Source: an uncultured Rubrobacteraceae bacterium
GTDB lineage: Bacteria; Actinomycetota; Rubrobacteria; Rubrobacterales; Rubrobacteraceae
Direction: 5' to 3'
DNA length: 64,000 nucleotides
NCBI GenBank assembly: GCA_902806095.1
Contig: CADCVF010000039.1
Coordinates: 1-64,000, forward strand
The translations under genes were made by a program, and so were the position numbers. The first letter of the stretch is position 1, and the number at the start of each line of letters is the position of its first letter. Under the pieces are notes generated by a model, which worked only from the letters and a program-made list of their open reading frames with translations, was not told where the DNA came from and made no database searches. Below, in pieces: positions 1 through 64,000 of this stretch.

Positions 1-81
1 ATGAGGAAGCTTTTGGTGATCCTCAACGCGCTCCTTAGAGACCGCACTCCCTGGAGGTGTCCTCATGCCCTAAACTCCTGA
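1..81 (+). mobile_element. C-terminal end of an IS110-family transposase (cut by window edge)
   Basis: Frame 1 is open from the first base to a TGA at 79-81. It encodes MRKLLVILNALLRDRTPW and then RCPHALNS. The block 'RKLLxILNAxLRDxTPW' is typical of the very C-terminus of IS110/IS116/IS902 transposases. Everything upstream lies outside the window, so whether the element is intact cannot be judged. IS110 elements usually lack clear terminal inverted repeats, and I could not fix the right end. Confidence 0.6.
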
Positions 82-120
82 TCCTTCACAACAGTTGCTT
101 TCCTGATCCGCTGTCTGATC

Positions 121-142
121 CTTTGTAGAGCACTCTACAAAG
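121..142. promoter_or_regulatory. Perfect 10-2-10 palindrome upstream of the permease operon
   Basis: The arms CTTTGTAGAG and CTCTACAAAG are exact reverse complements separated by CA. The site lies between the IS110 tail and the NCS1 permease start at 299. Its size and symmetry fit an operator for a dimeric regulator (GntR-like sites have this form). It could instead belong to the end of the IS element. No regulator gene is adjacent. The rest of 82-298 shows nothing else recognisable. Confidence 0.4.
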
Positions 143-298
143 CGAAGGGTCCCGCAGTCATGAGGCAGAGTCCCGGTTCAGCTGGGAAGAATGTCCCGGC
201 GGACGCCGATCGCGTTACCCGCGACCCACGACATTGATTCAAGGTGACGGAAAAGGGTATAGATTCCGTTACCAGCAGGGGAACGGAAGGGAGGGCGC

Positions 299-1657
299 AT
301 GCTGCAGCGGATCGTATCGCGCCTGGGTCACGATACTGTGGAGCCCGGCGCGGACACCGAGCGGACGATGGGCTTCGGGAACACCATCATGGTCTGGCTC
401 GCTGCGAACATGGTGGTCACGACCCTGCTCACGGGAACCCTGTTCGTGCCGGGCATCCCGTATTTGCAGGCGATCCTGATCATACTCCTCGGGACCCTGC
501 TCGGGGTTGGTGCGCTGGCGCTCGTGGGGTGCATAGGCACGCGCACGGGGTTGCCGACGATGGTCCTGACGCGGGCCTCTTTCGGCATCAGGGGAGGGAC
601 CTTCCCGGCGCTCTTGAACCTCGCCGTCCTCATGGGGTGGAGCTGGGTGCAGGCGCTCCTGGCCGGCATAGCCGTGAACTCGGCCGTCGAGTCGCTCACG
701 GGTTTCTCCAACGTCGTCCTCTTCACGGTCTTGTGTCAGGGCCTCGTGGTCTTGCTGGCGCTCTTCGGGCATCAGGGCATAGAGCGGGTCGAGCCGTTTA
801 TCGCGGTCGTGATGATCGGGCTCGCGCTCTTCGTGTTCTACACGGCCTTCAGCGCCTTCGGGTTCGGCGAGTTCGCATCCATCCCCGCCGACCCTTCGAC
901 CGGCATGACGGCGGCCATAGCGTTCGACGTGGTGGTGGCGACGGCCATCTCCTGGACGGTCCTCTCGGCGGACTTCAATCGCAACGCCACGTCGCAGATC
1001 GGGGGCATAGGCGGGACGGTGATCGGCTACACCGCCTCGACGTCCGTGGCGATGACTTTGGGCGTGACCGCCGCCGCCTACGCCCAGCTCCAGGGCGGGG
1101 CCGCGCAGGGCTTTGATGCGGCGGTCCTGGTGGAGAACTTCGGGATACCGGCCGCCATCGTGGTCTTTCTCTCCGTTATGGCGACGAACACGCTGGTAGT
1201 GTACGGCATGATCATGTCCTACCTCAACCTCAGGCCCCAGAGCGGCTTTCTGGGGCCTGCGCTCGTTATCGGCTTGATCTCCATACTCGGCGCCACCTGG
1301 CAGGGCGTACTGAACTACTTTCTGGACTTCTTGCTGCTGATCGGCACATTCTTCGTGCCGGTCTTCGCCATAATGCTCGCAGACTACTACGTCCTGCGGC
1401 GCGGCGAGTACTCCGTTCAGGACGTGCTCGAGAGGCGCGGCGGCCGCTACTGGTTCACGGGCGGGTTCAATCTGCCGGCCTGGACGGCGTACGTCGTAGG
1501 GGCGGGGCTCGCGTTGTACTGGACCAGGATCAGCCCTCTCTCCTTCGGTGCGACCGTCCCCGTCTTTGCCCTGACCTTCGTCCTCTACCTGGTCCTCCGC
1601 TTTGCCGCGGACCGGGCGAAGGGGACGGCCGCCGAAACCGACCGGGTGCCGGGTTAG
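299..1657 (+). CDS. NCS1-family permease (purine/cytosine/hydantoin-type transporter)
   Basis: A 452-residue integral membrane protein with about 12 hydrophobic segments. It resembles NCS1 permeases of the CodB/purine-cytosine group: an early FGNTIMVWLAANM segment, the GxRTGLPTMVLTRASFGIRG region in helix 3, and a late YYVLRRGEYSV segment as in cytosine/allantoin carriers. A GGGAGG site ends four bases before the ATG. The next gene starts five bases after its stop and encodes a cyclase-family hydrolase; an amidase follows on the other strand. The family imports nucleobases, hydantoins or allantoin with Na+ or H+. The substrate here cannot be read from sequence; a cyclic ureide or amide is the inference from neighbours. 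Confidence 0.85.
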   Translation: MLQRIVSRLGHDTVEPGADTERTMGFGNTIMVWLAANMVVTTLLTGTLFVPGIPYLQAILIILLGTLLGVGALALVGCIGTRTGLPTMVLTRASFGIRGGTFPALLNLAVLMGWSWVQALLAGIAVNSAVESLTGFSNVVLFTVLCQGLVVLLALFGHQGIERVEPFIAVVMIGLALFVFYTAFSAFGFGEFASIPADPSTGMTAAIAFDVVVATAISWTVLSADFNRNATSQIGGIGGTVIGYTASTSVAMTLGVTAAAYAQLQGGAAQGFDAAVLVENFGIPAAIVVFLSVMATNTLVVYGMIMSYLNLRPQSGFLGPALVIGLISILGATWQGVLNYFLDFLLLIGTFFVPVFAIMLADYYVLRRGEYSVQDVLERRGGRYWFTGGFNLPAWTAYVVGAGLALYWTRISPLSFGATVPVFALTFVLYLVLRFAADRAKGTAAETDRVPG

Positions 1658-1661
1658 TATC

Positions 1662-2336
1662 GTGCCCCCGAGGATTGGCCGCATCGTCGACCTCTCGCGC
1701 CAAGTGGACGCGCAGACCCAGGTCTACCCCGGCGACCCTCACGTGCACCTGGAGCCCGCGACGACCCTGGCGGCGGATGGCGTCAACGTCCTGGCCGTCC
1801 ACCTCGGGAGCCACTCCGGCACCCACGCCGACGCCCCCCACCACTTCATCGAGGGTGGCGCGCGCATAGACCAGCTGGACCCGCACCTGTTCGTTGGCCC
1901 CGCTATTGTTATGGACGTGCGAGGCAAGGGAGCGCGGGAGAGAATCACTGTAGAGGACCTCCAACCGTACGAGAATCGGCTCCACGAGGGCGCCGTGGCC
2001 GTCGTACGTACCGGCTGGGAGGAGTGCTACGGCACGCCCGACTACTACGACCATCCCTTCCTCGACCGGCGGGCGGCACGGTTGATCGTCGACGCTGGCG
2101 TAACGACTGTCGCGATAGACGCGCTGAACGTGGACGAGACCGCCGTCGAAGGGGAACACCCCGAAGGCTACCCGGCCCACCACGCCATCCTGGGCGCTGG
2201 GGGTGTGATAGCCGAGAACCTTGCCAACCTCGCCGCCGTGGATTTTCCGAACCCCCTCTTGAGCGTCCTGCCCATCAAGCTCACCGGCTCCGACGGCGCG
2301 CCGGTGCGGGCCGTGGCGATGGAGGTTATCTGCTGA
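1662..2336 (+). CDS. Cyclase-family metal-dependent hydrolase (kynurenine formamidase/isatin hydrolase-like)
   Basis: About 224 residues from a GTG five bases after the permease stop; an in-frame start at 1602 would overlap the permease and is less likely. It carries the cyclase-family metal motif HSGTHADAPHHF (HxGTHxDxPxHF), an upstream YPGDP segment, and a later DALNVDE...HH stretch matching the second active-site region. Members hydrolyse cyclic amides or N-formyl compounds using Mn or Zn. Coupling to an NCS1 permease suggests it opens or deformylates an imported N-heterocycle. A short hairpin terminator follows the stop. The exact substrate is not deducible. Confidence 0.85.
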   Translation: MPPRIGRIVDLSRQVDAQTQVYPGDPHVHLEPATTLAADGVNVLAVHLGSHSGTHADAPHHFIEGGARIDQLDPHLFVGPAIVMDVRGKGARERITVEDLQPYENRLHEGAVAVVRTGWEECYGTPDYYDHPFLDRRAARLIVDAGVTTVAIDALNVDETAVEGEHPEGYPAHHAILGAGGVIAENLANLAAVDFPNPLLSVLPIKLTGSDGAPVRAVAMEVIC

Positions 2337-2345
2337 AAAGCAGGA

Positions 2346-2365
2346 AAGCGGCCCTCAGGCCGCTT
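2346..2365 (+). terminator. Hairpin terminator after the cyclase gene
   Basis: AAGCGGCC and GGCCGCTT form an 8-bp perfect stem around a CTCA loop, 9 bases after the stop codon. There is no clear T-run, so it may be a weak terminator or an mRNA-stabilising stem. Confidence 0.5.
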
Positions 2366-2392
2366 CCCTGACTCAAAACGGGGAGGCAGAGC

Positions 2393-2836
2393 ATGACCGG
2401 AAAGGTACACGCACCCAGGCCGGACGTAGAGCGGCAGGTTCTCGAGGCGGCCGGTCGGCTGGTCGAGGCGTTCGGCGGTGGACGCGTGGACGAGTACTTC
2501 GCCTGCTTCCATCCGCGGGCGACGTTCGTCTTCTACACGACGGATCGCCGGCTGGAGTCGACCGCCGAGTGGCGCGAGCTGTGGGACTCGCTGGAGCGCG
2601 ACGAAGGCTTCAGGGTTCTCGAGTGCCGCTCCCGTAAGAGGCGGATTCAGGATCTCGGTGAGACCGCCGTGTTTACGCATGATGTGGAGACCAGGGTGAG
2701 CACCTACGCCGGAGAGGAGACCCTATACGAGCGGGAAACCATCGTGTTCGCCCGGGGAGAGGAAGGAGGCTGGCTCGCAGTCCACGAGCACCTCTCCCCC
2801 GCCGCGGAAGCTCAATATCTCCGCGAGTCGCCCTGA
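2393..2836 (+). CDS. SnoaL/NTF2-like protein (DUF4440-type fold)
   Basis: A 147-residue protein with the pattern of a small NTF2/SnoaL barrel: an N-terminal helix ending GRVDEYFACFHPRATFVFYT, a WRELWDSLERDEGFRV helix, and strands ending in EETLYERETIVFARGEEGGWLAVHEHLS. These proteins bind or isomerise small hydrophobic or amide substrates, or act as subunits. A GGGGAGG site precedes the ATG by seven bases. Its last 25 bases overlap the 3' end of the convergent amidase. A role with the neighbouring amide-degrading enzymes is inference. Confidence 0.75.
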   Translation: MTGKVHAPRPDVERQVLEAAGRLVEAFGGGRVDEYFACFHPRATFVFYTTDRRLESTAEWRELWDSLERDEGFRVLECRSRKRRIQDLGETAVFTHDVETRVSTYAGEETLYERETIVFARGEEGGWLAVHEHLSPAAEAQYLRESP

Positions 2837-4233
2837 GGGGTGGTCGACCCCCCGGCGGCCGTTTTCTCGTAAGCGCTTCCGAACCTGTACAGGGCAACCT
2901 CGTCGAAGGGGCGTCCTATAAGCTGCAGGCCTACCGGAAGCCCAGAGGCGTTGTTCCCACACGGTATGGAGAGGCTCGGGTGTCCCGTCAGGTCGGTCGG
3001 TCCCGTAAAGCGGGTTAGCGCCGAGCGGACGCTCTCCTCGTAGTCACCCATACTGACCTCGCGTTGTCCGATCTCCGTAGCCGTGATCGGAAGGGTCGGG
3101 GTGAGGAGTGCGTCGACAACGTGGAGGGCGCGGTCGAACTCCTCTGTGGCGAGCATTCCTCTACGTCGCGCAATCGCGTAACGGTACGCCTTCGGACGCT
3201 CGCCGTCCATCAGTCGCTCGCGGACCTCTTCACCGAAGCTCTCCGGCTCGTTTTCGAGGCGCTCCTCGTGGACGGCGTAGGCCTCCGCGCCGAGGATGAG
3301 CCGCTGCGCGTGCAGAGTGTCCCACAGGTTGGGGATCTCGACCTCCCGTACTTGCGCGCCGAGAGAGGCGAAGACCTCGGTCGCCTCCCCGATGCGCGCC
3401 TGTACCTCCTCATCGACGTGCTCAGAGTAGAAGTTCATCGGAACGCCGATCCTGGCTCCCCGGACGCCGCGGCCCAGGTCGCGGGTGAAGTCTTCTTCGG
3501 GGAGGTCCACGGAGTAGGGGTCTTCGGGGTCGTGGCCGGCCAGGGCGTTCAGCATCAGGGCGTTGTCTTCCACGGTGCTGGTGATGGGCCCGACATGATC
3601 CAACGTCCATGAGAGTGGGAAGACGCCGCTCTTGCTCACGCGCCCGAATGTCGGCTTCATGCCGACGGTACCGCAGAGGCCCGCAGGGATACGGATGGAG
3701 CCTCCCGTGTCCGAGCCTAAAGCGCCGTAGCACAGGTTTGCCGCGACCGCTGCCCCCGAGCCGCCGCTGGAACCGCCGGTGATCCTGCGTGCATCGTGAG
3801 GATTTTTCGTCGGACCGAAATACGAGCGGTCGCCTGTCGGGCCGTAAGCGAACTCGTGCGTGTTGGTCTTGCCGATGAGGATGGATCCCGCCTCCTCCAG
3901 CTTCCGCACGACGGTCGCGCTGTGGCCTGGAACATGCCCGGTGTAAAGGGTGGAGCCCATGGTCGTACGAACGCCCCTAGTGTAGATGATGTCCTTCAGG
4001 GCGACAGGTACACCGTGGAGCGGACCCTTGTAGCGTCCGGCCAGGATCTCTCCCTCAGCAAGCGACGCTCTCTCGAGCGCCCGCTCCGCCGTGACGGTGA
4101 CGAAGGAGTTCGTCTTATCTACCTCGATACGCACCAGCAGCGCCTCGACGACCTCGACAGGGGAGAGTCGTCTCGCCAGGAGCTCCCTGGAGAGGCCGGC
4201 GAGCGAGCGTGGCAGGTCTGTATCCTTGGCCAA
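2812..4233 (-). CDS. Amidase (amidase-signature family)
   Basis: A 473-residue amidase-signature hydrolase. The Ser-cisSer-Lys triad is visible: the lysine in GVPVALKDIIYTRG, the glycine/serine-rich core GGSSGGSGAAVAANLCYGALG, and the nucleophile segment GSDTGGSIRIPAGLCG, followed by GMKPTFGRVS. Such enzymes hydrolyse small amides, or Gln/Asn as GatA. No gatC/gatB lie nearby, so a catabolic amidase acting with the permease/cyclase pair is more likely. TTG is the probable start, with GAAGGAG upstream. Its 3' end overlaps the convergent NTF2-like gene by 25 bases. Confidence 0.88.
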   Translation of the reverse strand: MAKDTDLPRSLAGLSRELLARRLSPVEVVEALLVRIEVDKTNSFVTVTAERALERASLAEGEILAGRYKGPLHGVPVALKDIIYTRGVRTTMGSTLYTGHVPGHSATVVRKLEEAGSILIGKTNTHEFAYGPTGDRSYFGPTKNPHDARRITGGSSGGSGAAVAANLCYGALGSDTGGSIRIPAGLCGTVGMKPTFGRVSKSGVFPLSWTLDHVGPITSTVEDNALMLNALAGHDPEDPYSVDLPEEDFTRDLGRGVRGARIGVPMNFYSEHVDEEVQARIGEATEVFASLGAQVREVEIPNLWDTLHAQRLILGAEAYAVHEERLENEPESFGEEVRERLMDGERPKAYRYAIARRRGMLATEEFDRALHVVDALLTPTLPITATEIGQREVSMGDYEESVRSALTRFTGPTDLTGHPSLSIPCGNNASGLPVGLQLIGRPFDEVALYRFGSAYEKTAAGGSTTPQGDSRRY

Positions 4234-4316
4234 GCCTTTACTCCTTCGAGGGTGGACGCGTGCAGTATCTCACAGCGGTTTGCGGAAGGAGCGACCTTCC
4301 GCAAACTGCGCCGTCA

Positions 4317-4362
4317 GCTTTCAGCTTTGTTCTTGCTGATGGCTGATAGCGCTCAGGAGGTT
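4317..4362. repeat. Short member of the GTCAGC/TTCAGC intergenic repeat family
   Basis: GTCAGCTTTCAGC is followed 12 bases later by GCTGATGGCTGATAGCG. These are the inverted words seen in the larger mosaics near 9.1, 15.5, 23.4, 48.6 and 55.1 kb. It sits between the phosphatase stop and the amidase start. Confidence 0.55.
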
Positions 4363-4378
4363 CGACCGCAGGGTGAGG

Positions 4379-6580
4379 CTAGTGGCTCTGGCTTTGCTCC
4401 GCAGGCGCAGCCAGGTCCCTGGCGCGTAAGACCAGGACGGCGAGGTCGTCGCGCGGGTAGCCCTCCTGGAAATCGAGGACGACGTCCTTGATCCTCGCGG
4501 CGAGTGTCGCCGCGTCACAGACGGCGCAGGAGCCGAGGAGTTGACGCAACCTGCCTTCGCCGAAGAACTTGCCGTCGGGGGAACGCGCCTCGGTGACGCC
4601 GTCGGTGTAAAGGACGAGCGCCTCGCCAGGCATGAGGCGTAGCGACGTATCCCCGAGCTCCGCGTCGGGGAACACTCCGAGTACCCTGCCAGAGCAGCCG
4701 ACCTCCTCCACAGTGCCGTCTCGGTGGACCAGGAGCGGCGGCGGATGGCCGGCGCGCGAGACATCCAGCCCGACGCCAGTGGAGCCGTCCCGGGGCTCGA
4801 GCCGGACGCAGGCTGCCGTGCAGAAGCGGTCCCCGGAGAGCTGGCGGAGCATCGCCTCGTTCAGGGCGGCGAGGATCTCGGAGGGCCGGTCGTTCTTCAG
4901 GGTAACGGCGCGGATGGTGTAGCGGGCGAGGGCCGTCACGGACGCCGCCTCGACCCCCTTGCCGCGCACATCCCCGATGGCGCATACCCACCCGTCCTCG
5001 ACTGTGTTTATGAGGTCGTAGAAATCCCCCCCGACATCGTTGGCCTCCCCGACGGGGAAGTACTCGGCGCCGACCTCGACACCGGGTATCTCGGGCAGGT
5101 GCGGTGGGAGAAGGCTCTTCTGCAAGACGCGTGCGATCTCGCTGCGGTCCCTGTACAGGCGGGCGTTGTCAGCGGCCAGCGCGCAGCGGTACGCCAGATC
5201 CTCGACGAGCAGGAGGTCCTCTTCGTCGTAGCGGCGCTCCGGCTGTGAGGAGACGAGGGTGATGGCGCCGATCGGTCTCCCCCGCGCCACGAGCGGCACG
5301 CACATAAGGGAGCGGGAGCCGAGCCGGAGTATGATCTCCAGGTGCTCGCCTTCGAGTGCCCGCTCGTAGAAGGCGGGACAGGGGAGATCGGGGAGCAACA
5401 CGGACTGCCCGGTCCTGAGCACCTCGGCGGTGCTCCCAGGGTCCCCCTCCCCGAACTGTCTGTATTCCTTGAGCCTCCTCAGGAGGTCCTCCTTCGCTTC
5501 TTCGGCGTGCGCGGCGGCGAGCTGGTTCAGGGTACCGTCGTCCTCCACGATGTCGAGCAGGCACCAGTCCGCGAGCTCGGGCACGAGGAGGCGTGTGATC
5601 CCCTCCAGGGTCTTTTCGTAGTCGAGCGAGGCCGAGAGCGCCGGACCGGCCGCCGCGAGCAACGCCAGGCGCCGCCTCGCCTCAACGGCCTCGGCCCGCG
5701 CGAGCTGCTCCCTCACGAGCAGCAGGTCGCGCTCCTCTTCGGTCTTCTTTCGCTCGCTGATATCCTCGACCACCGCGATAAAATAAGCAGGCTCTCCTGA
5801 AGAATCCCGCACCAGCGACACGGTCAGGTTGACCCAGACCTCATGCCCCCCCTTCCTGAGGTACCGCTTCTCTATGGTGTAGGTCTGGAGCTCGTCCTCC
5901 AGCAGCCGCCGCACCAGCGCAAGGTCTTCGTCCAGATCGTCGGGGTGGGTTATGTCCTGGAACGTCATCTCCAGGAGCTCCTCCCGCTCGTAGCCGACGA
6001 TCTCGGACATGTGCCGGTTGACACGGAGCCAGCGGCCGTCGATCCCGACCTGCGATGCACCGACGGCGGCGTGCTCGAAGGTGGCCCTGAAACGCTCCTC
6101 GCTTTCGAGCAGACGCTCCTCGATCTCACGCCGTTCCGAGATGTCGTTTTGGACCCCGACGAAATTGGTCAGCCTGCCCTTTTCGTCGTGGACGGGGGAG
6201 ACGTACAGCTCGTTCCAGAACAGCGTCCCGTCCTTGCGGTAGTTCCTCAAGACTACCCTGCACTCCCGCTCTTCTCTCAACGCCTCCCGCAGCTCGTCGA
6301 GCGCAGGCTGGTCGCGATAGCCGCCCTGCAAAAAGCGGCAGTTCCGATCCCTGACCTCCTCCGCGGTGTAGCCCGAGATCTTCTCGAAAGCCGGGTTGAC
6401 GTAGACGATGGGGTTGTCAACCGCCTTCGGGTCCGTTATGACGATGCCGTTCGAACTCGCGGCGACGGCCCGATCGAGCAGACGCCACATCTCCTCCAGG
6501 GCGGGCCGCCCCGGGTCTCCACCGCGCCAGGTACGTGAAGAGGAAGTCTCCAAGAGTCCCCGTATTCTACAGCCTCCCAC
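4379..6580 (-). CDS. LOV-PAS-GAF-SpoIIE (PP2C) phosphatase, blue-light-type stress switch
   Basis: 733 residues. Domain order: LOV/PAS at about 35-150, with the flavin-adduct cysteine in RDRNCRFLQ and downstream NYRKDGTLFWNELYVSPV and FVGVQNDISER; a second PAS at about 155-285 with FVGY-type text replaced by EIVGYEREELLEMTFQDI; GAF at about 300-480; SpoIIE/PP2C phosphatase at about 500-720 with GGDFYDLI, AIGDVRGKG and ALVLYTDGVTEARSPDG. Such proteins dephosphorylate anti-sigma-factor antagonists in the RsbU/RsbP manner. LOV photochemistry is expected because the Cys and FLQ are kept, though the usual Gly before RNC is Asp. The ATG at 6490 is an alternative start. No rsbV/W/sigB lies adjacent. 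Confidence 0.92.
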   Translation of the reverse strand: MGGCRIRGLLETSSSRTWRGGDPGRPALEEMWRLLDRAVAASSNGIVITDPKAVDNPIVYVNPAFEKISGYTAEEVRDRNCRFLQGGYRDQPALDELREALREERECRVVLRNYRKDGTLFWNELYVSPVHDEKGRLTNFVGVQNDISERREIEERLLESEERFRATFEHAAVGASQVGIDGRWLRVNRHMSEIVGYEREELLEMTFQDITHPDDLDEDLALVRRLLEDELQTYTIEKRYLRKGGHEVWVNLTVSLVRDSSGEPAYFIAVVEDISERKKTEEERDLLLVREQLARAEAVEARRRLALLAAAGPALSASLDYEKTLEGITRLLVPELADWCLLDIVEDDGTLNQLAAAHAEEAKEDLLRRLKEYRQFGEGDPGSTAEVLRTGQSVLLPDLPCPAFYERALEGEHLEIILRLGSRSLMCVPLVARGRPIGAITLVSSQPERRYDEEDLLLVEDLAYRCALAADNARLYRDRSEIARVLQKSLLPPHLPEIPGVEVGAEYFPVGEANDVGGDFYDLINTVEDGWVCAIGDVRGKGVEAASVTALARYTIRAVTLKNDRPSEILAALNEAMLRQLSGDRFCTAACVRLEPRDGSTGVGLDVSRAGHPPPLLVHRDGTVEEVGCSGRVLGVFPDAELGDTSLRLMPGEALVLYTDGVTEARSPDGKFFGEGRLRQLLGSCAVCDAATLAARIKDVVLDFQEGYPRDDLAVLVLRARDLAAPAEQSQSH

Positions 6581-6698
6581 GACCCCATACCCGGTGTGCG
6601 AGGACGACTGCGGGATCTCCTCGCGAGGTTAAGGGCCCACGATTTCGGGGTATAACACGATGGTAGAGAGAAGCCAGACTATGAGAGGAGAAACGAAA

Positions 6699-7328
6699 AT
6701 GGCATACGAGCTGCCACAGCTGCCATACTCATACGACGCCCTAGAGCCCACCATAGACGAACAGACCATGCACCTTCACCATGAAAAGCACCACAATACC
6801 TACGTAACAAACCTAAACGCCGCCCTGGAGCAACACCCTGAAGCCGACCCTGGCTCCATAGAAGAGCTCCTCGCGAACATAGACTCCGTGCCCGAGGACA
6901 TTCGCACCGCCGTCCGTAACAACGGCGGCGGCCACTCCAACCATTCGATGTTCTGGCAGATCATGGGACCGTCGGGCCAGGGAGGAGGAGAGCCGACGGG
7001 TGACCTCGCTGCAGCGATAGACTCCTCGTTCGGGTCCTTCGACTCCTTCAAGGAGGAGTGGGGCAAGGTCGGGGCTCCAGGCAGCGTCTTCGGGTCCGGC
7101 TGGGTGTGGCTTATCGCTGCTCCCGACGGCTCGCTCTCGATAGAGAAGACGGCGAACCAGGACTCCCCACTTATGGAAGGCAAGACCCCTGTCATAGGTC
7201 TCGACGTGTGGGAGCACGCCTACTATCTGAAGTACCAGAACAGGCGGCCCGAGTACATAGGAGCGTGGTGGGAGGTCGTCAACTGGGATGAGGCCGAGAG
7301 GAGATATCAGGCCGCCAGGAGTGCCTGA
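6699..7328 (+). CDS. sodA: Superoxide dismutase (Mn/Fe type)
   Basis: 209 residues from the ATG at 6699, preceded by GAGAGGAG; an in-frame ATG at 6660 would add 13 non-conserved residues. Metal ligands are in place: His in [12 protein letters not shown], His in [10 protein letters not shown], and Asp/His in [17 protein letters not shown]. The GSGWVWLIA strand is also conserved. The features favour Mn or cambialistic use. It converts superoxide to peroxide and oxygen in the cytoplasm. A TATAAC -10-like element lies at 6651-6656. Neighbours also suggest redox and stress duty. Confidence 0.96.
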
Positions 7329-7480
7329 CGAATAGCAACAACTAAACAGTATACAGAGACCGGGCCTCTGGGATAGAATCCCGGGGGTCCTATCTCGCTC
7401 CGGAGAGAGCCCTCCGCAATCGAGGCCAAACCTGTAGACTATTCAGCAGCGAAGGTGCGAGAGCGAGAGGATTCTCACTT

Positions 7481-8857
7481 ATGCGGCTTGTGATCTTGGG
7501 TGGCGTGGCAGCCGGGACGAAAGCGGCCTCGAGGGCGCGCAGGCTGGACCTGGAGATGGAGATCACCGTCTACCAGGAGGAACCGGAGCCCTCGATCAGC
7601 GAGTGCGGCCTGCCTTACTTCCTCTCCGGCGTCGTCGAGGAGCGCGAGAACCTTATCGCCCGCACCCCCGAGCAGTTCGCGGATAGAGATATCGAGGTCC
7701 TGGTCCGCCACAAGGTGGAGAGGATAGACACTACAGGCAAGAAGCTCTCCGTCCTCGACCTGCGGACGGGCGAGACATTCGAAGACACCTACGACCGTCT
7801 CATCATCGCGACCGGTGCGCGGGCCGTCCTCCCCCCTATCCCTGGTGCTGACCTCGAAGGCGTCTTCAAGCTCCGCTTCCTGACGGATTCCGATGAGATA
7901 GGTAGATACCTCAAGGAGCGGTCCCCAAGGAAGGCGACGATAGTAGGAGGCGGCTACATCGGGCTCGAGGTCGCTGAGAACCTGTGCCGGCTCGGGATGG
8001 AGGTCTCCCTGATCGAAGGCGAGGATAGGGTCGCCCTCGCCTACGGTCCCGAGGTCTCGGAGAACGTCGAGGCTGAACTCGAAGCCAACGGCATCAGCGT
8101 CTACACCGGCGAGCAGGTCGATGAGTTCACCGGCGAAGGGCGCGTCGGGGGCGTGAAGTTCGGGGGCCAAGAGCTCGAGACGGACCTGGCCATCTTCGGC
8201 GTCGGAATAAGACCGAACGTCGAGCTGGCCGAAAAAGCAGGGGTGGAGATCGGGGCTACGGGAGCAATCCTGGTGGACTGTCACATGAAGACCAGCGTCC
8301 CGGACGTCTGGGCCGCCGGGGACTGCGTGGAGACGCCCAACCTCGTGAGCGGCAGACCAACCTGGGTCCCCCTCGGCGATACAGCGAACCAGATGGGCCG
8401 CGTCGCAGGAACGAACGCGGCCACGGACGACGAGACCCTGGAGTTCCCAGGTGTCCTGGGCACAGGTATCTTCAAGGTCTTCGACATCGGCGTGGGCAAG
8501 ACGGGACTCTCCGAGAAGGAGGCCGAGGAGGCAGGATTCGAAGTCGTGAGCGCCGGCCTGTGGGCCAACGACCGCGCGGCCTACTACCCGGGCGCCCAGA
8601 AGGTCTTTCTCAAGCTCATCGCCGATCGCGCGACAGGACGCCTGCTCGGCGCGGAGGCCGCAGGCTCCGGCGCCGACAAGCTAACCGACATCTGCGCCAC
8701 GGCCCTCTGGGGCAGACTCTCCTACCCCGACCTCGTCAACATAGACCTCGCCTACTCCCCACCCTACGGCCCTGTTCTAAGCCCCATCATACAGGCAGCC
8801 ACAATCCTCTCTGGCAAGTTCGACCGCGCCAAAGAAGGCATCAGGGCCTCGGAGTAG
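7481..8857 (+). CDS. FAD-dependent CoA-disulfide reductase / NADH oxidase-family flavoprotein
   Basis: 458 residues. An N-terminal GGVAAGTKAASRARR FAD-binding motif is followed by the single redox cysteine in SECGLPYFLSG (residue about 43), the hallmark of CoADR/Nox/persulfide reductases. A second GxGxxG, VGGGYIGLEVAENLCRLG, binds NAD(P)H, and AAGDCVETPNLV is the FAD ribityl site. The C-terminal dimerisation domain has the AYSPPYGPVLSP segment with the active-site tyrosines used by CoADR. It probably reduces CoA disulfide or related persulfides. There is no fused rhodanese domain. A strong terminator begins at the next base. Confidence 0.9.
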   Translation: MRLVILGGVAAGTKAASRARRLDLEMEITVYQEEPEPSISECGLPYFLSGVVEERENLIARTPEQFADRDIEVLVRHKVERIDTTGKKLSVLDLRTGETFEDTYDRLIIATGARAVLPPIPGADLEGVFKLRFLTDSDEIGRYLKERSPRKATIVGGGYIGLEVAENLCRLGMEVSLIEGEDRVALAYGPEVSENVEAELEANGISVYTGEQVDEFTGEGRVGGVKFGGQELETDLAIFGVGIRPNVELAEKAGVEIGATGAILVDCHMKTSVPDVWAAGDCVETPNLVSGRPTWVPLGDTANQMGRVAGTNAATDDETLEFPGVLGTGIFKVFDIGVGKTGLSEKEAEEAGFEVVSAGLWANDRAAYYPGAQKVFLKLIADRATGRLLGAEAAGSGADKLTDICATALWGRLSYPDLVNIDLAYSPPYGPVLSPIIQAATILSGKFDRAKEGIRASE

Positions 8858-8891
8858 CGTCGTGAGCAAGGCTTCGGCCTTGCTCACGACG
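8858..8891 (+). terminator. Terminator hairpin with UUCG loop
   Basis: The arms CGTCGTGAGCAAGGC and GCCTTGCTCACGACG are a perfect 15-bp stem closed by a TTCG tetraloop, beginning directly after the TAG of the flavoprotein gene. It has no U-run. Stability is very high because of the tetraloop. Confidence 0.75.
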
Positions 8892-8948
8892 CGCACTTCA
8901 GCATTTCAGCACGCTCAGGCTTACGCCTTCGCTCGTCAGCAAGAACTA

Positions 8949-9099
8949 ATACCGAATCCGGGTGAACAGTGACGCCAGCAGGCACGGACCTACGTCTTCT
9001 ACTACCCGTGGATTCCCGCTTTCGCGGGAATGACGAAGGGGAAGGGTCATAGTGTGTGCCCGCAACCGGAAAGCGAGACCATACAAGCGGATTCGGTAT
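8949..9099. mobile_element. MITE-like 151-bp element with 12-bp inverted termini and a REP-like core
   Basis: ATACCGAATCCG at 8949-8960 and CGGATTCGGTAT at 9088-9099 are exact reverse complements. The enclosed DNA has no ORF and carries the hairpin ATTCCCGC-TTTC-GCGGGAAT (9012-9031) followed by GACG, a REP-type motif. The element interrupts a GTCAGC/TTCAGC mosaic, whose halves lie on either side (8892-8945 and 9103-9161), as expected for insertion. Confidence 0.6.
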
Positions 9100-9102
9100 A
9101 AT

Positions 9103-9161
9103 AAGCTGACAAGCTGAAGTGCTGACAAGCCGCCCGCAGGGCGGCGTGCTGAGCGATTCTT
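9103..9161. repeat. GCTGAC/GCTGAA mosaic repeat (right half); partner half at 8892-8945
   Basis: This reads GCTGACAAGCTGAAGTGCTGACAAG, a CCGCCC-GCA-GGGCGG hairpin, and then GTGCTGAG. The left half (8892-8945) has the inverse words TTCAGCATTTCAGCACGC around a GGCTTACGCC stem. Together they fill the junction between the flavoprotein gene and the convergent P5C dehydrogenase gene and may serve as a bidirectional terminator. Confidence 0.6.
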
Positions 9162-10712
9162 TCAGAATCGCTCAACTACTGTCCTGGCGAGCATGTGCAG
9201 CGGCAGGTAGTCGGGGCCGCCGGCCTTTGAGTCTGTGCCGCTCATGCCGAAGCCCCCAAAGGGCTGTACGCCGACGAGGGCGCCGGTGATGCTGCGGTTG
9301 AAGTAGACATTGCCAGCTTTGAATTCGCGCCGCGCCCGCTCGAGGTGGTCGCGGTTTTTGGAGTAGACGCCGCCCGTGAGGCCATAGGGGCTGTCGTTGG
9401 CGGCACTGAGAGCTTCGTCGAAGTCGCGGGCCTTTATGACGGAGAGGACGGGGCCGAAGATCTCCTCGCGCGCGACTCTGGCCTCCCGCTCGACCTCGAA
9501 GATAGTCGGGCTGATGAAGTAGCCACTCTGCGGATCTCCGGGGTCTTCACCGAGGACACGATCCCCCTCCCGTTTGCCCACGTCTACGTAGCCCGAGACC
9601 TTCTCGAACTGTGGCTCGCTTATGACGGGACCGACGTTCACATCGGCGCTCTCGGGGCCGCCGATCTTGAGCGCCTTTGCCTTCTCGATGACCTTATCCA
9701 GGACCTCGTCGTAGACGTCGGCGTGCAGGATGGCCCGGCTCGCGGCGCTGCACTTCTGTCCCGAGTAGCCGTAGGCGCTCTTGACGATGTCTGCGGCGGC
9801 GGAGTCGAGGTCGGCCGAGTCGTCTATGACCATCGCGTCCTTACCGCCCATCTCGGCTATGACCCTCTTGACCCAGCGCTGGTTCTCTATCTGTCTGGCC
9901 GCCAACTCATTGATCCTGAGTCCCGTCTTCATCGAGCCGGTAAAGGAGATAAAGCGCGTCCTTGCATCCTCAACGAGATAGTCCCCGATCTCTGAACCGT
10001 AGCCTGGCAGGAAGTTGAGGACGCCTTCAGGCAGCCCGGCTTCTTCGAAGATCTCCGCGATGACGGCCCCTATGACCGGCGTGAACTCGGAAGGCTTCAT
10101 GATGATGGTGTTGCCTGTGACGATGGCCGCGCTCGACATACCCGTGAGGATGGCGGTGGGGAAGTTCCAGGGCGCGATGATGACCCCGACGCCCATCGGC
10201 TGGTAGGTGTAGCGGCTCTCCTCGCCGGGGATCGAGTAGATCTCGACGCCGTCCCCGAGGCGCAGCATCTCCCTAGCGTAGTACTCCAGGAAATCTATGG
10301 CCTCGGCGACCTGGGCGTCGGCCTCGGCCCAGGGCTTGCCACCTTCGTAGGCCTCCCAGGCCAGAAGCTCGAACCTCCTGCGCCTCATGATCGCCGAAGC
10401 CCTGAGTAGTATGCGCGCCCGTGCCTCCGGTGAGGTGCGGCTCCAGTGCTCGAACGCGCCCGTGGCCGTATCCAAAGCCATGGCCGCCTCGCGCTCCTTA
10501 GCGCTGGACGTGCGGCCTACTATCTGCGAGGGGTTGGCAGGGTTTACGGAGACAATCTCGCCGTCAGTCTCCACGCGCTTGCCGCCGATTATCGCGGGGT
10601 AGCTTCGGCCAAGCCGGGAGCCTACGTCCTTCAAGGCGGCCCGCATGGCCTCGACGTTCTTATCCTCGGACCAGTCTAGATATACTTCGTTCTTGTAGGG
10701 TATCAGTCCCAT
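9162..10712 (-). CDS. pruA: 1-pyrroline-5-carboxylate dehydrogenase
   Basis: 516 residues, the usual length of the monofunctional enzyme. ALDH signatures include APWNFPTAILTGM, the catalytic Glu in VIAEMGGKDAMVID and the Cys in GYSGQKCSAASRAI. The N-terminal NEVYLDWSEDKNVEAM and the GGVYSKNRDHLERARREF and FNRSITGALVGVQPFGG segments are characteristic of P5C dehydrogenases. It oxidises glutamate semialdehyde (P5C) to glutamate with NAD+. It starts eight bases after the proline dehydrogenase stop, with AGGAG upstream, so the pair forms one operon turning proline into glutamate. Confidence 0.95.
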   Translation of the reverse strand: MGLIPYKNEVYLDWSEDKNVEAMRAALKDVGSRLGRSYPAIIGGKRVETDGEIVSVNPANPSQIVGRTSSAKEREAAMALDTATGAFEHWSRTSPEARARILLRASAIMRRRRFELLAWEAYEGGKPWAEADAQVAEAIDFLEYYAREMLRLGDGVEIYSIPGEESRYTYQPMGVGVIIAPWNFPTAILTGMSSAAIVTGNTIIMKPSEFTPVIGAVIAEIFEEAGLPEGVLNFLPGYGSEIGDYLVEDARTRFISFTGSMKTGLRINELAARQIENQRWVKRVIAEMGGKDAMVIDDSADLDSAAADIVKSAYGYSGQKCSAASRAILHADVYDEVLDKVIEKAKALKIGGPESADVNVGPVISEPQFEKVSGYVDVGKREGDRVLGEDPGDPQSGYFISPTIFEVEREARVAREEIFGPVLSVIKARDFDEALSAANDSPYGLTGGVYSKNRDHLERARREFKAGNVYFNRSITGALVGVQPFGGFGMSGTDSKAGGPDYLPLHMLARTVVERF

Positions 10713-10720
10713 CGGTGCTC

Positions 10721-11638
10721 CTATCTCTTCGCCCTGGCGGTCATGCTCCCGATCACGTCTTTGGCGACGTAGCCGGCAATCTTGGGGTTCTCCTTGAGAC
10801 GCCTACTCGAGTACTCGTACCAGTCCTCCCCGAAAGGCACGTAGACCCTGAGCTTGTGCCCGGCCCCGACGAGTATGCTCCTGAGCTCCTCGTCTACCCC
10901 GAGGAGCATCTGGAACTCGTAGCGGTTCTCGGGTACCTCGAGCTGGTGGATGAGCCTGAGGGCGTGCCAGATCAGAAACTCATCGTGCGTCGCTATGCCG
11001 ACATAGACGCCGCCCTTCAAGAGCTCGTCGAGCAGGAAGATGTAGTTCTGGCGGACGGTGTCGAAGTCCTTGTAGGCTATCGACCTGGGCTCGTCGTAGA
11101 TGCCCTTGCACAGTCGCACCGAGAAACCAGCGTCGATGACGCGCTGCACATCCTCGATGCTGCGGCGCATGTAGGCCTGCAGAACCGCGCCCGTGTTCTC
11201 GTGGTGCGCGTACGTGTCGTGAACGATCTGCAGCGTAGCCTCCGTGTGCGGCGAGTCCTCCATATCCACCCGCACAAAGCGGCCTCGCTCCCCGGCGTAC
11301 TCGACGACCTCTTCTAGATTCGCCCTGCAGAGCTGCTCGTTCAGGGTCAGCCCGAGCCCGGTAAGCTTGACGGAGATACCGCCCTTGAGGCCGTGTTCGT
11401 CGAGCGCGTCGACGACCTTCTCGTAGTCCTTCAGCTTCGCCGCGGCGTCGGCCTTGCTCTCGGTGCTCTCGCCGAGGAGGTCGATGGTGGCAACGCAGCC
11501 CTGCTCGTTCAGGTCCCTGACCGTGGAGATCGCCTCATCGAGCGTATCGCCGGCTATGTAGCGGCCGGCGATTCTCTTCACGATGGGCCGTGGGATGACG
11601 GGCACCGAGTTCGCTATGGCTTTGTCCACTATTCCCAT
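10721..11638 (-). CDS. Proline dehydrogenase (monofunctional)
   Basis: About 305 residues from the ATG at 11638 (MGIVDKAIANSVPVIPRP); longer in-frame starts run into the divergent gene's 5' region and are not conserved. The barrel is that of small Deinococcus/Thermus-type PRODH: VKLTGLGLTLNE, RVDMEDS, VLQAYMRRS, RLCKGIYDEP, ATHDEFLIW, EFQMLLGV and YVPFGEDWYEYSSRRLKENP, the last containing the YxxRRxxExP substrate motif. It uses FAD to oxidise proline to P5C and passes it to the enzyme encoded just downstream. The divergent ALDH/oxidase operon starts 127 bp away. Confidence 0.93.
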   Translation of the reverse strand: MGIVDKAIANSVPVIPRPIVKRIAGRYIAGDTLDEAISTVRDLNEQGCVATIDLLGESTESKADAAAKLKDYEKVVDALDEHGLKGGISVKLTGLGLTLNEQLCRANLEEVVEYAGERGRFVRVDMEDSPHTEATLQIVHDTYAHHENTGAVLQAYMRRSIEDVQRVIDAGFSVRLCKGIYDEPRSIAYKDFDTVRQNYIFLLDELLKGGVYVGIATHDEFLIWHALRLIHQLEVPENRYEFQMLLGVDEELRSILVGAGHKLRVYVPFGEDWYEYSSRRLKENPKIAGYVAKDVIGSMTARAKR

Positions 11639-11765
11639 CTCGAAAAACCCCACGCGACGGCCTGTATGACGTTCGATACACCCCGATTCTACTCCAAGGA
11701 GCGTCCCGGAGCTTTGGTGTAGGATAGTGGCAAGATAGGCAACCAGAGAGGCCTGGAGGTAGTGA

Positions 11766-13373
11766 ATGCGTACCACCGACGCCCGCGAAGGAACGGCTTC
11801 AGGGACCCTTACCGTCACCTCCGTGATAGGGGGATGCGCGCCCGAAGGCGCACCGGGCGGGCGCATGACCTCGACGAACCCGGCGCGTACGGCCGAGACG
11901 GTGGCGGAGGTGCTACTCGGTGATGCCGGGACGTTCGTGGAGGCGTGTAGGGCTGCGCGCGAGGCGCAGCCTGGGTGGGCCGGTGTGCCTGCCCCGATCC
12001 GCTCTCAGGTAATAAAGAAGATCGGGCGCGTCGTCGAGAACAACAAGGAGGCGCTGGCGCGGCTGGTGACCCGTGAGATCGGCAAGCCTTACGCGGAATC
12101 TCTCGGCGAGGTGCAGGAGATCATAGACACCTGCGACTTCTTCACCGGCGAAGGGAGACGACTCTACGGCCAGACCGTCTCCTCGGAGATGCCTGATAAA
12201 CAACTCTTTACCTTCCGCGTCCCCGTTGGCGTCGCGGCCATCATCACGGCCGGCAACTTCCCCGTCGCGGTCCCTTCGTGGTACCTGATCCCCGCCCTCA
12301 CCTGCGGCAACGCCGTGGTCTGGAAGCCAGCCGAATACTCCCCCGCCATCGGCGACGCCCTGGCCAAACTCTTCGTGGCCGGCGGCCTCCCCGACGGCGT
12401 CCTGAACGTCGTGCAGGCCGAAGGACCTGCGGTCTTCGAGGGGTTGGAGAGGGCTCTCGACGATGGCCTCGTCGACAAGGTCGGCTTTACCGGCTCTTCC
12501 GAGGTCGGGATGAGGATTGGCGAGCTCTGCGGCAGGCACATGCAGTCTCCCTGCCTGGAGCTCGGAGGCAAGAACCCCCTCGTTGTCATGCCCGACGCTG
12601 ACCTCGACCTCGCCGTCGAAGGCGCCCTGTTCTCGGGCTTCGGCACAGCAGGCCAGCGCTGCACCTCTCTTGGTACCGTGATCGTCCACGAATCTGTTCA
12701 CGACGAGTTCATCTCCAGGTTCGCTAGAGCCGTCAAGGAGGCGTCCATAGGAGATCCTACGAAGGACGTGCTCTACGGCCCGATGCTCAGCGAGATCTTC
12801 CACGAGCGGTTTTTGGGATGGCTCGAGCTGATCGAGACCCACCACAGCATCCACGGTTCGAGCGGGATGGGACGCATTACCGCAGACAACCCTCGCGAGG
12901 GCTTCGTCGGCGACGCTGCGGCTGGCATCTACGACCACCCGACCATCGTCGACGGCGTTACGGTGGAGGATGGGATCTACCGCACAGAGACCTTCGGACC
13001 TATCGTCGGCGTCGCCTCTTTCTCGGACTTCGACGAGGCAGTAGCCCTCTCCAACGGGCACGGCTACGGGCTCTCGGCCGCCATATACACCACCGACGCG
13101 ACGAACGCCCTGCGCTTCAGGGAGCGCAACGGCGCTGGGATGCTCTCCGTCAACAACTCCACCAGCGGCGCAGAAGCCCACCTGCCCTTCGGGGGCAACG
13201 GCAAGAGCGGCAACGGGAGCCGCCTCTCGGGCATCTGGGTACTCGACCAGTTCACGCGCTGGCAGTCGATGAACTGGGACTTTGCAGGCAAGCTCCAAAA
13301 GGCCCAGATGGACATAGCCGACCTCCCAGCCGACCTCGACTACACCCTGCCAGAGGAAGACAAAGGCGTCTGA
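11766..13373 (+). CDS. ALDH7-family aldehyde dehydrogenase (aminoadipate-semialdehyde dehydrogenase-like)
   Basis: 535 residues. The ATG at 11766 has a good GGAGGT site; the later ATG at 11865 lacks one. Antiquitin/ALDH7 hallmarks are visible: GEVQEIIDTCDFFTGEGRR, PVGVAAIITAGNFPVAVPSW, CLELGGKNPLVVMPDADLDL with the catalytic Glu, GFGTAGQRCTSLGTVIVHES with the catalytic Cys, and VHDEF. ALDH7 enzymes such as Pseudomonas AmaB oxidise alpha-aminoadipate semialdehyde (open P6C). It overlaps the next gene by one base (TGATG), so the two are translationally coupled. The substrate is inferred from family and context. Confidence 0.88.
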   Translation: MRTTDAREGTASGTLTVTSVIGGCAPEGAPGGRMTSTNPARTAETVAEVLLGDAGTFVEACRAAREAQPGWAGVPAPIRSQVIKKIGRVVENNKEALARLVTREIGKPYAESLGEVQEIIDTCDFFTGEGRRLYGQTVSSEMPDKQLFTFRVPVGVAAIITAGNFPVAVPSWYLIPALTCGNAVVWKPAEYSPAIGDALAKLFVAGGLPDGVLNVVQAEGPAVFEGLERALDDGLVDKVGFTGSSEVGMRIGELCGRHMQSPCLELGGKNPLVVMPDADLDLAVEGALFSGFGTAGQRCTSLGTVIVHESVHDEFISRFARAVKEASIGDPTKDVLYGPMLSEIFHERFLGWLELIETHHSIHGSSGMGRITADNPREGFVGDAAAGIYDHPTIVDGVTVEDGIYRTETFGPIVGVASFSDFDEAVALSNGHGYGLSAAIYTTDATNALRFRERNGAGMLSVNNSTSGAEAHLPFGGNGKSGNGSRLSGIWVLDQFTRWQSMNWDFAGKLQKAQMDIADLPADLDYTLPEEDKGV

Positions 13374-14521
13374 TGTACGACGTAATCGTCGCAGGCCTCG
13401 GCGGGATGGGGAGCTCGGCGGCCTACCACCTCGCAGGGCGCGGCAAGCGCGTGCTCGGGCTCGAGCGGCACACCCCAGCGCACGACAGGGGATCCAGCCA
13501 CGGGCAATCCAGGATCATCCGCTTGGCGTACTCGGAGAACCCTGCCTACGTACCGCTGGTCATTCGTGCCTACGAGCTGTGGGAGCGGCTGGAGCGGGAG
13601 ACGGGCGAGGACCTGATGACGATCACGGGCGGGCTCATGATCGGGCCTCCAGGCACCAGGTTCTTCGACGGGAGCAAGGAGAGCGCCGAGAAGTACGATC
13701 TGCCCTACGAGGTTCTGGACGCCACTGAGCTGAAAAGGCGCTACCCGGTCTTCGAACCAACCCCTGATACCGTGGCCTTCTTCGAGGAGAAGGCCGGCTT
13801 CCTCAGGCCCGAGGCTTCCGTGAAGGCCCACCTTGACAGGGCAGCCTATTTTGGCGCCGACCTCCGCTTCGGAGAGGAGATCCTGTCCTGGGAACCAACG
13901 CAATCCGGGGTGCTGGTCGAGACGGCATCGGGAGCCTACGAGGCGGAACGACTGGTCGTCTCGGCCGGAGCGTGGGCGCCGGAGCTGCTCGCTGACCTCG
14001 GCCTCCCGCTGGAGGTTACGCGCCAGATCCTGTTCTGGTTCGACCCGAAAGGCGGCATCGGACCTTTCGTCCCATACCGTCTCCCCATCTTTATCTGGGA
14101 GCCCGAGGACGGCAACTCGTTCTACGCCATCCCTGCCCACGACGGGCCCACAGGCGGGGTCAAGGTCGCGTTCTTCAGGGCCGACGGCAAGCCGGCGGAC
14201 CCAGAGACGGTGAACCGCGAGGTCCACGAGAAGGAGGTCGAATTCATCAGGGGCTACCTCGCCAGGTACATCCCCGACCTCGACGGTGACTTCCTGTACG
14301 CGAAGACCTGCATGTACACGAACACCCCGGACGAGCACTTCGTGATCTCCACGCACCCCCACTACCCCCAGGTCGCCATCGCCGCAGGCTTCTCCGGGCA
14401 CGGCTACAAGTTCTGCAGCGTGGTCGGTGAGATCCTGGCCGACCTCGCCACGGAAGGCGAGACTTCCCACCCGATAGACCTCTTTTCACCCGCCCGCCTG
14501 GCCGGCACCGCCCGCGGTTAG
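13373..14521 (+). CDS. MSOX-family FAD amine oxidase (sarcosine/N-methyltryptophan/pipecolate oxidase type)
   Basis: About 382 residues from the ATG overlapping the ALDH stop. It starts with the Rossmann motif VIVAGLGGMGSSAAYHLAGRG and continues with GSSHGQSRIIRLAYSE, typical of monomeric sarcosine oxidase, SolA and human PIPOX. The KTCMYTNTPDEHF segment has the cysteine that carries covalent FAD in this family, and AGFSGHGYKFCSVVGEILADL closes the FAD site. It would oxidise a secondary or cyclic amine to an imine, giving H2O2. Next to an ALDH7 and a ketimine-reductase-like gene, L-pipecolate is the most economical substrate. Sarcosine or N-methyl amino acids remain possible. Confidence 0.85.
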   Translation: MYDVIVAGLGGMGSSAAYHLAGRGKRVLGLERHTPAHDRGSSHGQSRIIRLAYSENPAYVPLVIRAYELWERLERETGEDLMTITGGLMIGPPGTRFFDGSKESAEKYDLPYEVLDATELKRRYPVFEPTPDTVAFFEEKAGFLRPEASVKAHLDRAAYFGADLRFGEEILSWEPTQSGVLVETASGAYEAERLVVSAGAWAPELLADLGLPLEVTRQILFWFDPKGGIGPFVPYRLPIFIWEPEDGNSFYAIPAHDGPTGGVKVAFFRADGKPADPETVNREVHEKEVEFIRGYLARYIPDLDGDFLYAKTCMYTNTPDEHFVISTHPHYPQVAIAAGFSGHGYKFCSVVGEILADLATEGETSHPIDLFSPARLAGTARG

Positions 14522-14522
14522 C

Positions 14523-15437
14523 ATGGAGATCCTGGACGCAAGCCAGACCGCGGCCCGCCTGCCCTATCTGGAGCTGGCCGACTCTATACGCGAGGTCGCG
14601 CTCACCGAGAGCTCGGGCGAACTTCAGGCACCGCCCCGGCTCGTCCTGCCCCTTTCTGAAGGGGGTGTCTTGCTGGTCATGCCGGCCTCGGACCGGGAGA
14701 TCTCAATCACCAAGCTGGTCACGGTCCACCCGGAGAATCCTGGACGTGGGCTGCCGACGATACAGGGCGAGGTCGTCGTGATGAACGCGACGACGGGGGA
14801 ACGGCTCGGCCTCCTGGACGGCAGCGTCGTAACCGCCAGGCGTACCGCTGCCCTCTCTATGCTCGCCGCCCGCGAGCTGGCCCCACGCCAGAGAGGGCCT
14901 CTCCTAGTCGTCGGCGCGGGAACGCAGGGACGCGCGCACCTCGAGGCATTCCACGAGGGCCTCGGCGTCTCCGAAGTCTACATCTCCTCGCGGAGCACGG
15001 AGAGCGCGGCAGCCCTCGCCGGGTACGCCAGAGATCTCGGCATGGAAGCACAGAAGGTTGAAGGCCCCGAAGAAGTGCTGGACGATGTGAGCCTCATCGT
15101 CACGGCCACAACGAGTTCGGAGCCGGTCCTTCCCGGGGAGATTCCGGAGGGCGTCTTTGTGGCCGCGGTCGGGTCTTTCGAGCCGGAGGCGGCCGAGTTG
15201 CCGCCAGCTTTGATCTCAGCCTCGCAGGTCTTTGTTGATACGATGGAAGGCGCGCAGGATGAGGCTGGAGACCTGATCCAGGCCTCACAGGCCGGCGCGT
15301 TCCGGTGGGAGGACGCCACTGCGCTCGAGGACTCGCTCCATTCATCCGGTCGCCCTGAGGGAACGGTCGTGTTCGAGAGCGTGGGCCACGCCCTGTGGGA
15401 CCTGGCCGCCGCGAGGACGGCCTTCCCGCGTGAGTAG
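14523..15437 (+). CDS. Ornithine cyclodeaminase/mu-crystallin family protein (ketimine or P2C reductase-like)
   Basis: 304 residues starting one base after the oxidase stop. The family core is clear: KLVTVHPENPGRGLPTIQGE, LLDGSVVTARRTAALSMLAA, and a Rossmann segment LLVVGAGTQGRAHLEAFHEG followed by VYISSRSTESA and VAAVGSFEPEAAEL. Members reduce cyclic ketimines such as pyrroline-2- or piperideine-2-carboxylate, or deaminate ornithine to proline. In this operon, reduction of piperideine-2-carboxylate to pipecolate (or P2C to proline) fits best. Its product would feed either the oxidase encoded just upstream or the divergent proline genes. Confidence 0.85.
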   Translation: MEILDASQTAARLPYLELADSIREVALTESSGELQAPPRLVLPLSEGGVLLVMPASDREISITKLVTVHPENPGRGLPTIQGEVVVMNATTGERLGLLDGSVVTARRTAALSMLAARELAPRQRGPLLVVGAGTQGRAHLEAFHEGLGVSEVYISSRSTESAAALAGYARDLGMEAQKVEGPEEVLDDVSLIVTATTSSEPVLPGEIPEGVFVAAVGSFEPEAAELPPALISASQVFVDTMEGAQDEAGDLIQASQAGAFRWEDATALEDSLHSSGRPEGTVVFESVGHALWDLAAARTAFPRE

Positions 15438-15439
15438 TG

Positions 15440-15656
15440 CGAAAGTGCGTGCCAGGCGCATGTAAGCATTTCAGCCAGTCAGCATTTCAGCTTCTTTGGG
15501 AGCGGCTTGCGTTTCGTTTTGCCCTGCAGTGGATAAGGCCCGCATCGTTTGCCACGGAGCAGGCACTGCGTGTAGGGAACCTCGCTGGTAAGGTACTTGC
15601 TGAAATGCTGACAAGCGAAAGCCGAAGGCTGCAGTGTGCTGAAGTGCTGTAATCGG
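15440..15656. repeat. GTCAGC/TTCAGC mosaic repeat with inverted flanks
   Basis: The left flank reads AAGCATTTCAGCCAGTCAGC and continues ATTTCAGC (15464-15491); the right flank reads GCTGAAATGCTGACAAGC and ends GTGCTGAAGTGCTG (15599-15650). The flanks are inverse to each other around about 100 bp of non-coding sequence. The right side also contains a short GCCGAAGGC stem. It lies between the end of the oxidase operon and the ArsR-type gene. I see no ORF in it. Confidence 0.6.
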
Positions 15657-15663
15657 CTTCACA

Positions 15664-15686
15664 CATTCGAATGGGCGGTGTATAGT
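15664..15686 (+). promoter_or_regulatory. Promoter with CATTCGAATG palindrome upstream of the ArsR-type gene
   Basis: CATTCGAATG (15664-15673) is a perfect 10-bp palindrome seven bases before a TATAGT -10 element (15681-15686). It therefore overlaps the -35/-10 spacer region. The arrangement fits autoregulation by the metal sensor encoded at 15713. Confidence 0.5.
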
Positions 15687-15712
15687 AGGAAAAGACGTGG
15701 AAGGAGTGCTCT

Positions 15713-16093
15713 GTGCAAAAAGATCTGATCAAACCGGAACCCTTATCCGGTATCGAGGTAGGACGCGAGAGCGAGGAGATGTGCCTTCTCGCCAAGTTAT
15801 TCAATGGTTTCGCCAACTCGACCAGGCTTTCGATCCTGCTGCTCTTGGCGCAACGGGGCGAGATGAAAGTCGGAGAGTTGGTTGACGAGCTCGGGGCACC
15901 GCAGCCGAGGGTCTCCGACCATCTGCGCTGCCTGGCCTGGTGCGGTTACGTACAGGTGCGTCGCGAGGGCCGAAACGCTTTCTACGCCGTGGCAGATGAA
16001 AGGGTCATGCAGATACTCGAGCTCGGCGAGGAACTCCTCCAGGACAACCTGGAGCACGTCGAAGCCTGTGACGACATAGAGAAGGACTGCTAG
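15713..16093 (+). CDS. ArsR/SmtB-family metal sensor, CmtR-like
   Basis: 126 residues from a GTG with GGAAGGAG upstream. The winged helix is evident: FANSTRLSILLLLAQRGEMK, then VGELVDELGAPQPRVSDHLRCL as the recognition region, then VRREGRNAFYAV as the wing. A CX3C pair in HLRCLAWCGYV sits in the recognition helix, as in mycobacterial CmtR, where it binds Cd/Pb together with a C-terminal Cys. Here the C-terminus ends ACDDIEKDC, giving two candidate third ligands. No intact efflux gene follows; downstream DNA is debris, so the regulated target seems lost or lies elsewhere. Confidence 0.85.
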   Translation: MQKDLIKPEPLSGIEVGRESEEMCLLAKLFNGFANSTRLSILLLLAQRGEMKVGELVDELGAPQPRVSDHLRCLAWCGYVQVRREGRNAFYAVADERVMQILELGEELLQDNLEHVEACDDIEKDC

Positions 16094-16227
16094 GCGAGAA
16101 CGCAGCAGTGCGTGTACACCCGCTGTTCGGGGTCACCGAGCAGGAGATGCATCCCCTTCCGCGCTCCCACGGGCCGAGGGGACCGGCTACAACGTCTCGA
16201 CGGGTGTGGCACCCGTCCTGATGACGT

Positions 16228-16375
16228 GACGACGGGTGCGGATCCTCGCGGTCGGCGGCCGACGCCACCGCAGTCGCCTACGCGCTGAGCATCGACCGGT
16301 TCGCGGTCATGGGACATTCCGGCGGCCATGGGCTGGCTGCGGGAGCACGCCGACCGAGACTGAGCCCCGCGTGGA
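16228..16375 (+). pseudogene. Fragment of an alpha/beta hydrolase
   Basis: One open frame reads ADATAVAYALSIDRFAVMGH and then SGGHGLAAGA. This matches the nucleophile-elbow region (DRFAVMGHSGGG) of alpha/beta hydrolases, preceded by the usual 'AVADALGIDRF' helix. Neither the N-terminal strands nor the acid/His half is present, so only about 40 residues of the ancestral gene remain. Confidence 0.6.
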
Positions 16376-16828
16376 CGTCGACCGTCCTCCTACACTTCAG
16401 GAAGTTCATGAATAGGGAGGAGGCGCAACCTATCAAGAGGTCGAGGCTGCAATCTCAGCACGAGAAGTCCGCTCCTTCAACAATTGTATGGTGCGCTCCG
16501 GGTGGAGAAGGGAGACGGACGGTAACTAGAATTCGAGAAGCGGCGAGGAGGGGCGAGAACCGCTTCAAGTGCGATCCCCGAAAGCTGATGTAGACCTCGC
16601 CGCTAATGCAAGTCTACTCGATGAGTCTCCATGAATCTAGGGGTGCATTTATCTGGACCCACTATATCTTGTGTAAACATACTATCCATCGGGGTGGGGC
16701 TATGCGGCTTTGCCCACCTTCATAGACCTGGATATGCAGGATCGTGGATATGGACTTCCGAGAACCCCGTACAAGCGAAGTTCGCAGAATCGTCCAGGGC
16801 GAACTCCAAACCTGCCCAGTCGCACTCT

Positions 16829-16887
16829 TCGGTCAGCAAGGCACGGAAGCGGAGCCTGCGCGACTGGGTGTTTTGAGACTCACGTGT
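16829..16887. repeat. 59-bp direct repeat, copy A
   Basis: It begins TCGGTCAGCAAGGCACGGAA and is identical base for base to 22074-22132. Upstream of it a weaker similarity (CGAAGTTCG.AGAA and GCACTCT words) continues for about 60 bp in both copies. The two copies bracket about 5.2 kb of TetR/SDR genes. Confidence 0.85.
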
Positions 16888-16993
16888 TGGTTCTAGCCCC
16901 TCCTTCCCCAAGTGGGCCCGGAACCAAAGTGCCGGCAATCGGGACGTATAGCCGATCGTCCGGACGAGATGGTTCCAGAGCGGCACCCTTCTC

Positions 16994-17746
16994 TCAGCGG
17001 GCGGGATCTGTGATCTTGTCGAGCCACTCCGAGAGCAAGGCGCGCTCACCGGGCGTGAGCTCGGTCGTCTCGGGTAGGACGGCCTTGAGCGCGACGGCGC
17101 GGTTGGCGACTCGGTCATTGCCATCACCCTCGTCATCCACCCCGACGGTCTCATCCGTGGTCACGGCCGCGAGTATCGCCTCACGGGTCGCCTCAGACAA
17201 CGCGGGATCGCGGTCCTCTGGCTCAGTGCCGATAAGTGCCAGGGTGACGCCCGACCCGGCGGCGTGGATCATAAGCGCCGTACGCTCCACCCCGACGCGC
17301 AAACGACCAGCCTCGGCGACGCGCCGCACCAGCCCGTGCAGGATCTCGGAGGCTTCCCGGGCCGCGGCGGGCTCGGTTCCGGGCCTGCGGTCCCCGTACA
17401 TCAGCTTGTAGATAGCGGGATTGGCGAGACCGAACTCGACATGGAGGTCCCATCCCCGGCGCAGGTCCTCGACCGGATCCTCCGCCCGCTCCCGCGTCGT
17501 CTTGCCCCGCAGATACGTCGAGAACCCGTGGCTGGCTACCTCGTCGAGCAGCCCGCGCATGTCGCCGAACTGGCGGTAGATCGTCGGCGCCTGCACCCCC
17601 GCGGCTTCGGCAACCGTCCGCGTCGATACCGCCTCCCGCCCCCCCTCGGCCAGAAGCCCCGCGGCAGCCCGTACGATTCTGCCCCTCGTGACCGCCCTCT
17701 TGCTCGCCGTTGTCTCACTCATCTCTATAGACCTCATCTCGTTCAT
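16994..17746 (-). CDS. TetR-family transcriptional regulator
   Basis: 250 residues. The N-terminal HTH is clear: RGRIVRAAAGLLAEGGREAV, then STRTVAEAAGVQAPTIYRQF (recognition helix) and GDMRGLLDEVASHGF. The C-terminal part has the KLMYGDRRPG/ILHGLVRRVAEAGRL pattern of the TetR_C/WHG ligand domain. It is divergent from an SDR gene, with a GATAACA-N6-TGTTATC operator between them, so it likely represses itself and the SDR. The ATG at 17746 lies only nine bases from that operator; the ATG at 17722 is an alternative start with a better ribosome site. Confidence 0.9.
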   Translation of the reverse strand: MNEMRSIEMSETTASKRAVTRGRIVRAAAGLLAEGGREAVSTRTVAEAAGVQAPTIYRQFGDMRGLLDEVASHGFSTYLRGKTTRERAEDPVEDLRRGWDLHVEFGLANPAIYKLMYGDRRPGTEPAAAREASEILHGLVRRVAEAGRLRVGVERTALMIHAAGSGVTLALIGTEPEDRDPALSEATREAILAAVTTDETVGVDDEGDGNDRVANRAVALKAVLPETTELTPGERALLSEWLDKITDPAR

Positions 17747-17755
17747 GACACATAC

Positions 17756-17775
17756 GATAACATAATTTTGTTATC
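17756..17775. promoter_or_regulatory. TetR operator palindrome between divergent TetR and SDR genes
   Basis: GATAACA and TGTTATC form a perfect 7-6-7 inverted repeat around TAATTT. A further TTGTTATCGTCG half-site occurs at 17806-17817, and GCGTTATCA at 17783-17791. The AT-rich core stands out in GC-rich DNA. Position and symmetry suit binding by the adjacent TetR protein. Confidence 0.75.
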
Positions 17776-17860
17776 AGGTCTTGCGTTATCAATGATGCGA
17801 TGATATTGTTATCGTCGTTAGCTAGTCCGGCCTCGGAAGGCCGGCAGATAGGAGGCAAGG

Positions 17861-18652
17861 ATGGATCCGCAAGACACGCGCACGCAGGATGGGGTAGCGG
17901 AGGGCCGGGTGGCGATCGTCACCGGCGGCAGCCGCGGGCTCGGCAGGAACATGGTGCAGAGCATCGCCGGGCGCGGCACCGACGTAATCTTCACCTACCG
18001 GAGCAACGAGGCCGAAGCCGATGCATTGGCGTCCGAGCTAGAAGGGATGGGTCGCCGCGCCGCCGCCCTGCAGCTGGATGTGGGCGATGCCGGCACGTTC
18101 GACGCTTTCGTTGAGAGAGTACGCGGCGTGCTGCTGAACTGGGGCACCGACCGGTTTCGCTTCCTGGTCAACAACGCGGGCATCGGCGTCCACGCCAGCG
18201 TTGCTGAAACCACCGAGGCGCAGTTCGATCAGCTCATGAATATCCACGTCAAGGGGCCCTTCTTCCTGACCCAGAAGCTGCTGCCGCTGATGGCCGATGG
18301 CGGGCGCATCGTTAACGTTTCCACCGGCCTGGCGCGCTTTGCCCAGCCGGGATTCGCGGCGTACGCTTCGGCCAAGGGCGCGGTGGAAGTGATGACCAGG
18401 TACATGGCGCTGGAGCTCGGGCCGCGTCAGATCGCCGTGAACGCGATCGCGCCGGGGGCGATCGAGACCGACTTCGGGGGCGGCGTGGTACGCGACAACC
18501 CGGGCATGAACGAGATGGTCGCCTCCCACACGGCGCTGGGTCGCGCCGGGCTGCCCGAAGACATTGGCGGGGTGGTGGCATCGCTGTTCTCGCCCGAGAT
18601 GGGCTGGGTGAACGCGCAACGCATCGAGGCGTCGGGCGGGCAGAACCTGTAG
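17861..18652 (+). CDS. Short-chain dehydrogenase/reductase (3-oxoacyl-ACP reductase-like)
   Basis: 263 residues with a GGAGG site before the ATG. Classical SDR signatures: AIVTGGSRGLGRN (cofactor), FLVNNAGIGVHAS, NVSTGLARF with the catalytic Ser, YASAKGAVEVMTRYMALELG with YxxxK, and VNAIAPGAIETDF. The arginine and glycine pattern suggests NADP(H). It is controlled by the divergent TetR. The substrate is unknown; such TetR-SDR pairs usually handle ketones, aldehydes or quinones. Confidence 0.92.
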   Translation: MDPQDTRTQDGVAEGRVAIVTGGSRGLGRNMVQSIAGRGTDVIFTYRSNEAEADALASELEGMGRRAAALQLDVGDAGTFDAFVERVRGVLLNWGTDRFRFLVNNAGIGVHASVAETTEAQFDQLMNIHVKGPFFLTQKLLPLMADGGRIVNVSTGLARFAQPGFAAYASAKGAVEVMTRYMALELGPRQIAVNAIAPGAIETDFGGGVVRDNPGMNEMVASHTALGRAGLPEDIGGVVASLFSPEMGWVNAQRIEASGGQNL

Positions 18653-18686
18653 GGAGCGTACTATTCGCCCAACTGCCGCTAATAAC

Positions 18687-19286
18687 TCATCCCATCGACG
18701 TCCCTGTGACCCGCGCGACCGCCTCGCGCACACTCTCGCGTCGGCGGTCGCGCGTGGCGTCCTCGCCGGCGGCGTCGCGTAGGGCATCCGAGGCTAACGA
18801 CCAGCTCTGAACCACGCCGAGGAGGAACGCGAACAAGTGAGCAGCGGGGATCTTCGCGTCGAGGCGCCCGGCGCGCTGCGCCTCGGCGATCCGGGCGACC
18901 TTGTCGCGGTAGTTGGCCTGTTCGACCTCGGACGTATCCCTACGCTCGAGGTGGCGCCACCAAAACAGCCGAAACACTTCGGGGCGTTCCTCAAGGTAGT
19001 CGAACAGCTCGACGGCGTAGCCCGGCAGGTCGTCGGGAAGGGGCACTGCGTGTGCGTCGATCATCTTCTCCAAGCTGCGCTGCACCACCACGTCGAACAG
19101 CTGCTCCTTGTTCCCGAAGTAGATGTAGATCAGGCGCTTGTTCGACTTCGCCCGCTCGGCGATGCGATCGACGCGCGCGCCCGCGAGCCCGTGCAGCTGG
19201 AACTCCTCAAACGCCGCCGCGAGCAGCCGCTCCTGCGTGGCCCGAGACTGGCGCTGCTTGCTGGTGAGAGGGGTCAATTCCGTCAT
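18687..19286 (-). CDS. TetR-family transcriptional regulator
   Basis: 199 residues. The HTH reads TQERLLAAAFEEFQLHGLAG, then ARVDRIAERAKSNKRLIYIY and FGNKEQLFDVVVQRSLEKM. The C-terminal domain (about 80-190) contains FDYLEERPEVFRLFWWRHLE, as in TetR_C_17-like regulators. It is transcribed away from a degenerate SDR gene; the shared promoter region has a perfect 16-bp inverted repeat pair, very probably its operator. The original target seems to have decayed, leaving an orphan repressor. Confidence 0.9.
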   Translation of the reverse strand: MTELTPLTSKQRQSRATQERLLAAAFEEFQLHGLAGARVDRIAERAKSNKRLIYIYFGNKEQLFDVVVQRSLEKMIDAHAVPLPDDLPGYAVELFDYLEERPEVFRLFWWRHLERRDTSEVEQANYRDKVARIAEAQRAGRLDAKIPAAHLFAFLLGVVQSWSLASDALRDAAGEDATRDRRRESVREAVARVTGTSMG

Positions 19287-19293
19287 TCCTCAA

Positions 19294-19349
19294 TTGTACC
19301 TAACTAGATGGGGAACGTTGTGGTATAGTAACTATCTAGTTAGGTACAA
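19294..19349. promoter_or_regulatory. Paired inverted operators flanking a promoter
   Basis: TTGTACCTAACTAGAT (19294-19309) and ATCTAGTTAGGTACAA (19334-19349) are exact reverse complements, 24 bp apart. A TATAGT -10 element (19325-19330) lies between them. Each copy also contains a CTAACTAG near-palindrome, so each may bind one TetR dimer and together shut the divergent promoters. Confidence 0.8.
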
Positions 19350-19389
19350 CCGAGCTGGTTGTGAGAAATCCACGTATGAAGGAGCACTC

Positions 19390-20011
19390 ATGACGTCCAC
19401 CTGGTTCATCACCGGCACCTCCAGCGGCTTCGGCCGCGAACTGACCGAGCGGCTGCTCGAGCGCGGCGACCGCGTCGCGGCGACCCTCCGCGGGCCCGAG
19501 CGCCTAAATGATCTCGCAACCCAGTACAGCGACCGGCTGTGGGTCCGTGAGCTCGACGTCAGGAAAACCGAGCAGATGCGCGAGGTCGTTGACGCCGCCT
19601 TCGCGGAGCTCGGCCGGATCGACGTCGTCGTCTCCAACGCCGGGTTCGGAGTCTTCGGCACCGCCGAGGAACACAGCGACGAGCAGATCGACGGGATCGT
19701 CGCCACCAACCTGGTCGGCTCGATCCAGCTCGTCCGAGCGGTCACCCCGCACCTGCGAGAGCAGGGCGGCGGGCGCTCTCGCGGGGGGCTGGCCGAGGGT
19801 GGTGGAGACCGGTGTCTTCGCCGAACCCTGCTCGACGGAGACCCGTTTCAGCAGGCTCGACTACCGCGAGGTCGCCGAAGTCGCCGCGATCGCGCTGACG
19901 GAGGACCGGCTGCTCTACGGGACGTACCAGCTCTGCGCCGAGGGCCACCTCGACCGCAACGACGTGGCTCACCTGATGGGCGAGGTGCGTTCGCGACGCG
20001 TCCTGGCCTGA
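19390..20011 (+). pseudogene. Fused remnants: SDR N-terminal half joined to an NmrA-like C-terminal part
   Basis: From the ATG at 19390 one frame encodes a good SDR start: TWFITGTSSGFGRELTERLL, DVVVSNAGFGVFG, then VRAVTPHLREQGGG at about 19770. Catalytic Ser and YxxxK are missing. Continuing in another frame is VVETGVFAEP followed by YREVAEVAAIALTEDRLLYG and CAEGHLDRNDVAHLMGE, which matches the C-terminal end of NmrA-type NAD(P)-binding proteins and ends at a TGA at 20009-20011. The simplest reading is a deletion that fused two formerly separate genes out of frame. Confidence 0.75.
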
Positions 20012-20117
20012 GGCTTCGACAACGACTCGTTCGCGCCGTGCGCGCGACGTGGCGTGACCCCACGGTCACGACCCGCAGTCCTCATAGATCGGAAGACAGG
20101 AAACGCAGGAGAGGAGA

Positions 20118-20849
20118 CTGGAAACGCATAGAGATCGGGTCGTCGTAATCACCGGCGCCGCAGGCGGCATCGGTTCGGTACTCCTCGACCGTTTTGTGGA
20201 CAACGGCGACACCGTCGCGACTGACGTCAGCAGCGACGCGCTCGACCAGCTGCGTGGCAGGGCCGGCGCCGAGCTCATCACCGCCGCGGCCGACGGATCA
20301 GGACTGCTACAGGCTCGCCGACGTCGCGCGTGACAGGGTAGGACGCGTCGACGTGCTGGTCAATTGCGCCGGTTACTTCCCGATGCGGCCCTTCGAGGAG
20401 ATGACGCCCGACGAGTGGCGGCGTGTTATCGACATCAACCTTACCGGCGCGTTCCTGACGACCCGCGCCATACTTCCCCTAATGAAGGGGCGCGGGTTGG
20501 CGCCCATCATCAACCTTGGGTGGGGCTCCGTCTTCGAGGGGCTATCGGGCCAAGCGCATTACGTGGCCGCGAAGGCCCGACTCCTCGGGCCCTCACGTCG
20601 CCTCGCCCGCGGATTCGGCGGCTACGGGATCACCGTTGACGTCGTAACCCCCGGCCTCACCGTGACGTCACCAGTACGGCAGAACTTCTCTCACCTGAGG
20701 TCCTCGAAGCGCAGCACAGGGAACGTGCGCTGGGGCGCGACGAGCAACCGGAAGACCTCGTCGGGGCGGTGTTCTTCCTCGTCTCGCCGGATTCGGACTT
20801 TATCATCGGGCAGGTCATCAACGTGGACGGCGGAAAGCACGTGCACTAA
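20118..20849 (+). pseudogene. Frameshifted short-chain dehydrogenase gene
   Basis: Three frames are needed to read one SDR. Part one from a CTG at 20118: RVVVITGAAGGIGSVLLDRF. Part two after a shift near 20295: DVARDRVGRVDVLVNCAGYF, INLTGAFLTTRAILPLMKG, HYVAAKARLLG and GITVDVVTPGLTVTS. Part three after a shift near 20675: ELLSPEVLEAQHRERALGRD, then DLVGAVFFLVSPDSDFIIG and VINVDGGKHVH, ending at a TAA. The usual SYxxxKxA tyrosine is preserved (HYVAAKA). Two frameshifts and a non-ATG start make it non-functional unless sequencing errors are involved. Confidence 0.8.
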
Positions 20850-20967
20850 TGCGACGGGCGGCCCGATCGAGCAGGAGGCAACTCCAACACCACGGCTCTA
20901 TGACCGGGTACGTTCTCCCCCGGCGGGGCCGGGAGCGGCCTCGGCGCCGCCCGTGTAGAGTGGCCGC

Positions 20968-21726
20968 ATGAGAGCAATAGGAGCCGGCTTCGGCCGCACG
21001 GGGACGACGTCACTGAAGGCGGCGTTGGAGGTGTTGGGCTTCGGCCCGAGCTACAGCCTGAGCGAGGTCTTCGCTAACCCTGAGCACATCGGGTTCTGGG
21101 AGGCCGCCGGCGGCCGCGGCGGGGAGAAGGTGGACTGGGAAGGGTTCCTCGCGGGCTACGGGGTGGCAGTCGATTGGCCGGCCTGCTCGTTCTACGAGGA
21201 GATCATGGAAGCGTTCCCCGAGGCGCCCGTGATTCTGACCGTCCGCGATCCGGCACCGTGGTACGAGAGCACGCGCTCGACCATCTACGGGCTACGGAGG
21301 TTGACCACCGGGCCACTCCCAGTGAGGGCGGCCTTCGCGTTGGCCGGGCCGTTCGTCCCGGGCGTCGCGGGCGCCGTCCGGCTGGCGGACCGCCTCGTGT
21401 GGGAGGACACCTTCGACGGCCGTTTCAAGGATCGGGCCTACGCGATGGAGGTCTTCGAGCGCCACAACGAGGCGGTCCGCCGGCGGGTCCCGCCGGAGAG
21501 GCTGCTGGTCTTCGACGTGCGAGAGGGCTGGGCGCCGCTATGCGACTTCTTCGGTGTCGAGGTTCCCGACGCACCCTTCCCCCGCCTCAACGAGGCGCGG
21601 GAGATGCGGCGCAGACTCCTCGGCCTCGTCGCGCTCTCGGCCGCCGCGCCGGCGCTCGCGGTGCTTACGGGAGTCGCCGCGACGGTGTTCCTCGCCCGAC
21701 GCGTCGCAAGGTCACGGTACCGTTGA
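20968..21726 (+). CDS. Sulfotransferase-family protein with C-terminal membrane anchor
   Basis: 252 residues. The N-terminal GAGFGRTGTTSLKAALEVLG is the PAPS 5'-phosphosulfate loop of the sulfotransferase_4 family, followed by VILTVRDPAPWYEST, the 3'-phosphate (PSB) region with Arg and Ser. GWAPLCDFFGVEVPDAPFPR is the conserved C-terminal block of this family. A final hydrophobic helix (LVALSAAAPALAVLTGVAAT) followed by RRVARSRYR suggests tail anchoring. The acceptor is unknown. It lies inside the 59-bp-repeat-bounded region and appears intact. Confidence 0.85.
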   Translation: MRAIGAGFGRTGTTSLKAALEVLGFGPSYSLSEVFANPEHIGFWEAAGGRGGEKVDWEGFLAGYGVAVDWPACSFYEEIMEAFPEAPVILTVRDPAPWYESTRSTIYGLRRLTTGPLPVRAAFALAGPFVPGVAGAVRLADRLVWEDTFDGRFKDRAYAMEVFERHNEAVRRRVPPERLLVFDVREGWAPLCDFFGVEVPDAPFPRLNEAREMRRRLLGLVALSAAAPALAVLTGVAATVFLARRVARSRYR

Positions 21727-22073
21727 TGCCGCCCGAGGATCCGTGATCGGGGAAGCTGAGCGCACCGTCCTCCTCGGGCGCCCTGAGCGCCAGCTCCTCC
21801 ACCCGCGCTCAATGGTCGAGACGGGTCTGGACTGCGTCCCCGATGCGGGCGCTTCCTCGCGCACTGATCTGGAGGGTGACTTACTCGCAATCCGTCGAGC
21901 CTTGGCCGATCCCGTTTCCGCGCTCGGCTAGCTCGCACTGCTCGGCACTTCTCATCTTGTCTTCGGAGATTCCCCTACACCCGAAGTTCGTAGAAGCCCG
22001 TCAAAACGAAGTCCAGGAGCACGCCACGGGCGAATTTCAGCCGCTGTGGAGTTGCACTCTCCGGTCGCCACCC

Positions 22074-22132
22074 TCGGTCAGCAAGGCACGGAAGCGGAGC
22101 CTGCGCGACTGGGTGTTTTGAGACTCACGTGT
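22074..22132. repeat. 59-bp direct repeat, copy B
   Basis: Identical to 16829-16887 and in the same orientation. In both copies the forward frame ends with the peptide SVSKARKRSLRDWVF and a stop, so the repeat may preserve the end of a former coding region or mobile element. Confidence 0.85.
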
Positions 22133-22190
22133 CGGGTGGGGTCCACTCCAGGGCGGAGGGCGTGTTTACGCGACCCCGAGGGCGGGGATT

Positions 22191-22220
22191 CTAGTAGTAC
22201 TAGTTCCCATAAGATATACG
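22191..22220 (+). promoter_or_regulatory. Palindrome and -10-like element before the baeRF-like gene
   Basis: CTAGTAGTACTAG (22191-22203) is a perfect 13-bp palindrome, flanked by GGGATT and TTCCC. A GATATACG -10-like sequence follows at 22213-22220. The ribosome site AGAGGTG lies before the ATG at 22238. The palindrome may be an operator; its binding protein is unknown. Confidence 0.45.
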
Positions 22221-22237
22221 TAAGAGGTGTTTCGTAA

Positions 22238-23350
22238 ATGGCCCAGGCTCAGGATCTCAGGCAGACGATAACCTCCGTGGCAGGACGGCCGGGACCGATT
22301 CTCTCGGTTTATCTGAGCGTCAACGCCGACATCCCGGAGAACCAGCGAAGGTCCTACCTGGTCCGCCTGCGTGACGCCATGAACGATGAGGGTGTCCCTG
22401 AGGGCCTGCAGCAGGGGGTCACGGAGTATTTCGAGGACGAGACGCACCCCGGTGCCAGGACACTAGCCATCTTCGCTGACGAGGATGACTTCTTCGAGGT
22501 CTACCGGTTGCAGGTCGACGTTCCCGAGTCGTTCCGCTGGGGAGATCCTTACGTCGCCCCGCTGACACTCGTACTGGACGAGTACGAGCCGTACGGGGCG
22601 GCGGTACTGGACGCCGAGACGTTCAGGTACTTTGTGGTCTCGCCCCTGAGTAGCGCCCATGGAGAAGAAGAGATAAAGGCCAACGGTTTTTCGGAGGTCG
22701 ACGTCCATCCAAGCGAGCCTTACCCCAGAGGCGGAACGGATGACGACGCTACCAGCCGCCGAAGGGAGGCCCACATCCACAGCTTCTACAAGGAACTGGG
22801 GGAACTCACCAGGGATGTCACCTTCCGTGAGGGGGTGCGGCGTCTGATCCTCGCCGGCCCCAGAGAGAGGACTGCCGAGTTCCGTAGCATCCTGCCCAAC
22901 GAGCTAAAGGACCGGATAGTCGCTGAAGAACACCTAGCCCTCGGGGCACCCGAGGGCGAGCTCCTGGACCGGCTCGAGGCCGTCAGGGAGCGTGCGGAAC
23001 ACGAGCGCGAGAAGGAGATCCTGGACGAGATAAGGGAGAGCGGCGTCCGCGGCCTCGACGAGACCGTCGCGGCCCTTCAAGAAGAGAATCGTGTCTATCA
23101 CCTCGCCATCCTCTGGGAGCTGGAAGCGGAGACTCGCTGGTGCGATAACGACCAGCTCGCCATACGAGAAATCACCAGTGAAGAGTGCCCATTCTGTGGC
23201 CAAAAGACCCGCGTGCGACCACTCACGGACGTCCTCGTTGACCTCGCGACCGCCCGTGGGGCGCGCCTCGACTTCGTGCGCGGCGAAGACGAGAATACGG
23301 ATACCCTGCGCGACGAGTTCGGGGGCATAGCAGGCCTGACCCGCTTCTGA
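22238..23350 (+). CDS. eRF1-like (baeRF-family) protein, probable ribosome-associated factor
   Basis: 370 residues. The N-terminus (RPGPILSVYLSVNADIPENQ) and the two following alpha/beta blocks (VAPLTLVLDEYEPYGAAVLD, RLILAGPRERTAEFRSIL) match the domain architecture of bacterial-archaeal eRF1-like (baeRF) proteins. The last domain contains a CPFCG zinc half-site, with another Cys/His pair not obvious. A long charged helix at about 225-290 precedes it. There is no GGQ motif, so it is not expected to be a classical release factor. Family members are proposed to act on stalled or stress-modified ribosomes; that role is inference here. Confidence 0.65.
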   Translation: MAQAQDLRQTITSVAGRPGPILSVYLSVNADIPENQRRSYLVRLRDAMNDEGVPEGLQQGVTEYFEDETHPGARTLAIFADEDDFFEVYRLQVDVPESFRWGDPYVAPLTLVLDEYEPYGAAVLDAETFRYFVVSPLSSAHGEEEIKANGFSEVDVHPSEPYPRGGTDDDATSRRREAHIHSFYKELGELTRDVTFREGVRRLILAGPRERTAEFRSILPNELKDRIVAEEHLALGAPEGELLDRLEAVRERAEHEREKEILDEIRESGVRGLDETVAALQEENRVYHLAILWELEAETRWCDNDQLAIREITSEECPFCGQKTRVRPLTDVLVDLATARGARLDFVRGEDENTDTLRDEFGGIAGLTRF

Positions 23351-23355
23351 GGTAG

Positions 23356-23528
23356 CTAGTCAGCACGTCGCCAGGCTTCGCCAGGAGACTTGTCAGCTAA
23401 TCAGCACGCGCCCTGTCGGGCGCTTGTCAGCTTTCGTCCATGAAAGTCCTGGCTGACTTGCTGACAAGGCGGCGAAGCCGCCGTGCTGAAGTGCTGACTA
23501 GCGGAGGCCGAAGGCCGTAGCGTGCTGA
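23356..23528. repeat. Largest GTCAGC/GCTGAC mosaic with nested hairpins
   Basis: The left side has AGTCAGCACGTCGCCAGGCT and TTGTCAGCTAATCAGCACGC, with stems TCGCCAGG-CTTCG-CCAGG-like and GCGCCCTGTCGGGCGC. The right side has the inverse words CTGACTTGCTGACAAGG, a GGCGGCGAAGCCGCC stem, GTGCTGAAGTGCTGACTAG, and a GGAGGCCGAAGGCC stem, ending GTGCTGACTAGCTGA. The array fills the junction between two convergent genes and has overall inverted symmetry. Confidence 0.7.
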
Positions 23529-24035
23529 CTAGCTGACGCCTAGAGTCCTAAGGACCCTAGGCGTAAACAGCCAGCGCAGCTTGCCGGCTCCGGCCTCCGG
23601 GGCGTTGTCGAACTCGATGCACACGATGCCACCCTTCTTTATCTTCATATCTGCGCCTCCGGCGTCGCCGGTGAGCAGGTACACGGCCAGTTCGTGCAGG
23701 CCGGGTCTGTGCCCGGCCAGGGCTATGGACTGCTTCCCTGCGTAGGTCTCCAGCGCGATGACGACTTTTTCCGGCGGGACGTCGGGCTCCAGGGCGGGGA
23801 GCTCCTCCGGTCCCGGCCAGCCCGTCTGTTCGGCCAGGATCTCCGCTGTCCGCCACGCCCGTTCGTAGGGACTGCTCAGGAGGACCTCTACCTCGGGGAC
23901 GACATGGGCCAGCCCGCGGGCCGCACCCATGAACTCCTCCTCACCCTCGGGCGTGAGCGGACGCCTGCTGTCATCAGGCCAGCGTTCCTGGTCACGCTTG
24001 TGGGCGACAGCGTGGCGAATGAGATAGAGGTACAA
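23529..24035 (-). CDS. sixA: SixA-type phosphohistidine phosphatase
   Basis: 168 residues of the histidine phosphatase superfamily: LYLIRHAVAHKRD (catalytic RH), a second Arg in LLSSPYERAWRTAEIL, and the late His in IALAGHRPGLHELA. Size and the PLTPEGEEEFMGAARGL block fit SixA. It removes phosphate from phosphohistidine proteins or small phosphates. It begins six bases after the CYTH-CHAD gene, so it is the last member of the polyphosphate operon. Confidence 0.9.
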   Translation of the reverse strand: MYLYLIRHAVAHKRDQERWPDDSRRPLTPEGEEEFMGAARGLAHVVPEVEVLLSSPYERAWRTAEILAEQTGWPGPEELPALEPDVPPEKVVIALETYAGKQSIALAGHRPGLHELAVYLLTGDAGGADMKIKKGGIVCIEFDNAPEAGAGKLRWLFTPRVLRTLGVS

Positions 24036-24041
24036 GCTGGC

Positions 24042-25754
24042 CTACCGAACACGCTTGTTTGGCATGTCGGCCCCGTTCCGGCCCTTCATAACCTTCTCGA
24101 ACTTCTTCCACTTCTTGCCCCTCGTCAGGGTGCGAAAGGGTTTCGAGTCGGGCACGACGGAGCGCAGGTCTCCAGCCTCGCGGGCGCAGCGTTCCGAGTA
24201 GACGCCCATCGTAAAGGCGACCCCGCGCGGGACCCGCGTTCTACCGGTTGTGGTGCCGAGCTCCCGAAGGTATCCAGCGGCGACCACGGCATCCTGGTGG
24301 TCGCCGAGATCGTCCTGCAGCTCCTTTAGAGGCTCGACGAGTTTCTGCACCGGTGTACCGTAGACTTCGGAGACGAACTCCAGGGTGTAGCGCAGCCGCT
24401 TCCCCTTCTTTCGCACGTCGTGGAAGGCCTCGGGGGGCGAAGCCTCGTCGAGACGCTTCGCCGCTTTTCTCCACTTGCGGTAGCGGCCCGCGACCAGGGC
24501 CGGCGCCGCTGACGTGACCGGCTCGCTCGTCCTTTCGTGGCCGTTCATCTGGGCGGGCTCCAGCTCGGCCGTGGGTCCGCGGCGCAGCATCTCCGCGAAC
24601 GAGGACTCCAGACGCTCGTACCTTTCCGTGTCGAGGACCCCGAGCATGTCCTTGCGGGCCTCGGTCCGCCGCTTGCGGATGATGGTCAAGATCCTGTCCA
24701 GGAACCCGGAGTCCTCCTCGCCCGCCTCTTCTTTCCAGGCCTGGAGGTGTTCGATCTGGACGTCCAGATCCCTTACGTCGCCGAGGGCGCGGGCCACCCA
24801 GCGCAACTCCTCCCTGAGCCAGCGGGCCCGCTCGGGCAAAGCTCCCTCGAAGACCTTCATCGCAGCCCGCATCCGGCGCGTCGGCACGCGCATATCGTGC
24901 AGCTCCTCGGGGTTTTCGCCGAGCCGCGTGCCAGGCTCGTGGTTCCGCATCTCGACGAACTGCCTGCGTAGCACGGCGAACGCGACCTCGCCCAGGCTCA
25001 TGGAAGGGTCTATGTGAGTAGGGCCCACGTCGGAGTTCCCTTCCGGATTGAGCCCGCCGGCGTACAGACCGGTCTCGTACTTGGAGGTAGAGGCTGGGGT
25101 CAGTTCGAGGGCGGACTGCATCTCGTCAACGAAGCCATGCAGGTCAGGGGTCGGGGCCATGCCGATCCCGGCCTCTACCTCGACACGGGTCAAGCGGGCC
25201 GGCTCATCGCCCAGGGGTATCTTCGAGGCGTCGAGCGAGATCTCACCGATGCGCAAGTCCTCCTGGTTCCCATCTGTAGAACCATCGAGCAGGAGCGCAA
25301 ACCCCTGGCGGCGGGTCTCGATTCTGAACAGTGGACGCATCTCGCGCCTGCCAACGAGCGCCTTGGATCTCCCGCCTACGGGCCCTCCGGCCCCCTTCAG
25401 CGTGGCGGGTTTATCGTCCTCGAGGGGCTCGGAGATCTCACGCCGCCTCCTGAGACTACCCTCGGCCGGCGTCAGGGACTTCATCGTCGCCTCGACTTCG
25501 CCATCGGTGTTGCGGACGCGCAGGGCGTAGCCGGCCCGGTAGAACCGCCAGTCATCGGTGTCGTAGTAGGTGTCTGTGATCTCTACCGTGGATTCAGGAG
25601 CGACGATGAGGCCTGAGGAACCAGAGTATTGCCGGCCGAGCCAGCCCTCGACCGACTCGAGCTCTCCGGCGTCGAACTGCCACTCTATCTCCTGGTGATC
25701 CGTGGCAGAAGGTACTTTCGTACGTGATGATTCGCTGCCCTGCCCCGCTGTCAT
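24042..25754 (-). CDS. CYTH-CHAD domain protein (polyphosphate-associated)
   Basis: 570 residues. The N-terminal CYTH domain (about 18-225) begins QEIEWQFDAGE, where the usual ExExK has lost its Lys (Gln instead), and continues with ITDTYYDTDDWRFYRAGYAL and RTRRQGF-like strands. The C-terminal CHAD domain (about 255-560) carries the paired basic helices HDMRVPTRRMRAAMKVFEG and FHDVRKKGKRLRYTLEFVSE, whose His/Arg/Lys residues bind polyphosphate. CYTH enzymes cleave triphosphate; the Lys change may weaken that. Encoded directly after ppk1, it probably binds or processes polyphosphate granules. Confidence 0.92.
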   Translation of the reverse strand: MTAGQGSESSRTKVPSATDHQEIEWQFDAGELESVEGWLGRQYSGSSGLIVAPESTVEITDTYYDTDDWRFYRAGYALRVRNTDGEVEATMKSLTPAEGSLRRRREISEPLEDDKPATLKGAGGPVGGRSKALVGRREMRPLFRIETRRQGFALLLDGSTDGNQEDLRIGEISLDASKIPLGDEPARLTRVEVEAGIGMAPTPDLHGFVDEMQSALELTPASTSKYETGLYAGGLNPEGNSDVGPTHIDPSMSLGEVAFAVLRRQFVEMRNHEPGTRLGENPEELHDMRVPTRRMRAAMKVFEGALPERARWLREELRWVARALGDVRDLDVQIEHLQAWKEEAGEEDSGFLDRILTIIRKRRTEARKDMLGVLDTERYERLESSFAEMLRRGPTAELEPAQMNGHERTSEPVTSAAPALVAGRYRKWRKAAKRLDEASPPEAFHDVRKKGKRLRYTLEFVSEVYGTPVQKLVEPLKELQDDLGDHQDAVVAAGYLRELGTTTGRTRVPRGVAFTMGVYSERCAREAGDLRSVVPDSKPFRTLTRGKKWKKFEKVMKGRNGADMPNKRVR

Positions 25755-25843
25755 CCGTGCCTCGTTTCGTTAGCCCGTTCCGGTCGTGTTTCCCCTAGAA
25801 ACAGAGGCGCAATGTAGCACGGACGTGGATCACTAGCAACAGA

Positions 25844-27919
25844 TCAAAATCCTTCTTCGAGCAGTATCGCCTGGCTGTCTACCTGTTCCTCCCCGACTTT
25901 CGGGTGCAAGCGTTCGAAGGTGCCGTCGGGGCCGAGTTCCCAACCGTTCGCATTATCGGCGAGCTGGAGGTCGAGCAGGCGGCGGACCTTCTCGCGGTGA
26001 CGCTTCTCGCGCAGCGGGAAGGCCGTCTCCACGCGCCGGTCGAGGTTGCGCTGCATCAGGTCGGCGCTTCCGAGGTAGATCTTCTCGTCATCCCCATTCG
26101 AAAAGGCGAAGATACGAGCGTGTTCGAGGAAGCGCCCTACGAGCGAGACTACGCGGATATTCTCGCTCACGGCTTCCACGCCGGGCCTGAGGCAGCAGAT
26201 GCTGCGTACAATCAGGTCTATCTTCACCCCGGCCTGGGAGGCTTCGTAGAGGAGCTCGATAATCTGCGGGTCCGTGAGCGAGTTGGTCTTGCACGTGATG
26301 CTGGCGTGCTCACCGCCCTTGGCCTTCTCGGTCTGCTCCTCGATCAGGCGCACTATGCTCTCACGCATTGTTAGAGGAGCGACGAGTAGCTCCTGGTGCT
26401 CTTCCTGCTCGGAGTAGCCGGTCAGGTAGTTGAAGAGGTCCGAGCCGTCCTCGGCGAGCTTCGGGTCATCGGTAAAGTACGAGAAGTCCGTGTAGATGCG
26501 GGCCGTCCCTGGGTTGTAGTTTCCTGTACCGAGGTGGACATATCGCCTGAGTCCCGAGCCCTCGCGCCTGACGACCAGGCTGATCTTGGCATGCGTCTTG
26601 AGGCCAACGATACCGTAGGCGACGTGGACGCCCCTGGCCTCGAGCTGGCGCGCCCAGGTGATGTTCGGCTCCTCGTCGAAGCGCGCCTTCAACTCGACCA
26701 GGACGGCTACCTGCGTCTGCTCGTCGCGAGCCTCCGAGAGCGTCTCGACTATCGGGGAGTTCGAGCCGACGCGATAGAGGGTCTGCTTTATGGCGAGGAC
26801 CCCGGGGTCGTTGGCCGCCGCCCTGACGAAGTCCACGACGGGTGAGAACGAATCGTAGGGATGGTAGATCAGGATGTCGCCGTTCCTGATGGCCTGGGTA
26901 ATGGAGCGCGCGCTCCGGATCTCCGAAGGCACCCTGGGCGTTATCGGCGGGTAGAGCAGATCGGAGCGCTCGATGTGCGTGAGCTCAGCCACGTCAGCAA
27001 GCCCTATGGGGTGGGGAGAGGCGAAGACCGAGTTCTCGTGGAGCTTGAGGTTACCGGCAAGCCAGTCCCTAAGGTCGTCTGGCATCTCGTCTGAGACCAC
27101 GAGCCTGACGCTCTGGCCGAACCAGCGGCCCTCCAGCTCGTCCTCTATCGCCTGCAAAAGGTCGGCCGCCTCGTCCTCCTCGATCACGAAGTCCGCGTTG
27201 CGGGTGACCTGGAAGACGTAGCTCGCGACGACGTCCTTGCCGGGGAAGAGCTCATCCAGGTTCGCCGAAATGACCTCCTCGACCCTCACAAAGCGCATCT
27301 CGGGCTTTTCGCCGGGGCCGCGGTCCTCGTCGGCGAGCCGCATAAAGCGGTCTATGGTAGTCGGTACCTTTATGCGGGCCATGACCCGTCTTCCAGCATC
27401 CCCGATAACCACGAGCAGATTCAGCGAGAGGTTGGATATGTGGGGGAACGGGTGCGCCGGATCTATGGCGAGGGGCGTGAGTATAGGCAGTATGTCTCTG
27501 ACGAACCTCTCCCTGAGCTCCCTCCGCTCGGCGGCGCGGACCTTGCTGTGAGGCACCATGCGTATGCCCTCTTTCTCCAGGGCGGGTAAGAGCTCCCTGT
27601 TCAGTATCCTGCGCCGCTCGTCGAAGAATTCCTCCGTGTGGTCGTGTATCCGGGAGATCTGTTCCTCGGGGGTCATCCCGTCCGGAACGGGGTTCGGGAG
27701 TTCCGAGGCTACCTGTTGCTGCAACCCGGCGACCCTGATCATGAAGAACTCGTCGAGGTTGGTCTCGGAGATCGCGACGAACCGCAACCTCTCCAGTAGC
27801 GGGTGCCGCTCGTCACGGGCCTGTTCGAGGACCCTGTTGTTGAACCCGAGCCACGAGAGCTCCCTGTTTATGTACAGCGAAGGGTCGGAAAGGCTCGGTT
27901 TGCGTGCTACGTCCGTCAT
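25844..27919 (-). CDS. ppk1: Polyphosphate kinase 1
   Basis: 691 residues from the ATG at 27919, preceded by GGGAGAAGAG and overlapping the ppx stop (ATGA). The N domain begins LYINRELSWLGFNNRVLEQA, and the head domain has FPHISNLSLNLLV. The catalytic histidine region is in RYVHLGTGNYNPGTARIYTD, with Arg/Lys contacts in VLAIKQTLYRVGSNSPIVE and the second HKD-like motif in YLGSADLMQRNLDRRVE. It polymerises ATP terminal phosphate into polyphosphate, reversibly. A longer in-frame start inside ppx has no support. Confidence 0.96.
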   Translation of the reverse strand: MTDVARKPSLSDPSLYINRELSWLGFNNRVLEQARDERHPLLERLRFVAISETNLDEFFMIRVAGLQQQVASELPNPVPDGMTPEEQISRIHDHTEEFFDERRRILNRELLPALEKEGIRMVPHSKVRAAERRELRERFVRDILPILTPLAIDPAHPFPHISNLSLNLLVVIGDAGRRVMARIKVPTTIDRFMRLADEDRGPGEKPEMRFVRVEEVISANLDELFPGKDVVASYVFQVTRNADFVIEEDEAADLLQAIEDELEGRWFGQSVRLVVSDEMPDDLRDWLAGNLKLHENSVFASPHPIGLADVAELTHIERSDLLYPPITPRVPSEIRSARSITQAIRNGDILIYHPYDSFSPVVDFVRAAANDPGVLAIKQTLYRVGSNSPIVETLSEARDEQTQVAVLVELKARFDEEPNITWARQLEARGVHVAYGIVGLKTHAKISLVVRREGSGLRRYVHLGTGNYNPGTARIYTDFSYFTDDPKLAEDGSDLFNYLTGYSEQEEHQELLVAPLTMRESIVRLIEEQTEKAKGGEHASITCKTNSLTDPQIIELLYEASQAGVKIDLIVRSICCLRPGVEAVSENIRVVSLVGRFLEHARIFAFSNGDDEKIYLGSADLMQRNLDRRVETAFPLREKRHREKVRRLLDLQLADNANGWELGPDGTFERLHPKVGEEQVDSQAILLEEGF

Positions 27920-28794
27920 ATCTCTTCTCCCTGTGCGAGCGCGAGCAGCGTCCCCTCCCTGATTCCTGCGCGTGCCACGGTCAGATCCTCCTTGCCATAG
28001 TGCTCCAGTATGGTCGCCAGCGTCGTGATGGCCGCAGGCAAGACCCTCGCCCTCTCCGGTGCGAGCCCGTACTCCCGCGCGAGCACCCCGGAAGGACTCT
28101 CCCGAATCTCCGTGGCCAGTCTCCACAAACGCTCTGCCGTGGGCCTGTCACGCGTGACCTTCAGGATAGCCCGTGCCGATCCGCCGACGGCCACGACCCG
28201 GGCCCCGCCGATATCCCATCCAGGCAAGAGTCTTACCACGTGCTCGCCGAGGGCCTCGAGCTCCGCGTCCAGGGGAGGGTCGTGCTCCACGAAGCGCTCC
28301 GTTGTGCGGTTGGTGCCCAGCGGCAGCGAGACCCTCTCTTTTGGCCCACTTGAGACCTCGCCGAGGATCAGCTGCGCCGAACCGCCCCCGAGGTCGACCA
28401 CGAACACTTTTCCCTCGTGGCGCACAGCCGAAACCGCCCCGCTGAAACCAAGCGCGGCCTCCTTCTCGCCCGAGATCAAGCGCATCTCAAGGCCCGTCGC
28501 CTCCCTGACCCTCTCGACCAGTTCCTGGCCATTCTCGGCGTCGCGAACCGCGCTCGTGGCGAGGATCTCCGGCGATGGCGCTCCATTCATGGCCGCTATT
28601 CCAATGAAGAGGGAGATCGCCTCTGTCGCGAGCGTGAGACGCGCGTCGTCGAGGCGACCCGTCTTTTCCACGCCGGCCCCGAGCCTGGCCGAGACCTTCT
28701 CGCCAGTGACTGGCAGGACTGATCCCCCGTCTACCTCCCCGACGAGGAGGTGTATGGTGTTGGAGCCAACGTCCACCACAGAATGCCGGCTCAA
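27916..28794 (-). CDS. ppx: Exopolyphosphatase / pppGpp phosphohydrolase (Ppx/GppA family)
   Basis: About 292 residues from a TTG at 28794 (LSRHSVVDVGSNTIHLLVGE); GTGs at 28779 and 28776 are alternatives. The open frame continues much further upstream but is not conserved and is antisense to the ferredoxin gene. ASKHA-fold motifs: VVDVGSNTIHLLVGEV, the catalytic Glu in LATSAVRDAENG, VFVVDLGGGSAQLILG, and AVGGSARAILKV. The short single-domain form lacks the C-terminal HD half, as in actinobacterial Ppx1. It overlaps ppk1 by four bases, so degradation and synthesis of polyphosphate are co-transcribed. Confidence 0.9.
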   Translation of the reverse strand: MSRHSVVDVGSNTIHLLVGEVDGGSVLPVTGEKVSARLGAGVEKTGRLDDARLTLATEAISLFIGIAAMNGAPSPEILATSAVRDAENGQELVERVREATGLEMRLISGEKEAALGFSGAVSAVRHEGKVFVVDLGGGSAQLILGEVSSGPKERVSLPLGTNRTTERFVEHDPPLDAELEALGEHVVRLLPGWDIGGARVVAVGGSARAILKVTRDRPTAERLWRLATEIRESPSGVLAREYGLAPERARVLPAAITTLATILEHYGKEDLTVARAGIREGTLLALAQGEEI

Positions 28795-28946
28795 ATGATC
28801 GGCGCTTGTAACGAGTTGTGAAACCTCATACCGTCCATGATACCGTCCCGCCGCCCCGGGTGATATATTCGAGTCTCCGAAGAAGGGTTTTGGGATCTCA
28901 AGAGCATCCGCACGGCGCGAGCCGCCATCATGAACCGGAGGAAGCC

Positions 28947-29339
28947 ATCTCGAAGAGAGGCAAGAAGGCGAAGAAGCGGGCGCAGAAAGGCGGCGCGCTG
29001 GCGACGCTCGCGAAGCCGGCCGCGAAGGTCCGCGACTACGACGCCCACGTGCTCGTCTGCAAGGGCGGCGACTGCAAGAAGCGCGGATCCAAGGCCGTCC
29101 GCAAAGCACTCAAGGACGAGTTGCGCGAGGAGGGCATGAACAGGGACGTACGCGTGGACTGCGTAGACTGCCTCGGCCTCTGTAAGCACGGCCCGAACCT
29201 CATCGTCTACCCTGGGGGCACCTGGTACCTCGGCGTCGTAGAATACGACGTACCTGAGATAGTACAAGGGCACCTCAAGAACGACGAACCCGTCGAACAT
29301 CTCGCCGCCGAAGTGAGACCCCGTAGAAGGACCAAATAG
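28947..29339 (+). CDS. Thioredoxin-like [2Fe-2S] ferredoxin, possible AUC start
   Basis: About 130 residues. A basic N-terminus (SKRGKKAKKRAQKGG) leads into DAHVLVCKGGDCKKRGSKAV, then VRVDCVDCLGLCKHGPNLIV and GGTWYLGVVEYDVPEIVQGH. The cysteines in CKGGDC and CVDCLGLC match the cluster ligands of thioredoxin-like ferredoxins, which serve as small electron carriers. No ATG/GTG fits the frame near the conserved start: a TTG at 28890 has poor spacing, whereas a perfect GGAGG at 28937-28941 stands five bases before ATC at 28947. Upstream frames up to 28818 oppose ppx and look non-coding. A hairpin terminator follows. Confidence 0.8.
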   Translation: MSKRGKKAKKRAQKGGALATLAKPAAKVRDYDAHVLVCKGGDCKKRGSKAVRKALKDELREEGMNRDVRVDCVDCLGLCKHGPNLIVYPGGTWYLGVVEYDVPEIVQGHLKNDEPVEHLAAEVRPRRRTK

Positions 29340-29391
29340 AAGGGTACGCAAGATCCTATTTTCGTACCTCCGGGACGTACCCCTTCTACCA
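29337..29391 (+). terminator. Hairpin after the ferredoxin gene
   Basis: TAGAAGGGTACG and CGTACCCCTTCTA pair with one bulge across the segment, and an inner CGTACC-TCCGGGA-CGTACC repeat is present. It begins at the stop codon and probably ends the ferredoxin transcript. Confidence 0.5.
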
Positions 29392-29514
29392 GGTCGGGTG
29401 AATGAGCTCCGAGGGGTGCGCAGCGCTTAGGGACATGGCATTATGGACGCGACCGGTACCACGTCCGTGCCGAGAGGAGGATGCCAAGGGTGTCCATAGA
29501 AGAGAACAAGGCCG

Positions 29515-29724
29515 TCACTAGACGGGTTGGTCGAAGCACACGACCCTAAGGGCGAGATGTTCGGCTCCCCCCGCCTCAGAAGCCTCCTGAGCGAGAGCCC
29601 CGAGGCCGGGATGGGTCTCAGCACGACCTTGGTGGAGGAGCTGGAACGCTTCACTGGGGAGGGCTGGGATCAGGAGGACGACATCACCCTCCTTACGCTG
29701 GAGTGTTCCCGAAACCGAAGCTGA
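29515..29724 (+). pseudogene. C-terminal fragment of a SpoIIE/PP2C phosphatase
   Basis: The frame reads SLDGLVEAHDPKGEMFGSPR, then LRSLLSE, TLVEELERFTGEGWDQEDDI and TLLTLECS. This is the typical end of RsbU-like phosphatases (DGLVEAHD...GEMFG...DDITLLTL). All upstream catalytic blocks are missing and the fragment has no start signal. The sequence between the ferredoxin terminator and this fragment is unrecognisable. Confidence 0.75.
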
Positions 29725-29799
29725 ACTTTCCGCGAATCTGCCTTCGAGAGACTGTTCGCAAAAGCGAGTGGGACACGTCGATGACGTACCCCCTTGAGC

Positions 29800-29873
29800 A
29801 TGAAAAGGAGCTACTCAACCGATCTCACCAACGCTGAGTGGGAGTGCGAACAAACTCCAACCACTTTGATGAG
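29800..29873 (+). mobile_element. N-terminal scrap of an IS5-family transposase
   Basis: ATG at 29800 begins MKRSYSTDLTNAEWE, matching the conserved start of IS5-type transposases (M-x-R-x-Y-P-T-D-L-T/S-D-A-E-W). Similarity ends after about 16 codons. It marks an old insertion or deletion in this debris zone. Confidence 0.6.
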
Positions 29874-29875
29874 CG

Positions 29876-30301
29876 CTAGAGACGTAATAAGACATCCGTG
29901 GCAAAAGCTTCTGCACCTTCAATATCGTCGACGTCGAACCACTCCAGCATCAGTTCCTCTACGCCAGCCTGCTCGTAGGCGTGGATTTGCTCGATGACAA
30001 CCTCTGGCGAACCGGCTATTGCGCCCCATCCCGTTCGTAACGTTTCAAGGGTCTCTTCGAGCGGCAAGGACGCGAGCTCGTCATCCCATCCGCGCGCTGG
30101 CTGTACCCGCCGCGTAAGAGCATCCTCTGTGTGGCCAAAAAAGCAGAGTGCCGCCACAGTGCGCTTCACATCGTGAGGCTGACGCCCATGTTTTGAGAGA
30201 AGGGCATCAAGAGCTGCCGAGCGTTCGCGAAAAGTGTCTGGTCCCATGAAGATGCCATTCCAGACGTCTGCGAACCTACCTCCTCTCCACAGATCCGGGC
30301 C
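29876..30301 (-). pseudogene. C-terminal remnant of a luciferase-like (F420/FMN) monooxygenase
   Basis: The open frame begins after a TAG near 30302 and reads GRFADVWNGIFMGPDTFRER, then LDALLSKHGRQPHDVKRTVA, LETLRTGWGAIAGSPEVVIE and AGVEELMLEWFDVDDIEGAE. This is the last third of an LLM-class flavin oxidoreductase. The TIM-barrel start with cofactor contacts is gone. Its stop abuts the IS5 fragment, so a deletion linked to transposition is likely. Translation from the ATG at 30247 would give only 123 residues. Confidence 0.75.
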
Positions 30302-30394
30302 TCTCTATGCTGTGTAGATTTACGCCGCAAAAGTAACATTCAATTACAAAATGGGCATACCGATGTCAATCGAGCACAAGACCCTTGCAAGAGC

Positions 30395-31066
30395 TTACTT
30401 CTCGCCCTTCAGTTCGCCTTGCACGATGAGGCGCTGCGAGTAGTCGGGGAGCGTACACGTCTGGAGGCTGACGATATTCTTCCCCTTTGTCGGCCGCAGG
30501 ATGCTGACGGTGTCGGGAGAGATCACACGCTTCTCGAAGACTTCATAGGTGTATCGTGTTCCGTCCGCGTCTGTGAGGAAGATCTCATCCCCCTTCTCCA
30601 GCTTGTCGAGGTCCCAGAACACCAGGTTGCTCCTGGTGCCCGGATAACCCACCCTGTGGCCAGCGATGTAGACGTTGGCCACATCCTGCCACGGAAAGCC
30701 TGTGCCCCTAACGTGGACGACGCCGTCGTGGAGGGCCCTCTCGTACCCGCTCTCGGGGGCGTCGTAGACGGGCACGCCGTCCACCCGATCCAGACCAGGA
30801 ACGGTAAGTTCGAGCTTCTTACTCTCGGGCGTCTTCGCCTGGGGACCCCTTACCGTCTCGACGATCCTCTCCGGGATACTCCTGTGGAACTTCTTCTCGA
30901 GCTCCTCAGAGATCCTGCCGTGTACGCGGTCGGGGCTTTCGGCCGAAGCCGGAGAGCCTCCGGTCAGCAGGGAATACCCGACGAGGCCGAGCCCGGCGAA
31001 CAGGCATACCGTAGCCACGACCGAAGTCAGCGCCTTTGTCATGTATACGGCTCTTGTCTTCTTCAT
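30395..31066 (-). CDS. Sortase (class E/D-type transpeptidase)
   Basis: 223 residues. An N-terminal membrane anchor (ALTSVVATVCLFAGLGLVGY) is followed by the sortase barrel at about 85-220. Catalytic His is in VYIAGHRVGYPG, Cys in SLQTCTLPDYSQRLIV, and the Arg is the one in YSQRL. The TLxTC pattern is replaced by SLQTC. Sortases cut surface proteins at an LPxTG/LAxTG signal and attach them to peptidoglycan. A GGAGG site precedes the ATG. A candidate substrate with LPDTG lies at 63.1 kb in this window. Confidence 0.92.
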   Translation of the reverse strand: MKKTRAVYMTKALTSVVATVCLFAGLGLVGYSLLTGGSPASAESPDRVHGRISEELEKKFHRSIPERIVETVRGPQAKTPESKKLELTVPGLDRVDGVPVYDAPESGYERALHDGVVHVRGTGFPWQDVANVYIAGHRVGYPGTRSNLVFWDLDKLEKGDEIFLTDADGTRYTYEVFEKRVISPDTVSILRPTKGKNIVSLQTCTLPDYSQRLIVQGELKGEK

Positions 31067-31201
31067 CGTCCTCGACCTCCTTTCCGAGTAGCCACAATGG
31101 TCGATAGTGGAACTTTATGACCCTGAGGTGACATTTTGATTACAAAACGAACTCTTATTGGTAACAGTTGGTTTTCGGGAGCGCGCATCCTGTTCCGACG
31201 C

Positions 31202-31217
31202 TATAATCTGGCGCGTG
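31202..31217 (+). promoter_or_regulatory. Consensus -10 (TATAAT) placed for a leaderless pntAA transcript
   Basis: TATAAT spans 31202-31207, and the GTG start is at 31215, seven bases later. The expected transcription start therefore coincides with the start codon, and there is no ribosome-binding site. No good -35 is visible. Confidence 0.6.
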
Positions 31218-32507
31218 AAAGTAGGAGTTCCGCGAGAGGTAACCGAGGGCGAGCGCAGAGTCGGGCTCGTGCCCGAGACCGTTGGCAGGCTCGTCAAGGA
31301 TGGTTTCGAGGTCATCGTCGAGTCGGGCGCGGGCCGCGACTACAACCTCGACGCGAACTACGAGGAAGCAGGGGCGAAGATCGTAGACGGCGCAGATGGC
31401 ATCTACGGCGAAGCCGACATAGTAGTCAAGGTACAAAGCCCGACGGAAGACGAGATCGGGCTCTTGCGCGAGGGCCAGGTCCTGATCTGTTTCCTTAACG
31501 GACCGCAGGAGCCTGATCTCGTAGGTAAGCTCGCCGAGGCGGGCGTGACGGTCTTCTCGAACGAAGCGGTCCCGCGCACCAGCGCGGCGCAGGCTATGGA
31601 TGCTCTCTCTTCGATGGGCTCCATCGCCGGCTACAAGTGTGCGCTCATCGCGGCCGACACCATCGGCAAGTACGTCCCCATGCTCTCGACCGCCGCCGGC
31701 ACGACGAAGGCGGCGAACGTCATGGTGTTCGGGGTGGCGGTCGCGGGATTGCAGGCCATGGCGATCATGAACCGCCTCGGGGCCGAGGTGTTCGCCTACG
31801 ACATCAGGCCAGAGACCAAAGAGCAGGCGCAGTCACTCGGCGCCACGTTCATAGACTCCGAGGACGAGAAAGAAGACGAGCAAGAGCAAGACGAATACGA
31901 AGAGTACCAGCCCACCGGGTGGCGCAAGCTGATGATCTCTTTAGGCTTCTACTCGTACGCCGAACCGCCGAGGGAGCGCTACATCGTCGAGGGCGAAGAG
32001 GAGGAAGAGGACGGCTCCGAAGAGGAAGACGAAGGATGGTCCCAGGAGAAGCTCGATGAGGACCAGAAGCTCATCAGGGAGCGCATGGAGGAGATGGACA
32101 TTGTCATCACGACGGCCCTCGTTCCCGGCAGGAAAGCCCCGCAGCTCGTGGACAAGGATATGGTCGAGAGTATGAAACCGGGAAGCGTGGTCGTTGACCT
32201 CGCGGCGGAGAGCGGGGGTAACTGCGAGCTTACCGAGGCCGGGGAGACCGTCGAGCACGAAGGTGTCAGGGTCGTGGGTCCTGTAAACCTGCCGAGCACG
32301 ATGCCAATACACGCCAGCCAGCTCTACTCGCGCAACATGTACAACCTCATCGGGCACATCACCGAAGACCACTCGGAGGATAAAGACGAGAAGGACCTAC
32401 ACCTCGATCTCGACTTCGAAGATGAGATCATCGACGAGACCTGCATCGCGCACGGGGGCGAGATTCGCCACGAGCCGACCAGAGAAGCGCTCAAGGAGGC
32501 CGGGTGA
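31215..32507 (+). CDS. pntAA: NAD(P) transhydrogenase subunit alpha, part 1, with acidic insertion
   Basis: About 430 residues from the GTG at 31215 (MKVGVPREVTEGERRVGLVP). Dehydrogenase-domain motifs: VFSNEAVPRTSAAQAMDALS, AGYKCALIAAD, AAGTTKAANVMVFGVAVAGL (NAD loop) and VVVDLAAESGGNCELTEAGE. Unusually, after EQAQSLGATFID comes a segment at about residues 214-285 made largely of Glu/Asp, interrupted by GWRKLMISLGFYSYAEPP; normal PntA has only a short stretch there. The C-terminus is also acidic. It couples NADH/NADP+ hydride transfer to proton flow with the two membrane subunits encoded downstream. Confidence 0.93.
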   Translation: MKVGVPREVTEGERRVGLVPETVGRLVKDGFEVIVESGAGRDYNLDANYEEAGAKIVDGADGIYGEADIVVKVQSPTEDEIGLLREGQVLICFLNGPQEPDLVGKLAEAGVTVFSNEAVPRTSAAQAMDALSSMGSIAGYKCALIAADTIGKYVPMLSTAAGTTKAANVMVFGVAVAGLQAMAIMNRLGAEVFAYDIRPETKEQAQSLGATFIDSEDEKEDEQEQDEYEEYQPTGWRKLMISLGFYSYAEPPRERYIVEGEEEEEDGSEEEDEGWSQEKLDEDQKLIRERMEEMDIVITTALVPGRKAPQLVDKDMVESMKPGSVVVDLAAESGGNCELTEAGETVEHEGVRVVGPVNLPSTMPIHASQLYSRNMYNLIGHITEDHSEDKDEKDLHLDLDFEDEIIDETCIAHGGEIRHEPTREALKEAG

Positions 32508-32812
32508 CGTCACAGCTACTCGCCCAGTTAGCGATCTTTATCATCTCGGCGTTCCTCGGGTTCGAGTTGATCTCACGCGTGCCGAACCTGCTCCATACGC
32601 CCTTGATGAGCGCGACGAACGCCATACACGGGATCGTGCTGGTCGGCGCGATCATCGCGCTCGCCTCCGCCTCTGACGGCTTCACCACGACCGTCGGCAT
32701 GATAGCTGTGATCTTCGGGGCGATGAACGTGGTCGGCGGTTTCTGGGTCACGAACCGGATGCTCGGCATGTTCGGCCCGCCGAAGAAGCGTGTCAAGAAG
32801 AGAGAGGATTAG
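32504..32812 (+). CDS. pntAB: NAD(P) transhydrogenase subunit alpha, part 2 (membrane)
   Basis: 102 residues, starting at a GTG that overlaps the pntAA stop (GTGA). Three to four membrane helices are visible: LAIFIISAFLGFELISRVP, TNAIHGIVLVGAIIALASA, TVGMIAVIFGAMNVVGGFWV; the last is followed by TNRMLGMFGPPKKRVKKRED. This is the standard PntAB core, whose NAIHGI helix contributes to the proton channel. Confidence 0.95.
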   Translation: MTSQLLAQLAIFIISAFLGFELISRVPNLLHTPLMSATNAIHGIVLVGAIIALASASDGFTTTVGMIAVIFGAMNVVGGFWVTNRMLGMFGPPKKRVKKRED

Positions 32813-32816
32813 CCTC

Positions 32817-34229
32817 TTGCAGGTCGCACCCTTCATCGCCTACCTCGTGGCTGCCGCACTGTTCATCTACGGCATCCGCCGCTTGAGGACGCCCGAGACG
32901 GCACGTTCGGGGAACACGCTCGCGGCGATCGGGATGGTCATAGCCCTCGTCGCAACCATCTTCGTCGCCGACATAGACAACGTATTGAGCGCTGGTGAGA
33001 TCTCGGTCGGGGTGGTTGTCGGGTCGGTGATCGGGGCGGTCGCGGCCCAGCGGGTACAGATGACGGCCATGCCCCAGATGGTCGCGGCTTTCAACGGCGT
33101 CGGGGGCGGCGCTGCGGCGCTGGTCGCCGTCTCTGAGTTCTACAGGGTAGAGGCGTTGGGACAGGGACAGGAGACGCTCGTCTCCGCCATCGCGGTGCTC
33201 CTCAGCGTCATTATCGGGACGGTGAGCTTCGCGGGGAGCATCATCGCGTTCACGAAGCTCCAGGAACTTGCCCTGACCGGCTCGGTGACGTTCCCGCTGC
33301 AGCAGGTGGTGAACGCCGCCATCTTCCTGGGTATTTTGCTTCTCTCCGCGAATATCCTCGCTGGTGGGCTTGTGCTCTCGCCGCTCGTCTCGTTGTACTT
33401 GATCCTGGGCGCTTCGTTGCTGCTTGGCGTGTTGTTCGTGATCCCCATCGGGGGGGCTGACATGCCCATCGTGATCTCATTGCTTAACGCGTTCACAGGG
33501 CTTGCGGCGGCGGCCTCTGGCTTCGTACTCTCCAACTACGCCTTGATTATCAGCGGTACATTGGTCGGCGCCTCGGGAACTATTCTCACACGTCTGATGT
33601 CGAGCGCGCTGGGGCGTCCTCTGGGCAAGATCATCTTCGCGGGAATCGCCGCCTCGGGAGGCGGTCAGAGCGAGCAGCAAGAAGATCGGGAAGTCAACGA
33701 TGCGAGCGCCGAGGAGGTCGGCGAATACCTCGCGGATGAGGCTGAGAAGGTGGTGATCGTACCCGGTTACGGTCTCGCCGTCGCACAGGCCCAGCAGGCT
33801 ATGCGAGACCTGGTGGAGACATTGGAGTCCGAGGGCAAGGAGGTCCTCTTCGGTATCCATCCGGTCGCCGGAAGGATGCCAGGACATATGAACGTACTTC
33901 TTACCGAGGTCGGCATCCCCTACGAGAAGCTCTACGACCTCGAAGACATAAACCCCGAGTTCGATGACGCCGACGCCGCGATCATCGTCGGCGCCAACGA
34001 CGTGGTAAACCCTTCCGCCAACGACCCTGAAGTAGAGAGCCCCATAAGCGGAATGCCCGTGCTCACCGTCGAGAACGCTGAGCATGTAATCTTCATCAAG
34101 CGCTCCCTGAGCCCAGGCTTCGCTGGCGTTGACAACCCCCTCTTCTACGACACCGACAAGACCATGATGCTCTTCTCAGATGCCAAACAGGGCTTGCAAG
34201 ACCTCAACGAAGCAGTGAAGAGTGGTTAG
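32817..34229 (+). CDS. pntB: NAD(P) transhydrogenase subunit beta
   Basis: About 470 residues from the TTG at 32817, which has GAGAGG nine bases upstream; a GTG at 32790 would overlap pntAB and has a weaker site. The first half has about nine helices, including the MTAMPQMVAAFNGVGGGAAA proton-path segment. The C-terminal dIII NADP(H) domain begins about residue 300, with VIVPGYGLAVAQAQQAMRDL, the GIHPVAGRMPGHMNVLLTEV block, NDVVNPSAND and GMPVLTVENAEHVIFIKRSL. It completes the proton-pumping transhydrogenase. Confidence 0.95.
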   Translation: MQVAPFIAYLVAAALFIYGIRRLRTPETARSGNTLAAIGMVIALVATIFVADIDNVLSAGEISVGVVVGSVIGAVAAQRVQMTAMPQMVAAFNGVGGGAAALVAVSEFYRVEALGQGQETLVSAIAVLLSVIIGTVSFAGSIIAFTKLQELALTGSVTFPLQQVVNAAIFLGILLLSANILAGGLVLSPLVSLYLILGASLLLGVLFVIPIGGADMPIVISLLNAFTGLAAAASGFVLSNYALIISGTLVGASGTILTRLMSSALGRPLGKIIFAGIAASGGGQSEQQEDREVNDASAEEVGEYLADEAEKVVIVPGYGLAVAQAQQAMRDLVETLESEGKEVLFGIHPVAGRMPGHMNVLLTEVGIPYEKLYDLEDINPEFDDADAAIIVGANDVVNPSANDPEVESPISGMPVLTVENAEHVIFIKRSLSPGFAGVDNPLFYDTDKTMMLFSDAKQGLQDLNEAVKSG

Positions 34230-34251
34230 CAGGAGCGGTTCGCGAAGCGCC

Positions 34252-35769
34252 CTACCTGACGATGGGTTGGGCCAGGATCCAGAGGCTGGTTATCGTGTAG
34301 AGGACCATCAACACGAGCATCGGCAGTTGGCCCCTGAAGGCGCGTACAGGGTCGCGCAGGACGCGCAAAGAGATCGAATGCGCAAGATAGACGGCGATCA
34401 CGTGCCCGGCCACGATGAGGGCGACCTGCGAGTACCAGACGAACCCGGCCCCGACGATACCGTACCGGGGCTCGAAATCAGCGGTGCCGAAGAGGTTCCA
34501 GCCCCATCCCAGAGGGTCGGAGACGAGGGAGATCATCATCTGCCCCTGGACGAGCAGGTACGTGTAGTAGTGGGCCACCTGGTAGGCGATCGCGATGGGT
34601 ACGAGCGAGAAAGCGTACGCGGCCGCGAACCGTCCGAAACCTACCCCCCCTCCACCACCAAGGATTCGGCTCAGTTCCACAAAGCCTAGATAGATGCCGA
34701 AGAACAACAAGGGCAACAGTATCACCCCGAGCGTCTGCGTCACCGGGGTCAGACGTATGATCTCGAGCCACAGTGGGGTCTCGAGCAGGCCGTCGAAAGT
34801 CACGCCAGCAAGCACCAGGATGACAAACGCGGCCCCGCCAGAAAGCACCTTCTCAGGCAATCCTAGGCCGACCGCTGGGGGGCGCAGGTTCAATTCGCGC
34901 TCATGCGGCGCGGCGCGGGCGAAGCACTCGTAACAGTTCACGCACCCTCCCCCCGCGTCGTCGCCACAGCCATCGCAACCCAGGCAAACGTCAGGGTCCT
35001 TCACCCTGACTTCTGTGGGAGCGAACCTGCCGAGAAGTCCGAAGAACACCGATAACGCATCTCCCCGGCGTAGCCAGGTCTCTTTGCCGAAGAAGGCCAT
35101 GCCGTAGAGTGTTATCAGGGAATAAGTGAGGGCGAAGAGGGCGATGTTGCGCGGCACATACGAACTCGAGAAGACGTTCTCGATCCAGACGAACACGAGG
35201 TAGAGTCCGACAGCAGGCCAGATGCCGAGGGCTTCTGGATAGGGCTCGTCGAGCTCGAGGCTGTCCCTGAGGCCAAATCGGCGGGTCAGTCCTTCGGCCC
35301 AGTCGAAGAGTACCCTCCAGGGGTTCACAAGCGGCCACACGTTCCCGACGAACGCGGTAAAGATGCTCAGGCCCACCCACCATGTAATCCACACGAAAGT
35401 GGGGGCGATGTTGAAGCCGCTCTGGAGGCCTACAAGGCCGGCGATCACCACTAAGAAGAAGAGCGAGACGGAGAGCAGGCGCACGCCTCCTGTGAGCAGG
35501 CGTGAAGTGAGGAGCGTCCTCAAGAGCCGGACGCGAAGCAGGTCGAAGCGTAGATACTGATATGGGGAGTCCCGCTCCTTACGGGAGAACAGTGCCAGCG
35601 GCAAGAAGGAGAGCACCACGGCGGCGGCGGCGCCGTAGAGGTAGAGCCAGAGCGGGATCGGGATGTCGTAGGTAGGCCCGAAGCCGTGGGCCAGCGCCGG
35701 ACGGGCACCTGTCAGGATTAGTGAGAACGAGAGCGCGGCTGCCGTGAGGCGGCGGGTCCGCACGTGCAC
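34252..35769 (-). CDS. Multi-pass membrane protein with a six-cysteine loop
   Basis: 505 residues. A signal-like N-terminus ending ARPALAHG is followed by about 11-12 membrane helices. Between helices a loop holds Cys 262, 265, 268, 276, 279 and 282 (CX2CX2CX7CX2CX2C, with NCYECFARAAP at its end), looking like an Fe-S or Zn site. Several His lie in helices (VAHYYTYLLVQG, VAGHVIAVYLAH). I do not recognise a named family. The downstream gene on the same strand order is preceded by a cupredoxin-like partner whose stop abuts this start, so a copper- or haem-linked redox membrane complex is a reasonable guess. Confidence 0.75.
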   Translation of the reverse strand: MHVRTRRLTAAALSFSLILTGARPALAHGFGPTYDIPIPLWLYLYGAAAAVVLSFLPLALFSRKERDSPYQYLRFDLLRVRLLRTLLTSRLLTGGVRLLSVSLFFLVVIAGLVGLQSGFNIAPTFVWITWWVGLSIFTAFVGNVWPLVNPWRVLFDWAEGLTRRFGLRDSLELDEPYPEALGIWPAVGLYLVFVWIENVFSSSYVPRNIALFALTYSLITLYGMAFFGKETWLRRGDALSVFFGLLGRFAPTEVRVKDPDVCLGCDGCGDDAGGGCVNCYECFARAAPHERELNLRPPAVGLGLPEKVLSGGAAFVILVLAGVTFDGLLETPLWLEIIRLTPVTQTLGVILLPLLFFGIYLGFVELSRILGGGGGVGFGRFAAAYAFSLVPIAIAYQVAHYYTYLLVQGQMMISLVSDPLGWGWNLFGTADFEPRYGIVGAGFVWYSQVALIVAGHVIAVYLAHSISLRVLRDPVRAFRGQLPMLVLMVLYTITSLWILAQPIVR

Positions 35770-36128
35770 TATCCCGGGCGCACCTGGAGCACGCCGAGTT
35801 CGCTCTCAGACTCGTGGTCTTCGATCTCGAATCGTCCCGTGAGATCCGCCTCGAAGCGGAGCCTGGCCTTCTGTCCCGGCCCGACCTCTTGCTCTACGTC
35901 GTAGCGATGCAGGTGCAATTCCATCGGCTCGTCGGAGCTAACCCGAAGCGTCACCCGGTCACCTTCGCTGACGGAGATCTCCGCCGGGCTCATCTCGCCA
36001 TTCTCGATGGAGACGTCGAACGTCCGGTCCTGCGGCGCGCTGGCCTGAGGCTCGGGACGAAGTAGAAGGAACAGCCCGACCAGGATGAGTACGATAGCTG
36101 CGATCAGGATCAGACCTCTAGCCAGAAT
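35769..36128 (-). CDS. Membrane-anchored cupredoxin-like protein, non-canonical start
   Basis: An ATG at 35993 gives only 74 residues, but the same frame is open further upstream and encodes a membrane anchor (RGLILIAAIVLILVGLFLLL) and then PQDRTFDVSIENGEMSPAEI, the expected first strands of a cupredoxin. A GGAGGT site ends at 36129, followed directly by ATT CTG GCT; no ATG, GTG or TTG is available before the upstream TGA. Start is therefore uncertain (CTG or ATT). The domain has VTLRVSSDEPMELHLHRYDV and a G-rich end; a clear Cys ligand is missing. It is encoded just before the Cys-cluster membrane protein. Confidence 0.7.
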   Translation of the reverse strand: MLARGLILIAAIVLILVGLFLLLRPEPQASAPQDRTFDVSIENGEMSPAEISVSEGDRVTLRVSSDEPMELHLHRYDVEQEVGPGQKARLRFEADLTGRFEIEDHESESELGVLQVRPG

Positions 36129-36202
36129 ACCTCCATTCTCTGTCGCGCCGGGTTCTCGTCTTCGTCACGATCCCGGCTCGACTGTAGCGGGTATGTCCGG
36201 CG

Positions 36203-37117
36203 TCAACGTTTCTCACGCCGCCGGGTCACGTACCTCATGAGGCCGTCGGTCAGCATAGGATAGTCACCGGCCAGGCCGTAGTGCTCCGACTCCGTGATAT
36301 CGGCGCCCTCAGCGAGCATCTCGGCGTCCCCTTTGGCCTTCAACTGGTCGGAGATCTCCCCCCGCCCGGCCCCGTCGTCCATGTGCCCCTCGACGAACAG
36401 CAGCCAGTCCTGGAGGCGCTGCTCGAGCTCGCCGAGGTGCCGCCCTACGTCCTCGTAGCACCCGTAGTGCGTGGGCCAGAGGCTGGCAGGGGCTATCTGC
36501 CTTATGTAGTTGATGCTCCGTACCCACTCCTCGAGGTCGATCTCGGGCGGCGGCGTCGGCGGGCGGATGTAGGACTGGCCAGGCAGCCTGATGCCGGCTA
36601 CGTCACCGGTAAAGAGCGCACCCGAGCCCGGCTCCAGGTAGGCGAGGTGATGGTGGGCGTGACCCGGCGTGTCGTGGGCTACGAGGAGGCCTCCTGCGGT
36701 CTCCGTCTCATCGCTATCCTTCAGGACTTTGATCCTGTCCTCGGGCACGGGGCGCGCCTCGCCCCAGAGCTCCTCCATCCTCTCGCCGTAGATGCGGGTG
36801 GCGCTCTTTACGAGCTTCGAAGGGTCGGCGAGGTGCGGGTAGCCGACCTCGTGCACGTAGAAGGTCGCGTTGGGCAGAACCTCCGCGAGATGTCCCGAGG
36901 CGCCGGCGTGGTCGAGGTGTACGTGGGTGAGGTAGACCTGCCGCACGTCTTCGTGGGAGACGCCGTGACCCTCCAGGCCAGCGGTGAGCCTCTCGAGGCA
37001 GTTCGTCGGGCCGGTCTCGACGAGGGCGGCGGAGGCTCCGTCCTCGCCGAGCAGGAGGAACGCGGCTATGACCTGCCCGGTATCCATGAAATCAAGGTCC
37101 ATAATCTCTATCTTCAT
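36203..37117 (-). CDS. Metallo-beta-lactamase fold hydrolase (glyoxalase II-like)
   Basis: 304 residues from the ATG at 37117, preceded by GGAGG; a longer start at 37165 is unsupported. Metal motif THVHLDHAGASGHL, then DTPGHAHHHLAYLE, LFTGDVAGIRLPG and a late WPTHYGC. The fold binds two metal ions and hydrolyses thioesters, lactones or similar. The C-terminal helical region (about 225-304) is typical of flavin-free MBL proteins related to GloB. No substrate can be named. Confidence 0.88.
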   Translation of the reverse strand: MKIEIMDLDFMDTGQVIAAFLLLGEDGASAALVETGPTNCLERLTAGLEGHGVSHEDVRQVYLTHVHLDHAGASGHLAEVLPNATFYVHEVGYPHLADPSKLVKSATRIYGERMEELWGEARPVPEDRIKVLKDSDETETAGGLLVAHDTPGHAHHHLAYLEPGSGALFTGDVAGIRLPGQSYIRPPTPPPEIDLEEWVRSINYIRQIAPASLWPTHYGCYEDVGRHLGELEQRLQDWLLFVEGHMDDGAGRGEISDQLKAKGDAEMLAEGADITESEHYGLAGDYPMLTDGLMRYVTRRREKR

Positions 37118-37209
37118 CTGCTGCCCTCCGGGCTGTGGCTCCCAGCGGGGATTATACAGACCCACTTTGTTAGACTTCCGGCGCGCGCCGGAAAAGGAAA
37201 GGACCTGTT

Positions 37210-38418
37210 TTGGATCTCAACCTCATGCGGGAGCTGTCCGTCAAGACGGACACGAAGATCGTCCTGCTCATTCTGGACGGCCTGGGAGGGCTGCCTATGG
37301 ACCCATCCGGCCAGACGGAGCTGGAGGCCGCAGACAGCCCGAACCTTGACGCCCTCGCCGCGCTCTCTGACCTTGGGCTCTCGCGTCCCGTCGCAGCGGG
37401 GGTGAGTCCCGGGAGCGGACCAGGCCACCTCGGCCTCTTCGGATACGATCCCTTGCGCTTCCAGGTCGGACGCGGCGTCCTAAGTGCCCTCGGCGTCGGC
37501 TTCGACCTCGGCGAGAACGACCTGGCCGCCCGCGTAAACTTCGCGACCAAAGACGAATCGGGCAAGATCTCGGACCGGAGGGCTGGCCGAATCCCCTCCG
37601 AGAAAGGCGAGGAGCTCGTCGGGCTCCTGAACGAGAACCTGAACCTCGACGGCGTCGAGGTCTTCGTGATGCACGAGAAAGAGTACAGGGCCGTCGCCGT
37701 CTTCAGGGGTGAGGGACTGTCCGACGCCCTGGCTGACTCCGACCCCCAGCGCACTGGCCTCGAACCGCTCTCCGTCGAGCCGGCTGACGGGTCACAGGAG
37801 GCCAAAAAGAGCGCCAGGATCGCAGACTCCTTCGTCGAACAGGCGAACGAGATCCTGGCTGACCAGCACCCCGCGAACACGGTACTCGTGCGTGGCTTCG
37901 GGATGCACCCGGCCCTACCTTCGTTCGACGAGACCTACGATCTCGACGCCGCCGCCATCGCGAGCTACCCGATGTACAAGGGCCTCGCCCGCCTCGCCGG
38001 GATGCAGCTACTGAAGGAAGGCGAGGGCATCTCCGGAGAGTTCGAGACCCTCGAGGCGAGCTGGGAAGATCACGACTTCTTCTTCATCCACGTCAAACCA
38101 ACAGACGCCGCAGGGGAGGACGGAGACTTCGAAAGGAAGGCCTCCGTGATCGAGGAGGTAGACGCCCTGATACCGATGCTGCTCGACCTAGGCCCAGATG
38201 CTCTCGCCATTACAGGCGACCACGCAACGCCGGCGAAGATGAAGAGCCACTCCTGGCATGGGGTACCGTTCTTGCTCGCCTCACCGTACACCCTTCCGAC
38301 AGCAGACAGCTTCGGGGAGCGCTCTTGTGCAGGCGGCTCGCTCGGCGTATTTCAGGCTGAGGAGATCATGGGCTACCTCATGGGTCACGCCCTCAAGCTC
38401 AATCGCTTTGGCGCTTGA
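37210..38418 (+). CDS. apgM: 2,3-bisphosphoglycerate-independent phosphoglycerate mutase, archaeal type
   Basis: 402 residues from a TTG with GGAAAGGA upstream. The alkaline-phosphatase-like core is visible: IVLLILDGLGGLPMDPSG (metal Asp), AGVSPGSGPGHLGLFGYDPL with the phospho-Ser, FFFIHVKPTDAAGEDGD and ALAITGDHATPAKMKSHSWH with metal His/Asp. The VLVRGFGMHPALPSF block is typical of ApgM. It interconverts 3- and 2-phosphoglycerate in glycolysis. It overlaps the uracil-DNA glycosylase gene by four bases. Confidence 0.94.
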   Translation: MDLNLMRELSVKTDTKIVLLILDGLGGLPMDPSGQTELEAADSPNLDALAALSDLGLSRPVAAGVSPGSGPGHLGLFGYDPLRFQVGRGVLSALGVGFDLGENDLAARVNFATKDESGKISDRRAGRIPSEKGEELVGLLNENLNLDGVEVFVMHEKEYRAVAVFRGEGLSDALADSDPQRTGLEPLSVEPADGSQEAKKSARIADSFVEQANEILADQHPANTVLVRGFGMHPALPSFDETYDLDAAAIASYPMYKGLARLAGMQLLKEGEGISGEFETLEASWEDHDFFFIHVKPTDAAGEDGDFERKASVIEEVDALIPMLLDLGPDALAITGDHATPAKMKSHSWHGVPFLLASPYTLPTADSFGERSCAGGSLGVFQAEEIMGYLMGHALKLNRFGA

Positions 38419-39110
38419 GCGCGAGCAAGGAACTCGCAACGCTCGAGCGGGAGATCGTCTCCTGCCGTCGCTGCCCGCGGCTCGTCGCCTGGCGCGAGGA
38501 AGTCGCTAGAGAGAAGAGGGCTTCCTTCAAGGACGAGGTGTACTGGGGGCGTCCCGTTCCTGGCTTCGGCGACCCTGAGGCGGGAGTCGTGGTCTTCGGC
38601 CTCGCCCCCGCCGCCCACGGGGCGAACAGGACGGGGCGCTTCTTCACCGGCGACCGCTCCGGGGACTTTCTGTTCGCGTCGCTGCACCGCACGGGTTTCG
38701 CCAACAAATCGGTCTCACGGAGCAAGGACGATGGGCTACGACTCTCGGGACTCTGGATCTCGGCCGCCGTTCGATGCGCCCCGCCTCAGAACAAACCAAC
38801 CCCAGACGAACGCGACGCCTGCCTTCCTTACGCCACCCGCGAACTCCAGGTGCTCGACGCGAAGGTCGTCGTCTGCCTCGGCGCCTTCGCCTGGGACGCC
38901 GCCCTGCGGATGCTGGGAAAGAGGCCGAAGCCGAAGTTCGCCCATGGCGCCGAGTGCGCAGCCGGCTCGTTCGTTCTCATCGGTTGCTACCACCCATCGC
39001 AGCAGAATACCTTCACCGGCGTCCTCACCCCCGAGATGCTCGACACCGTCCTGTCGAGGGCGCGGGCGTTATCCAAGGGAATGAGAGAAGACGACGGTTC
39101 CGTCGGTTAG
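38415..39110 (+). CDS. Uracil-DNA glycosylase, family 5 (UDGb)
   Basis: 231 residues from a TTG overlapping the apgM stop (TTGA). Motif 1 is GLAPAAHGANRTGRFFTGDR and motif 2 is GCYHPSQQNTFTG, matching UDGb, which lacks the polar catalytic residue of other UDGs. Four Cys suited to the [4Fe-4S] cluster occur: CRRCPRL near the N-terminus, ISAAVRCAPPQN, and DERDACLPY. It removes uracil, hypoxanthine and xanthine from DNA, useful in a heat- or radiation-exposed GC-rich genome. Confidence 0.93.
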   Translation: MSASKELATLEREIVSCRRCPRLVAWREEVAREKRASFKDEVYWGRPVPGFGDPEAGVVVFGLAPAAHGANRTGRFFTGDRSGDFLFASLHRTGFANKSVSRSKDDGLRLSGLWISAAVRCAPPQNKPTPDERDACLPYATRELQVLDAKVVVCLGAFAWDAALRMLGKRPKPKFAHGAECAAGSFVLIGCYHPSQQNTFTGVLTPEMLDTVLSRARALSKGMREDDGSVG

Positions 39111-39115
39111 AATGG

Positions 39116-39628
39116 ATGCTCGTGGGTTCCTTTGATACCGAAAGAGTTCGTGCGATCGTGCCGGCGGCGATGCTGTTCCTCATCGTGCTGCTCTTCGTCG
39201 GGGCCTGCTCCAACGAAAAGAACCCCAACAGAGAAAACAACCCTCCCGATGCGAAGACAGAGATTGCGGAGGAGACGACCTCCCTCCCCACCACCGGACT
39301 GGAGACGACAGGGGAATCGTCGCCTCCTGAGGTTACCCTCGGCGACGACCCTGGCGGTAAGCCTGAGGTCTCGATCCGGCTGGAAGGGGATCCCAAGACC
39401 ACGTTCACCGGCCTCTGCTCGGTGGGAGAAGAGCGCAACGTGCTGAGCGGCCGGGTCCCCAAGCGCTTCGCGTTCCACCTGAGGGGACGGCAGCTCTCGT
39501 GCCGCATCGAGAAACAGGACGGGGGCACCGGCGATCTCAAGGTCGTCCTGGTCGCGGGCGAAACTACCAGATCCGTCCAGCAGACGAATGCGCCCGGTGG
39601 CATCATAAACGTCTCGTATAAAGAGTAG
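39116..39628 (+). CDS. Predicted lipoprotein
   Basis: 170 residues from the ATG at 39116. A hydrophobic signal (VPAAMLFLIVLLFVGAC) ends in a lipobox VGAC; the Cys is followed by SNEKNPN. A Pro/Thr/Glu-rich linker leads to a strand-rich domain at about 75-168 with RVPKRFAFHLRGRQLSCRIE and LKVVLVAGETTRSVQQTNAP. No family is recognised. It starts just after the glycosylase gene and ends at an 18-bp hairpin. It is probably attached to the outer face of the membrane. Confidence 0.75.
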   Translation: MLVGSFDTERVRAIVPAAMLFLIVLLFVGACSNEKNPNRENNPPDAKTEIAEETTSLPTTGLETTGESSPPEVTLGDDPGGKPEVSIRLEGDPKTTFTGLCSVGEERNVLSGRVPKRFAFHLRGRQLSCRIEKQDGGTGDLKVVLVAGETTRSVQQTNAPGGIINVSYKE

Positions 39629-39632
39629 GCAT

Positions 39633-39785
39633 CAGGTTTCAGGCTACAGGCGCGGTCACAGGCGGCACTTGCCTGTGACCGCGCCTGTGTACCGTTGTGC
39701 AACGCGCGTACCGGCCACCCCGAAACGAGTCGCCGGCGAAGAGCCTTATCTGATGCCTGAGACCTGTAGCCTGGAGCCCGTCGAC
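39633..39785. repeat. Second intergenic repeat family (CAGGTTTCAGG/CCTGTAGCCTG words)
   Basis: The left side reads GGCATCAGGTTTCAGGCTAC, the right side CTGATGCCTGAGACCTGTAG. The words are inverse but shuffled. Between them lie the 18-bp terminator stem and a GCAACGCGCGTACC segment. A second member is at 41482-41646. Confidence 0.6.
39646..39688 (+). terminator. 18-bp perfect hairpin after the lipoprotein gene
   Basis: ACAGGCGCGGTCACAGGC (39646-39663) and GCCTGTGACCGCGCCTGT (39671-39688) pair perfectly around GGCACTT. It is embedded in the repeat and lies 17 bases after the stop. It is likely the transcription end. Confidence 0.7.
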
Positions 39786-39799
39786 CGGAGGGAGACGTT

Positions 39800-40363
39800 T
39801 TGAACCGCGAAGAATCCTGGGAGCTTATGTGCGCCTGGACCGAGAGCGACTCCTTGCGCAAGCACATGCTCGCCGTCGAGGCCGCAATGCGGGCCTATGC
39901 CCGCCGCTTTGGCGAGGACGAGGAGAAGTGGGGCATAACCGGCCTCCTGCACGACATGGACTACGAGAGACACCCGACGCCGGACGAGCATCCTATGGTC
40001 GGTGTCAGGGAGCTGGAGAGCAGGGGTTATCCCGACGATGTCCTCCACGCCATAAAGGGGCACGCCGACTACCTCGACGTGTCCCGCGACACACTCATGT
40101 CCAGGACGCTCTACGCTGTTGACGAGCTCTCCGGCTTTATCGTAGCCTGCGCCCTCATGCGTCCCGAGGGCCTGGAGAACATGAAGGCCAGAAGCGTACG
40201 CAAGAAGATGAAGCAGAAGTCCTTCGCGGCGGCCGTAAACAGGGACGACATCGTAAGGGGTGCCGAGGAGCTCGACGTCGAACTCAACGAACACATAGAG
40301 TTCGTGGCCGAAGCTCTCAGGGAGCGGTCGGGCGAACTCGGTCTCACGCCGCGGGAGGCCTGA
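39800..40363 (+). CDS. HD-domain phosphohydrolase
   Basis: 187 residues from a TTG with GGAGGGAGACG upstream. HD pattern: His in RKHMLAVEAAM, HD in GLLHDMDYERHP, His in HAIKGHADY and Asp in LYAVDELSGFI, as in HDIG metal-dependent phosphohydrolases. The C-terminal half (KARSVRKKMKQKSFAAAVNR) is shared by a widely conserved hypothetical group. Substrate is unknown; nucleotides are usual for HD proteins. Confidence 0.85.
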   Translation: MNREESWELMCAWTESDSLRKHMLAVEAAMRAYARRFGEDEEKWGITGLLHDMDYERHPTPDEHPMVGVRELESRGYPDDVLHAIKGHADYLDVSRDTLMSRTLYAVDELSGFIVACALMRPEGLENMKARSVRKKMKQKSFAAAVNRDDIVRGAEELDVELNEHIEFVAEALRERSGELGLTPREA

Positions 40364-40423
40364 AGAGTCCGTCAGGCAAGCCTTTGCTAGGATAGGCGGG
40401 CTGGAGAAGAGAGGAGCGGCGCT

Positions 40424-41479
40424 TTGGTCAGGGTGATGGTCGTCTTCGGGGGCCGCAGCGGGGAGCACGAGGTATCCCTGGCCTCCGCGCGCGCCATAAC
40501 GCGGGCGCTCGAGAACAGCGGCCATTACGAGGTCGTGCCCGTCGGCATAACCAGGGAGGGGCGTTGGATCTCCTCCGCAGAACCCATGCGCGAGCTGGAG
40601 TCGAAAAGTGGCTACCTGCCCGACGGGTCAGACCTGGAGGTCTCGGGACCACCGGCCACAACAGCGGAGAAACTACCCGCTGGCCTCGCTTCCGTGGACG
40701 TAGTCTTCCCCGTACTGCACGGTCCATACGGTGAGGACGGCACCATACAGGGAATGCTCGAACTCGCTGGCGTTCCTTACGTCGGTAGCGGGGTGCTGGG
40801 AAGCGCCGCCGGCATGGACAAGCCGACCATGAAGAAGATCTTCGCCCACCACAACCTCCCTCAAGTCAGGTGGATCGCCATGACCAGCAAGCAGTGGGAG
40901 AAGAACAGGGAGGACTGGATAGAGAAGATCGAGAGCTCCCTCGGATTCCCTTGCTTCGTAAAGCCTGCGAACCTCGGCTCGAGCGTCGGCATTGGCAAGG
41001 CCGAAAGCGCAGCAGAGTTGGGTGATGCCATCGACACGGCTTCGCATTTCGACCGGCGCATCATCGTCGAGGAGAGCGTGGATGCCCGCGAGATCGAGGT
41101 CTCCGTCCTGGGCAACGAGGATCCCGAGGTCTCAGTTTCTGGCGAGATCGTAATCAAGAAAGACGGCTTCTACGATTACGAGGCGAAGTACGTCGAGGGC
41201 GGGATGGAGCTCATCGTCCCTGCCCCGATCGAGGACGAGACCACGCAGGAGATACGGCGGATCGCCAGCACGGCCTACGAGGCCATAGACGCAGCAGGCA
41301 TGGCGCGCGTCGACTTCTTCCTCGAACGCGGCACGGACCGGCTGCTACTCAACGAGATCAACACCATCCCCGGCTTCACCCCGACGAGCGTCTACGCGGA
41401 ACTCTGGGCCGCGAGCGGCCTACCATACGAAGCCCTGCTCGACCGCCTCGTGCAACTGGCCCTCGAACGCCACGGCTGA
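40424..41479 (+). CDS. ddl: D-alanine--D-alanine ligase
   Basis: 351 residues from a TTG with GAGAGGAG upstream. ATP-grasp motifs: VVFGGRSGEHEVSLASA, VFPVLHGPYGEDGTIQG, FVKPANLGSSVGIGKA, EESVDAREIEVSVLGNE and LLNEINTIPGFTPTSVY. It joins two D-alanines for peptidoglycan precursor synthesis in the cytoplasm. The gene is not beside murF or other cell-wall genes. The region after its stop carries a family-2 repeat. Confidence 0.96.
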   Translation: MVRVMVVFGGRSGEHEVSLASARAITRALENSGHYEVVPVGITREGRWISSAEPMRELESKSGYLPDGSDLEVSGPPATTAEKLPAGLASVDVVFPVLHGPYGEDGTIQGMLELAGVPYVGSGVLGSAAGMDKPTMKKIFAHHNLPQVRWIAMTSKQWEKNREDWIEKIESSLGFPCFVKPANLGSSVGIGKAESAAELGDAIDTASHFDRRIIVEESVDAREIEVSVLGNEDPEVSVSGEIVIKKDGFYDYEAKYVEGGMELIVPAPIEDETTQEIRRIASTAYEAIDAAGMARVDFFLERGTDRLLLNEINTIPGFTPTSVYAELWAASGLPYEALLDRLVQLALERHG

Positions 41480-41481
41480 AG

Positions 41482-41646
41482 TAGGTTACAGGCAGGTCTC
41501 AGGCTTCAGCGAGGTTGGCAGCGTAACTCTTGGGCCGAGAACGTACCATACTGCGCACCCCTGACCTCCTGCGATCCTACGCTTCACACCGCTAATGCGG
41601 TAGCGTAGACCCGAAATCCTGATACCTGTAACCTGACGCCTCACTA
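41482..41646. repeat. Second intergenic repeat family, member 2
   Basis: The left side reads GTAGGTTACAGGCAGGTCTC and AGGCTTCAG; the right side reads CCTGATACCTGTAACCTGAC and GCCTCA. The two ends are inverse. A CCGCTAATGCGG stem lies inside. No ORF is supported here. Confidence 0.6.
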
Positions 41647-41686
41647 TCGCCTTGCAGCCTGAGGCAGAGAATACTTTAATGGCTGA

Positions 41687-42700
41687 ATGCTCTTTGCTTT
41701 GCTTCAGGAAACGACGGCCGACCTCGCCGACGATGCCAGGAAGGTCGCCGAAGGCGTGGCTGAAGAACCCCTGTCCATCTTCGAGGACCTGAGGGAGTTT
41801 CTGCGGGGCGTCTATAGGTATGTCTTTGGCCCTGAATTCCTAGGTAATGTCGTTGCTTCTGTACTCGTCGTCTTCCTCGGGGTCCTCGTCTTCCGCATCC
41901 TGACCCGTGGCTTGCCACGGGTCTTGCAGTGGCGGCGGAGCAACAGGGAGTCGCTCCTGGACGAGGAGGCCGTGGCCCGCGTCAAGCGCCAGGACACCGC
42001 GATCACCTTGATGCGCAACGCGCTCCGTTACGTCGTCTTTATCATCGTGGTGCTCGTGATCCTGAGCATCTTCTTTCGTAACCCGCTGCCAGCGGCGGCG
42101 GGGACCACCATTATCGCCGCCGTTATCGGTTTCGGGGCGCAGAGCTTTTTGCGCGACGTGATCGCCGGCTTCTCGATCGTCTTCGAGGGGCAGTACAGCG
42201 TCGGGGACTTCGTCCTCATAAAGCCGCAGGACATCTCGGGGGTCGTCGAAGAACTGGGGCTCAGGATGACCAAGATACGTTCCCTCTCAGGTGAGGTAAG
42301 CTACATCCCCAACGGCACGATGCAAGGCGTCGTCAATTATGTCTCGGGCCAGCAGCGGTTCAACGTGGAGGTGCAGGTCTCTGATGCGGAGGCTGCCTCG
42401 AGGGTGGAGAACGCGCTGGGCGAGGCTTCGGAACTGTACCTGAGTCCACCGCGCCTAGTCGAGCGAAACGAGACCGACGGACGCGTAAGGATGCGTGTCG
42501 TCGCCGGTGTCCTGCCCTCGATGGCCTGGCTCGTCGAGGAGAACCTGACGGGGCGTATAAAGGCCGCAGCCGGGGAGGACTCCCTGGCTGCCGAACCCCT
42601 GATCTACAAGGTGGACCAAGCGAACCTGCGGAGGATAAGATCCCTACTTCCCCAGGAGGCCGAGAGGAACCTCCCCCGTCAGGCAGACAAGAAGCTTTAG
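41687..42700 (+). CDS. Small-conductance mechanosensitive channel (MscS family)
   Basis: 337 residues. An N-terminal soluble stretch precedes three helices (VVASVLVVFLGVLVFRIL; YVVFIIVVLVILSIFFR; the pore helix AAAGTTIIAAVIGFGAQSFL), followed by RDVIAGFSIVFEGQYSVGDF. The beta domain has SYIPNGTMQGVVNYVS. The Gly/Ala-rich pore helix and the YSVGDFV strand are diagnostic. It releases osmolytes on hypo-osmotic shock at the plasma membrane. Confidence 0.93.
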   Translation: MLFALLQETTADLADDARKVAEGVAEEPLSIFEDLREFLRGVYRYVFGPEFLGNVVASVLVVFLGVLVFRILTRGLPRVLQWRRSNRESLLDEEAVARVKRQDTAITLMRNALRYVVFIIVVLVILSIFFRNPLPAAAGTTIIAAVIGFGAQSFLRDVIAGFSIVFEGQYSVGDFVLIKPQDISGVVEELGLRMTKIRSLSGEVSYIPNGTMQGVVNYVSGQQRFNVEVQVSDAEAASRVENALGEASELYLSPPRLVERNETDGRVRMRVVAGVLPSMAWLVEENLTGRIKAAAGEDSLAAEPLIYKVDQANLRRIRSLLPQEAERNLPRQADKKL

Positions 42701-42729
42701 CCCGCCATCGTCCACGCGCCTTCTACTAG

Positions 42730-42749
42730 ATTCCCGCTTGCGCGGGAAT
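42730..42749. repeat. REP-like hairpin
   Basis: ATTCCCGC-TTGC-GCGGGAAT, followed by GACG, the same motif as 9012-9031. It lies between convergent mscS and the reductase gene and could end both transcripts. Confidence 0.7.
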
Positions 42750-42775
42750 GACGCATGGGAGGGCCTCCAACGTGT

Positions 42776-45700
42776 TTACACTCGTCTCTCGGTCTTCTGG
42801 AGCGCCACAGGCGCCTCCGCCCAACCCTGCCCGGCAAAGTACCTGGCGTAGGTCTCCATGAGATCCCCGTCGATGACGGGCCGAGTAGGCCCGTCGTCAC
42901 CAAGAGCGCGGCGCGCGTTGCTGTCTTCATAGATATTCTCTTCCCAGAGCTCCTCCGCCGCGGGTGAAGCCCCACGCAAGACTTCCCCTGGGGAGTCTAC
43001 TTCCGGTGGAGCGGTGTCTAGCTTCTGCAGCCATTCTTCGTAGGGGAGGCGCTTCAGCGGGTAGCCTTGCTCTTCCAGCAGGTCGAAGACCTCCTCCGCG
43101 GGCGGAGGATCGGGGTTCGCCAGGTGGTAGGTCCCTCCCTGAGCTGCCGGCTCAGTTGCCAGGTGCAGTACCGCCGCGGCCACGAAGTCGACGGGGGTCA
43201 TCTCCATCCGCCACCCCTCGACCTCGGGGGCGCATCCAAGCCGCGTAGACTCCACGATGACCGCTCCGAGCAAATCGCGCGGGTTGGAAGCACCGGATTC
43301 GCTGTGCCCCGAGACGTTGCCGGGGCGGTAGACAGAGACGGGCAGACCGCGCCCGGCGGCCTCCCGTACCAGCATCTCGGCGACCCATTTGGACTGGCCG
43401 TAACCGTCCTCGCGGGCTTCGGCGAGATCGTCGAGGTCGGTGTCTTCCTCGCAGAACCCCATGCCTGGTGGGAAGATGCCGTTCGTAGAGACGTGGTGCA
43501 CGGGCTTCGCACCGTGGCGGCACGCCAGGCGCAAGACCTCGCGCGTGCCGCCGACGTTGGCCGCCTCGAGCGCCGAGTAAGGATAGACGAGGTTAACGAC
43601 GGCACCAGGGTGGAAGATCAGGTCAACCCCGTGTGCCAACACGTCGAAGTCTCTATCGGTCATGCCGAACAACGGCTCCCCGAGGTCTCCGGGAACGGGC
43701 ACGATGCGCGCCTCCCACTCGGGCCGCCACAGCCCGTAGCGCCGCAGGTTGGTCTCGATGGACTCCATCCCGCCTGAGTCGCCGCGCTGCCTGACGAGAC
43801 AGTGTACGCGGGCATCTGTTAGCGAAAGCAGCCCGTCGAGCAGGAAGGCCCCGAGGAAGCCGGTCGCCCCGGTCAGGAAGACGTTGTCACTGTCCCCAAG
43901 GGTACTCGTGCCATCCGGGGCTGGCTGCGGGACTATCTCGGCGTCGAGGACGGCCTCTGCACGCAGGTCTTCAGAAGGCCGTGTCCGTACGTCTTTCCCG
44001 TCGCGTTGTAGCGCCTCAATCCTGTCGCACAGCCCGGCGAGCGTCGGGGCCTCCATGAACAGCGGCATCGAGACGTGGACGCCGAAGCCATCCTCGACGC
44101 GGCTGGAGAGCTGAGCGGCGGCGAGGGAGTGTCCGCCGAGATCGAAGAAGTCGTCCTCGGGCAGCACCTCGCCCTCGTCCAGGCGCAGCACACCCTCCCA
44201 GATCCGTGTGAGCAGCGCCTCCTTCTCGGAGCGGGGTGCCCTTTCGGGAAGTCTGGCTACACCATCTGCGTCATCCCGGGTGGAGCGAGTGGGGCGGGAT
44301 GGCGGAGGTGGGAGTTCGGAGCGGTCGACCTTACCCGAGGTAGCCTGGATCGGGAGCGACTCGAGCTCCACGAAGACGGAAGGGACCGCGTAGTGCGGGA
44401 GGCTGTCTTGCAGGACGCCCCTTATCTCCTTGCTCCGCCCCGTCTTCGGGTCGAGGCTCCAGTCGGAATAGCGCCCGTCATCTTCAGGGTCGGGCACTAT
44501 GTAGGCGACGAGGCGTTTGTCCTCGCCTTCATCGCCCTCCGAGACTACGACGCACGACTTTACGGCGAGGTTCTTCTCGATGGCGGCCTCGACGGCGCCG
44601 AGCTCGACACTGTAGCCCCGAATCTTGACCATAAAATCCACGCGGCCGAGGATCTCCAGGCTCCCATCGGAGAGGATGCGGGCCCTGTCGCCCGTGCGAT
44701 ACATCCTCGCACCGCTCCTGGAGGAGAAAGGGTCTTCTGGGAAGCTCTCTTCGGTCTTCTCGGGCAGGTCTACGTAGCCGCGCGCGAGGCAGTCGCCGCC
44801 GACGAAGAGCTCCCCTGCCTCGCCTTCGGGCACGCGTTCGCCTTCAGCGTCGAGCAGGTAGAGATGCTCCGGGTCCATGGGAACGCCGACGGCGCAGTAC
44901 GTAGACTCGGGGTTCTCGACCAGCTCGCGCAGATCCCCGGCGGCCACCTCGTGAGTCTCGCTGCAACTGTAGACGTTGAACAGTCGCGCATCAGGCAACA
45001 GTTCCATGGCGCGCCGCGCGAGCATGCGGGTTACGACCTCGCCGTTCAGCCACAGCGTCCTCAGTCTCGAGAGCCTCTCGCCCACCTCGGGCCCACTCGA
45101 GTTCAGGACGGCTTCGAGGAGGGATGGGGTAACCAGCGTCTCCGTGATCTCGTACTCTTCGAGAAAGCGGATCAAGGCGTTCGGGTCGTAGATAACGTCG
45201 TCAGGGATGACGACCGTCGTCGCCCCCCGGAGCAGCGGCCGCATCATCTCCCAGATAAAGAACACGTTGCACCCGACCCTGTCGCCAGGGCCGTAGTCGC
45301 TGATGCCGAAACGCCACAGGTAAGACCTTACCGGCGCCCCGTGCGGATTGGCTATCCCCTTCGGCTTCCCCGTCGTCCCAGACGAGTACGAGACGAATGC
45401 CAGGTCATCCTGGCCGACCTCGGGCCTGTCATCTTCCGTCCCGATGTCCTCCAGTCTCTCCACCCAGCCCTCATCGAGGAAGAACGTCTCCGTCCCTTCT
45501 GGCAAGCGATCCGCGTACCGCTCCTGAGTGAGGACCATTGGCGGGCTCGCGTCCGCCACCACATCGGCGAGCAGGGGCGGCGGGTAGGCGAGCTCGAGTA
45601 TCAGGTAAGAGCCGCCGGCTTTCATGGCGGCGAGGCAGGCGACCACATACTCGGCCCGCCGCTCCATGTAAACTCCGACAGGATCGTCCGGACCTATCCC

Positions 45701-45856
45701 CTTGCCCCTGAGGTACGCCGCGAGCCTGTCGGCAAGCCTGTCCAACTCGCGGTAGGTCAGGGAGAGGCTGGCGTCTTCGAGTGCGAGGTTCTCGGGCGTG
45801 CGGCGCGCCTGCTCCTCGAAGAGCTCGTGCAGGCAGAGGTCAGCGGAGTCGGTCAT
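42776..45856 (-). CDS. NRPS-like carboxylic acid reductase (adenylation-thiolation-reductase)
   Basis: 1026 residues from the ATG at 45856. Adenylation domain at about 1-510, with A3 SYSSGTTGKPKG (156-167), A5-like FNVYSCSET, A7 YRTGDRARILSDG and A10 TSGKVDRSELP. Carrier domain at about 540-620 with FDLGGHSLAAAQL; Ser577 would take phosphopantetheine. Reductase domain at about 655-1000 with LTGATGFLGAFLL and Tyr819/Lys823 in YGQSK. It should activate an acid and release an aldehyde or alcohol. The residue at the usual alpha-amino-binding Asp position (four before WEM) is Val198, so the substrate is probably not a standard alpha-amino acid. A coupled 51-codon gene precedes it. Confidence 0.9.
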   Translation of the reverse strand: MTDSADLCLHELFEEQARRTPENLALEDASLSLTYRELDRLADRLAAYLRGKGIGPDDPVGVYMERRAEYVVACLAAMKAGGSYLILELAYPPPLLADVVADASPPMVLTQERYADRLPEGTETFFLDEGWVERLEDIGTEDDRPEVGQDDLAFVSYSSGTTGKPKGIANPHGAPVRSYLWRFGISDYGPGDRVGCNVFFIWEMMRPLLRGATTVVIPDDVIYDPNALIRFLEEYEITETLVTPSLLEAVLNSSGPEVGERLSRLRTLWLNGEVVTRMLARRAMELLPDARLFNVYSCSETHEVAAGDLRELVENPESTYCAVGVPMDPEHLYLLDAEGERVPEGEAGELFVGGDCLARGYVDLPEKTEESFPEDPFSSRSGARMYRTGDRARILSDGSLEILGRVDFMVKIRGYSVELGAVEAAIEKNLAVKSCVVVSEGDEGEDKRLVAYIVPDPEDDGRYSDWSLDPKTGRSKEIRGVLQDSLPHYAVPSVFVELESLPIQATSGKVDRSELPPPPSRPTRSTRDDADGVARLPERAPRSEKEALLTRIWEGVLRLDEGEVLPEDDFFDLGGHSLAAAQLSSRVEDGFGVHVSMPLFMEAPTLAGLCDRIEALQRDGKDVRTRPSEDLRAEAVLDAEIVPQPAPDGTSTLGDSDNVFLTGATGFLGAFLLDGLLSLTDARVHCLVRQRGDSGGMESIETNLRRYGLWRPEWEARIVPVPGDLGEPLFGMTDRDFDVLAHGVDLIFHPGAVVNLVYPYSALEAANVGGTREVLRLACRHGAKPVHHVSTNGIFPPGMGFCEEDTDLDDLAEAREDGYGQSKWVAEMLVREAAGRGLPVSVYRPGNVSGHSESGASNPRDLLGAVIVESTRLGCAPEVEGWRMEMTPVDFVAAAVLHLATEPAAQGGTYHLANPDPPPAEEVFDLLEEQGYPLKRLPYEEWLQKLDTAPPEVDSPGEVLRGASPAAEELWEENIYEDSNARRALGDDGPTRPVIDGDLMETYARYFAGQGWAEAPVALQKTERRV

Positions 45857-46008
45857 GCTAGCGCCCACCGGGAGGGCATTCCCACCACAGATCCCGTACC
45901 AGAGAGGCTCTCCGTGAAGAACACCCACCAGAATACGAGTACCACCGAGATGCCTGCATAGACACCAGATACGCCCACGTCTAACGCTGGGCCCGACAAC
46001 CTTCGCAT
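45853..46008 (-). CDS. Small membrane protein, coupled to the NRPS-like reductase
   Basis: 51 residues, MRRLSGPALDVG then a hydrophobic VSGVYAGISVVLVFWWVFF helix and TESLSGTGSVVGMPSRWALA. AAGGAGAGG stands about eight bases before the ATG at 46008. The TGA overlaps the reductase ATG (ATGA), a classic coupling arrangement. Charge distribution (RR at the start) favours an N-in single-span protein. I know no family for it. It may tether or modulate the reductase, or work mainly as a leader that opens its ribosome site. Confidence 0.65.
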   Translation of the reverse strand: MRRLSGPALDVGVSGVYAGISVVLVFWWVFFTESLSGTGSVVGMPSRWALA

Positions 46009-46098
46009 AACAATCAACCTCTCCTTGCGTTTCTTGTACTACCAACGCGTTGCTTCGAACCGTACGGGGTGCGACAGAACGCCGCAGCAGAAAAGATG

Positions 46099-46139
46099 CG
46101 GACCATGCTCCGGTCGAAGACCCGGAGCGAAGCGGTCCG
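46099..46139 (-). promoter_or_regulatory. Structured leader upstream of the small membrane gene
   Basis: A nested stem: CGGACC...GGTCCG outside and GCTCCGG...CCGGAGC (7 bp) inside around an eight-base loop. It lies about 90 bases upstream of the 51-codon gene in its expected 5' leader, with an AT-rich likely promoter at 46140-46230. It does not match any riboswitch I know. Confidence 0.45.
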
Positions 46140-46237
46140 GAAACGTTGCATAACATACTAACCCGACTGGATGTTGATTCCAGCGGTTATCCTGAATATA
46201 GGTTTAAAGTTGTATTAAGTTTTGTTATGTAAGCATT

Positions 46238-46711
46238 TCAGATCCGGTGCACCAGTAGGGCGTTTCCGAGCAGGAGCAGGATTATCTCGGAGACGGCGAC
46301 CGAGGCGAAGGCGGCCGGGTAAGGCAATCCTGCGACGACGGTGAGGACAATCCCGACGCCGGCTGCGGTCCAGAGGGCGTAGAGTAGCGAGCCGAGGTAG
46401 GTCCCGAGCGCACCGCCGATCCCTCTTGCTACCAGATAGCAGAGCACGCCGCCGGTGACGTCGACGAGCGGCATGAAGGCGAGTTCGAGCGCACCGGCGA
46501 AGGGACTGAAGAGGTTGATGATCACGGTCCCTATCCCGAAGGCTGGGATGACCACGGGGTACTTGATAACAAGCGGCTTGAGGGCCTCTCCGAGCCTGAA
46601 CTGCACAGGCCCGAAGGCGACGGGCGCGACAGCGAGGCTCAAGACGACGTAGAGGGCCCCGACGACCCCTGCGATCGCGACCCTGCGGGCCGGGCTCTGT
46701 CCTTGCGTCAT
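46238..46711 (-). CDS. QueT-family transporter (ECF S-component-like)
   Basis: 157 residues from the ATG at 46711; a longer start at 46765 overlaps the upstream gene. Five to six helices: RVAIAGVVGALYVVLSLAVA, then FGPVQFRLGEALKPLVIKYP (signature region of QueT), GTVIINLFSPFAGALE, LAFMPLVDVTGGVLCYLVAR and a last helix pair. QueT proteins are substrate-binding subunits of energy-coupling-factor importers for queuosine precursors. No ECF ATPases are nearby, so it must share a module or act alone. It starts 8 bases after the transpeptidase stop. Confidence 0.85.
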   Translation of the reverse strand: MTQGQSPARRVAIAGVVGALYVVLSLAVAPVAFGPVQFRLGEALKPLVIKYPVVIPAFGIGTVIINLFSPFAGALELAFMPLVDVTGGVLCYLVARGIGGALGTYLGSLLYALWTAAGVGIVLTVVAGLPYPAAFASVAVSEIILLLLGNALLVHRI

Positions 46712-46719
46712 AAGTCCCC

Positions 46720-48336
46720 CTACTGTGCGAGCGCACAGCCGTCTTTGCGCGGGTCGCTGCCGCACGCCCTGACGCCATTTTCCAGGATGCGGATGAGCTG
46801 TGCACCTCCTGCGGGGATCATGAAGTCTTCTCTTACATCGATGCGATGACCTCGAGCGCGCAGGCGCGCGATCTCGTCTTCAGGAACACGCCCCTCGATG
46901 AGGAGGACGTCGTCCTCGTGGCGGTGGCGAGGGTGCTCGACAGCCTGCTGAGGGTCCATACCGTAGTCGAGGAGGTTGATCAGTAACTGCGCGTGACCCT
47001 GGGGCTGCATCGCAGCGCCCATTACTCCGAAGACGGCCCAGAGGGCACCGTCGCTGGTTGCGAGGCCGGGGATGATGGTGTGCATCGGGCGCTTCCCCGG
47101 AGCGATGGCGTTCGGGTGGCCGGGTTCCAGGCGGAACGATTTGCCGCGGTTGTGGAGGCAGACGCCGGTGCCTTCGGCGACGATACCGCTGCCGAAACCT
47201 TTGTAGAGGCTGTTTATGAAAGAACAGCCGTTGCCCTCCGCGTCCACGGCGCAGAGGTAGGTCGTGTCCCCGCCGGGTGCGGGGTCGGCCGCAAGCTCCG
47301 CCGTGCGTTCCGTCGAGATGCACCCCCGCAAGCTCTCGGCGTAGTCTTTCGAAATCAGACGTCTCGTCGGAATCTCCGCGTGATCCCAGAACTCAGGGTC
47401 TCCTATCTCGTTGTGCAGATCTTCGAAGGCCAGCTTCTTCGCCTCGACCTCGAGGTGGATGCGGTCCGCGCCCAGGGAATCCGTAGAAGCCAGATCGAAC
47501 CCTTCGAGGATGTTTAGCATCTCCAGGGCAGCGACCCCCTGGCCGGGGGGTGCGATCTCGTAGACTCGGATCCCTCTGTAGTCAGCCGAGATCGGCTCCA
47601 CAAAGGTCGATTCGTGGGCTGCGAGATCCTCCACCGAGAGGTAACCGCCGGCCTCCTGCGTGGAGCGCGCGATGCTCGCCGCTATCTCGCCCTTGTAGAA
47701 AGCGTCGGCGCCCCGTTCGGCGACGGCCCAGATCGTGGCCGCCAGGTCTACCTGGGAGAAGACCTCCCCCGCAACAGGAGCCCGGCCTTCCGGCAGAAAG
47801 GTCCGTGTGGCGGCCTCGTTCGTGCGGAGTACGTCTTCGTGTTCCTCCCAGTAGCGGGCGACGACCTCGGCGACGGGGTGGCCGTTCTCCGCGAACTCCC
47901 AGGCTGGCTCGAGTAGGCGCGCCAGAGGCTGGTTCCCAAATTGGTTCACGGCGTCCTCCCACAGCCTGACAGCGCCTGGGACCGTAACAGTGAGGCCCCC
48001 AAGCTCCGGCATCTCGCCCAGATCCATGAGCTTCTCGACAGTAACAGCCCCAGGGGCTCCCCCTGCGCCGTTGACGCCGGTAACCTGTCCTGTCTCGGCC
48101 TCGTAGTACAGCAGGAATGCGTCACCACCCATACCCGTCTGCATCGGTGAGAGAACGGCCATCGCGGCGGCCATCGCGACGCACGCATCGGCGGCGGTCC
48201 CGCCGGCATCGAGAGTGCGGAGGCCGGCCACGGCGGCGCTCGGGTGCTCGCAGGCGACCGTCCCCCTCGTCCCGAAGACCGTCGAACGGCCTCCCGGATC
48301 AGGCCTCCTGCCGACGGTCTTATATCTTCCGGACAC
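46720..48336 (-). CDS. Gamma-glutamyltransferase-family protein
   Basis: 538 residues from a GTG with AGGAGG upstream. It begins without a clear signal peptide. Family blocks: AGGTAADACVAMAAAMAVLS, QTGMGGDAFLLYY, the autoprocessing Thr in PGGDTTYLCAVDAEGNGCSF, FGSGIV, and PGKRPMHTIIPGLA with the MGAAMQPQGHAQLLINLLDY tail. The enzyme is made as a proenzyme cut before the Thr and transfers or hydrolyses gamma-glutamyl groups (or related cephalosporin-acylase substrates). Lack of a signal peptide suggests a cytoplasmic relative. Confidence 0.92.
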   Translation of the reverse strand: MSGRYKTVGRRPDPGGRSTVFGTRGTVACEHPSAAVAGLRTLDAGGTAADACVAMAAAMAVLSPMQTGMGGDAFLLYYEAETGQVTGVNGAGGAPGAVTVEKLMDLGEMPELGGLTVTVPGAVRLWEDAVNQFGNQPLARLLEPAWEFAENGHPVAEVVARYWEEHEDVLRTNEAATRTFLPEGRAPVAGEVFSQVDLAATIWAVAERGADAFYKGEIAASIARSTQEAGGYLSVEDLAAHESTFVEPISADYRGIRVYEIAPPGQGVAALEMLNILEGFDLASTDSLGADRIHLEVEAKKLAFEDLHNEIGDPEFWDHAEIPTRRLISKDYAESLRGCISTERTAELAADPAPGGDTTYLCAVDAEGNGCSFINSLYKGFGSGIVAEGTGVCLHNRGKSFRLEPGHPNAIAPGKRPMHTIIPGLATSDGALWAVFGVMGAAMQPQGHAQLLINLLDYGMDPQQAVEHPRHRHEDDVLLIEGRVPEDEIARLRARGHRIDVREDFMIPAGGAQLIRILENGVRACGSDPRKDGCALAQ

Positions 48337-48434
48337 GTGCTTCGGACCTCCTGTAGGGACTTATGATCGCTCTTACAGTTTATATAAAGAGGCGGCAGGT
48401 ATATTGGTGCCAGTAAACCAAGAGGAGGTAAATC

Positions 48435-48593
48435 ATGAACGGCGGCAAAGGAATCTACGTGGGTGGGACACTGCTCTCCATTCTCATCTCACTGGCCCTG
48501 TACTTCTCCGGCAGGCGCGAGACGGCGATCTTCGTCGGCCTCTGGGCCCCCACGATAATGAACTTGGGCCAGAGCCTACTAGACGAGGACTAG
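48435..48593 (+). CDS. 52-residue membrane protein
   Basis: MNGGKGIYVGGTLLSILISL, then ALYFSGRRETAIFVGLWAPT and IMNLGQSLLDED. A strong AGGAGG lies six bases before the ATG. Two hydrophobic segments flank SGRRET, a helical hairpin. The -10-like TATATT at 48399-48404 could drive it, divergent from the transpeptidase gene. Two strong hairpins follow. Similar small two-helix proteins occur widely in actinobacteria without known function. Confidence 0.75.
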   Translation: MNGGKGIYVGGTLLSILISLALYFSGRRETAIFVGLWAPTIMNLGQSLLDED

Positions 48594-48598
48594 AGCTT

Positions 48599-48625
48599 TT
48601 GCAAGGAGGTTGAACCTCCTTGCAA
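48599..48625 (+). terminator. First hairpin after the small membrane gene
   Basis: TTGCAAGGAGGTT and AACCTCCTTGCAA are exact reverse complements with one base between. Note the stem includes AGGAGG, so it would hide or mimic a ribosome site. Confidence 0.6.
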
Positions 48626-48673
48626 GCAAGTCAGCACGCTCAGGCCTTTAAGGCCTGAGCGTGCTGACTTGCT
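48625..48673. terminator. 49-nt perfect palindromic hairpin between convergent genes
   Basis: AGCAAGTCAGCACGCTCAGGCC and its exact reverse complement flank TTTAA, a 22-bp perfect stem. It uses the GTCAGC word of repeat family 1. It ends four bases before the mutL stop and can serve both strands. Confidence 0.75.
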
Positions 48674-48676
48674 GCT

Positions 48677-50272
48677 TCAGATTCTCCCGAACTCGCGGAG
48701 CAGATCGACGAGTGTCAGACGTTTCACGATCGGCCTCCCATGGGGGCAGATCTCTCTAAAGGTCGTTTCAGACCACTCTTTCAAGAGTGCCTCCATCTCC
48801 TCTTTGGAGAGGTTCTCGCCGAACCTGGTCGAACCCTTGCAGGCCAGCGCTTTCGCGAGGTCTTCGCCGCCGGCGAGCGCGTGGAGCGCCGCGAGGAGCG
48901 CGGTCTCGGGGTCGGTGACGGTCTCGGGCACGCCCGAGATCCGGACCGCACCTTCTCCGAAAGGCTCGAACCGGAATCCGAGGGCTTGCATCTCTACCTC
49001 GAAGTTCCATACCTCGGGTGCGAGGTCCTCGGGCAACCTGGCGACGACAGGGCTCGGAAGCGTCGTCGCCTCCGCCCTAGGGTTCCTGGAGAGCCGCTCG
49101 TACAGGATGCGCTCGTGCGCCCCGTGCTGGTCGAGGACTATTAGCTCATCGCCCTCCTGGGCTATAATGCACCTTCCGGCGAACTGGCCGATGAGCGTTA
49201 GCCCGGCGCCACCCTCCTCGGGCGGCGCGCCGCCACCAATCTCCTGCTCCTGGGCCAGCGCAGATCTGATGGTCCCGACTACGAGCGGGTAGGCCGAGCG
49301 TCCACCGCGCAACCGCACGGCGCTCTTGGCTGGATGCACGTTGACGTCAACCTCGCCAGGACCGAGCTCGAGTCGCAAAAACGCCGCAGGGTGCCGCCCT
49401 TTAGGCAACAGGTCAGCGTAAGCCCTGGCGACAGCAGGCGCGAAAGAGTCGGCCTCGACGACCCGGCCGTTCACGGCGACGTGCAGGTAGCGGCGGGTCG
49501 GGAAGCTGATGGCGAGCGGGCTGACGAAGCCCCACACCACAGGGTCCCCTAGCGCCACCAGGCTCCGCGCGAGCGAGAGGCCGTGCACCTGTGAGATACG
49601 CTCCCTGAGGTCGGCCGCCGCGGGGAGCGCCAGGGAGCGCCGTCCGTCCGAGCGGAGGAAGAACCCGACCTCGGGACGGCTCAGGGCGAGCGACTCGACC
49701 ACCGTCGCTACCGCGTTCGCCTCGGCCCGCACCGTGCCGAGGAAACCGCGGCGCACCGGCAGGTTCAGGAACAGGTCGCGCGCCTCCACCGTCGTGCCAG
49801 GAGGATGGGACGCGGTCGCTGACTCGACCACCTCCCCGGCGAAGACCCGTACGCGGGCGCCGAGTGAGCCTTCCGTGCCGCGTCTTCGGGTCGTAAGCGT
49901 CATGGAGGAGACGGCACCGATGGCGTGCAGAGCCTCGCCGCGGAAGCCCAAAGAGATCACACTGGCGAGGTCGTCCGCCGTCCGGATCTTGCTCGTCGCG
50001 TGCTCCGTGACCGCGCGCCCCGCGTCCTCGGGCGACATCCCCGAGCCGTCGTCGCTGACCCGGATCAGGGCCACCCCGCCGTCCTCGATCTCGACCTCGA
50101 CTCTGCCAGCCCCCGCGTCGAGGGAGTTCTCGATCAACTCCTTGACGGCAGACGCGGGACGCTCGATGACCTCCCCGGCGGCGATCCTGTGCGCCACCTC
50201 CGGCGAAAGCACGCGGACCCGTCCAACATAGTCGGCAGCCTCTTCAGAGACCAGCGTAGGAAAATGCCTCAT
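48677..50272 (-). CDS. mutL: DNA mismatch repair protein MutL
   Basis: 531 residues. GHKL ATPase motifs: IAAGEVIERPASAVKELIEN, DAGAGRVEVEIEDGG, IRVSDDGSGM, TSKIRTADDLASVISLGFRG EALHAIG in sequence. The C-terminal region carries DQHGAHERILYERL, the DQHAAHERxxYE metal/endonuclease motif with one Ala to Gly change, so it may be a nicking MutL. The ATG overlaps the mutS stop (ATGA), which fixes the start. No MutH is expected. Confidence 0.95.
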   Translation of the reverse strand: MRHFPTLVSEEAADYVGRVRVLSPEVAHRIAAGEVIERPASAVKELIENSLDAGAGRVEVEIEDGGVALIRVSDDGSGMSPEDAGRAVTEHATSKIRTADDLASVISLGFRGEALHAIGAVSSMTLTTRRRGTEGSLGARVRVFAGEVVESATASHPPGTTVEARDLFLNLPVRRGFLGTVRAEANAVATVVESLALSRPEVGFFLRSDGRRSLALPAAADLRERISQVHGLSLARSLVALGDPVVWGFVSPLAISFPTRRYLHVAVNGRVVEADSFAPAVARAYADLLPKGRHPAAFLRLELGPGEVDVNVHPAKSAVRLRGGRSAYPLVVGTIRSALAQEQEIGGGAPPEEGGAGLTLIGQFAGRCIIAQEGDELIVLDQHGAHERILYERLSRNPRAEATTLPSPVVARLPEDLAPEVWNFEVEMQALGFRFEPFGEGAVRISGVPETVTDPETALLAALHALAGGEDLAKALACKGSTRFGENLSKEEMEALLKEWSETTFREICPHGRPIVKRLTLVDLLREFGRI

Positions 50273-52623
50273 CCGGCGAAGTCTTTGACGCCTTCAGATT
50301 CGAGGCGGGTGAGGATCTCACCGGCCCGGTCCGTGACCTGGTGTGGCAATCCGGCAAGCTTCGCCACGTGGACGCCGTAGGATGATGACTCCGCGCCGGC
50401 CTCTATCCTGTGCAGGAACACGATCTCACCCCCCACCTCCTCGACGCTGGCCTTGTAGTTCCGGCAGCCGGGCAACATCTCCACCAGCCGCGTCAGCTCG
50501 TGGTAGTGGGTCGCGAAGAGCGTGAGGGATTGCACGTCATCGTGCAGGTACTCTGCGATGGCCCAGGCTAGGCTCATCCCGTCGTAGGTCGAAGTACCGC
50601 GTCCTACCTCATCCAGGATGACTAGCGAGCGCTCCGTGGCGCTGTTCAAAATACTCGCCGCTTCTGTCATCTCCACCATGAAGGTAGACTCCCCGCTCGC
50701 TAGCCTGTCCTCGGCACCGACCCGCGTGAAGATACGGTCGACGACCCCAAGGGAAGCCTCGTCGGCGGGGACGTAGGAGCCGGTCTGGGCCAGCAGGGCG
50801 ACGAGGGCAACCTGCCTGAGGTAGACGGACTTGCCCGCCATGTTGGGACCCGTGATGATCTGGAGCCGCGAGTCCCCGCTCACCTCGGAGTCGTTGGGCA
50901 CAAAAGGCATCTCGAGGTTTTGCTCGACGACGGGATGCCTTCCGCCGGAGATGCGAACGCCCCGCCCTTCAGTGACCTCGGGGCGGCAGTAGCGCAGCTC
51001 GATCGCCGCAGCGGCGAAGGAGGCGACCACGTCGACGACGGCTATGGCGCGTGAGACCTTCTGCAGTTCGGGCGCGGCCTCCTTGACGGCGGCGCGTACC
51101 TCGGTGAGGATGCCGCGCTCGATGCGTTCGACCTCGTCGCGGGCACCGAGCATCCGCGATTCGTGCTCCTTCAGCTCCACCGTTACGTAGCGGGCATTGT
51201 GCTTGAGCGCCTTGCGGTGTTGGTAGCGTTCGGGGACCGCGCTCGTCTCCTTGCCAGCAACCTCGATAAAGTACCCTTCGCCATCCCTGTAGCCTACCTT
51301 CAGGGTCTTCAGGCCCGACTTCAGCCGCTCCTCGGCCTCGAAGCGCGTCAGCCACTCGTGGGCACCGTCCCTGAACTCGCGGGCCTCGTCGAGCTCCCCC
51401 GAGTAACCCTGGCGTATGATCTCTCCGCTCTCCTCGGAGATCGCAGCGGCGACGAGCTCCCTTACCCCCGGCGGCTCCTCCATCGCCCCCAGTACCCGCG
51501 AGAGCAGCGAGGAGCCCCGCGACGCCGGCTCCAGCATCTGCCTGAGAGGTCCGATCTCCTCCAGCGCACCCTTGAGCGAGAGCAGATCGTTGGGCGAGGC
51601 CGAAAGCCTGACGATGCGCGTGGCGATGCGCTCCACGTCGGGGATGCGTCCAAGATGTTCGCGCACCTCTTCGCGCAGCATGTAGTCTCCGACTAGCACG
51701 TCGACGGCCCCGAGACGTTGCCTGATGCGGTCGACCTCCAGCAGGGGACGCTCCAGCCAGCGCCTGAGCGCGCGCCGGCCCATCGGCGTGCTGGTACGGT
51801 CTACGGTCTCGACCAAGTCGTCCAGGCCAAGGTTGCGCCTCGTCGCCGCGTCGAGGACCATCCCCGAGCCAGGATCGTAAGGACGGAACGTCACCACCTG
51901 CTCCGGCGGGCTGCCGCCTCGCATGGAGGCGAGGTACTGGATCAAAGCCCCAGCGGCGCCGGCGAGCGCCGGACGCCCATCGAGCCCGTATCCCTTGAGC
52001 CCCGAGACCCCGAAGTGCCTCTTCAGCGCCTGTTCCCCAGCGGAAGGCTCGAACGTCCAGCGTGGGGCTGAGCTTACGGCGGCGCGCACCTTCGGCAGTC
52101 TTTCGGCCGCTGTCCGCTCGGGGACGACGATCTCACGCGGGGACCACCGCTCAAGCTCGGCGGGGAGCTGCTCTTCAGAGACCTCGGTGCCCGTGAACTC
52201 CCCTGTCGAAGCCTCGACGACGGCTATGCCGGCCCTGCCGTCCCTGACGACGAACGTGGCCAGGTAGTTGGCCTGCCCCGCGGAGAGGACATTGTCCTCT
52301 ATAACGGTGCCAGGCGTCAGAGTACGGGTGACCTCACGCGTGAACTGCTTGGGTTTCGTCGGGTGTTGCCGTTGCTCGGCGACGGCGACGGAATAGCCCT
52401 TTCTGAGGAGGGTGGCGAGATGCTCCTGGAGAGCGTGTCCCGGGACCCCGGCCAGCGGGACGCGGCCCTCGCCGGCCGCCTCGCGGCTCGTCAGCCGGAT
52501 CGAGAGCGCCTGTGAGATCCTCTTCGCGTCCTCCTCGAAGGTCTCGAAGAACGTCCCAACCTGGTAGAAGAGGATCGTCTCCGGCGGAAGTTGCGCCTTC
52601 AGCTCCGCGTAACGTCCTAGCAT
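50269..52623 (-). CDS. mutS: DNA mismatch repair protein MutS
   Basis: 784 residues, somewhat shorter than typical (about 850), mostly through a brief N-terminus (MLGRYAELKAQLPPETILFY). Mismatch-binding Phe-x-Glu is in VGTFFETFEEDA. Core and lever domains follow. ATPase motifs: ITGPNMAGKSVYLRQVALVA (Walker A), GESTFMVEMTEAASILNSAT, LVILDEVGRGTSTYDGMSLA (Walker B) and LTLFATHYHELTRLVEM. It binds mismatches and recruits MutL, encoded next. Most Actinobacteria lack this pair and use NucS. Confidence 0.96.
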   Translation of the reverse strand: MLGRYAELKAQLPPETILFYQVGTFFETFEEDAKRISQALSIRLTSREAAGEGRVPLAGVPGHALQEHLATLLRKGYSVAVAEQRQHPTKPKQFTREVTRTLTPGTVIEDNVLSAGQANYLATFVVRDGRAGIAVVEASTGEFTGTEVSEEQLPAELERWSPREIVVPERTAAERLPKVRAAVSSAPRWTFEPSAGEQALKRHFGVSGLKGYGLDGRPALAGAAGALIQYLASMRGGSPPEQVVTFRPYDPGSGMVLDAATRRNLGLDDLVETVDRTSTPMGRRALRRWLERPLLEVDRIRQRLGAVDVLVGDYMLREEVREHLGRIPDVERIATRIVRLSASPNDLLSLKGALEEIGPLRQMLEPASRGSSLLSRVLGAMEEPPGVRELVAAAISEESGEIIRQGYSGELDEAREFRDGAHEWLTRFEAEERLKSGLKTLKVGYRDGEGYFIEVAGKETSAVPERYQHRKALKHNARYVTVELKEHESRMLGARDEVERIERGILTEVRAAVKEAAPELQKVSRAIAVVDVVASFAAAAIELRYCRPEVTEGRGVRISGGRHPVVEQNLEMPFVPNDSEVSGDSRLQIITGPNMAGKSVYLRQVALVALLAQTGSYVPADEASLGVVDRIFTRVGAEDRLASGESTFMVEMTEAASILNSATERSLVILDEVGRGTSTYDGMSLAWAIAEYLHDDVQSLTLFATHYHELTRLVEMLPGCRNYKASVEEVGGEIVFLHRIEAGAESSSYGVHVAKLAGLPHQVTDRAGEILTRLESEGVKDFAG

Positions 52624-52685
52624 AAGGCTATTCTACGTCCCGTACCCCGCTTCGTCAGCCCCGAAATCCTACGCCGGGCATGGGG

Positions 52686-53699
52686 TTACAGGACTGCTAT
52701 CACCGCGCCGACGACGAAGGCAGCGTAGAACAGGCCACCGAGCATCAGGCCTCTGGCCCGCAGCTTTCCGGAGAGCCGGAGCGTAAGGTAGACGAGTCCT
52801 CCCGAAGCCAGGGCGAGCACCACGGCGAAGAGGTCGAGCGGCGCCAGGTTCCACGGTGTAAAAAGGACGCCGAAAGCGACGGGCACGGTGCTCTGGAAGA
52901 TCATCGCGCCGGTAACGTTACCGAGGGCCAGGGTGTCCTTGCCGTCCCTCATCCAGAAGACGGAGTTGAACTTCTCGGGAAGTTCCGTCGCCAGGGGCGC
53001 CAGTATCAGGGCTATAAGCCCGGCTGGCAGACCCAGGCCCTCGGCGGCATGCTCGACTGCGTCGACGAAGAAGTGTGCCCCCGCAACAATGACCCCGAGG
53101 CTTGCGAGCGTCTGGAAGACGACGGCCAGGAGCGGTGAGTGCTGGGCGCGCGGCAGGAATAGAAGCCTCTTCGGCACCTCCTCGAGATGCTCGCCGGAGA
53201 ATAGCGTCCGTCTGACGTAGAGGCCGTAGCCGAAGGCGAGCACGAGGGCGACGACGACTTTCAGGTACATCGGCAGCTCCACCAGTCCGACGCCCGCGGC
53301 CACGGCGAAGAAGACGAGGAAGAACCCGACGTCCCTGCCTACGGTCGCCGTGTCGACGCGCAGCCTCGTCCCCTGGTCTCTGCGTCGTCGAAAAAGGAGC
53401 GCCGAGACCCCGACGACGAACATGGCGAGGGTCGCGAGCATGAACGGCGCCCCGAGTATCGCTCCTATACCAATAAGGGCTCCCTCTTCCGATACTTCGC
53501 CTGAAAGGACGGGCTCGAGGATGGCGACGACGGCGATCATGCTCTCAGGCAAAGCGGTGCCCACGGCGGCGAGAAGGCTTCCTACGGCCCCTTGACGCAA
53601 CCCGAGGCGTCCTCCCAATATCTCTATAGCGTTCGTAAAGAAGGCGGCCCCCAGGATGATCGCAACCAGCGCCACCACAAACTCAATAACCGTCGACAA
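52686..53699 (-). CDS. CaCA-superfamily cation exchanger (YrbG-like), manganese-riboswitch controlled
   Basis: 337 residues from a TTG at 53699 with AGGAG seven bases upstream. The apparent ATG at 53747 lies inside the riboswitch terminator and is rejected. Ten or so helices with the two alpha repeats: GSLLAAVGTALPESMIAVVA and LILAPLATELPEKFNSVFWM, with FGNVTGAMIFQ-like LGNVTGAMIFQSTVP. Acidic residues in both repeats bind the cation. Calcium is the default family substrate, but the yybP-ykoY element argues for Mn2+ export. Confidence 0.9.
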   Translation of the reverse strand: MSTVIEFVVALVAIILGAAFFTNAIEILGGRLGLRQGAVGSLLAAVGTALPESMIAVVAILEPVLSGEVSEEGALIGIGAILGAPFMLATLAMFVVGVSALLFRRRRDQGTRLRVDTATVGRDVGFFLVFFAVAAGVGLVELPMYLKVVVALVLAFGYGLYVRRTLFSGEHLEEVPKRLLFLPRAQHSPLLAVVFQTLASLGVIVAGAHFFVDAVEHAAEGLGLPAGLIALILAPLATELPEKFNSVFWMRDGKDTLALGNVTGAMIFQSTVPVAFGVLFTPWNLAPLDLFAVVLALASGGLVYLTLRLSGKLRARGLMLGGLFYAAFVVGAVIAVL

Positions 53700-53733
53700 A
53701 ACCCATCTCCTCTCAGACGGGCCACGAGACACG

Positions 53734-53870
53734 AAAAAGCGAGCCATCGCGGCCTGTTTGCCTGCCGATGGTCTCGCTCTGTGCGCCTTGGCGCTGGTAA
53801 CCGGCCGGGAGCATTGCTCCGTAATGACGACCGGTCCCCCCGCAACTGCGGGTGGCTACTCCCCACTTTC
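53734..53870 (-). promoter_or_regulatory. yybP-ykoY manganese riboswitch with terminator
   Basis: On the minus strand the leader contains AAAGUGGGGAGUAGCC, then GGUCGUCAUUACGGAG, CUCCCGGCCGGUUACC and AGCGAGACCAUC in order. These are the conserved L1 and L3 elements (GGGGAGUAG, GUCGUCA, GAGACC) of the yybP-ykoY aptamer. The last element starts an imperfect hairpin (53739-53777) followed by UUUUUC, so GCGAGACC pairs either with the aptamer or with GGCUCGC of the terminator. Mn2+ binding should free transcription of the exchanger. Confidence 0.92.
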
Positions 53871-54078
53871 TTATGATCTTACCCGATAAGTTCTTGTCGA
53901 TAGTGAGATTCTTCACCCATGCCGCCGGGACCAAGACCTACCCCGCACCGCTCGTCGAGTGCTTCTGCCAGCTCACTCCGGGCTCGATGCGCCCTTCGGC
54001 GCCTTTCTCTGTCGCGCTGTACGCGGGGCTCGGGACGAGATAACGTAGCGTTGGTCAGTAACGTAGAGAGGAGCGAGC

Positions 54079-55011
54079 GTGAGTCCGAAGCCTGTGATCC
54101 TGGACGTAGACCCCGGCCACGACGACGCTGTTGCCATGATGCTTGCCTGCGGTCACCCGGACCTGGACCTTCGCGCCGTCACGACCGTCGCCGGCAACGT
54201 CACGGTCGAAAAGACGACGCGCAACGCCCTGCGGGTACTCTCCCTCGTCGGGTACACGGATGTGCCCGTCGGCGTGGGCGCACCTGAACCCCTGGAACGG
54301 CCGCTCCACACGGCGGAGGACATACACGGCAAGAGCGGGCTGGACGGGCCCGAGGAGATCCCTCACGCCGACTTCGAGCCCGACGAAAGTGGGGCTGTGG
54401 CCCTGATCGCAGCCACCCTGCGCCTTTCTTCTGAGCCCGTCACCCTCATCCCTGTCGGCCCTCTCACCAACATCGCCGCGTTCCTGCGCGAGCATCCCGA
54501 CAAAAAGGACCGCGTAGCTCGCATCTCCCTCATGGGCGGGAGCATGGGCCTTGGCAACACGACGCCGGCCGCCGAGTTCAACATCTATGTCGACCCCGAG
54601 GCGGCCCGCGAGGTCTTCGAATCCGGTCTACCCATAACGATGTCGGGACTCGACGTAACGCACCAGGCCGGCGCCGGTCCTCGCGAGAGGGAGCAGCTGC
54701 GGGCCACGGGTATGGTGGGAGGCGTGGTTGCCGGGTTCCTGGACTACTTCGCCGCCAACTACGAGAGCGTCTTCGGCTTCGACGCCCCGCCGCTGCACGA
54801 TCCCGTCGCCGTCGCCGCTGTAATCGACCCCGGCCTGCTAAAGGCACGCCCGATGCGGGTCGATATCGAGTGCGAGAGCGACCTCACCCGCGGCGAGACC
54901 GTCTGCGACTTCTACGGCGTGACAGGCAGGGCGCCGAACGCCGAGGTCGGCGTCGATCTCAACCGCGAACGCTTCTTCGAACTGCTGTACAGAGCCCTGG
55001 GTCGTCTGTAA
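54079..55011 (+). CDS. Inosine/uridine-preferring nucleoside hydrolase
   Basis: 310 residues from a GTG with GAGGAGCGAGC upstream. The calcium-binding N-terminus VILDVDPGHDDAVAMMLACG is diagnostic. RISLMGGSMGLGNTTPAAEF and LHDPVAVAAVIDPGLL with the active-site His/Asp follow. It hydrolyses the N-glycosidic bond of nucleosides for base salvage in the cytoplasm. It may supply bases related to those taken up by the NCS1 carrier, but that is far away. It is monocistronic. Confidence 0.94.
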   Translation: MSPKPVILDVDPGHDDAVAMMLACGHPDLDLRAVTTVAGNVTVEKTTRNALRVLSLVGYTDVPVGVGAPEPLERPLHTAEDIHGKSGLDGPEEIPHADFEPDESGAVALIAATLRLSSEPVTLIPVGPLTNIAAFLREHPDKKDRVARISLMGGSMGLGNTTPAAEFNIYVDPEAAREVFESGLPITMSGLDVTHQAGAGPREREQLRATGMVGGVVAGFLDYFAANYESVFGFDAPPLHDPVAVAAVIDPGLLKARPMRVDIECESDLTRGETVCDFYGVTGRAPNAEVGVDLNRERFFELLYRALGRL

Positions 55012-55013
55012 TG

Positions 55014-55142
55014 CGGCTGCTCAGCACGCTCCGGCTTCGCCTACGCTTGTCAGCACTTCAGCACGGCGGCTCCGCCGCCTTGTCAGCTCTTCAGCAAGCA
55101 ACCGAATGCTGACAAGCGCCCGATAGGGCGCGTGCTGAAGTG
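55014..55142. repeat. GTCAGC/TTCAGC mosaic repeat
   Basis: CTCAGCACGCTCCGGCTTCG begins it, then TTGTCAGCACTTCAGCACGG, a GGCGGCTCCGCCGCC stem, and TTGTCAGCTCTTCAGCAAGC. The right half is GCTGACAAGCGCCCGATAGG then GCGCGTGCTGAAGTGCT. It fills the junction between convergent genes. Confidence 0.65.
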
Positions 55143-56321
55143 CTAATCATTTGCGCGGGCCGTGCGAAGCGAACGGACCACGAAGGCGTCGAAGGTTGCG
55201 AAGGCCGGGACATCTCCCAGTGAGACGTCGAGTTTGGCGTGGTCGAGGGCCGCGGTGACCGTGACCCTGCGCTCCGGCGCGATGCGTTCGAGCCCGTACG
55301 ACTGTGAGGGAGGGAAGTACTTGTCGTGGGGACCTGTGGCGAGCTCGACGGGGACACGCACCCTTCCGGTGCCGGCGAGTGGCGAGAGTTCTTCGAGGTC
55401 GTTTCGCGTCTCGTCTGGGAGGGCCGCGTAGAGCGCATCGAAGCGTTCCGGGTCACGGTTCGTGAGCAGCCCTACGACGCTCCTCGCGGCAGGACCGAAG
55501 TCGTCCGTCTGGAGCGAGCGGAAGCCGGAGAGTGGATCCGGGCTCTTGCGGCCGGCACTTTCGAGCTCGGCCGCGAGCGTACGCTTGTCCTTGTCTGGGG
55601 GCAGGGCGGCGACGAGCGAGCGGGCCACGACGTAGGAGAGGAAGGGGTCGGCCTCGTAGCTGGCCAGCTCTCCGGTAGGACGGCGGTAGTGGCCGGTAGT
55701 GGCGACGTTCAGGACGGTCCTGATGTTCGAGTAGGGCGCCACGCCCGCGACGATGGAGACCTTTCCTCTGAGTGCTGGGTCCTCGGCGGCCAGGAGGGCG
55801 AGGGTGGCTCCTGTCGAGACCCCGACGAGCGCCACCTTTCCGCCTCGGGTGTCAGGCATGATGGAGATCTCACGCGCGACTTGCGCGGTGGCGTCAGCGG
55901 TCTGCGGTGTGATCCTAGCCTCCGTCAAGCCAGGCAGGTCGGGCACGACAACGAGGTACCCGGCCCGCGCTAAGCCCTCGGCCAGATTCCGCACCTCCGG
56001 CAGTTTTCTTCCTTCCTGCACGGCCCCGTTGACCAGGAATATAGCAGGCCACGGTCCCTCCCCCGCCGGCCTCACTACGAGCGAGGGGTCCCCCGCGACA
56101 CGCGAATCCGAGAAGCGTGGTTCTTCGCCCACAGCTTCGACGGCGGGCGTGAGCACCGGTGCGTCGAAGACGGAGGAGATCACCACGACAGCCCGCACCT
56201 GCGCGTCCACCCACGACCAGTACGAGATACACAGCCCGATCACTGCCGCGAGCAACACGAGGTAGATGGCGCGCCGGAGCCTCCTACCAGAGTACCTTTC
56301 TGCCGAATCCTTAACCCGCAA
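55143..56321 (-). CDS. Membrane-anchored alpha/beta hydrolase
   Basis: 392 residues. An N-terminal helix (AIYLVLLAAVIGLCISYWSW) anchors an extracytoplasmic domain. The hydrolase core has WPAIFLVNGAVQEGRKLPEV (oxyanion side), GYLVVVPDLPGLTEA, the nucleophile elbow ALVGVSTGATLALL (GVSTG) and a late DHAKLDVSLGD containing the catalytic His. PVELATGPHDKYFPP supplies the likely Asp. It is probably an esterase or dienelactone-hydrolase-like enzyme. No operon partner. Confidence 0.8.
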   Translation of the reverse strand: MRVKDSAERYSGRRLRRAIYLVLLAAVIGLCISYWSWVDAQVRAVVVISSVFDAPVLTPAVEAVGEEPRFSDSRVAGDPSLVVRPAGEGPWPAIFLVNGAVQEGRKLPEVRNLAEGLARAGYLVVVPDLPGLTEARITPQTADATAQVAREISIMPDTRGGKVALVGVSTGATLALLAAEDPALRGKVSIVAGVAPYSNIRTVLNVATTGHYRRPTGELASYEADPFLSYVVARSLVAALPPDKDKRTLAAELESAGRKSPDPLSGFRSLQTDDFGPAARSVVGLLTNRDPERFDALYAALPDETRNDLEELSPLAGTGRVRVPVELATGPHDKYFPPSQSYGLERIAPERRVTVTAALDHAKLDVSLGDVPAFATFDAFVVRSLRTARAND

Positions 56322-56423
56322 CGCCTCTCCCGCCGGAGACGAACTCGTCTACCCGTAACTATGCAACGCGGACCGCCGCCTGTCCACGGCGCGTCGGATG
56401 TTCTTCTGTACGGAATGATTTCT

Positions 56424-56453
56424 TTTACACGGGCCAGGGTAAAGTCGTAGACT
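56424..56453 (+). promoter_or_regulatory. Likely promoter of the bcp peroxiredoxin gene
   Basis: TTTACA (56424-56429) and TAGACT (56448-56453) are separated by 18 bases and lie 35 bases before the ATG at 56488. A TAGGAGGAA ribosome site follows. Confidence 0.5.
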
Positions 56454-56487
56454 TGCGGGCAAACAATACCAAGTAGGAGGAACTTCG

Positions 56488-56937
56488 ATGACGGAGCTGC
56501 CGCAGCAGGGCAAATTACTGCCGGACCTGGACCTCACGACAGAGAGCGGGGAACCTTTCGGTACGGGAGGGCTAACGGGCCGGAAGACCGTACTCTACTT
56601 CTATCCCAAAGACGATACCCCAGGCTGCACGAAGGAAGCCTGCGCCTTCAGGGACCGCATGGACGATTACGCGAAGGCGGGTATACAGGTCTACGGCGTC
56701 TCGCTGGACTCTCCCGAATCTCACCGCGAGTTCCGCGAAAAGTACGACCTCAACTTCCCGCTGCTTTCAGACGAGGGAGGCCGCGCTTCCGAGACCCTCG
56801 GGGTCCTCGGTGACCGAGGCACGGCCAGACGAGTCACCTTCCTGTTAGATCCGGAAGCCAGGATCTCCAAGGTCTACCCCGAAGTCACCCCGGATACCCA
56901 CGCCGAGGAGATCCTCGAAGACGCCGCCTCGATGTAG
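56488..56937 (+). CDS. bcp: Peroxiredoxin, BCP/PrxQ type
   Basis: 149 residues. The active site YFYPKDDTPGCTKEACAFRD has the peroxidatic Cys and the resolving Cys five residues later, as in BCP/PrxQ. The GVSLDSPESHREFREKYDLN and FPLLSDEGG blocks are typical. It reduces hydrogen and organic peroxides using thioredoxin. It stands alone with its own promoter and fits the oxidative-stress content of the window. Confidence 0.95.
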   Translation: MTELPQQGKLLPDLDLTTESGEPFGTGGLTGRKTVLYFYPKDDTPGCTKEACAFRDRMDDYAKAGIQVYGVSLDSPESHREFREKYDLNFPLLSDEGGRASETLGVLGDRGTARRVTFLLDPEARISKVYPEVTPDTHAEEILEDAASM

Positions 56938-56971
56938 TGAAGGTGGAGGCACGCTCATAGCACAGTAAACG

Positions 56972-58081
56972 TCAGCCTACGAGGAGTCGAGTAAGGCGCA
57001 AATGCACACCCTCGTCCTCATCCGTGACGTAGTAGGTGCGGCCCTCTGGTGTGACGGCCATTCCCTCGACGCGCGGTAGGGTAGGAAACTCGCGGACGAA
57101 CTGGGCCGTAAGGGAACCGGAGTGGGCGTCTTCGGGAAGTACACAGCGGAAGTGGGTGGCTACCGTCCCCCTGCCGCCAGGGTAGTCCTGAATCAGGACG
57201 CTCTGTCTGTCCCGGCTGTCCACGTTACCCGTTACGAGGTGTAGCTCCTCGCCTTCTTCCGTCCCGAGGAGGTCGAGGTCGCGGACGCCGGCTATCCCGC
57301 CGTCGTTGCCGACGGCGTCGGCCGTCCAGAAACCGCTGACTTCAGGGAGGGCGTCGCCACGGTCGAAGAGTCGGTCGATGCCTTCGAGCTCTACCAGGAT
57401 CGGACACCCTTCTGCGGTTGTTGGGAAGCGGAGGCCGAGGAGGAGGTTTCCGTTGTCGCGGAACGCCGCGCCTTCTATGTTGATCGGGTAGTCGTCCTCG
57501 CGTACGAGGCCGGCCCACTTCTTACTCTCCTTCTCGCCGCGTTCGATGGTCGCCGCGATGAGTGCCTTATAAGACTGCTCGCCGAGTGGGATCAGATCAG
57601 GGCCGCCTTCTTGGAGGGCGTCGTTGATGATGCGATGGAGGGCGAAGCTCCGGCGGGAGACTTCGAGATCCATCGCCGGGTCTTCTGTGACGTGCCCGAC
57701 ATCTGCCTCCCGAAAGCGGGCGACGAAGCCGCGCTTGGGCTGGAGGGGTCCGTCCTTGCTGCCGAAGTGGGAGCCGAGGATGTAGACGTAGCCCGTGCTC
57801 TCGTCGCGGGTGATCGCCTCTGCGTCCTCGGTCTTGCCAGCGGCCCCACTCGCTTCGGCGCGCACCCGCTCTATCTCCCAGCCCTCGTCGTCGGGGGAGC
57901 CGCGGCGGTGGCCGATGGCCGCGACGCAGTCCTCGATCTCACCCTCATCAAGGACAGCCCAGAACCCGAGGTCCCAACCGTGCTCCCCGAGTAACTCTTC
58001 GTTCCCGATCGTCAGTAGTCCCGATGCCTCGTTCGGGTGCAGGTTGAGATCCATCTGGAAAAGCTCGTCTTCACCGGCCAT
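56972..58081 (-). CDS. DUF3616-like beta-propeller protein
   Basis: 369 residues from the ATG at 58081 with GGAGGTGG upstream. Repeated segments of propeller type are visible: KTEDAEAITRDESTGYVYIL, INIEGAAFRDNGNLLLGLRF and RVEGMAVTPEGRTYYVTDED. The 'E-A-x / EG-x-A-F/ EGM-A-V' repeats match DUF3616/esterase-like phytase families. It lacks a signal peptide. Function is unknown; a metal-dependent phosphatase relative is possible. Confidence 0.65.
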   Translation of the reverse strand: MAGEDELFQMDLNLHPNEASGLLTIGNEELLGEHGWDLGFWAVLDEGEIEDCVAAIGHRRGSPDDEGWEIERVRAEASGAAGKTEDAEAITRDESTGYVYILGSHFGSKDGPLQPKRGFVARFREADVGHVTEDPAMDLEVSRRSFALHRIINDALQEGGPDLIPLGEQSYKALIAATIERGEKESKKWAGLVREDDYPINIEGAAFRDNGNLLLGLRFPTTAEGCPILVELEGIDRLFDRGDALPEVSGFWTADAVGNDGGIAGVRDLDLLGTEEGEELHLVTGNVDSRDRQSVLIQDYPGGRGTVATHFRCVLPEDAHSGSLTAQFVREFPTLPRVEGMAVTPEGRTYYVTDEDEGVHLRLTRLLVG

Positions 58082-58208
58082 ACGCCACCTCCTCGTCCCT
58101 GAGACGCCCACATACTACGCGCCCGCCGCCCGAAAGTTCCTACACCGGTGCGGTCGAGGCGAGGAGCCGGTGATGGTACGGGTCCTCTAGCAGCGACCAG
58201 CTTTGCCC

Positions 58209-59021
58209 TTATCCGTAGTCTTTCAGGAAGTCCAGCACGAGCCGATTGAACTCTTCAGGCCGTTCCATATTCGGCACGTGGGCAGTACCATGCATGACGA
58301 CCTTGCGCGCGTTGGGTAGTTCCTTCTCGAGCAGGTCGGCCGCGGCAAAGACCCTCGGTTGGTCCTCATCTCCGACTATTAGCAGTGTTGGGGCCTGGAG
58401 GTCAGGGAGCCTGTCCGCTGCGGGCGGCTCCGATTCCCACTCTTCGCCAAGCCCGGCTGCTTCGTTTCTGAGGGCGATCAGGTTCATCTCCCAGACGAGA
58501 TCCCTGACGGAGGGATCAACGGCGTCAGGGGATCTCTCGGGGCCGACGACCCAGATCCCGACCTCGAGCTCGGAGACCAGGTCGAGGTCCCCTGCTTCGT
58601 CGGCGGCGACGAGCTCGTCCCACTCCTTCGGGGGATCGAAGTCCGGCCCGAACCCGCCTACGGCGGATCCCACCAGGACGAGGTTCCCTACTCTCTGCGG
58701 ATACTCGAGCGCGAAGTCCAGCACCGCCCCACCACCCATGGAACAGCCCAGGAGGTGCGTCCGCTCGACGTCCAGGTAGTCGAGCAGACCACGCAGATCC
58801 TCATGGTGGGAGAACGGTCCCTCGACCATCTCCGTCCTCCCGAAGCCCCGCATGTCGTAGCGGATGACCCTGTAGCGTTCGGCGAAGGCCTTGAGTTGGC
58901 CCTCCCACATCCTGCTATCCGCGATCCCCGCGTGTACGAGGACCAGCGGCTCCCCTTCTCCCGCAGCCTCGTAGTAGATCCGCGCGCCGTTGACCTCAGC
59001 CGTGCCCGTCTCCCGAAGCAT
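58209..59021 (-). CDS. Alpha/beta hydrolase (enol-lactonase/peroxidase-like)
   Basis: 270 residues. Full set of motifs: EPLVLVHAGIADSRMWEGQL (HxG oxyanion), RYDMRGFGRTEMVEG, nucleophile HLLGCSMGGGAVLDFALEYP (GCSMGG), Asp in TLLIVGDEDQPRVFAAADLL and His in MHGTAHVPNMERPEEFN. The size and motif order match 3-oxoadipate enol-lactonase and related esterases. No catechol-pathway genes are nearby, so the substrate is open. Confidence 0.88.
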   Translation of the reverse strand: MLRETGTAEVNGARIYYEAAGEGEPLVLVHAGIADSRMWEGQLKAFAERYRVIRYDMRGFGRTEMVEGPFSHHEDLRGLLDYLDVERTHLLGCSMGGGAVLDFALEYPQRVGNLVLVGSAVGGFGPDFDPPKEWDELVAADEAGDLDLVSELEVGIWVVGPERSPDAVDPSVRDLVWEMNLIALRNEAAGLGEEWESEPPAADRLPDLQAPTLLIVGDEDQPRVFAAADLLEKELPNARKVVMHGTAHVPNMERPEEFNRLVLDFLKDYG

Positions 59022-59203
59022 CTCTTCCCTTTCCCCGATACTTTACGTCTCTTCCGACCCCGCCCCGGGGTATGGCACGCCGGCACCAGGGTCCTATTCC
59101 GTCTCGATGGGATACTATTATGAAGACGCATCGGCTGTCCGCACGCAGCAGTATACGCACACCGCGCCAGCGGCACAGGAGGGTTAGCTGCGGGCGTAAC
59201 CGG

Positions 59204-60028
59204 CTACGACCACTGCGTCTGCGGGCGCTGCTGCGCCTCGCCGTCCACTTCCAGATCCACCTTCTCATTAAAGAAGCAAAGATGGTCTTCCAGGTCGGCG
59301 GCTGCGGGTATTGGGTTCGGGTAGTACCAGACGATTGCTTCCCTTGTCTCACCGCCAGCCTGCACCGAGTGGTAAGATGCAACCCCCTTGTAGGGACACT
59401 GAGTCTCTTTGTCGCTAGGAAGCAGTACGTCGTCACGGACGTCTTCAGGGGGGATATAGTAGCGTGGCGGCAGGCCGGTCTCGAAGAGGATCCTGGGACG
59501 ATCCGTCTCCGCCACGACCTCCCCATCAACGAGGACTTTGACGTGCCTGGAGCTCTGCAGGACGTCAACGCGATGATAGGGGTCGCGGGGATGGACGAAT
59601 ACCTCCTCGTCCTCCTCATACCAATGGTCCATCTTGTTCCAATAGAAAGCCAGGTAATCAGTGAGCGGTGGGGCCGAGACTATGGGCTCAGGATATCCCC
59701 ACACAGCGTTCTCCGCGACGCGGTCGCCGACAGGTACCGACCAGTAGGAGGCGTCGCCCTTTACCGGGCAGTGCGTCGTGTGGTCCGTCGCTTGGAGAAG
59801 ATCCATCCGCATATCCGCACTGGGGAAGTAGTAGACCGGCAGGTATCCCTTCTCGTGCATGAGCTTTACCCGCCTGCTGTCAGCCACGGTCTCGCCACCG
59901 AACATTACCCGCACCCGGCGCGGAGAATCCTCGAAGAACAGCACGTGGTCTCCGGGCGCACGCACCTCGAAATTGAACATCTTGTCGCCCTGATCGCCGA
60001 ACGGTCCAGTACCGATCGTAAGGGTCAT
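59204..60028 (-). CDS. DUF427 protein with two repeated domains
   Basis: 274 residues with GGAGGAGAGG upstream. Two DUF427 copies: one with VRVMFGGETVADSRRVKLMH, CPVKGDASYWSV and AVWGYPEP; another with VKVLVDGEVVAETDRPRILF, CPYKGVASYHSV and IVWYYPNP. The TxCPxKG and YP endings are diagnostic. Single-domain members are about 95-120 residues; the doubled form is common in actinobacteria. The fold is a small beta-barrel; function unknown. Confidence 0.9.
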   Translation of the reverse strand: MTLTIGTGPFGDQGDKMFNFEVRAPGDHVLFFEDSPRRVRVMFGGETVADSRRVKLMHEKGYLPVYYFPSADMRMDLLQATDHTTHCPVKGDASYWSVPVGDRVAENAVWGYPEPIVSAPPLTDYLAFYWNKMDHWYEEDEEVFVHPRDPYHRVDVLQSSRHVKVLVDGEVVAETDRPRILFETGLPPRYYIPPEDVRDDVLLPSDKETQCPYKGVASYHSVQAGGETREAIVWYYPNPIPAAADLEDHLCFFNEKVDLEVDGEAQQRPQTQWS

Positions 60029-60301
60029 CGCGCCTCTCCTCCCTGTCGACCGCCACTCGGAAAGAGCAGCTGGCAGATCCGCATCTTCTGGCCTTTATAG
60101 TACATGCGGTGCACAATGGGTCGGATGCCCTACCCAGAATTACCCAGCTTGGCGTGGTCCAAAAATCCGTCGACAACGCTGCCCGCGCTCACGATCATTC
60201 AAGGGACGAAGTACTTAGGATCTCCACCGGTTCATCTGTGACACACTTGGTGGACAGCGGATACAGTTAGAGTCGGACCGGAATTCGAAGGGGCAAAGGG
60301 C

Positions 60302-61009
60302 GTGAGGTATTTGAACAAAGTAGGCGAAGATATCATCCGCGTGGCGGTAGTGGACGACCAGCGGCTCTTCACGAAGGGTCTCTCCGGCCTCGTAGACATG
60401 TTGCCCGGCGTCGAGGTGGTAGGCGTAGCATACAACGGCGAGGAGGCCATAGCGCTCTGCCGCAAGGAAGAGCCGGACGTCGTCCTGATGGATATCTCCA
60501 TGCCTAAGATGGACGGCATCAGCGCCACGCGCGAGATCAAGGATCTTCTGCCGCAGACCGCAGTAGTCATCCTCACGGGCCACGAAGAAGACGAGCACGT
60601 CTTCGAGGGCATAAAGGCGGGCGCGCAGGGCTACCTACTAAAGGACTCAGAACCCGAGGATCTCTCGCGTGCGATCCACACGGTCTACGCGGGCGATACC
60701 ATAGTCGCCCCAGACCTCGCCCAGAAGATGCTCAACACCTTCGAGGGCGACAGGCCCGCGGGGGGTACTCATCTCGCGCCTCCGCTGACCGAGAGGGAAC
60801 TCGAAGTCATCAAGGCTCTGGCCCACGGCATGAGCGACAGGCAGATAGCAAACTCTTTGGGCATCTCGGAGAAGACGGTACGCAATCACACCTCCAACAT
60901 CTACAGGAAGCTGCACATCTTCGACAGAACCCAGGCGGTGATCTACGCCGTAAGGGAAGGCGTCATAGACGTCCGGGATCTGGAGTACCGCCCCCCGGGT
61001 GAATCCTGA
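60302..61009 (+). CDS. NarL/LuxR-family response regulator
   Basis: 235 residues from a GTG. The receiver (about 10-130) has VAVVDDQRLFTKGL, phosphoacceptor Asp in DVVLMDISMPKMDG, Thr in VVILTGHEED and Lys in GYLLKDSEPEDL. The LuxR HTH (about 160-220) reads LTERELEVIKALAHGMSDRQ and IANSLGISEKTVRNHTSNIY. Its last 47 bases overlap the convergent histidine kinase gene. It is very probably that kinase's partner. Confidence 0.93.
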   Translation: MRYLNKVGEDIIRVAVVDDQRLFTKGLSGLVDMLPGVEVVGVAYNGEEAIALCRKEEPDVVLMDISMPKMDGISATREIKDLLPQTAVVILTGHEEDEHVFEGIKAGAQGYLLKDSEPEDLSRAIHTVYAGDTIVAPDLAQKMLNTFEGDRPAGGTHLAPPLTERELEVIKALAHGMSDRQIANSLGISEKTVRNHTSNIYRKLHIFDRTQAVIYAVREGVIDVRDLEYRPPGES

Positions 61010-61991
61010 CCTTAACCTCCGTGCCCTGGCCGGGTTGGCTCCTCACCTCGAACTCCCCTCCCAGCCCCTCGACCCGCTCGCGCATCGCCGAGAGTCCGAC
61101 GCCTGCCCTACCCGACCCGGGATCGAATCCCCGACCATCGTCGGCGACAACTATCAGAATGGCTTCGTCTTGCATCCTCAACCCCACCTCGACATTCCTC
61201 GCTGCGGAGTGACGCCGTACGTTCGTGAGGGCCTCCTGCAGTACGCGCAACAACTCTACGCTCTCCTTACCGGAGAGGCCTACGCTGAACCCTTCCTCGA
61301 TGACCAATCGTATCCCGCGCTCGGGTGTGGCCTGCTGGTTCAGCTCCACCAACGATTCGACCGACTCCAAGAACGGCCGCTCCTTCTCGCGCCTCAGGTC
61401 GTAGATGGCGCTGCGCAGACCCGAGCTCGCCCGCCCGAGTGCCCCGAGTTCCTCATCGAAGTCGAGACTTGTCCCGGAACTCTTGGCCTGCAGGTGGGTA
61501 AGCCGCAACGACTGAAGCGCGCCTGAGAGGTCCTGGAGTACTATGTCGTGCAAATCCCGGGCTATCCTGCGACGTTCGGCACGACGGATCTCCGAAAGGA
61601 TCTCCTCGGCCCTGATGCGCTCAGTAATGTCGTTCTGAACCCCGACGAAGCTGGTCACGCGTCCCTCTTCATCACGAACGGGATAGATGCTAAGCTCGTT
61701 CCAGAACAGGGTCCCGTCCTTACGGTAGTTCCTGAGAACAACGGTGCAGTGGCACCCCTCGCGGACAGCCGTCCTGAGCTCCTCTAGCGCCGGCTGGTCC
61801 CGGTCTTCGTCCTGCAGGAAGCGACAATTGCGGCCCAAGACCTCCTCGGCAGCGTAACCAGTAGTCATCTCGAAGGCAGGGTTTACGTAAACGAGTGGGT
61901 CGTCGGGCTGGTTAGGGTCGGAGATCACGATGGAGTTGGTGCTGGCGGTCACCGCCCTTTCGAGCAACCGCAGTCTGTCAGGACCATCCAT
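60963..61991 (-). CDS. LOV-domain histidine kinase (HisKA_3 type)
   Basis: 342 residues. LOV domain at about 8-125 with the full photoactive motif GRNCRFLQDEDRDQPALEEL, NYRKDGTLFWNELSIYPV and FVGVQNDITERI. The HisKA_3 site is in RRIARDLHDIVLQDLSGALQ; HATPase has NVRRHSAARNVEV, VADDGRGFDPGSG and GLSAMRERVEGLGG. Blue light should form a flavin-Cys adduct and alter autophosphorylation, with transfer to the convergent response regulator. The LOV part is closely similar to that of the phosphatase at 4.4-6.6 kb. Confidence 0.94.
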   Translation of the reverse strand: MDGPDRLRLLERAVTASTNSIVISDPNQPDDPLVYVNPAFEMTTGYAAEEVLGRNCRFLQDEDRDQPALEELRTAVREGCHCTVVLRNYRKDGTLFWNELSIYPVRDEEGRVTSFVGVQNDITERIRAEEILSEIRRAERRRIARDLHDIVLQDLSGALQSLRLTHLQAKSSGTSLDFDEELGALGRASSGLRSAIYDLRREKERPFLESVESLVELNQQATPERGIRLVIEEGFSVGLSGKESVELLRVLQEALTNVRRHSAARNVEVGLRMQDEAILIVVADDGRGFDPGSGRAGVGLSAMRERVEGLGGEFEVRSQPGQGTEVKVRIHPGGGTPDPGRL

Positions 61992-62305
61992 TGATTGCCC
62001 TCATATGCGATCCCACCTGCTACAAGTCGCCTATCAAACCAACTTACGTTGCCTACTCTACTTTATACACCTTCGTAACGGGCGCCCGCCAGAGGCAGCG
62101 TCATCGGCGCCGCGAACTAGGCGAACGCCGCTCCTCCCACGACGAACTGGGACGAAGACCCTGGGCCCAATTACCCGGTCACAGCTAGTCGGAAAATCCG
62201 ATGGCACCCGGACGCTCCCGGACCATACTCGTTCTAGTCATATGAGGAAAGGAACGGCGTGATGTGCGATACGAGGTTCAACGTTTCGAAAGGAGAGCGC
62301 CCATA
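61992..62305. other. 314-bp divergent intergenic region
   Basis: It separates the LOV kinase from the Crp-type gene. No ORF is supported. AACGAAGGTGTATAAAGTAG-like sequence (minus strand, near 62058-62075) may carry the kinase -10. AAGGAG before 62306 is the ribosome site of the regulator. GTGATGTGCGATACG at about 62259-62273 resembles GTGATGTGTAATACG after the same gene (63032-63046). Confidence 0.4.
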
Positions 62306-63019
62306 ATGTTCAGCCACTACGTCGAGGCCCTTGCGCCTGCCGCGAGGCAGCCTCATCTTTGCCTCGAGGATTTTGCGAGGGCGGGCATCCGGGTGGCCGA
62401 GCGGCGCTTCGGGGCCAAGGAGACCATCTATGCCCCCGGCGATCCGGATGGTCACCTTCACGTGTTGCTAGAGGGCACGGTGCGCTTGTACAAGATCTAC
62501 GGCGACTACAAGGAGGCCACGGTCGCGCTGTTGGCGGAGGGGGACGTCTTCGGCGAGCTTAGCCTCGAGGAGACGCCTCGCCAGAATGCCTTCGCCGAGA
62601 CGGTCACCGACGCCCGGGTTGCCGTGGTGCGAAAGTCTGTCTTCAAAGAAGCCATAAAGCGCCACCCGGAGTTTGCCCTGAAGCTGTTCTCTGCCTTCTC
62701 CGAGCGCTTCAGGCAGTCCAACGAGACGATCGGAGGTCTTCTGAACAGGGAGGTATCGGCGCGCCTGGCCACATTACTCTCGCACCTGGGCGAGCGCTTC
62801 GGAGAGTCCGACGGCTCGTTCACGACCCTCAAGGTGCGCCTCACGCACCAGGACCTGGCGAACATGATCTTCTCCACCAGGGAGGCCGTCTCCAAGGAGA
62901 TGAGCGAGTTTCAGCGCGCCGGTCTCATCGAGGTACGGAACCGCAGGATATCCATTACCCCGCGGCTCTCGAAGAGACGACCTGGTGAGATTTTCGCAAA
63001 CTCGGGTGCAGCAGCATAA
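62306..63019 (+). CDS. Crp/Fnr-family transcriptional regulator
   Basis: 237 residues from the ATG at 62306 with AAGGAG upstream; an earlier in-frame GTG at 62264 is unlikely. The cyclic-nucleotide-binding fold has ETIYAPGDPDGHLHVLLEGT and GDVFGELSLEETPRQNAFAE, the FGELSLLE-type cassette, so an effector may bind. The HTH domain has RLTHQDLANMIFSTREAVSK and EMSEFQRAGLIEVRNRRISI. No Fnr-like Cys cluster is present. Targets may include the surface protein gene just downstream. Confidence 0.92.
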   Translation: MFSHYVEALAPAARQPHLCLEDFARAGIRVAERRFGAKETIYAPGDPDGHLHVLLEGTVRLYKIYGDYKEATVALLAEGDVFGELSLEETPRQNAFAETVTDARVAVVRKSVFKEAIKRHPEFALKLFSAFSERFRQSNETIGGLLNREVSARLATLLSHLGERFGESDGSFTTLKVRLTHQDLANMIFSTREAVSKEMSEFQRAGLIEVRNRRISITPRLSKRRPGEIFANSGAAA

Positions 63020-63124
63020 ACGCCTAAAAGGGGTGATGTGTAATACGCGACATGTGAGACACAAGCATTCCTGATCATTGCGTCAGTACGCAATCTGTGA
63101 ACATGATCGACGAGGAGGTTACTG

Positions 63125-64000
63125 TTGAGCAACATATTTCGTAAGGTGCTCATCTTGGGATTGACGCTGCTCGCGGCGCTCGCCTTGGCGGCACCAGTCC
63201 TTGCCCAAGGGAGTGGAGAGGCTCAGATGCGGGTGGCCCACCTCTCGCCCGACGCCCCGAACGTCGACGTCTACGTCAACGATGAGCCAGCGCTCACCGA
63301 TGTCCCCTACACTACCGTCTCCTCATACCTGTCGCTCCCTGCCGGTACGCAGCAGGTTACTGTCTACGCCTCGGGTGACACCTCGACACCGGTCATCGAC
63401 GTGCCAGTGAAGCTGGCCGCAGGCGGCGTTTACACCATAGCGGCTGTGGGCCTGGTCACCGACGGCTCGATAACCGCGCAGGTCTACCAGGACGACCTGA
63501 GGGCTCCCTCTGCGGGTAACGCCAAGTTACGCGTCATTCACGCCTCGCCGGACGCGGGCCCCGTCGACGTGGTGCCCAGGGACGGCGAACCTCTGGTCAC
63601 GGACCTGAGCTTCCCAGAGGATACCCCCTACGCTGAGGTGCCCGCCGGGACCTACACGCTCGACGTGAATTCCGCCGGAACGCGCCAGACGGTCCTGACG
63701 GCCCCTGATGCCGCGCTGGCCTCGGGCGGTGTCTACAGCGCTTTCGCGGTCGGCACAGTCTATGCCGACAGTCTTGACGTCCTTCTGGTGCAAGACAACG
63801 TGAGCACGGGCGCAAGCGCGACAGCGAGCGCTTCTGCGAGCGCAAGTGCTAACGCCTCCGCAAGCGTGACAGCTAGCCCTTCCGCGCCGGCGCGCCCGCT
63901 GCCAGACACCGGGGGGAGCGCCTGGCTACCCTTGACCGCTGCCCTCACGCTGGCTTGCTCCGGAGTCGTAGCGGTGGCACTAGTACGGCGTATCACGGCA
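63125..64000 (+). CDS. DUF4397 surface protein with LPDTG sorting signal (runs off window)
   Basis: 292 codons from a TTG with GAGGAGGTT five bases upstream, still open at the window end. A signal peptide (LILGLTLLAALALAAPVLA, then QGS) is followed by two DUF4397 repeats beginning MRVAHLSPDAPNVDVYVND and LRVIHASPDAGPVDVVPRDG. A Ser/Ala-rich spacer leads to RPLPDTGGSAW, a hydrophobic segment (LPLTAALTLACSGVVAVALV) and RR, which is a cell-wall sorting signal. The protein should be secreted and linked to peptidoglycan by sortase, perhaps the enzyme encoded at 30.4-31.1 kb. Confidence 0.88.
   Translation, partial: MSNIFRKVLILGLTLLAALALAAPVLAQGSGEAQMRVAHLSPDAPNVDVYVNDEPALTDVPYTTVSSYLSLPAGTQQVTVYASGDTSTPVIDVPVKLAAGGVYTIAAVGLVTDGSITAQVYQDDLRAPSAGNAKLRVIHASPDAGPVDVVPRDGEPLVTDLSFPEDTPYAEVPAGTYTLDVNSAGTRQTVLTAPDAALASGGVYSAFAVGTVYADSLDVLLVQDNVSTGASATASASASASANASASVTASPSAPARPLPDTGGSAWLPLTAALTLACSGVVAVALVRRITA

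Follow-up and report, generated by a model that had tools for sequence, protein, structure and literature searches.

A conserved structured RNA and a truncated BCCT transporter gene upstream of a putative glycine betaine reductase in Rubrobacteraceae

We present evidence that a 51-codon open reading frame (ORF), which directly precedes a gene for an enzyme with adenylation, carrier and thioester reductase domains (A-T-R) in an uncultured Rubrobacteraceae bacterium, is by sequence comparison the remnant of a BCCT (betaine/carnitine/choline) transporter gene that lost about 1.46 kb from its interior. The leader upstream of it is, on the strength of strong covariation, a conserved structured RNA. 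The window, namely the whole stretch of 64,000 nucleotides that was analyzed, belongs to a genome that we term G000. We regard it as probable that the locus descends from a betaine operon, and that the RNA acts as a cis-regulator and the A-T-R enzyme as a reductase of betaine, with the stump perhaps serving as a coupling leader. The ancestral operon would have comprised the RNA leader, a BCCT betaine transporter and the A-T-R reductase, an arrangement that persists in G002 and G006. According to the alignment, most of the transporter gene was then deleted in G000, which left the first ~42 codons, with their start codon and ribosome-binding site, fused to the A-T-R gene. Of the original prediction for this locus, the structured leader and the connection of leader, small ORF and enzyme are upheld, while the dedicated membrane microprotein is not. 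The locus appears to be a case of a regulatory RNA outliving the gene that it once served, and illustrates that an apparent microprotein can be a gene stump. Its features are the following:

46238..46765 (-): gene for a QueT transporter (PF06177, 8.7e-22), the upstream neighbor
46168..46227 (-): A+T-rich stretch just 5' of the RNA, conserved by DNA similarity and possibly a promoter
46065..46167 (-): conserved structured RNA of ~103 nt, a candidate cis-regulator (covariance-model match, 21 family copies, covariation, no Rfam match)
46099..46139 (-): nested hairpin forming the P2-P4 arm of the RNA, its helices with pairs changed on both sides
46018..46026 (-): Shine-Dalgarno site AAGGAGAGG, by its sequence and the presence of such a site at the corresponding position ahead of the intact BCCT start in G002 apparently inherited from the BCCT gene
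45853..46008 (-): the 51-codon ORF, the 5' remnant of a BCCT gene (tblastn to BCCT N-termini, DNA alignment to G002, relaxed dN/dS)
45868..45903 (-): zone holding the deletion junction (the DNA match to G002 breaks off at 45904 and is taken up again at 45872; protein similarity extends to about residue 42)
42776..45856 (-): A-T-R enzyme, putative glycine betaine reductase (Pfam domains, family-wide orthologs, pocket code)

The leader is a conserved structured RNA

The nested hairpin that had been noted upstream of the ORF is real, and constitutes one arm of a larger RNA running from 46167 to 46065. Using the leader DNA as a query, we recovered further copies ahead of other BCCT genes in G000. 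At the locus itself, DNA similarity to G002-G006 and to G013 sets in near 46227. Of the covariance models, the first was built from 12 copies and the second from 20; the window copy scores 101.6 bits with model R1 and 95.4 bits with R2. Covariation was checked on a MAFFT alignment made without recourse to a covariance model, against 500 shuffles and slid controls. In this alignment 92.8% of the cells pair, and 12 pairs, together with 45 cells, have changed on both sides; none of the 500 shuffles reached the observed covariation, and the slid controls were 34-44% paired. The model-fitted alignment displays 18 pairs changed on both sides. A coding origin of the leader was rejected, as its loops differ by indels of 1-6 nt among the copies and its helices covary. 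A further helix is conceivable in alignment A1, where the AACG on the 5' side (columns 21-24) could pair with the CGTT in the loop of the GCAG-CGTTT-CTGC hairpin (columns 76-88); this possible pseudoknot is paired in only 73.5% of the cells.

Rfam 15 yielded no gathering-level match in the window and, at E-values up to 10, merely chance or unrelated matches to the leader. By comparison with Rfam 15, the RNA class is apparently undescribed. Pairing of the 3' tail of the RNA with the Shine-Dalgarno region is no better than in shuffled sequence and is not conserved; sequestration of that site by the tail was hence set aside as not significant.

Distribution and gene context of the RNA

We accepted 21 copies of the RNA, all from Rubrobacteraceae, and identified the downstream genes by translation, by Pfam searches on a subset and by tblastn. 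Nine copies precede a stand-alone BCCT gene, two a BCCT gene followed by an A-T-R gene, five a BCCT stump followed by an A-T-R gene, and three lie directly before an A-T-R gene (G020, G028 and G024); one heads a ProV-ProW-ProX operon (G002:C28) and one is an orphan. Thus, 20 of the 21 are placed in sense orientation upstream of BCCT, ProVWX or A-T-R genes, with the caveat that the A-T-R-linked copies share common ancestry and are not mutually independent. The BCCT proteins encoded downstream of the RNA are of two types that are only about 50% identical, so that shared flanks alone do not easily account for its placement. Weak matches to the first model, below 25 bits, were not accepted; the copy in G024, directly 5' of the A-T-R gene, was admitted through a separate match to the second model at 26.4 bits. 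The orphan (G030:C1:2185043-2185146) is a strong match (72.7-82.8 bits) with no adjoining betaine gene. Upstream of it are genes resembling a set for type II secretion or pili, and the copy may be an independent RNA or what is left of a decayed locus.

Several A-T-R orthologs are devoid of a detectable RNA. Across 396 actinomycetotal genomes, credible matches were confined to Rubrobacteraceae; weak ones in G108 and G297 were dismissed for lying inside apparent coding sequence, and another (G014:C181) for lying within a translation-factor operon. A set of 24 genomes gathered by way of other loci yielded no copy of the RNA; having no positive control, it carries little weight.

Comparable leaders are known from other taxa, in which the proX motif (SRC-29-1), reported mainly from Spiribacter (PMC8632094), and the opuB motif are riboswitch candidates before genes for transporters of glycine betaine or related osmolytes (PMC8632094, PMC11109978). 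The Rubrobacteraceae RNA is like them in being a structured leader before betaine/osmolyte transporter genes, and within the Rubrobacteraceae it precedes BCCT, ProV and A-T-R genes. Likewise, the Na+-I and c-di-AMP riboswitches are leaders of osmotic-stress genes (PMC9337991), but Rfam 15 gave no match of the Na+-I or c-di-AMP (ydaO) type to the window leader. No betaine or choline riboswitch is named in the literature that we found.

We posit that the RNA most likely regulates betaine uptake and use in cis, possibly as a riboswitch, and would have been kept to control the A-T-R gene after the transporter was lost. That it is instead a regulatory leader of another kind, be it one bound by a protein, one that folds in response to salt or temperature, or one that works by attenuation, has in our estimate slightly less than an even chance: the pairing of its 3' tail revealed no expression platform, and across the genomes searched the RNA keeps to a single family, but its compact multi-helix fold, conserved unpaired positions and one-pathway targets are, while not decisive, like those of riboswitch candidates. 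A more ambitious version of the proposal, which we put forward as speculative and rather unlikely in its full form, is that the Rubrobacteraceae possess a new riboswitch class responding to glycine betaine, to choline or to some related osmotic signal. Both the BCCT/ProVWX transporters and the A-T-R reductase would be under its control, and what remained of deleted transporter genes would find a new use as coupling leader ORFs. As the RNA is compact, covarying and placed before genes of one pathway, its signal is directly testable.

The 51-codon ORF derives from a BCCT transporter gene

The ORF (46008-45853, minus strand; MRRLSGPALDVGVSGVYAGISVVLVFWWVFFTESLSGTGSVVGMPSRWALA) has AAGGAGAGG at 46026-46018, 9 nt ahead of its ATG, and its TGA stop overlaps the A-T-R start in an ATGA at 45856, all as originally described. 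The accompanying statement that it has no recognized homolog does not hold. A tblastn search with the 51-residue peptide in 99 related genomes matched its first 42 residues to BCCT N-termini (in G002 with an E-value of 6.6e-8 and 57% over 42 aa), these matches being the beginnings of open frames of ~540 codons just 5' of the A-T-R orthologs in G002, G006, G035, G032, G034 and G010. The counterpart in G002 is a full BCCT transporter (PF02028, 6e-198), and in the congeners G002 and G006 an intact BCCT gene of ~537 codons stands before the orthologous A-T-R gene. DNA alignment with G002 resolves into two matching blocks, 46227-45904 (80.7%) and 45872-45603 (82.2%), and the BCCT coding sequence that lies between them in G002, about 1.46-1.49 kb, is missing from G000. 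A TAG aligned with the native BCCT stop still stands just ahead of the A-T-R start, where it is out of frame, so that the ORF reads through to the ATGA. In comparison with BCCT transporters (PF02028), the ORF matches the N-terminus but lacks ~90% of the gene and hence cannot be a transporter; it does not contain the full-length transport domain of about 485 positions, and a Pfam search of the peptide gave no match. Four full BCCT genes are present at different loci elsewhere in G000.

Constraint on the stump, and its likely role

The ratio dN/dS, which had been suggested as a check on the small ORF, counts against a conserved protein: between G000 and G002 it is 0.59 over 42 codons and 0.47 over 32 codons, as against 0.20 and 0.14, respectively, between the intact BCCT genes of G002 and G006. 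For the adjacent first 85 codons of A-T-R, dN is 0.12 and dS 0.54 (ratio 0.23), the latter being close to the stump dS of 0.49. These values, which come from few codons and are indicative only, point to relaxed constraint on the stump.

Shorter BCCT relics occupy the same place in G003 (39 codons), G004 (30), G005 (38) and G013 (42), each of which has a start codon as well as a Shine-Dalgarno-like site; the first 66 nt of all four are closer to BCCT starts than is shuffled sequence (p at most 0.0025 with both references). In all five stump-bearing genomes, the stump ORF stops in the range from 8 nt ahead of the A-T-R start to 3 nt within it. The simulated chance of this per locus is 0.14 in G000, 0.16 in G013 and 0.25-0.41 in G003-G005, whose stumps may stem from one shared event; assuming three independent events, the joint chance is of the order of 1%. 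This pattern suggests, though at such per-locus chances it does not prove, translational coupling from the stump to A-T-R. Ribosomes would bind at the Shine-Dalgarno site left over from the BCCT gene and, having read the stump, move on to A-T-R via the ATGA. We give about even odds to the stump serving in this way as a coupling leader rather than through its peptide. The competing view, that the stump is plain debris, the target of the RNA being either A-T-R transcription or a start site belonging to A-T-R itself, is a serious contender that we deem somewhat less than evenly probable: it accords with the relaxed constraint and with the appreciable chance of a stop at the A-T-R start at any one locus, but has to contend with the fact that five genomes retain the start codon, a site resembling a Shine-Dalgarno sequence, and an unbroken frame that reaches the A-T-R start.

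The membrane microprotein of the original prediction, which was supposed to tether or regulate the A-T-R enzyme, is largely refuted, and we consider it very improbable. The strong Shine-Dalgarno site and the overlap with A-T-R speak for it, as does the single hydrophobic segment, which is real (maximum 19-residue Kyte-Doolittle value of 2.01). Nevertheless, the peptide is an N-terminal piece of a BCCT protein with raised dN/dS, and several orthologous A-T-R loci, where conservation of the small ORF was to be looked for, have either intact BCCT genes or shorter stumps. As the latter (G003, G004, G005 and G013) have no hydrophobic segment, a membrane microprotein is not conserved. An assembly artefact concealing an intact gene is a negligible prospect even in a draft genome of 85 contigs, given that the junction sits well within the assembled sequence of a contig of 105 kb, that stumps recur in four other assemblies, and that the accumulated nonsynonymous changes bespeak an old event.

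The A-T-R enzyme as a putative glycine betaine reductase

The A-T-R protein, of 1026 aa as originally described, has the adenylation-carrier-reductase architecture of the ATRR type (AMP-binding PF00501, PP-binding PF00550 and NAD_binding_4 PF07993). Its GrsA-type pocket code, read from a motif alignment, is VFWLWNVEVK, with small changes across 23 family orthologs. In NRPS codes Asp235 binds alpha-amino groups. This residue is missing from the A-T-R pocket, and Phe236, Trp239 and Glu330 are found in 23 of the 23 orthologs, and Trp299 in all of those compared except G031. Aromatic residues and an acid in a pocket devoid of Asp235 could accommodate a quaternary ammonium group. The neighbors of A-T-R at orthologous loci include BCCT, an OpuAC betaine-binding protein with an alcohol dehydrogenase (ADH) and an SDR, TauE and Nramp.

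A precedent exists in the NRPS-like ATRR of fungi and nematodes, which is a glycine betaine reductase (PMC11050029). A-T-R shares with it the adenylation, carrier and reductase domains, and its neighbors and pocket residues make a link to betaine likely. The two differ in that fungal ATRR has two reductase domains, whereas the 1026 aa of A-T-R hold one, with no second reductase domain (R2), and the betaine substrate of A-T-R is putative. Taken together, pocket code and neighbors suggest, short of proof, that A-T-R is a glycine betaine reductase like fungal ATRR, which would probably activate glycine betaine and reduce it to betaine aldehyde or choline. We thereby offer a substrate hypothesis for an enzyme that is common in Rubrobacteraceae. 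At the G022, G036 and G030 loci, A-T-R follows genes for an OpuAC betaine-binding protein, a zinc-dependent ADH and an SDR; a second reduction step supplied in trans by these ADH/SDR neighbors is possible.

Upstream neighborhood and gene start

In G002 a QueF gene separates QueT from the leader; in G000, QueT is retained and QueF is absent from the corresponding place (window 46228-46237) and undetected anywhere in the genome. The A-T-R frame is open far 5' of its start, giving a 1126-codon frame from 46156 (window 45857-46156), and gene callers may consequently misplace the A-T-R start over the RNA and the stump.
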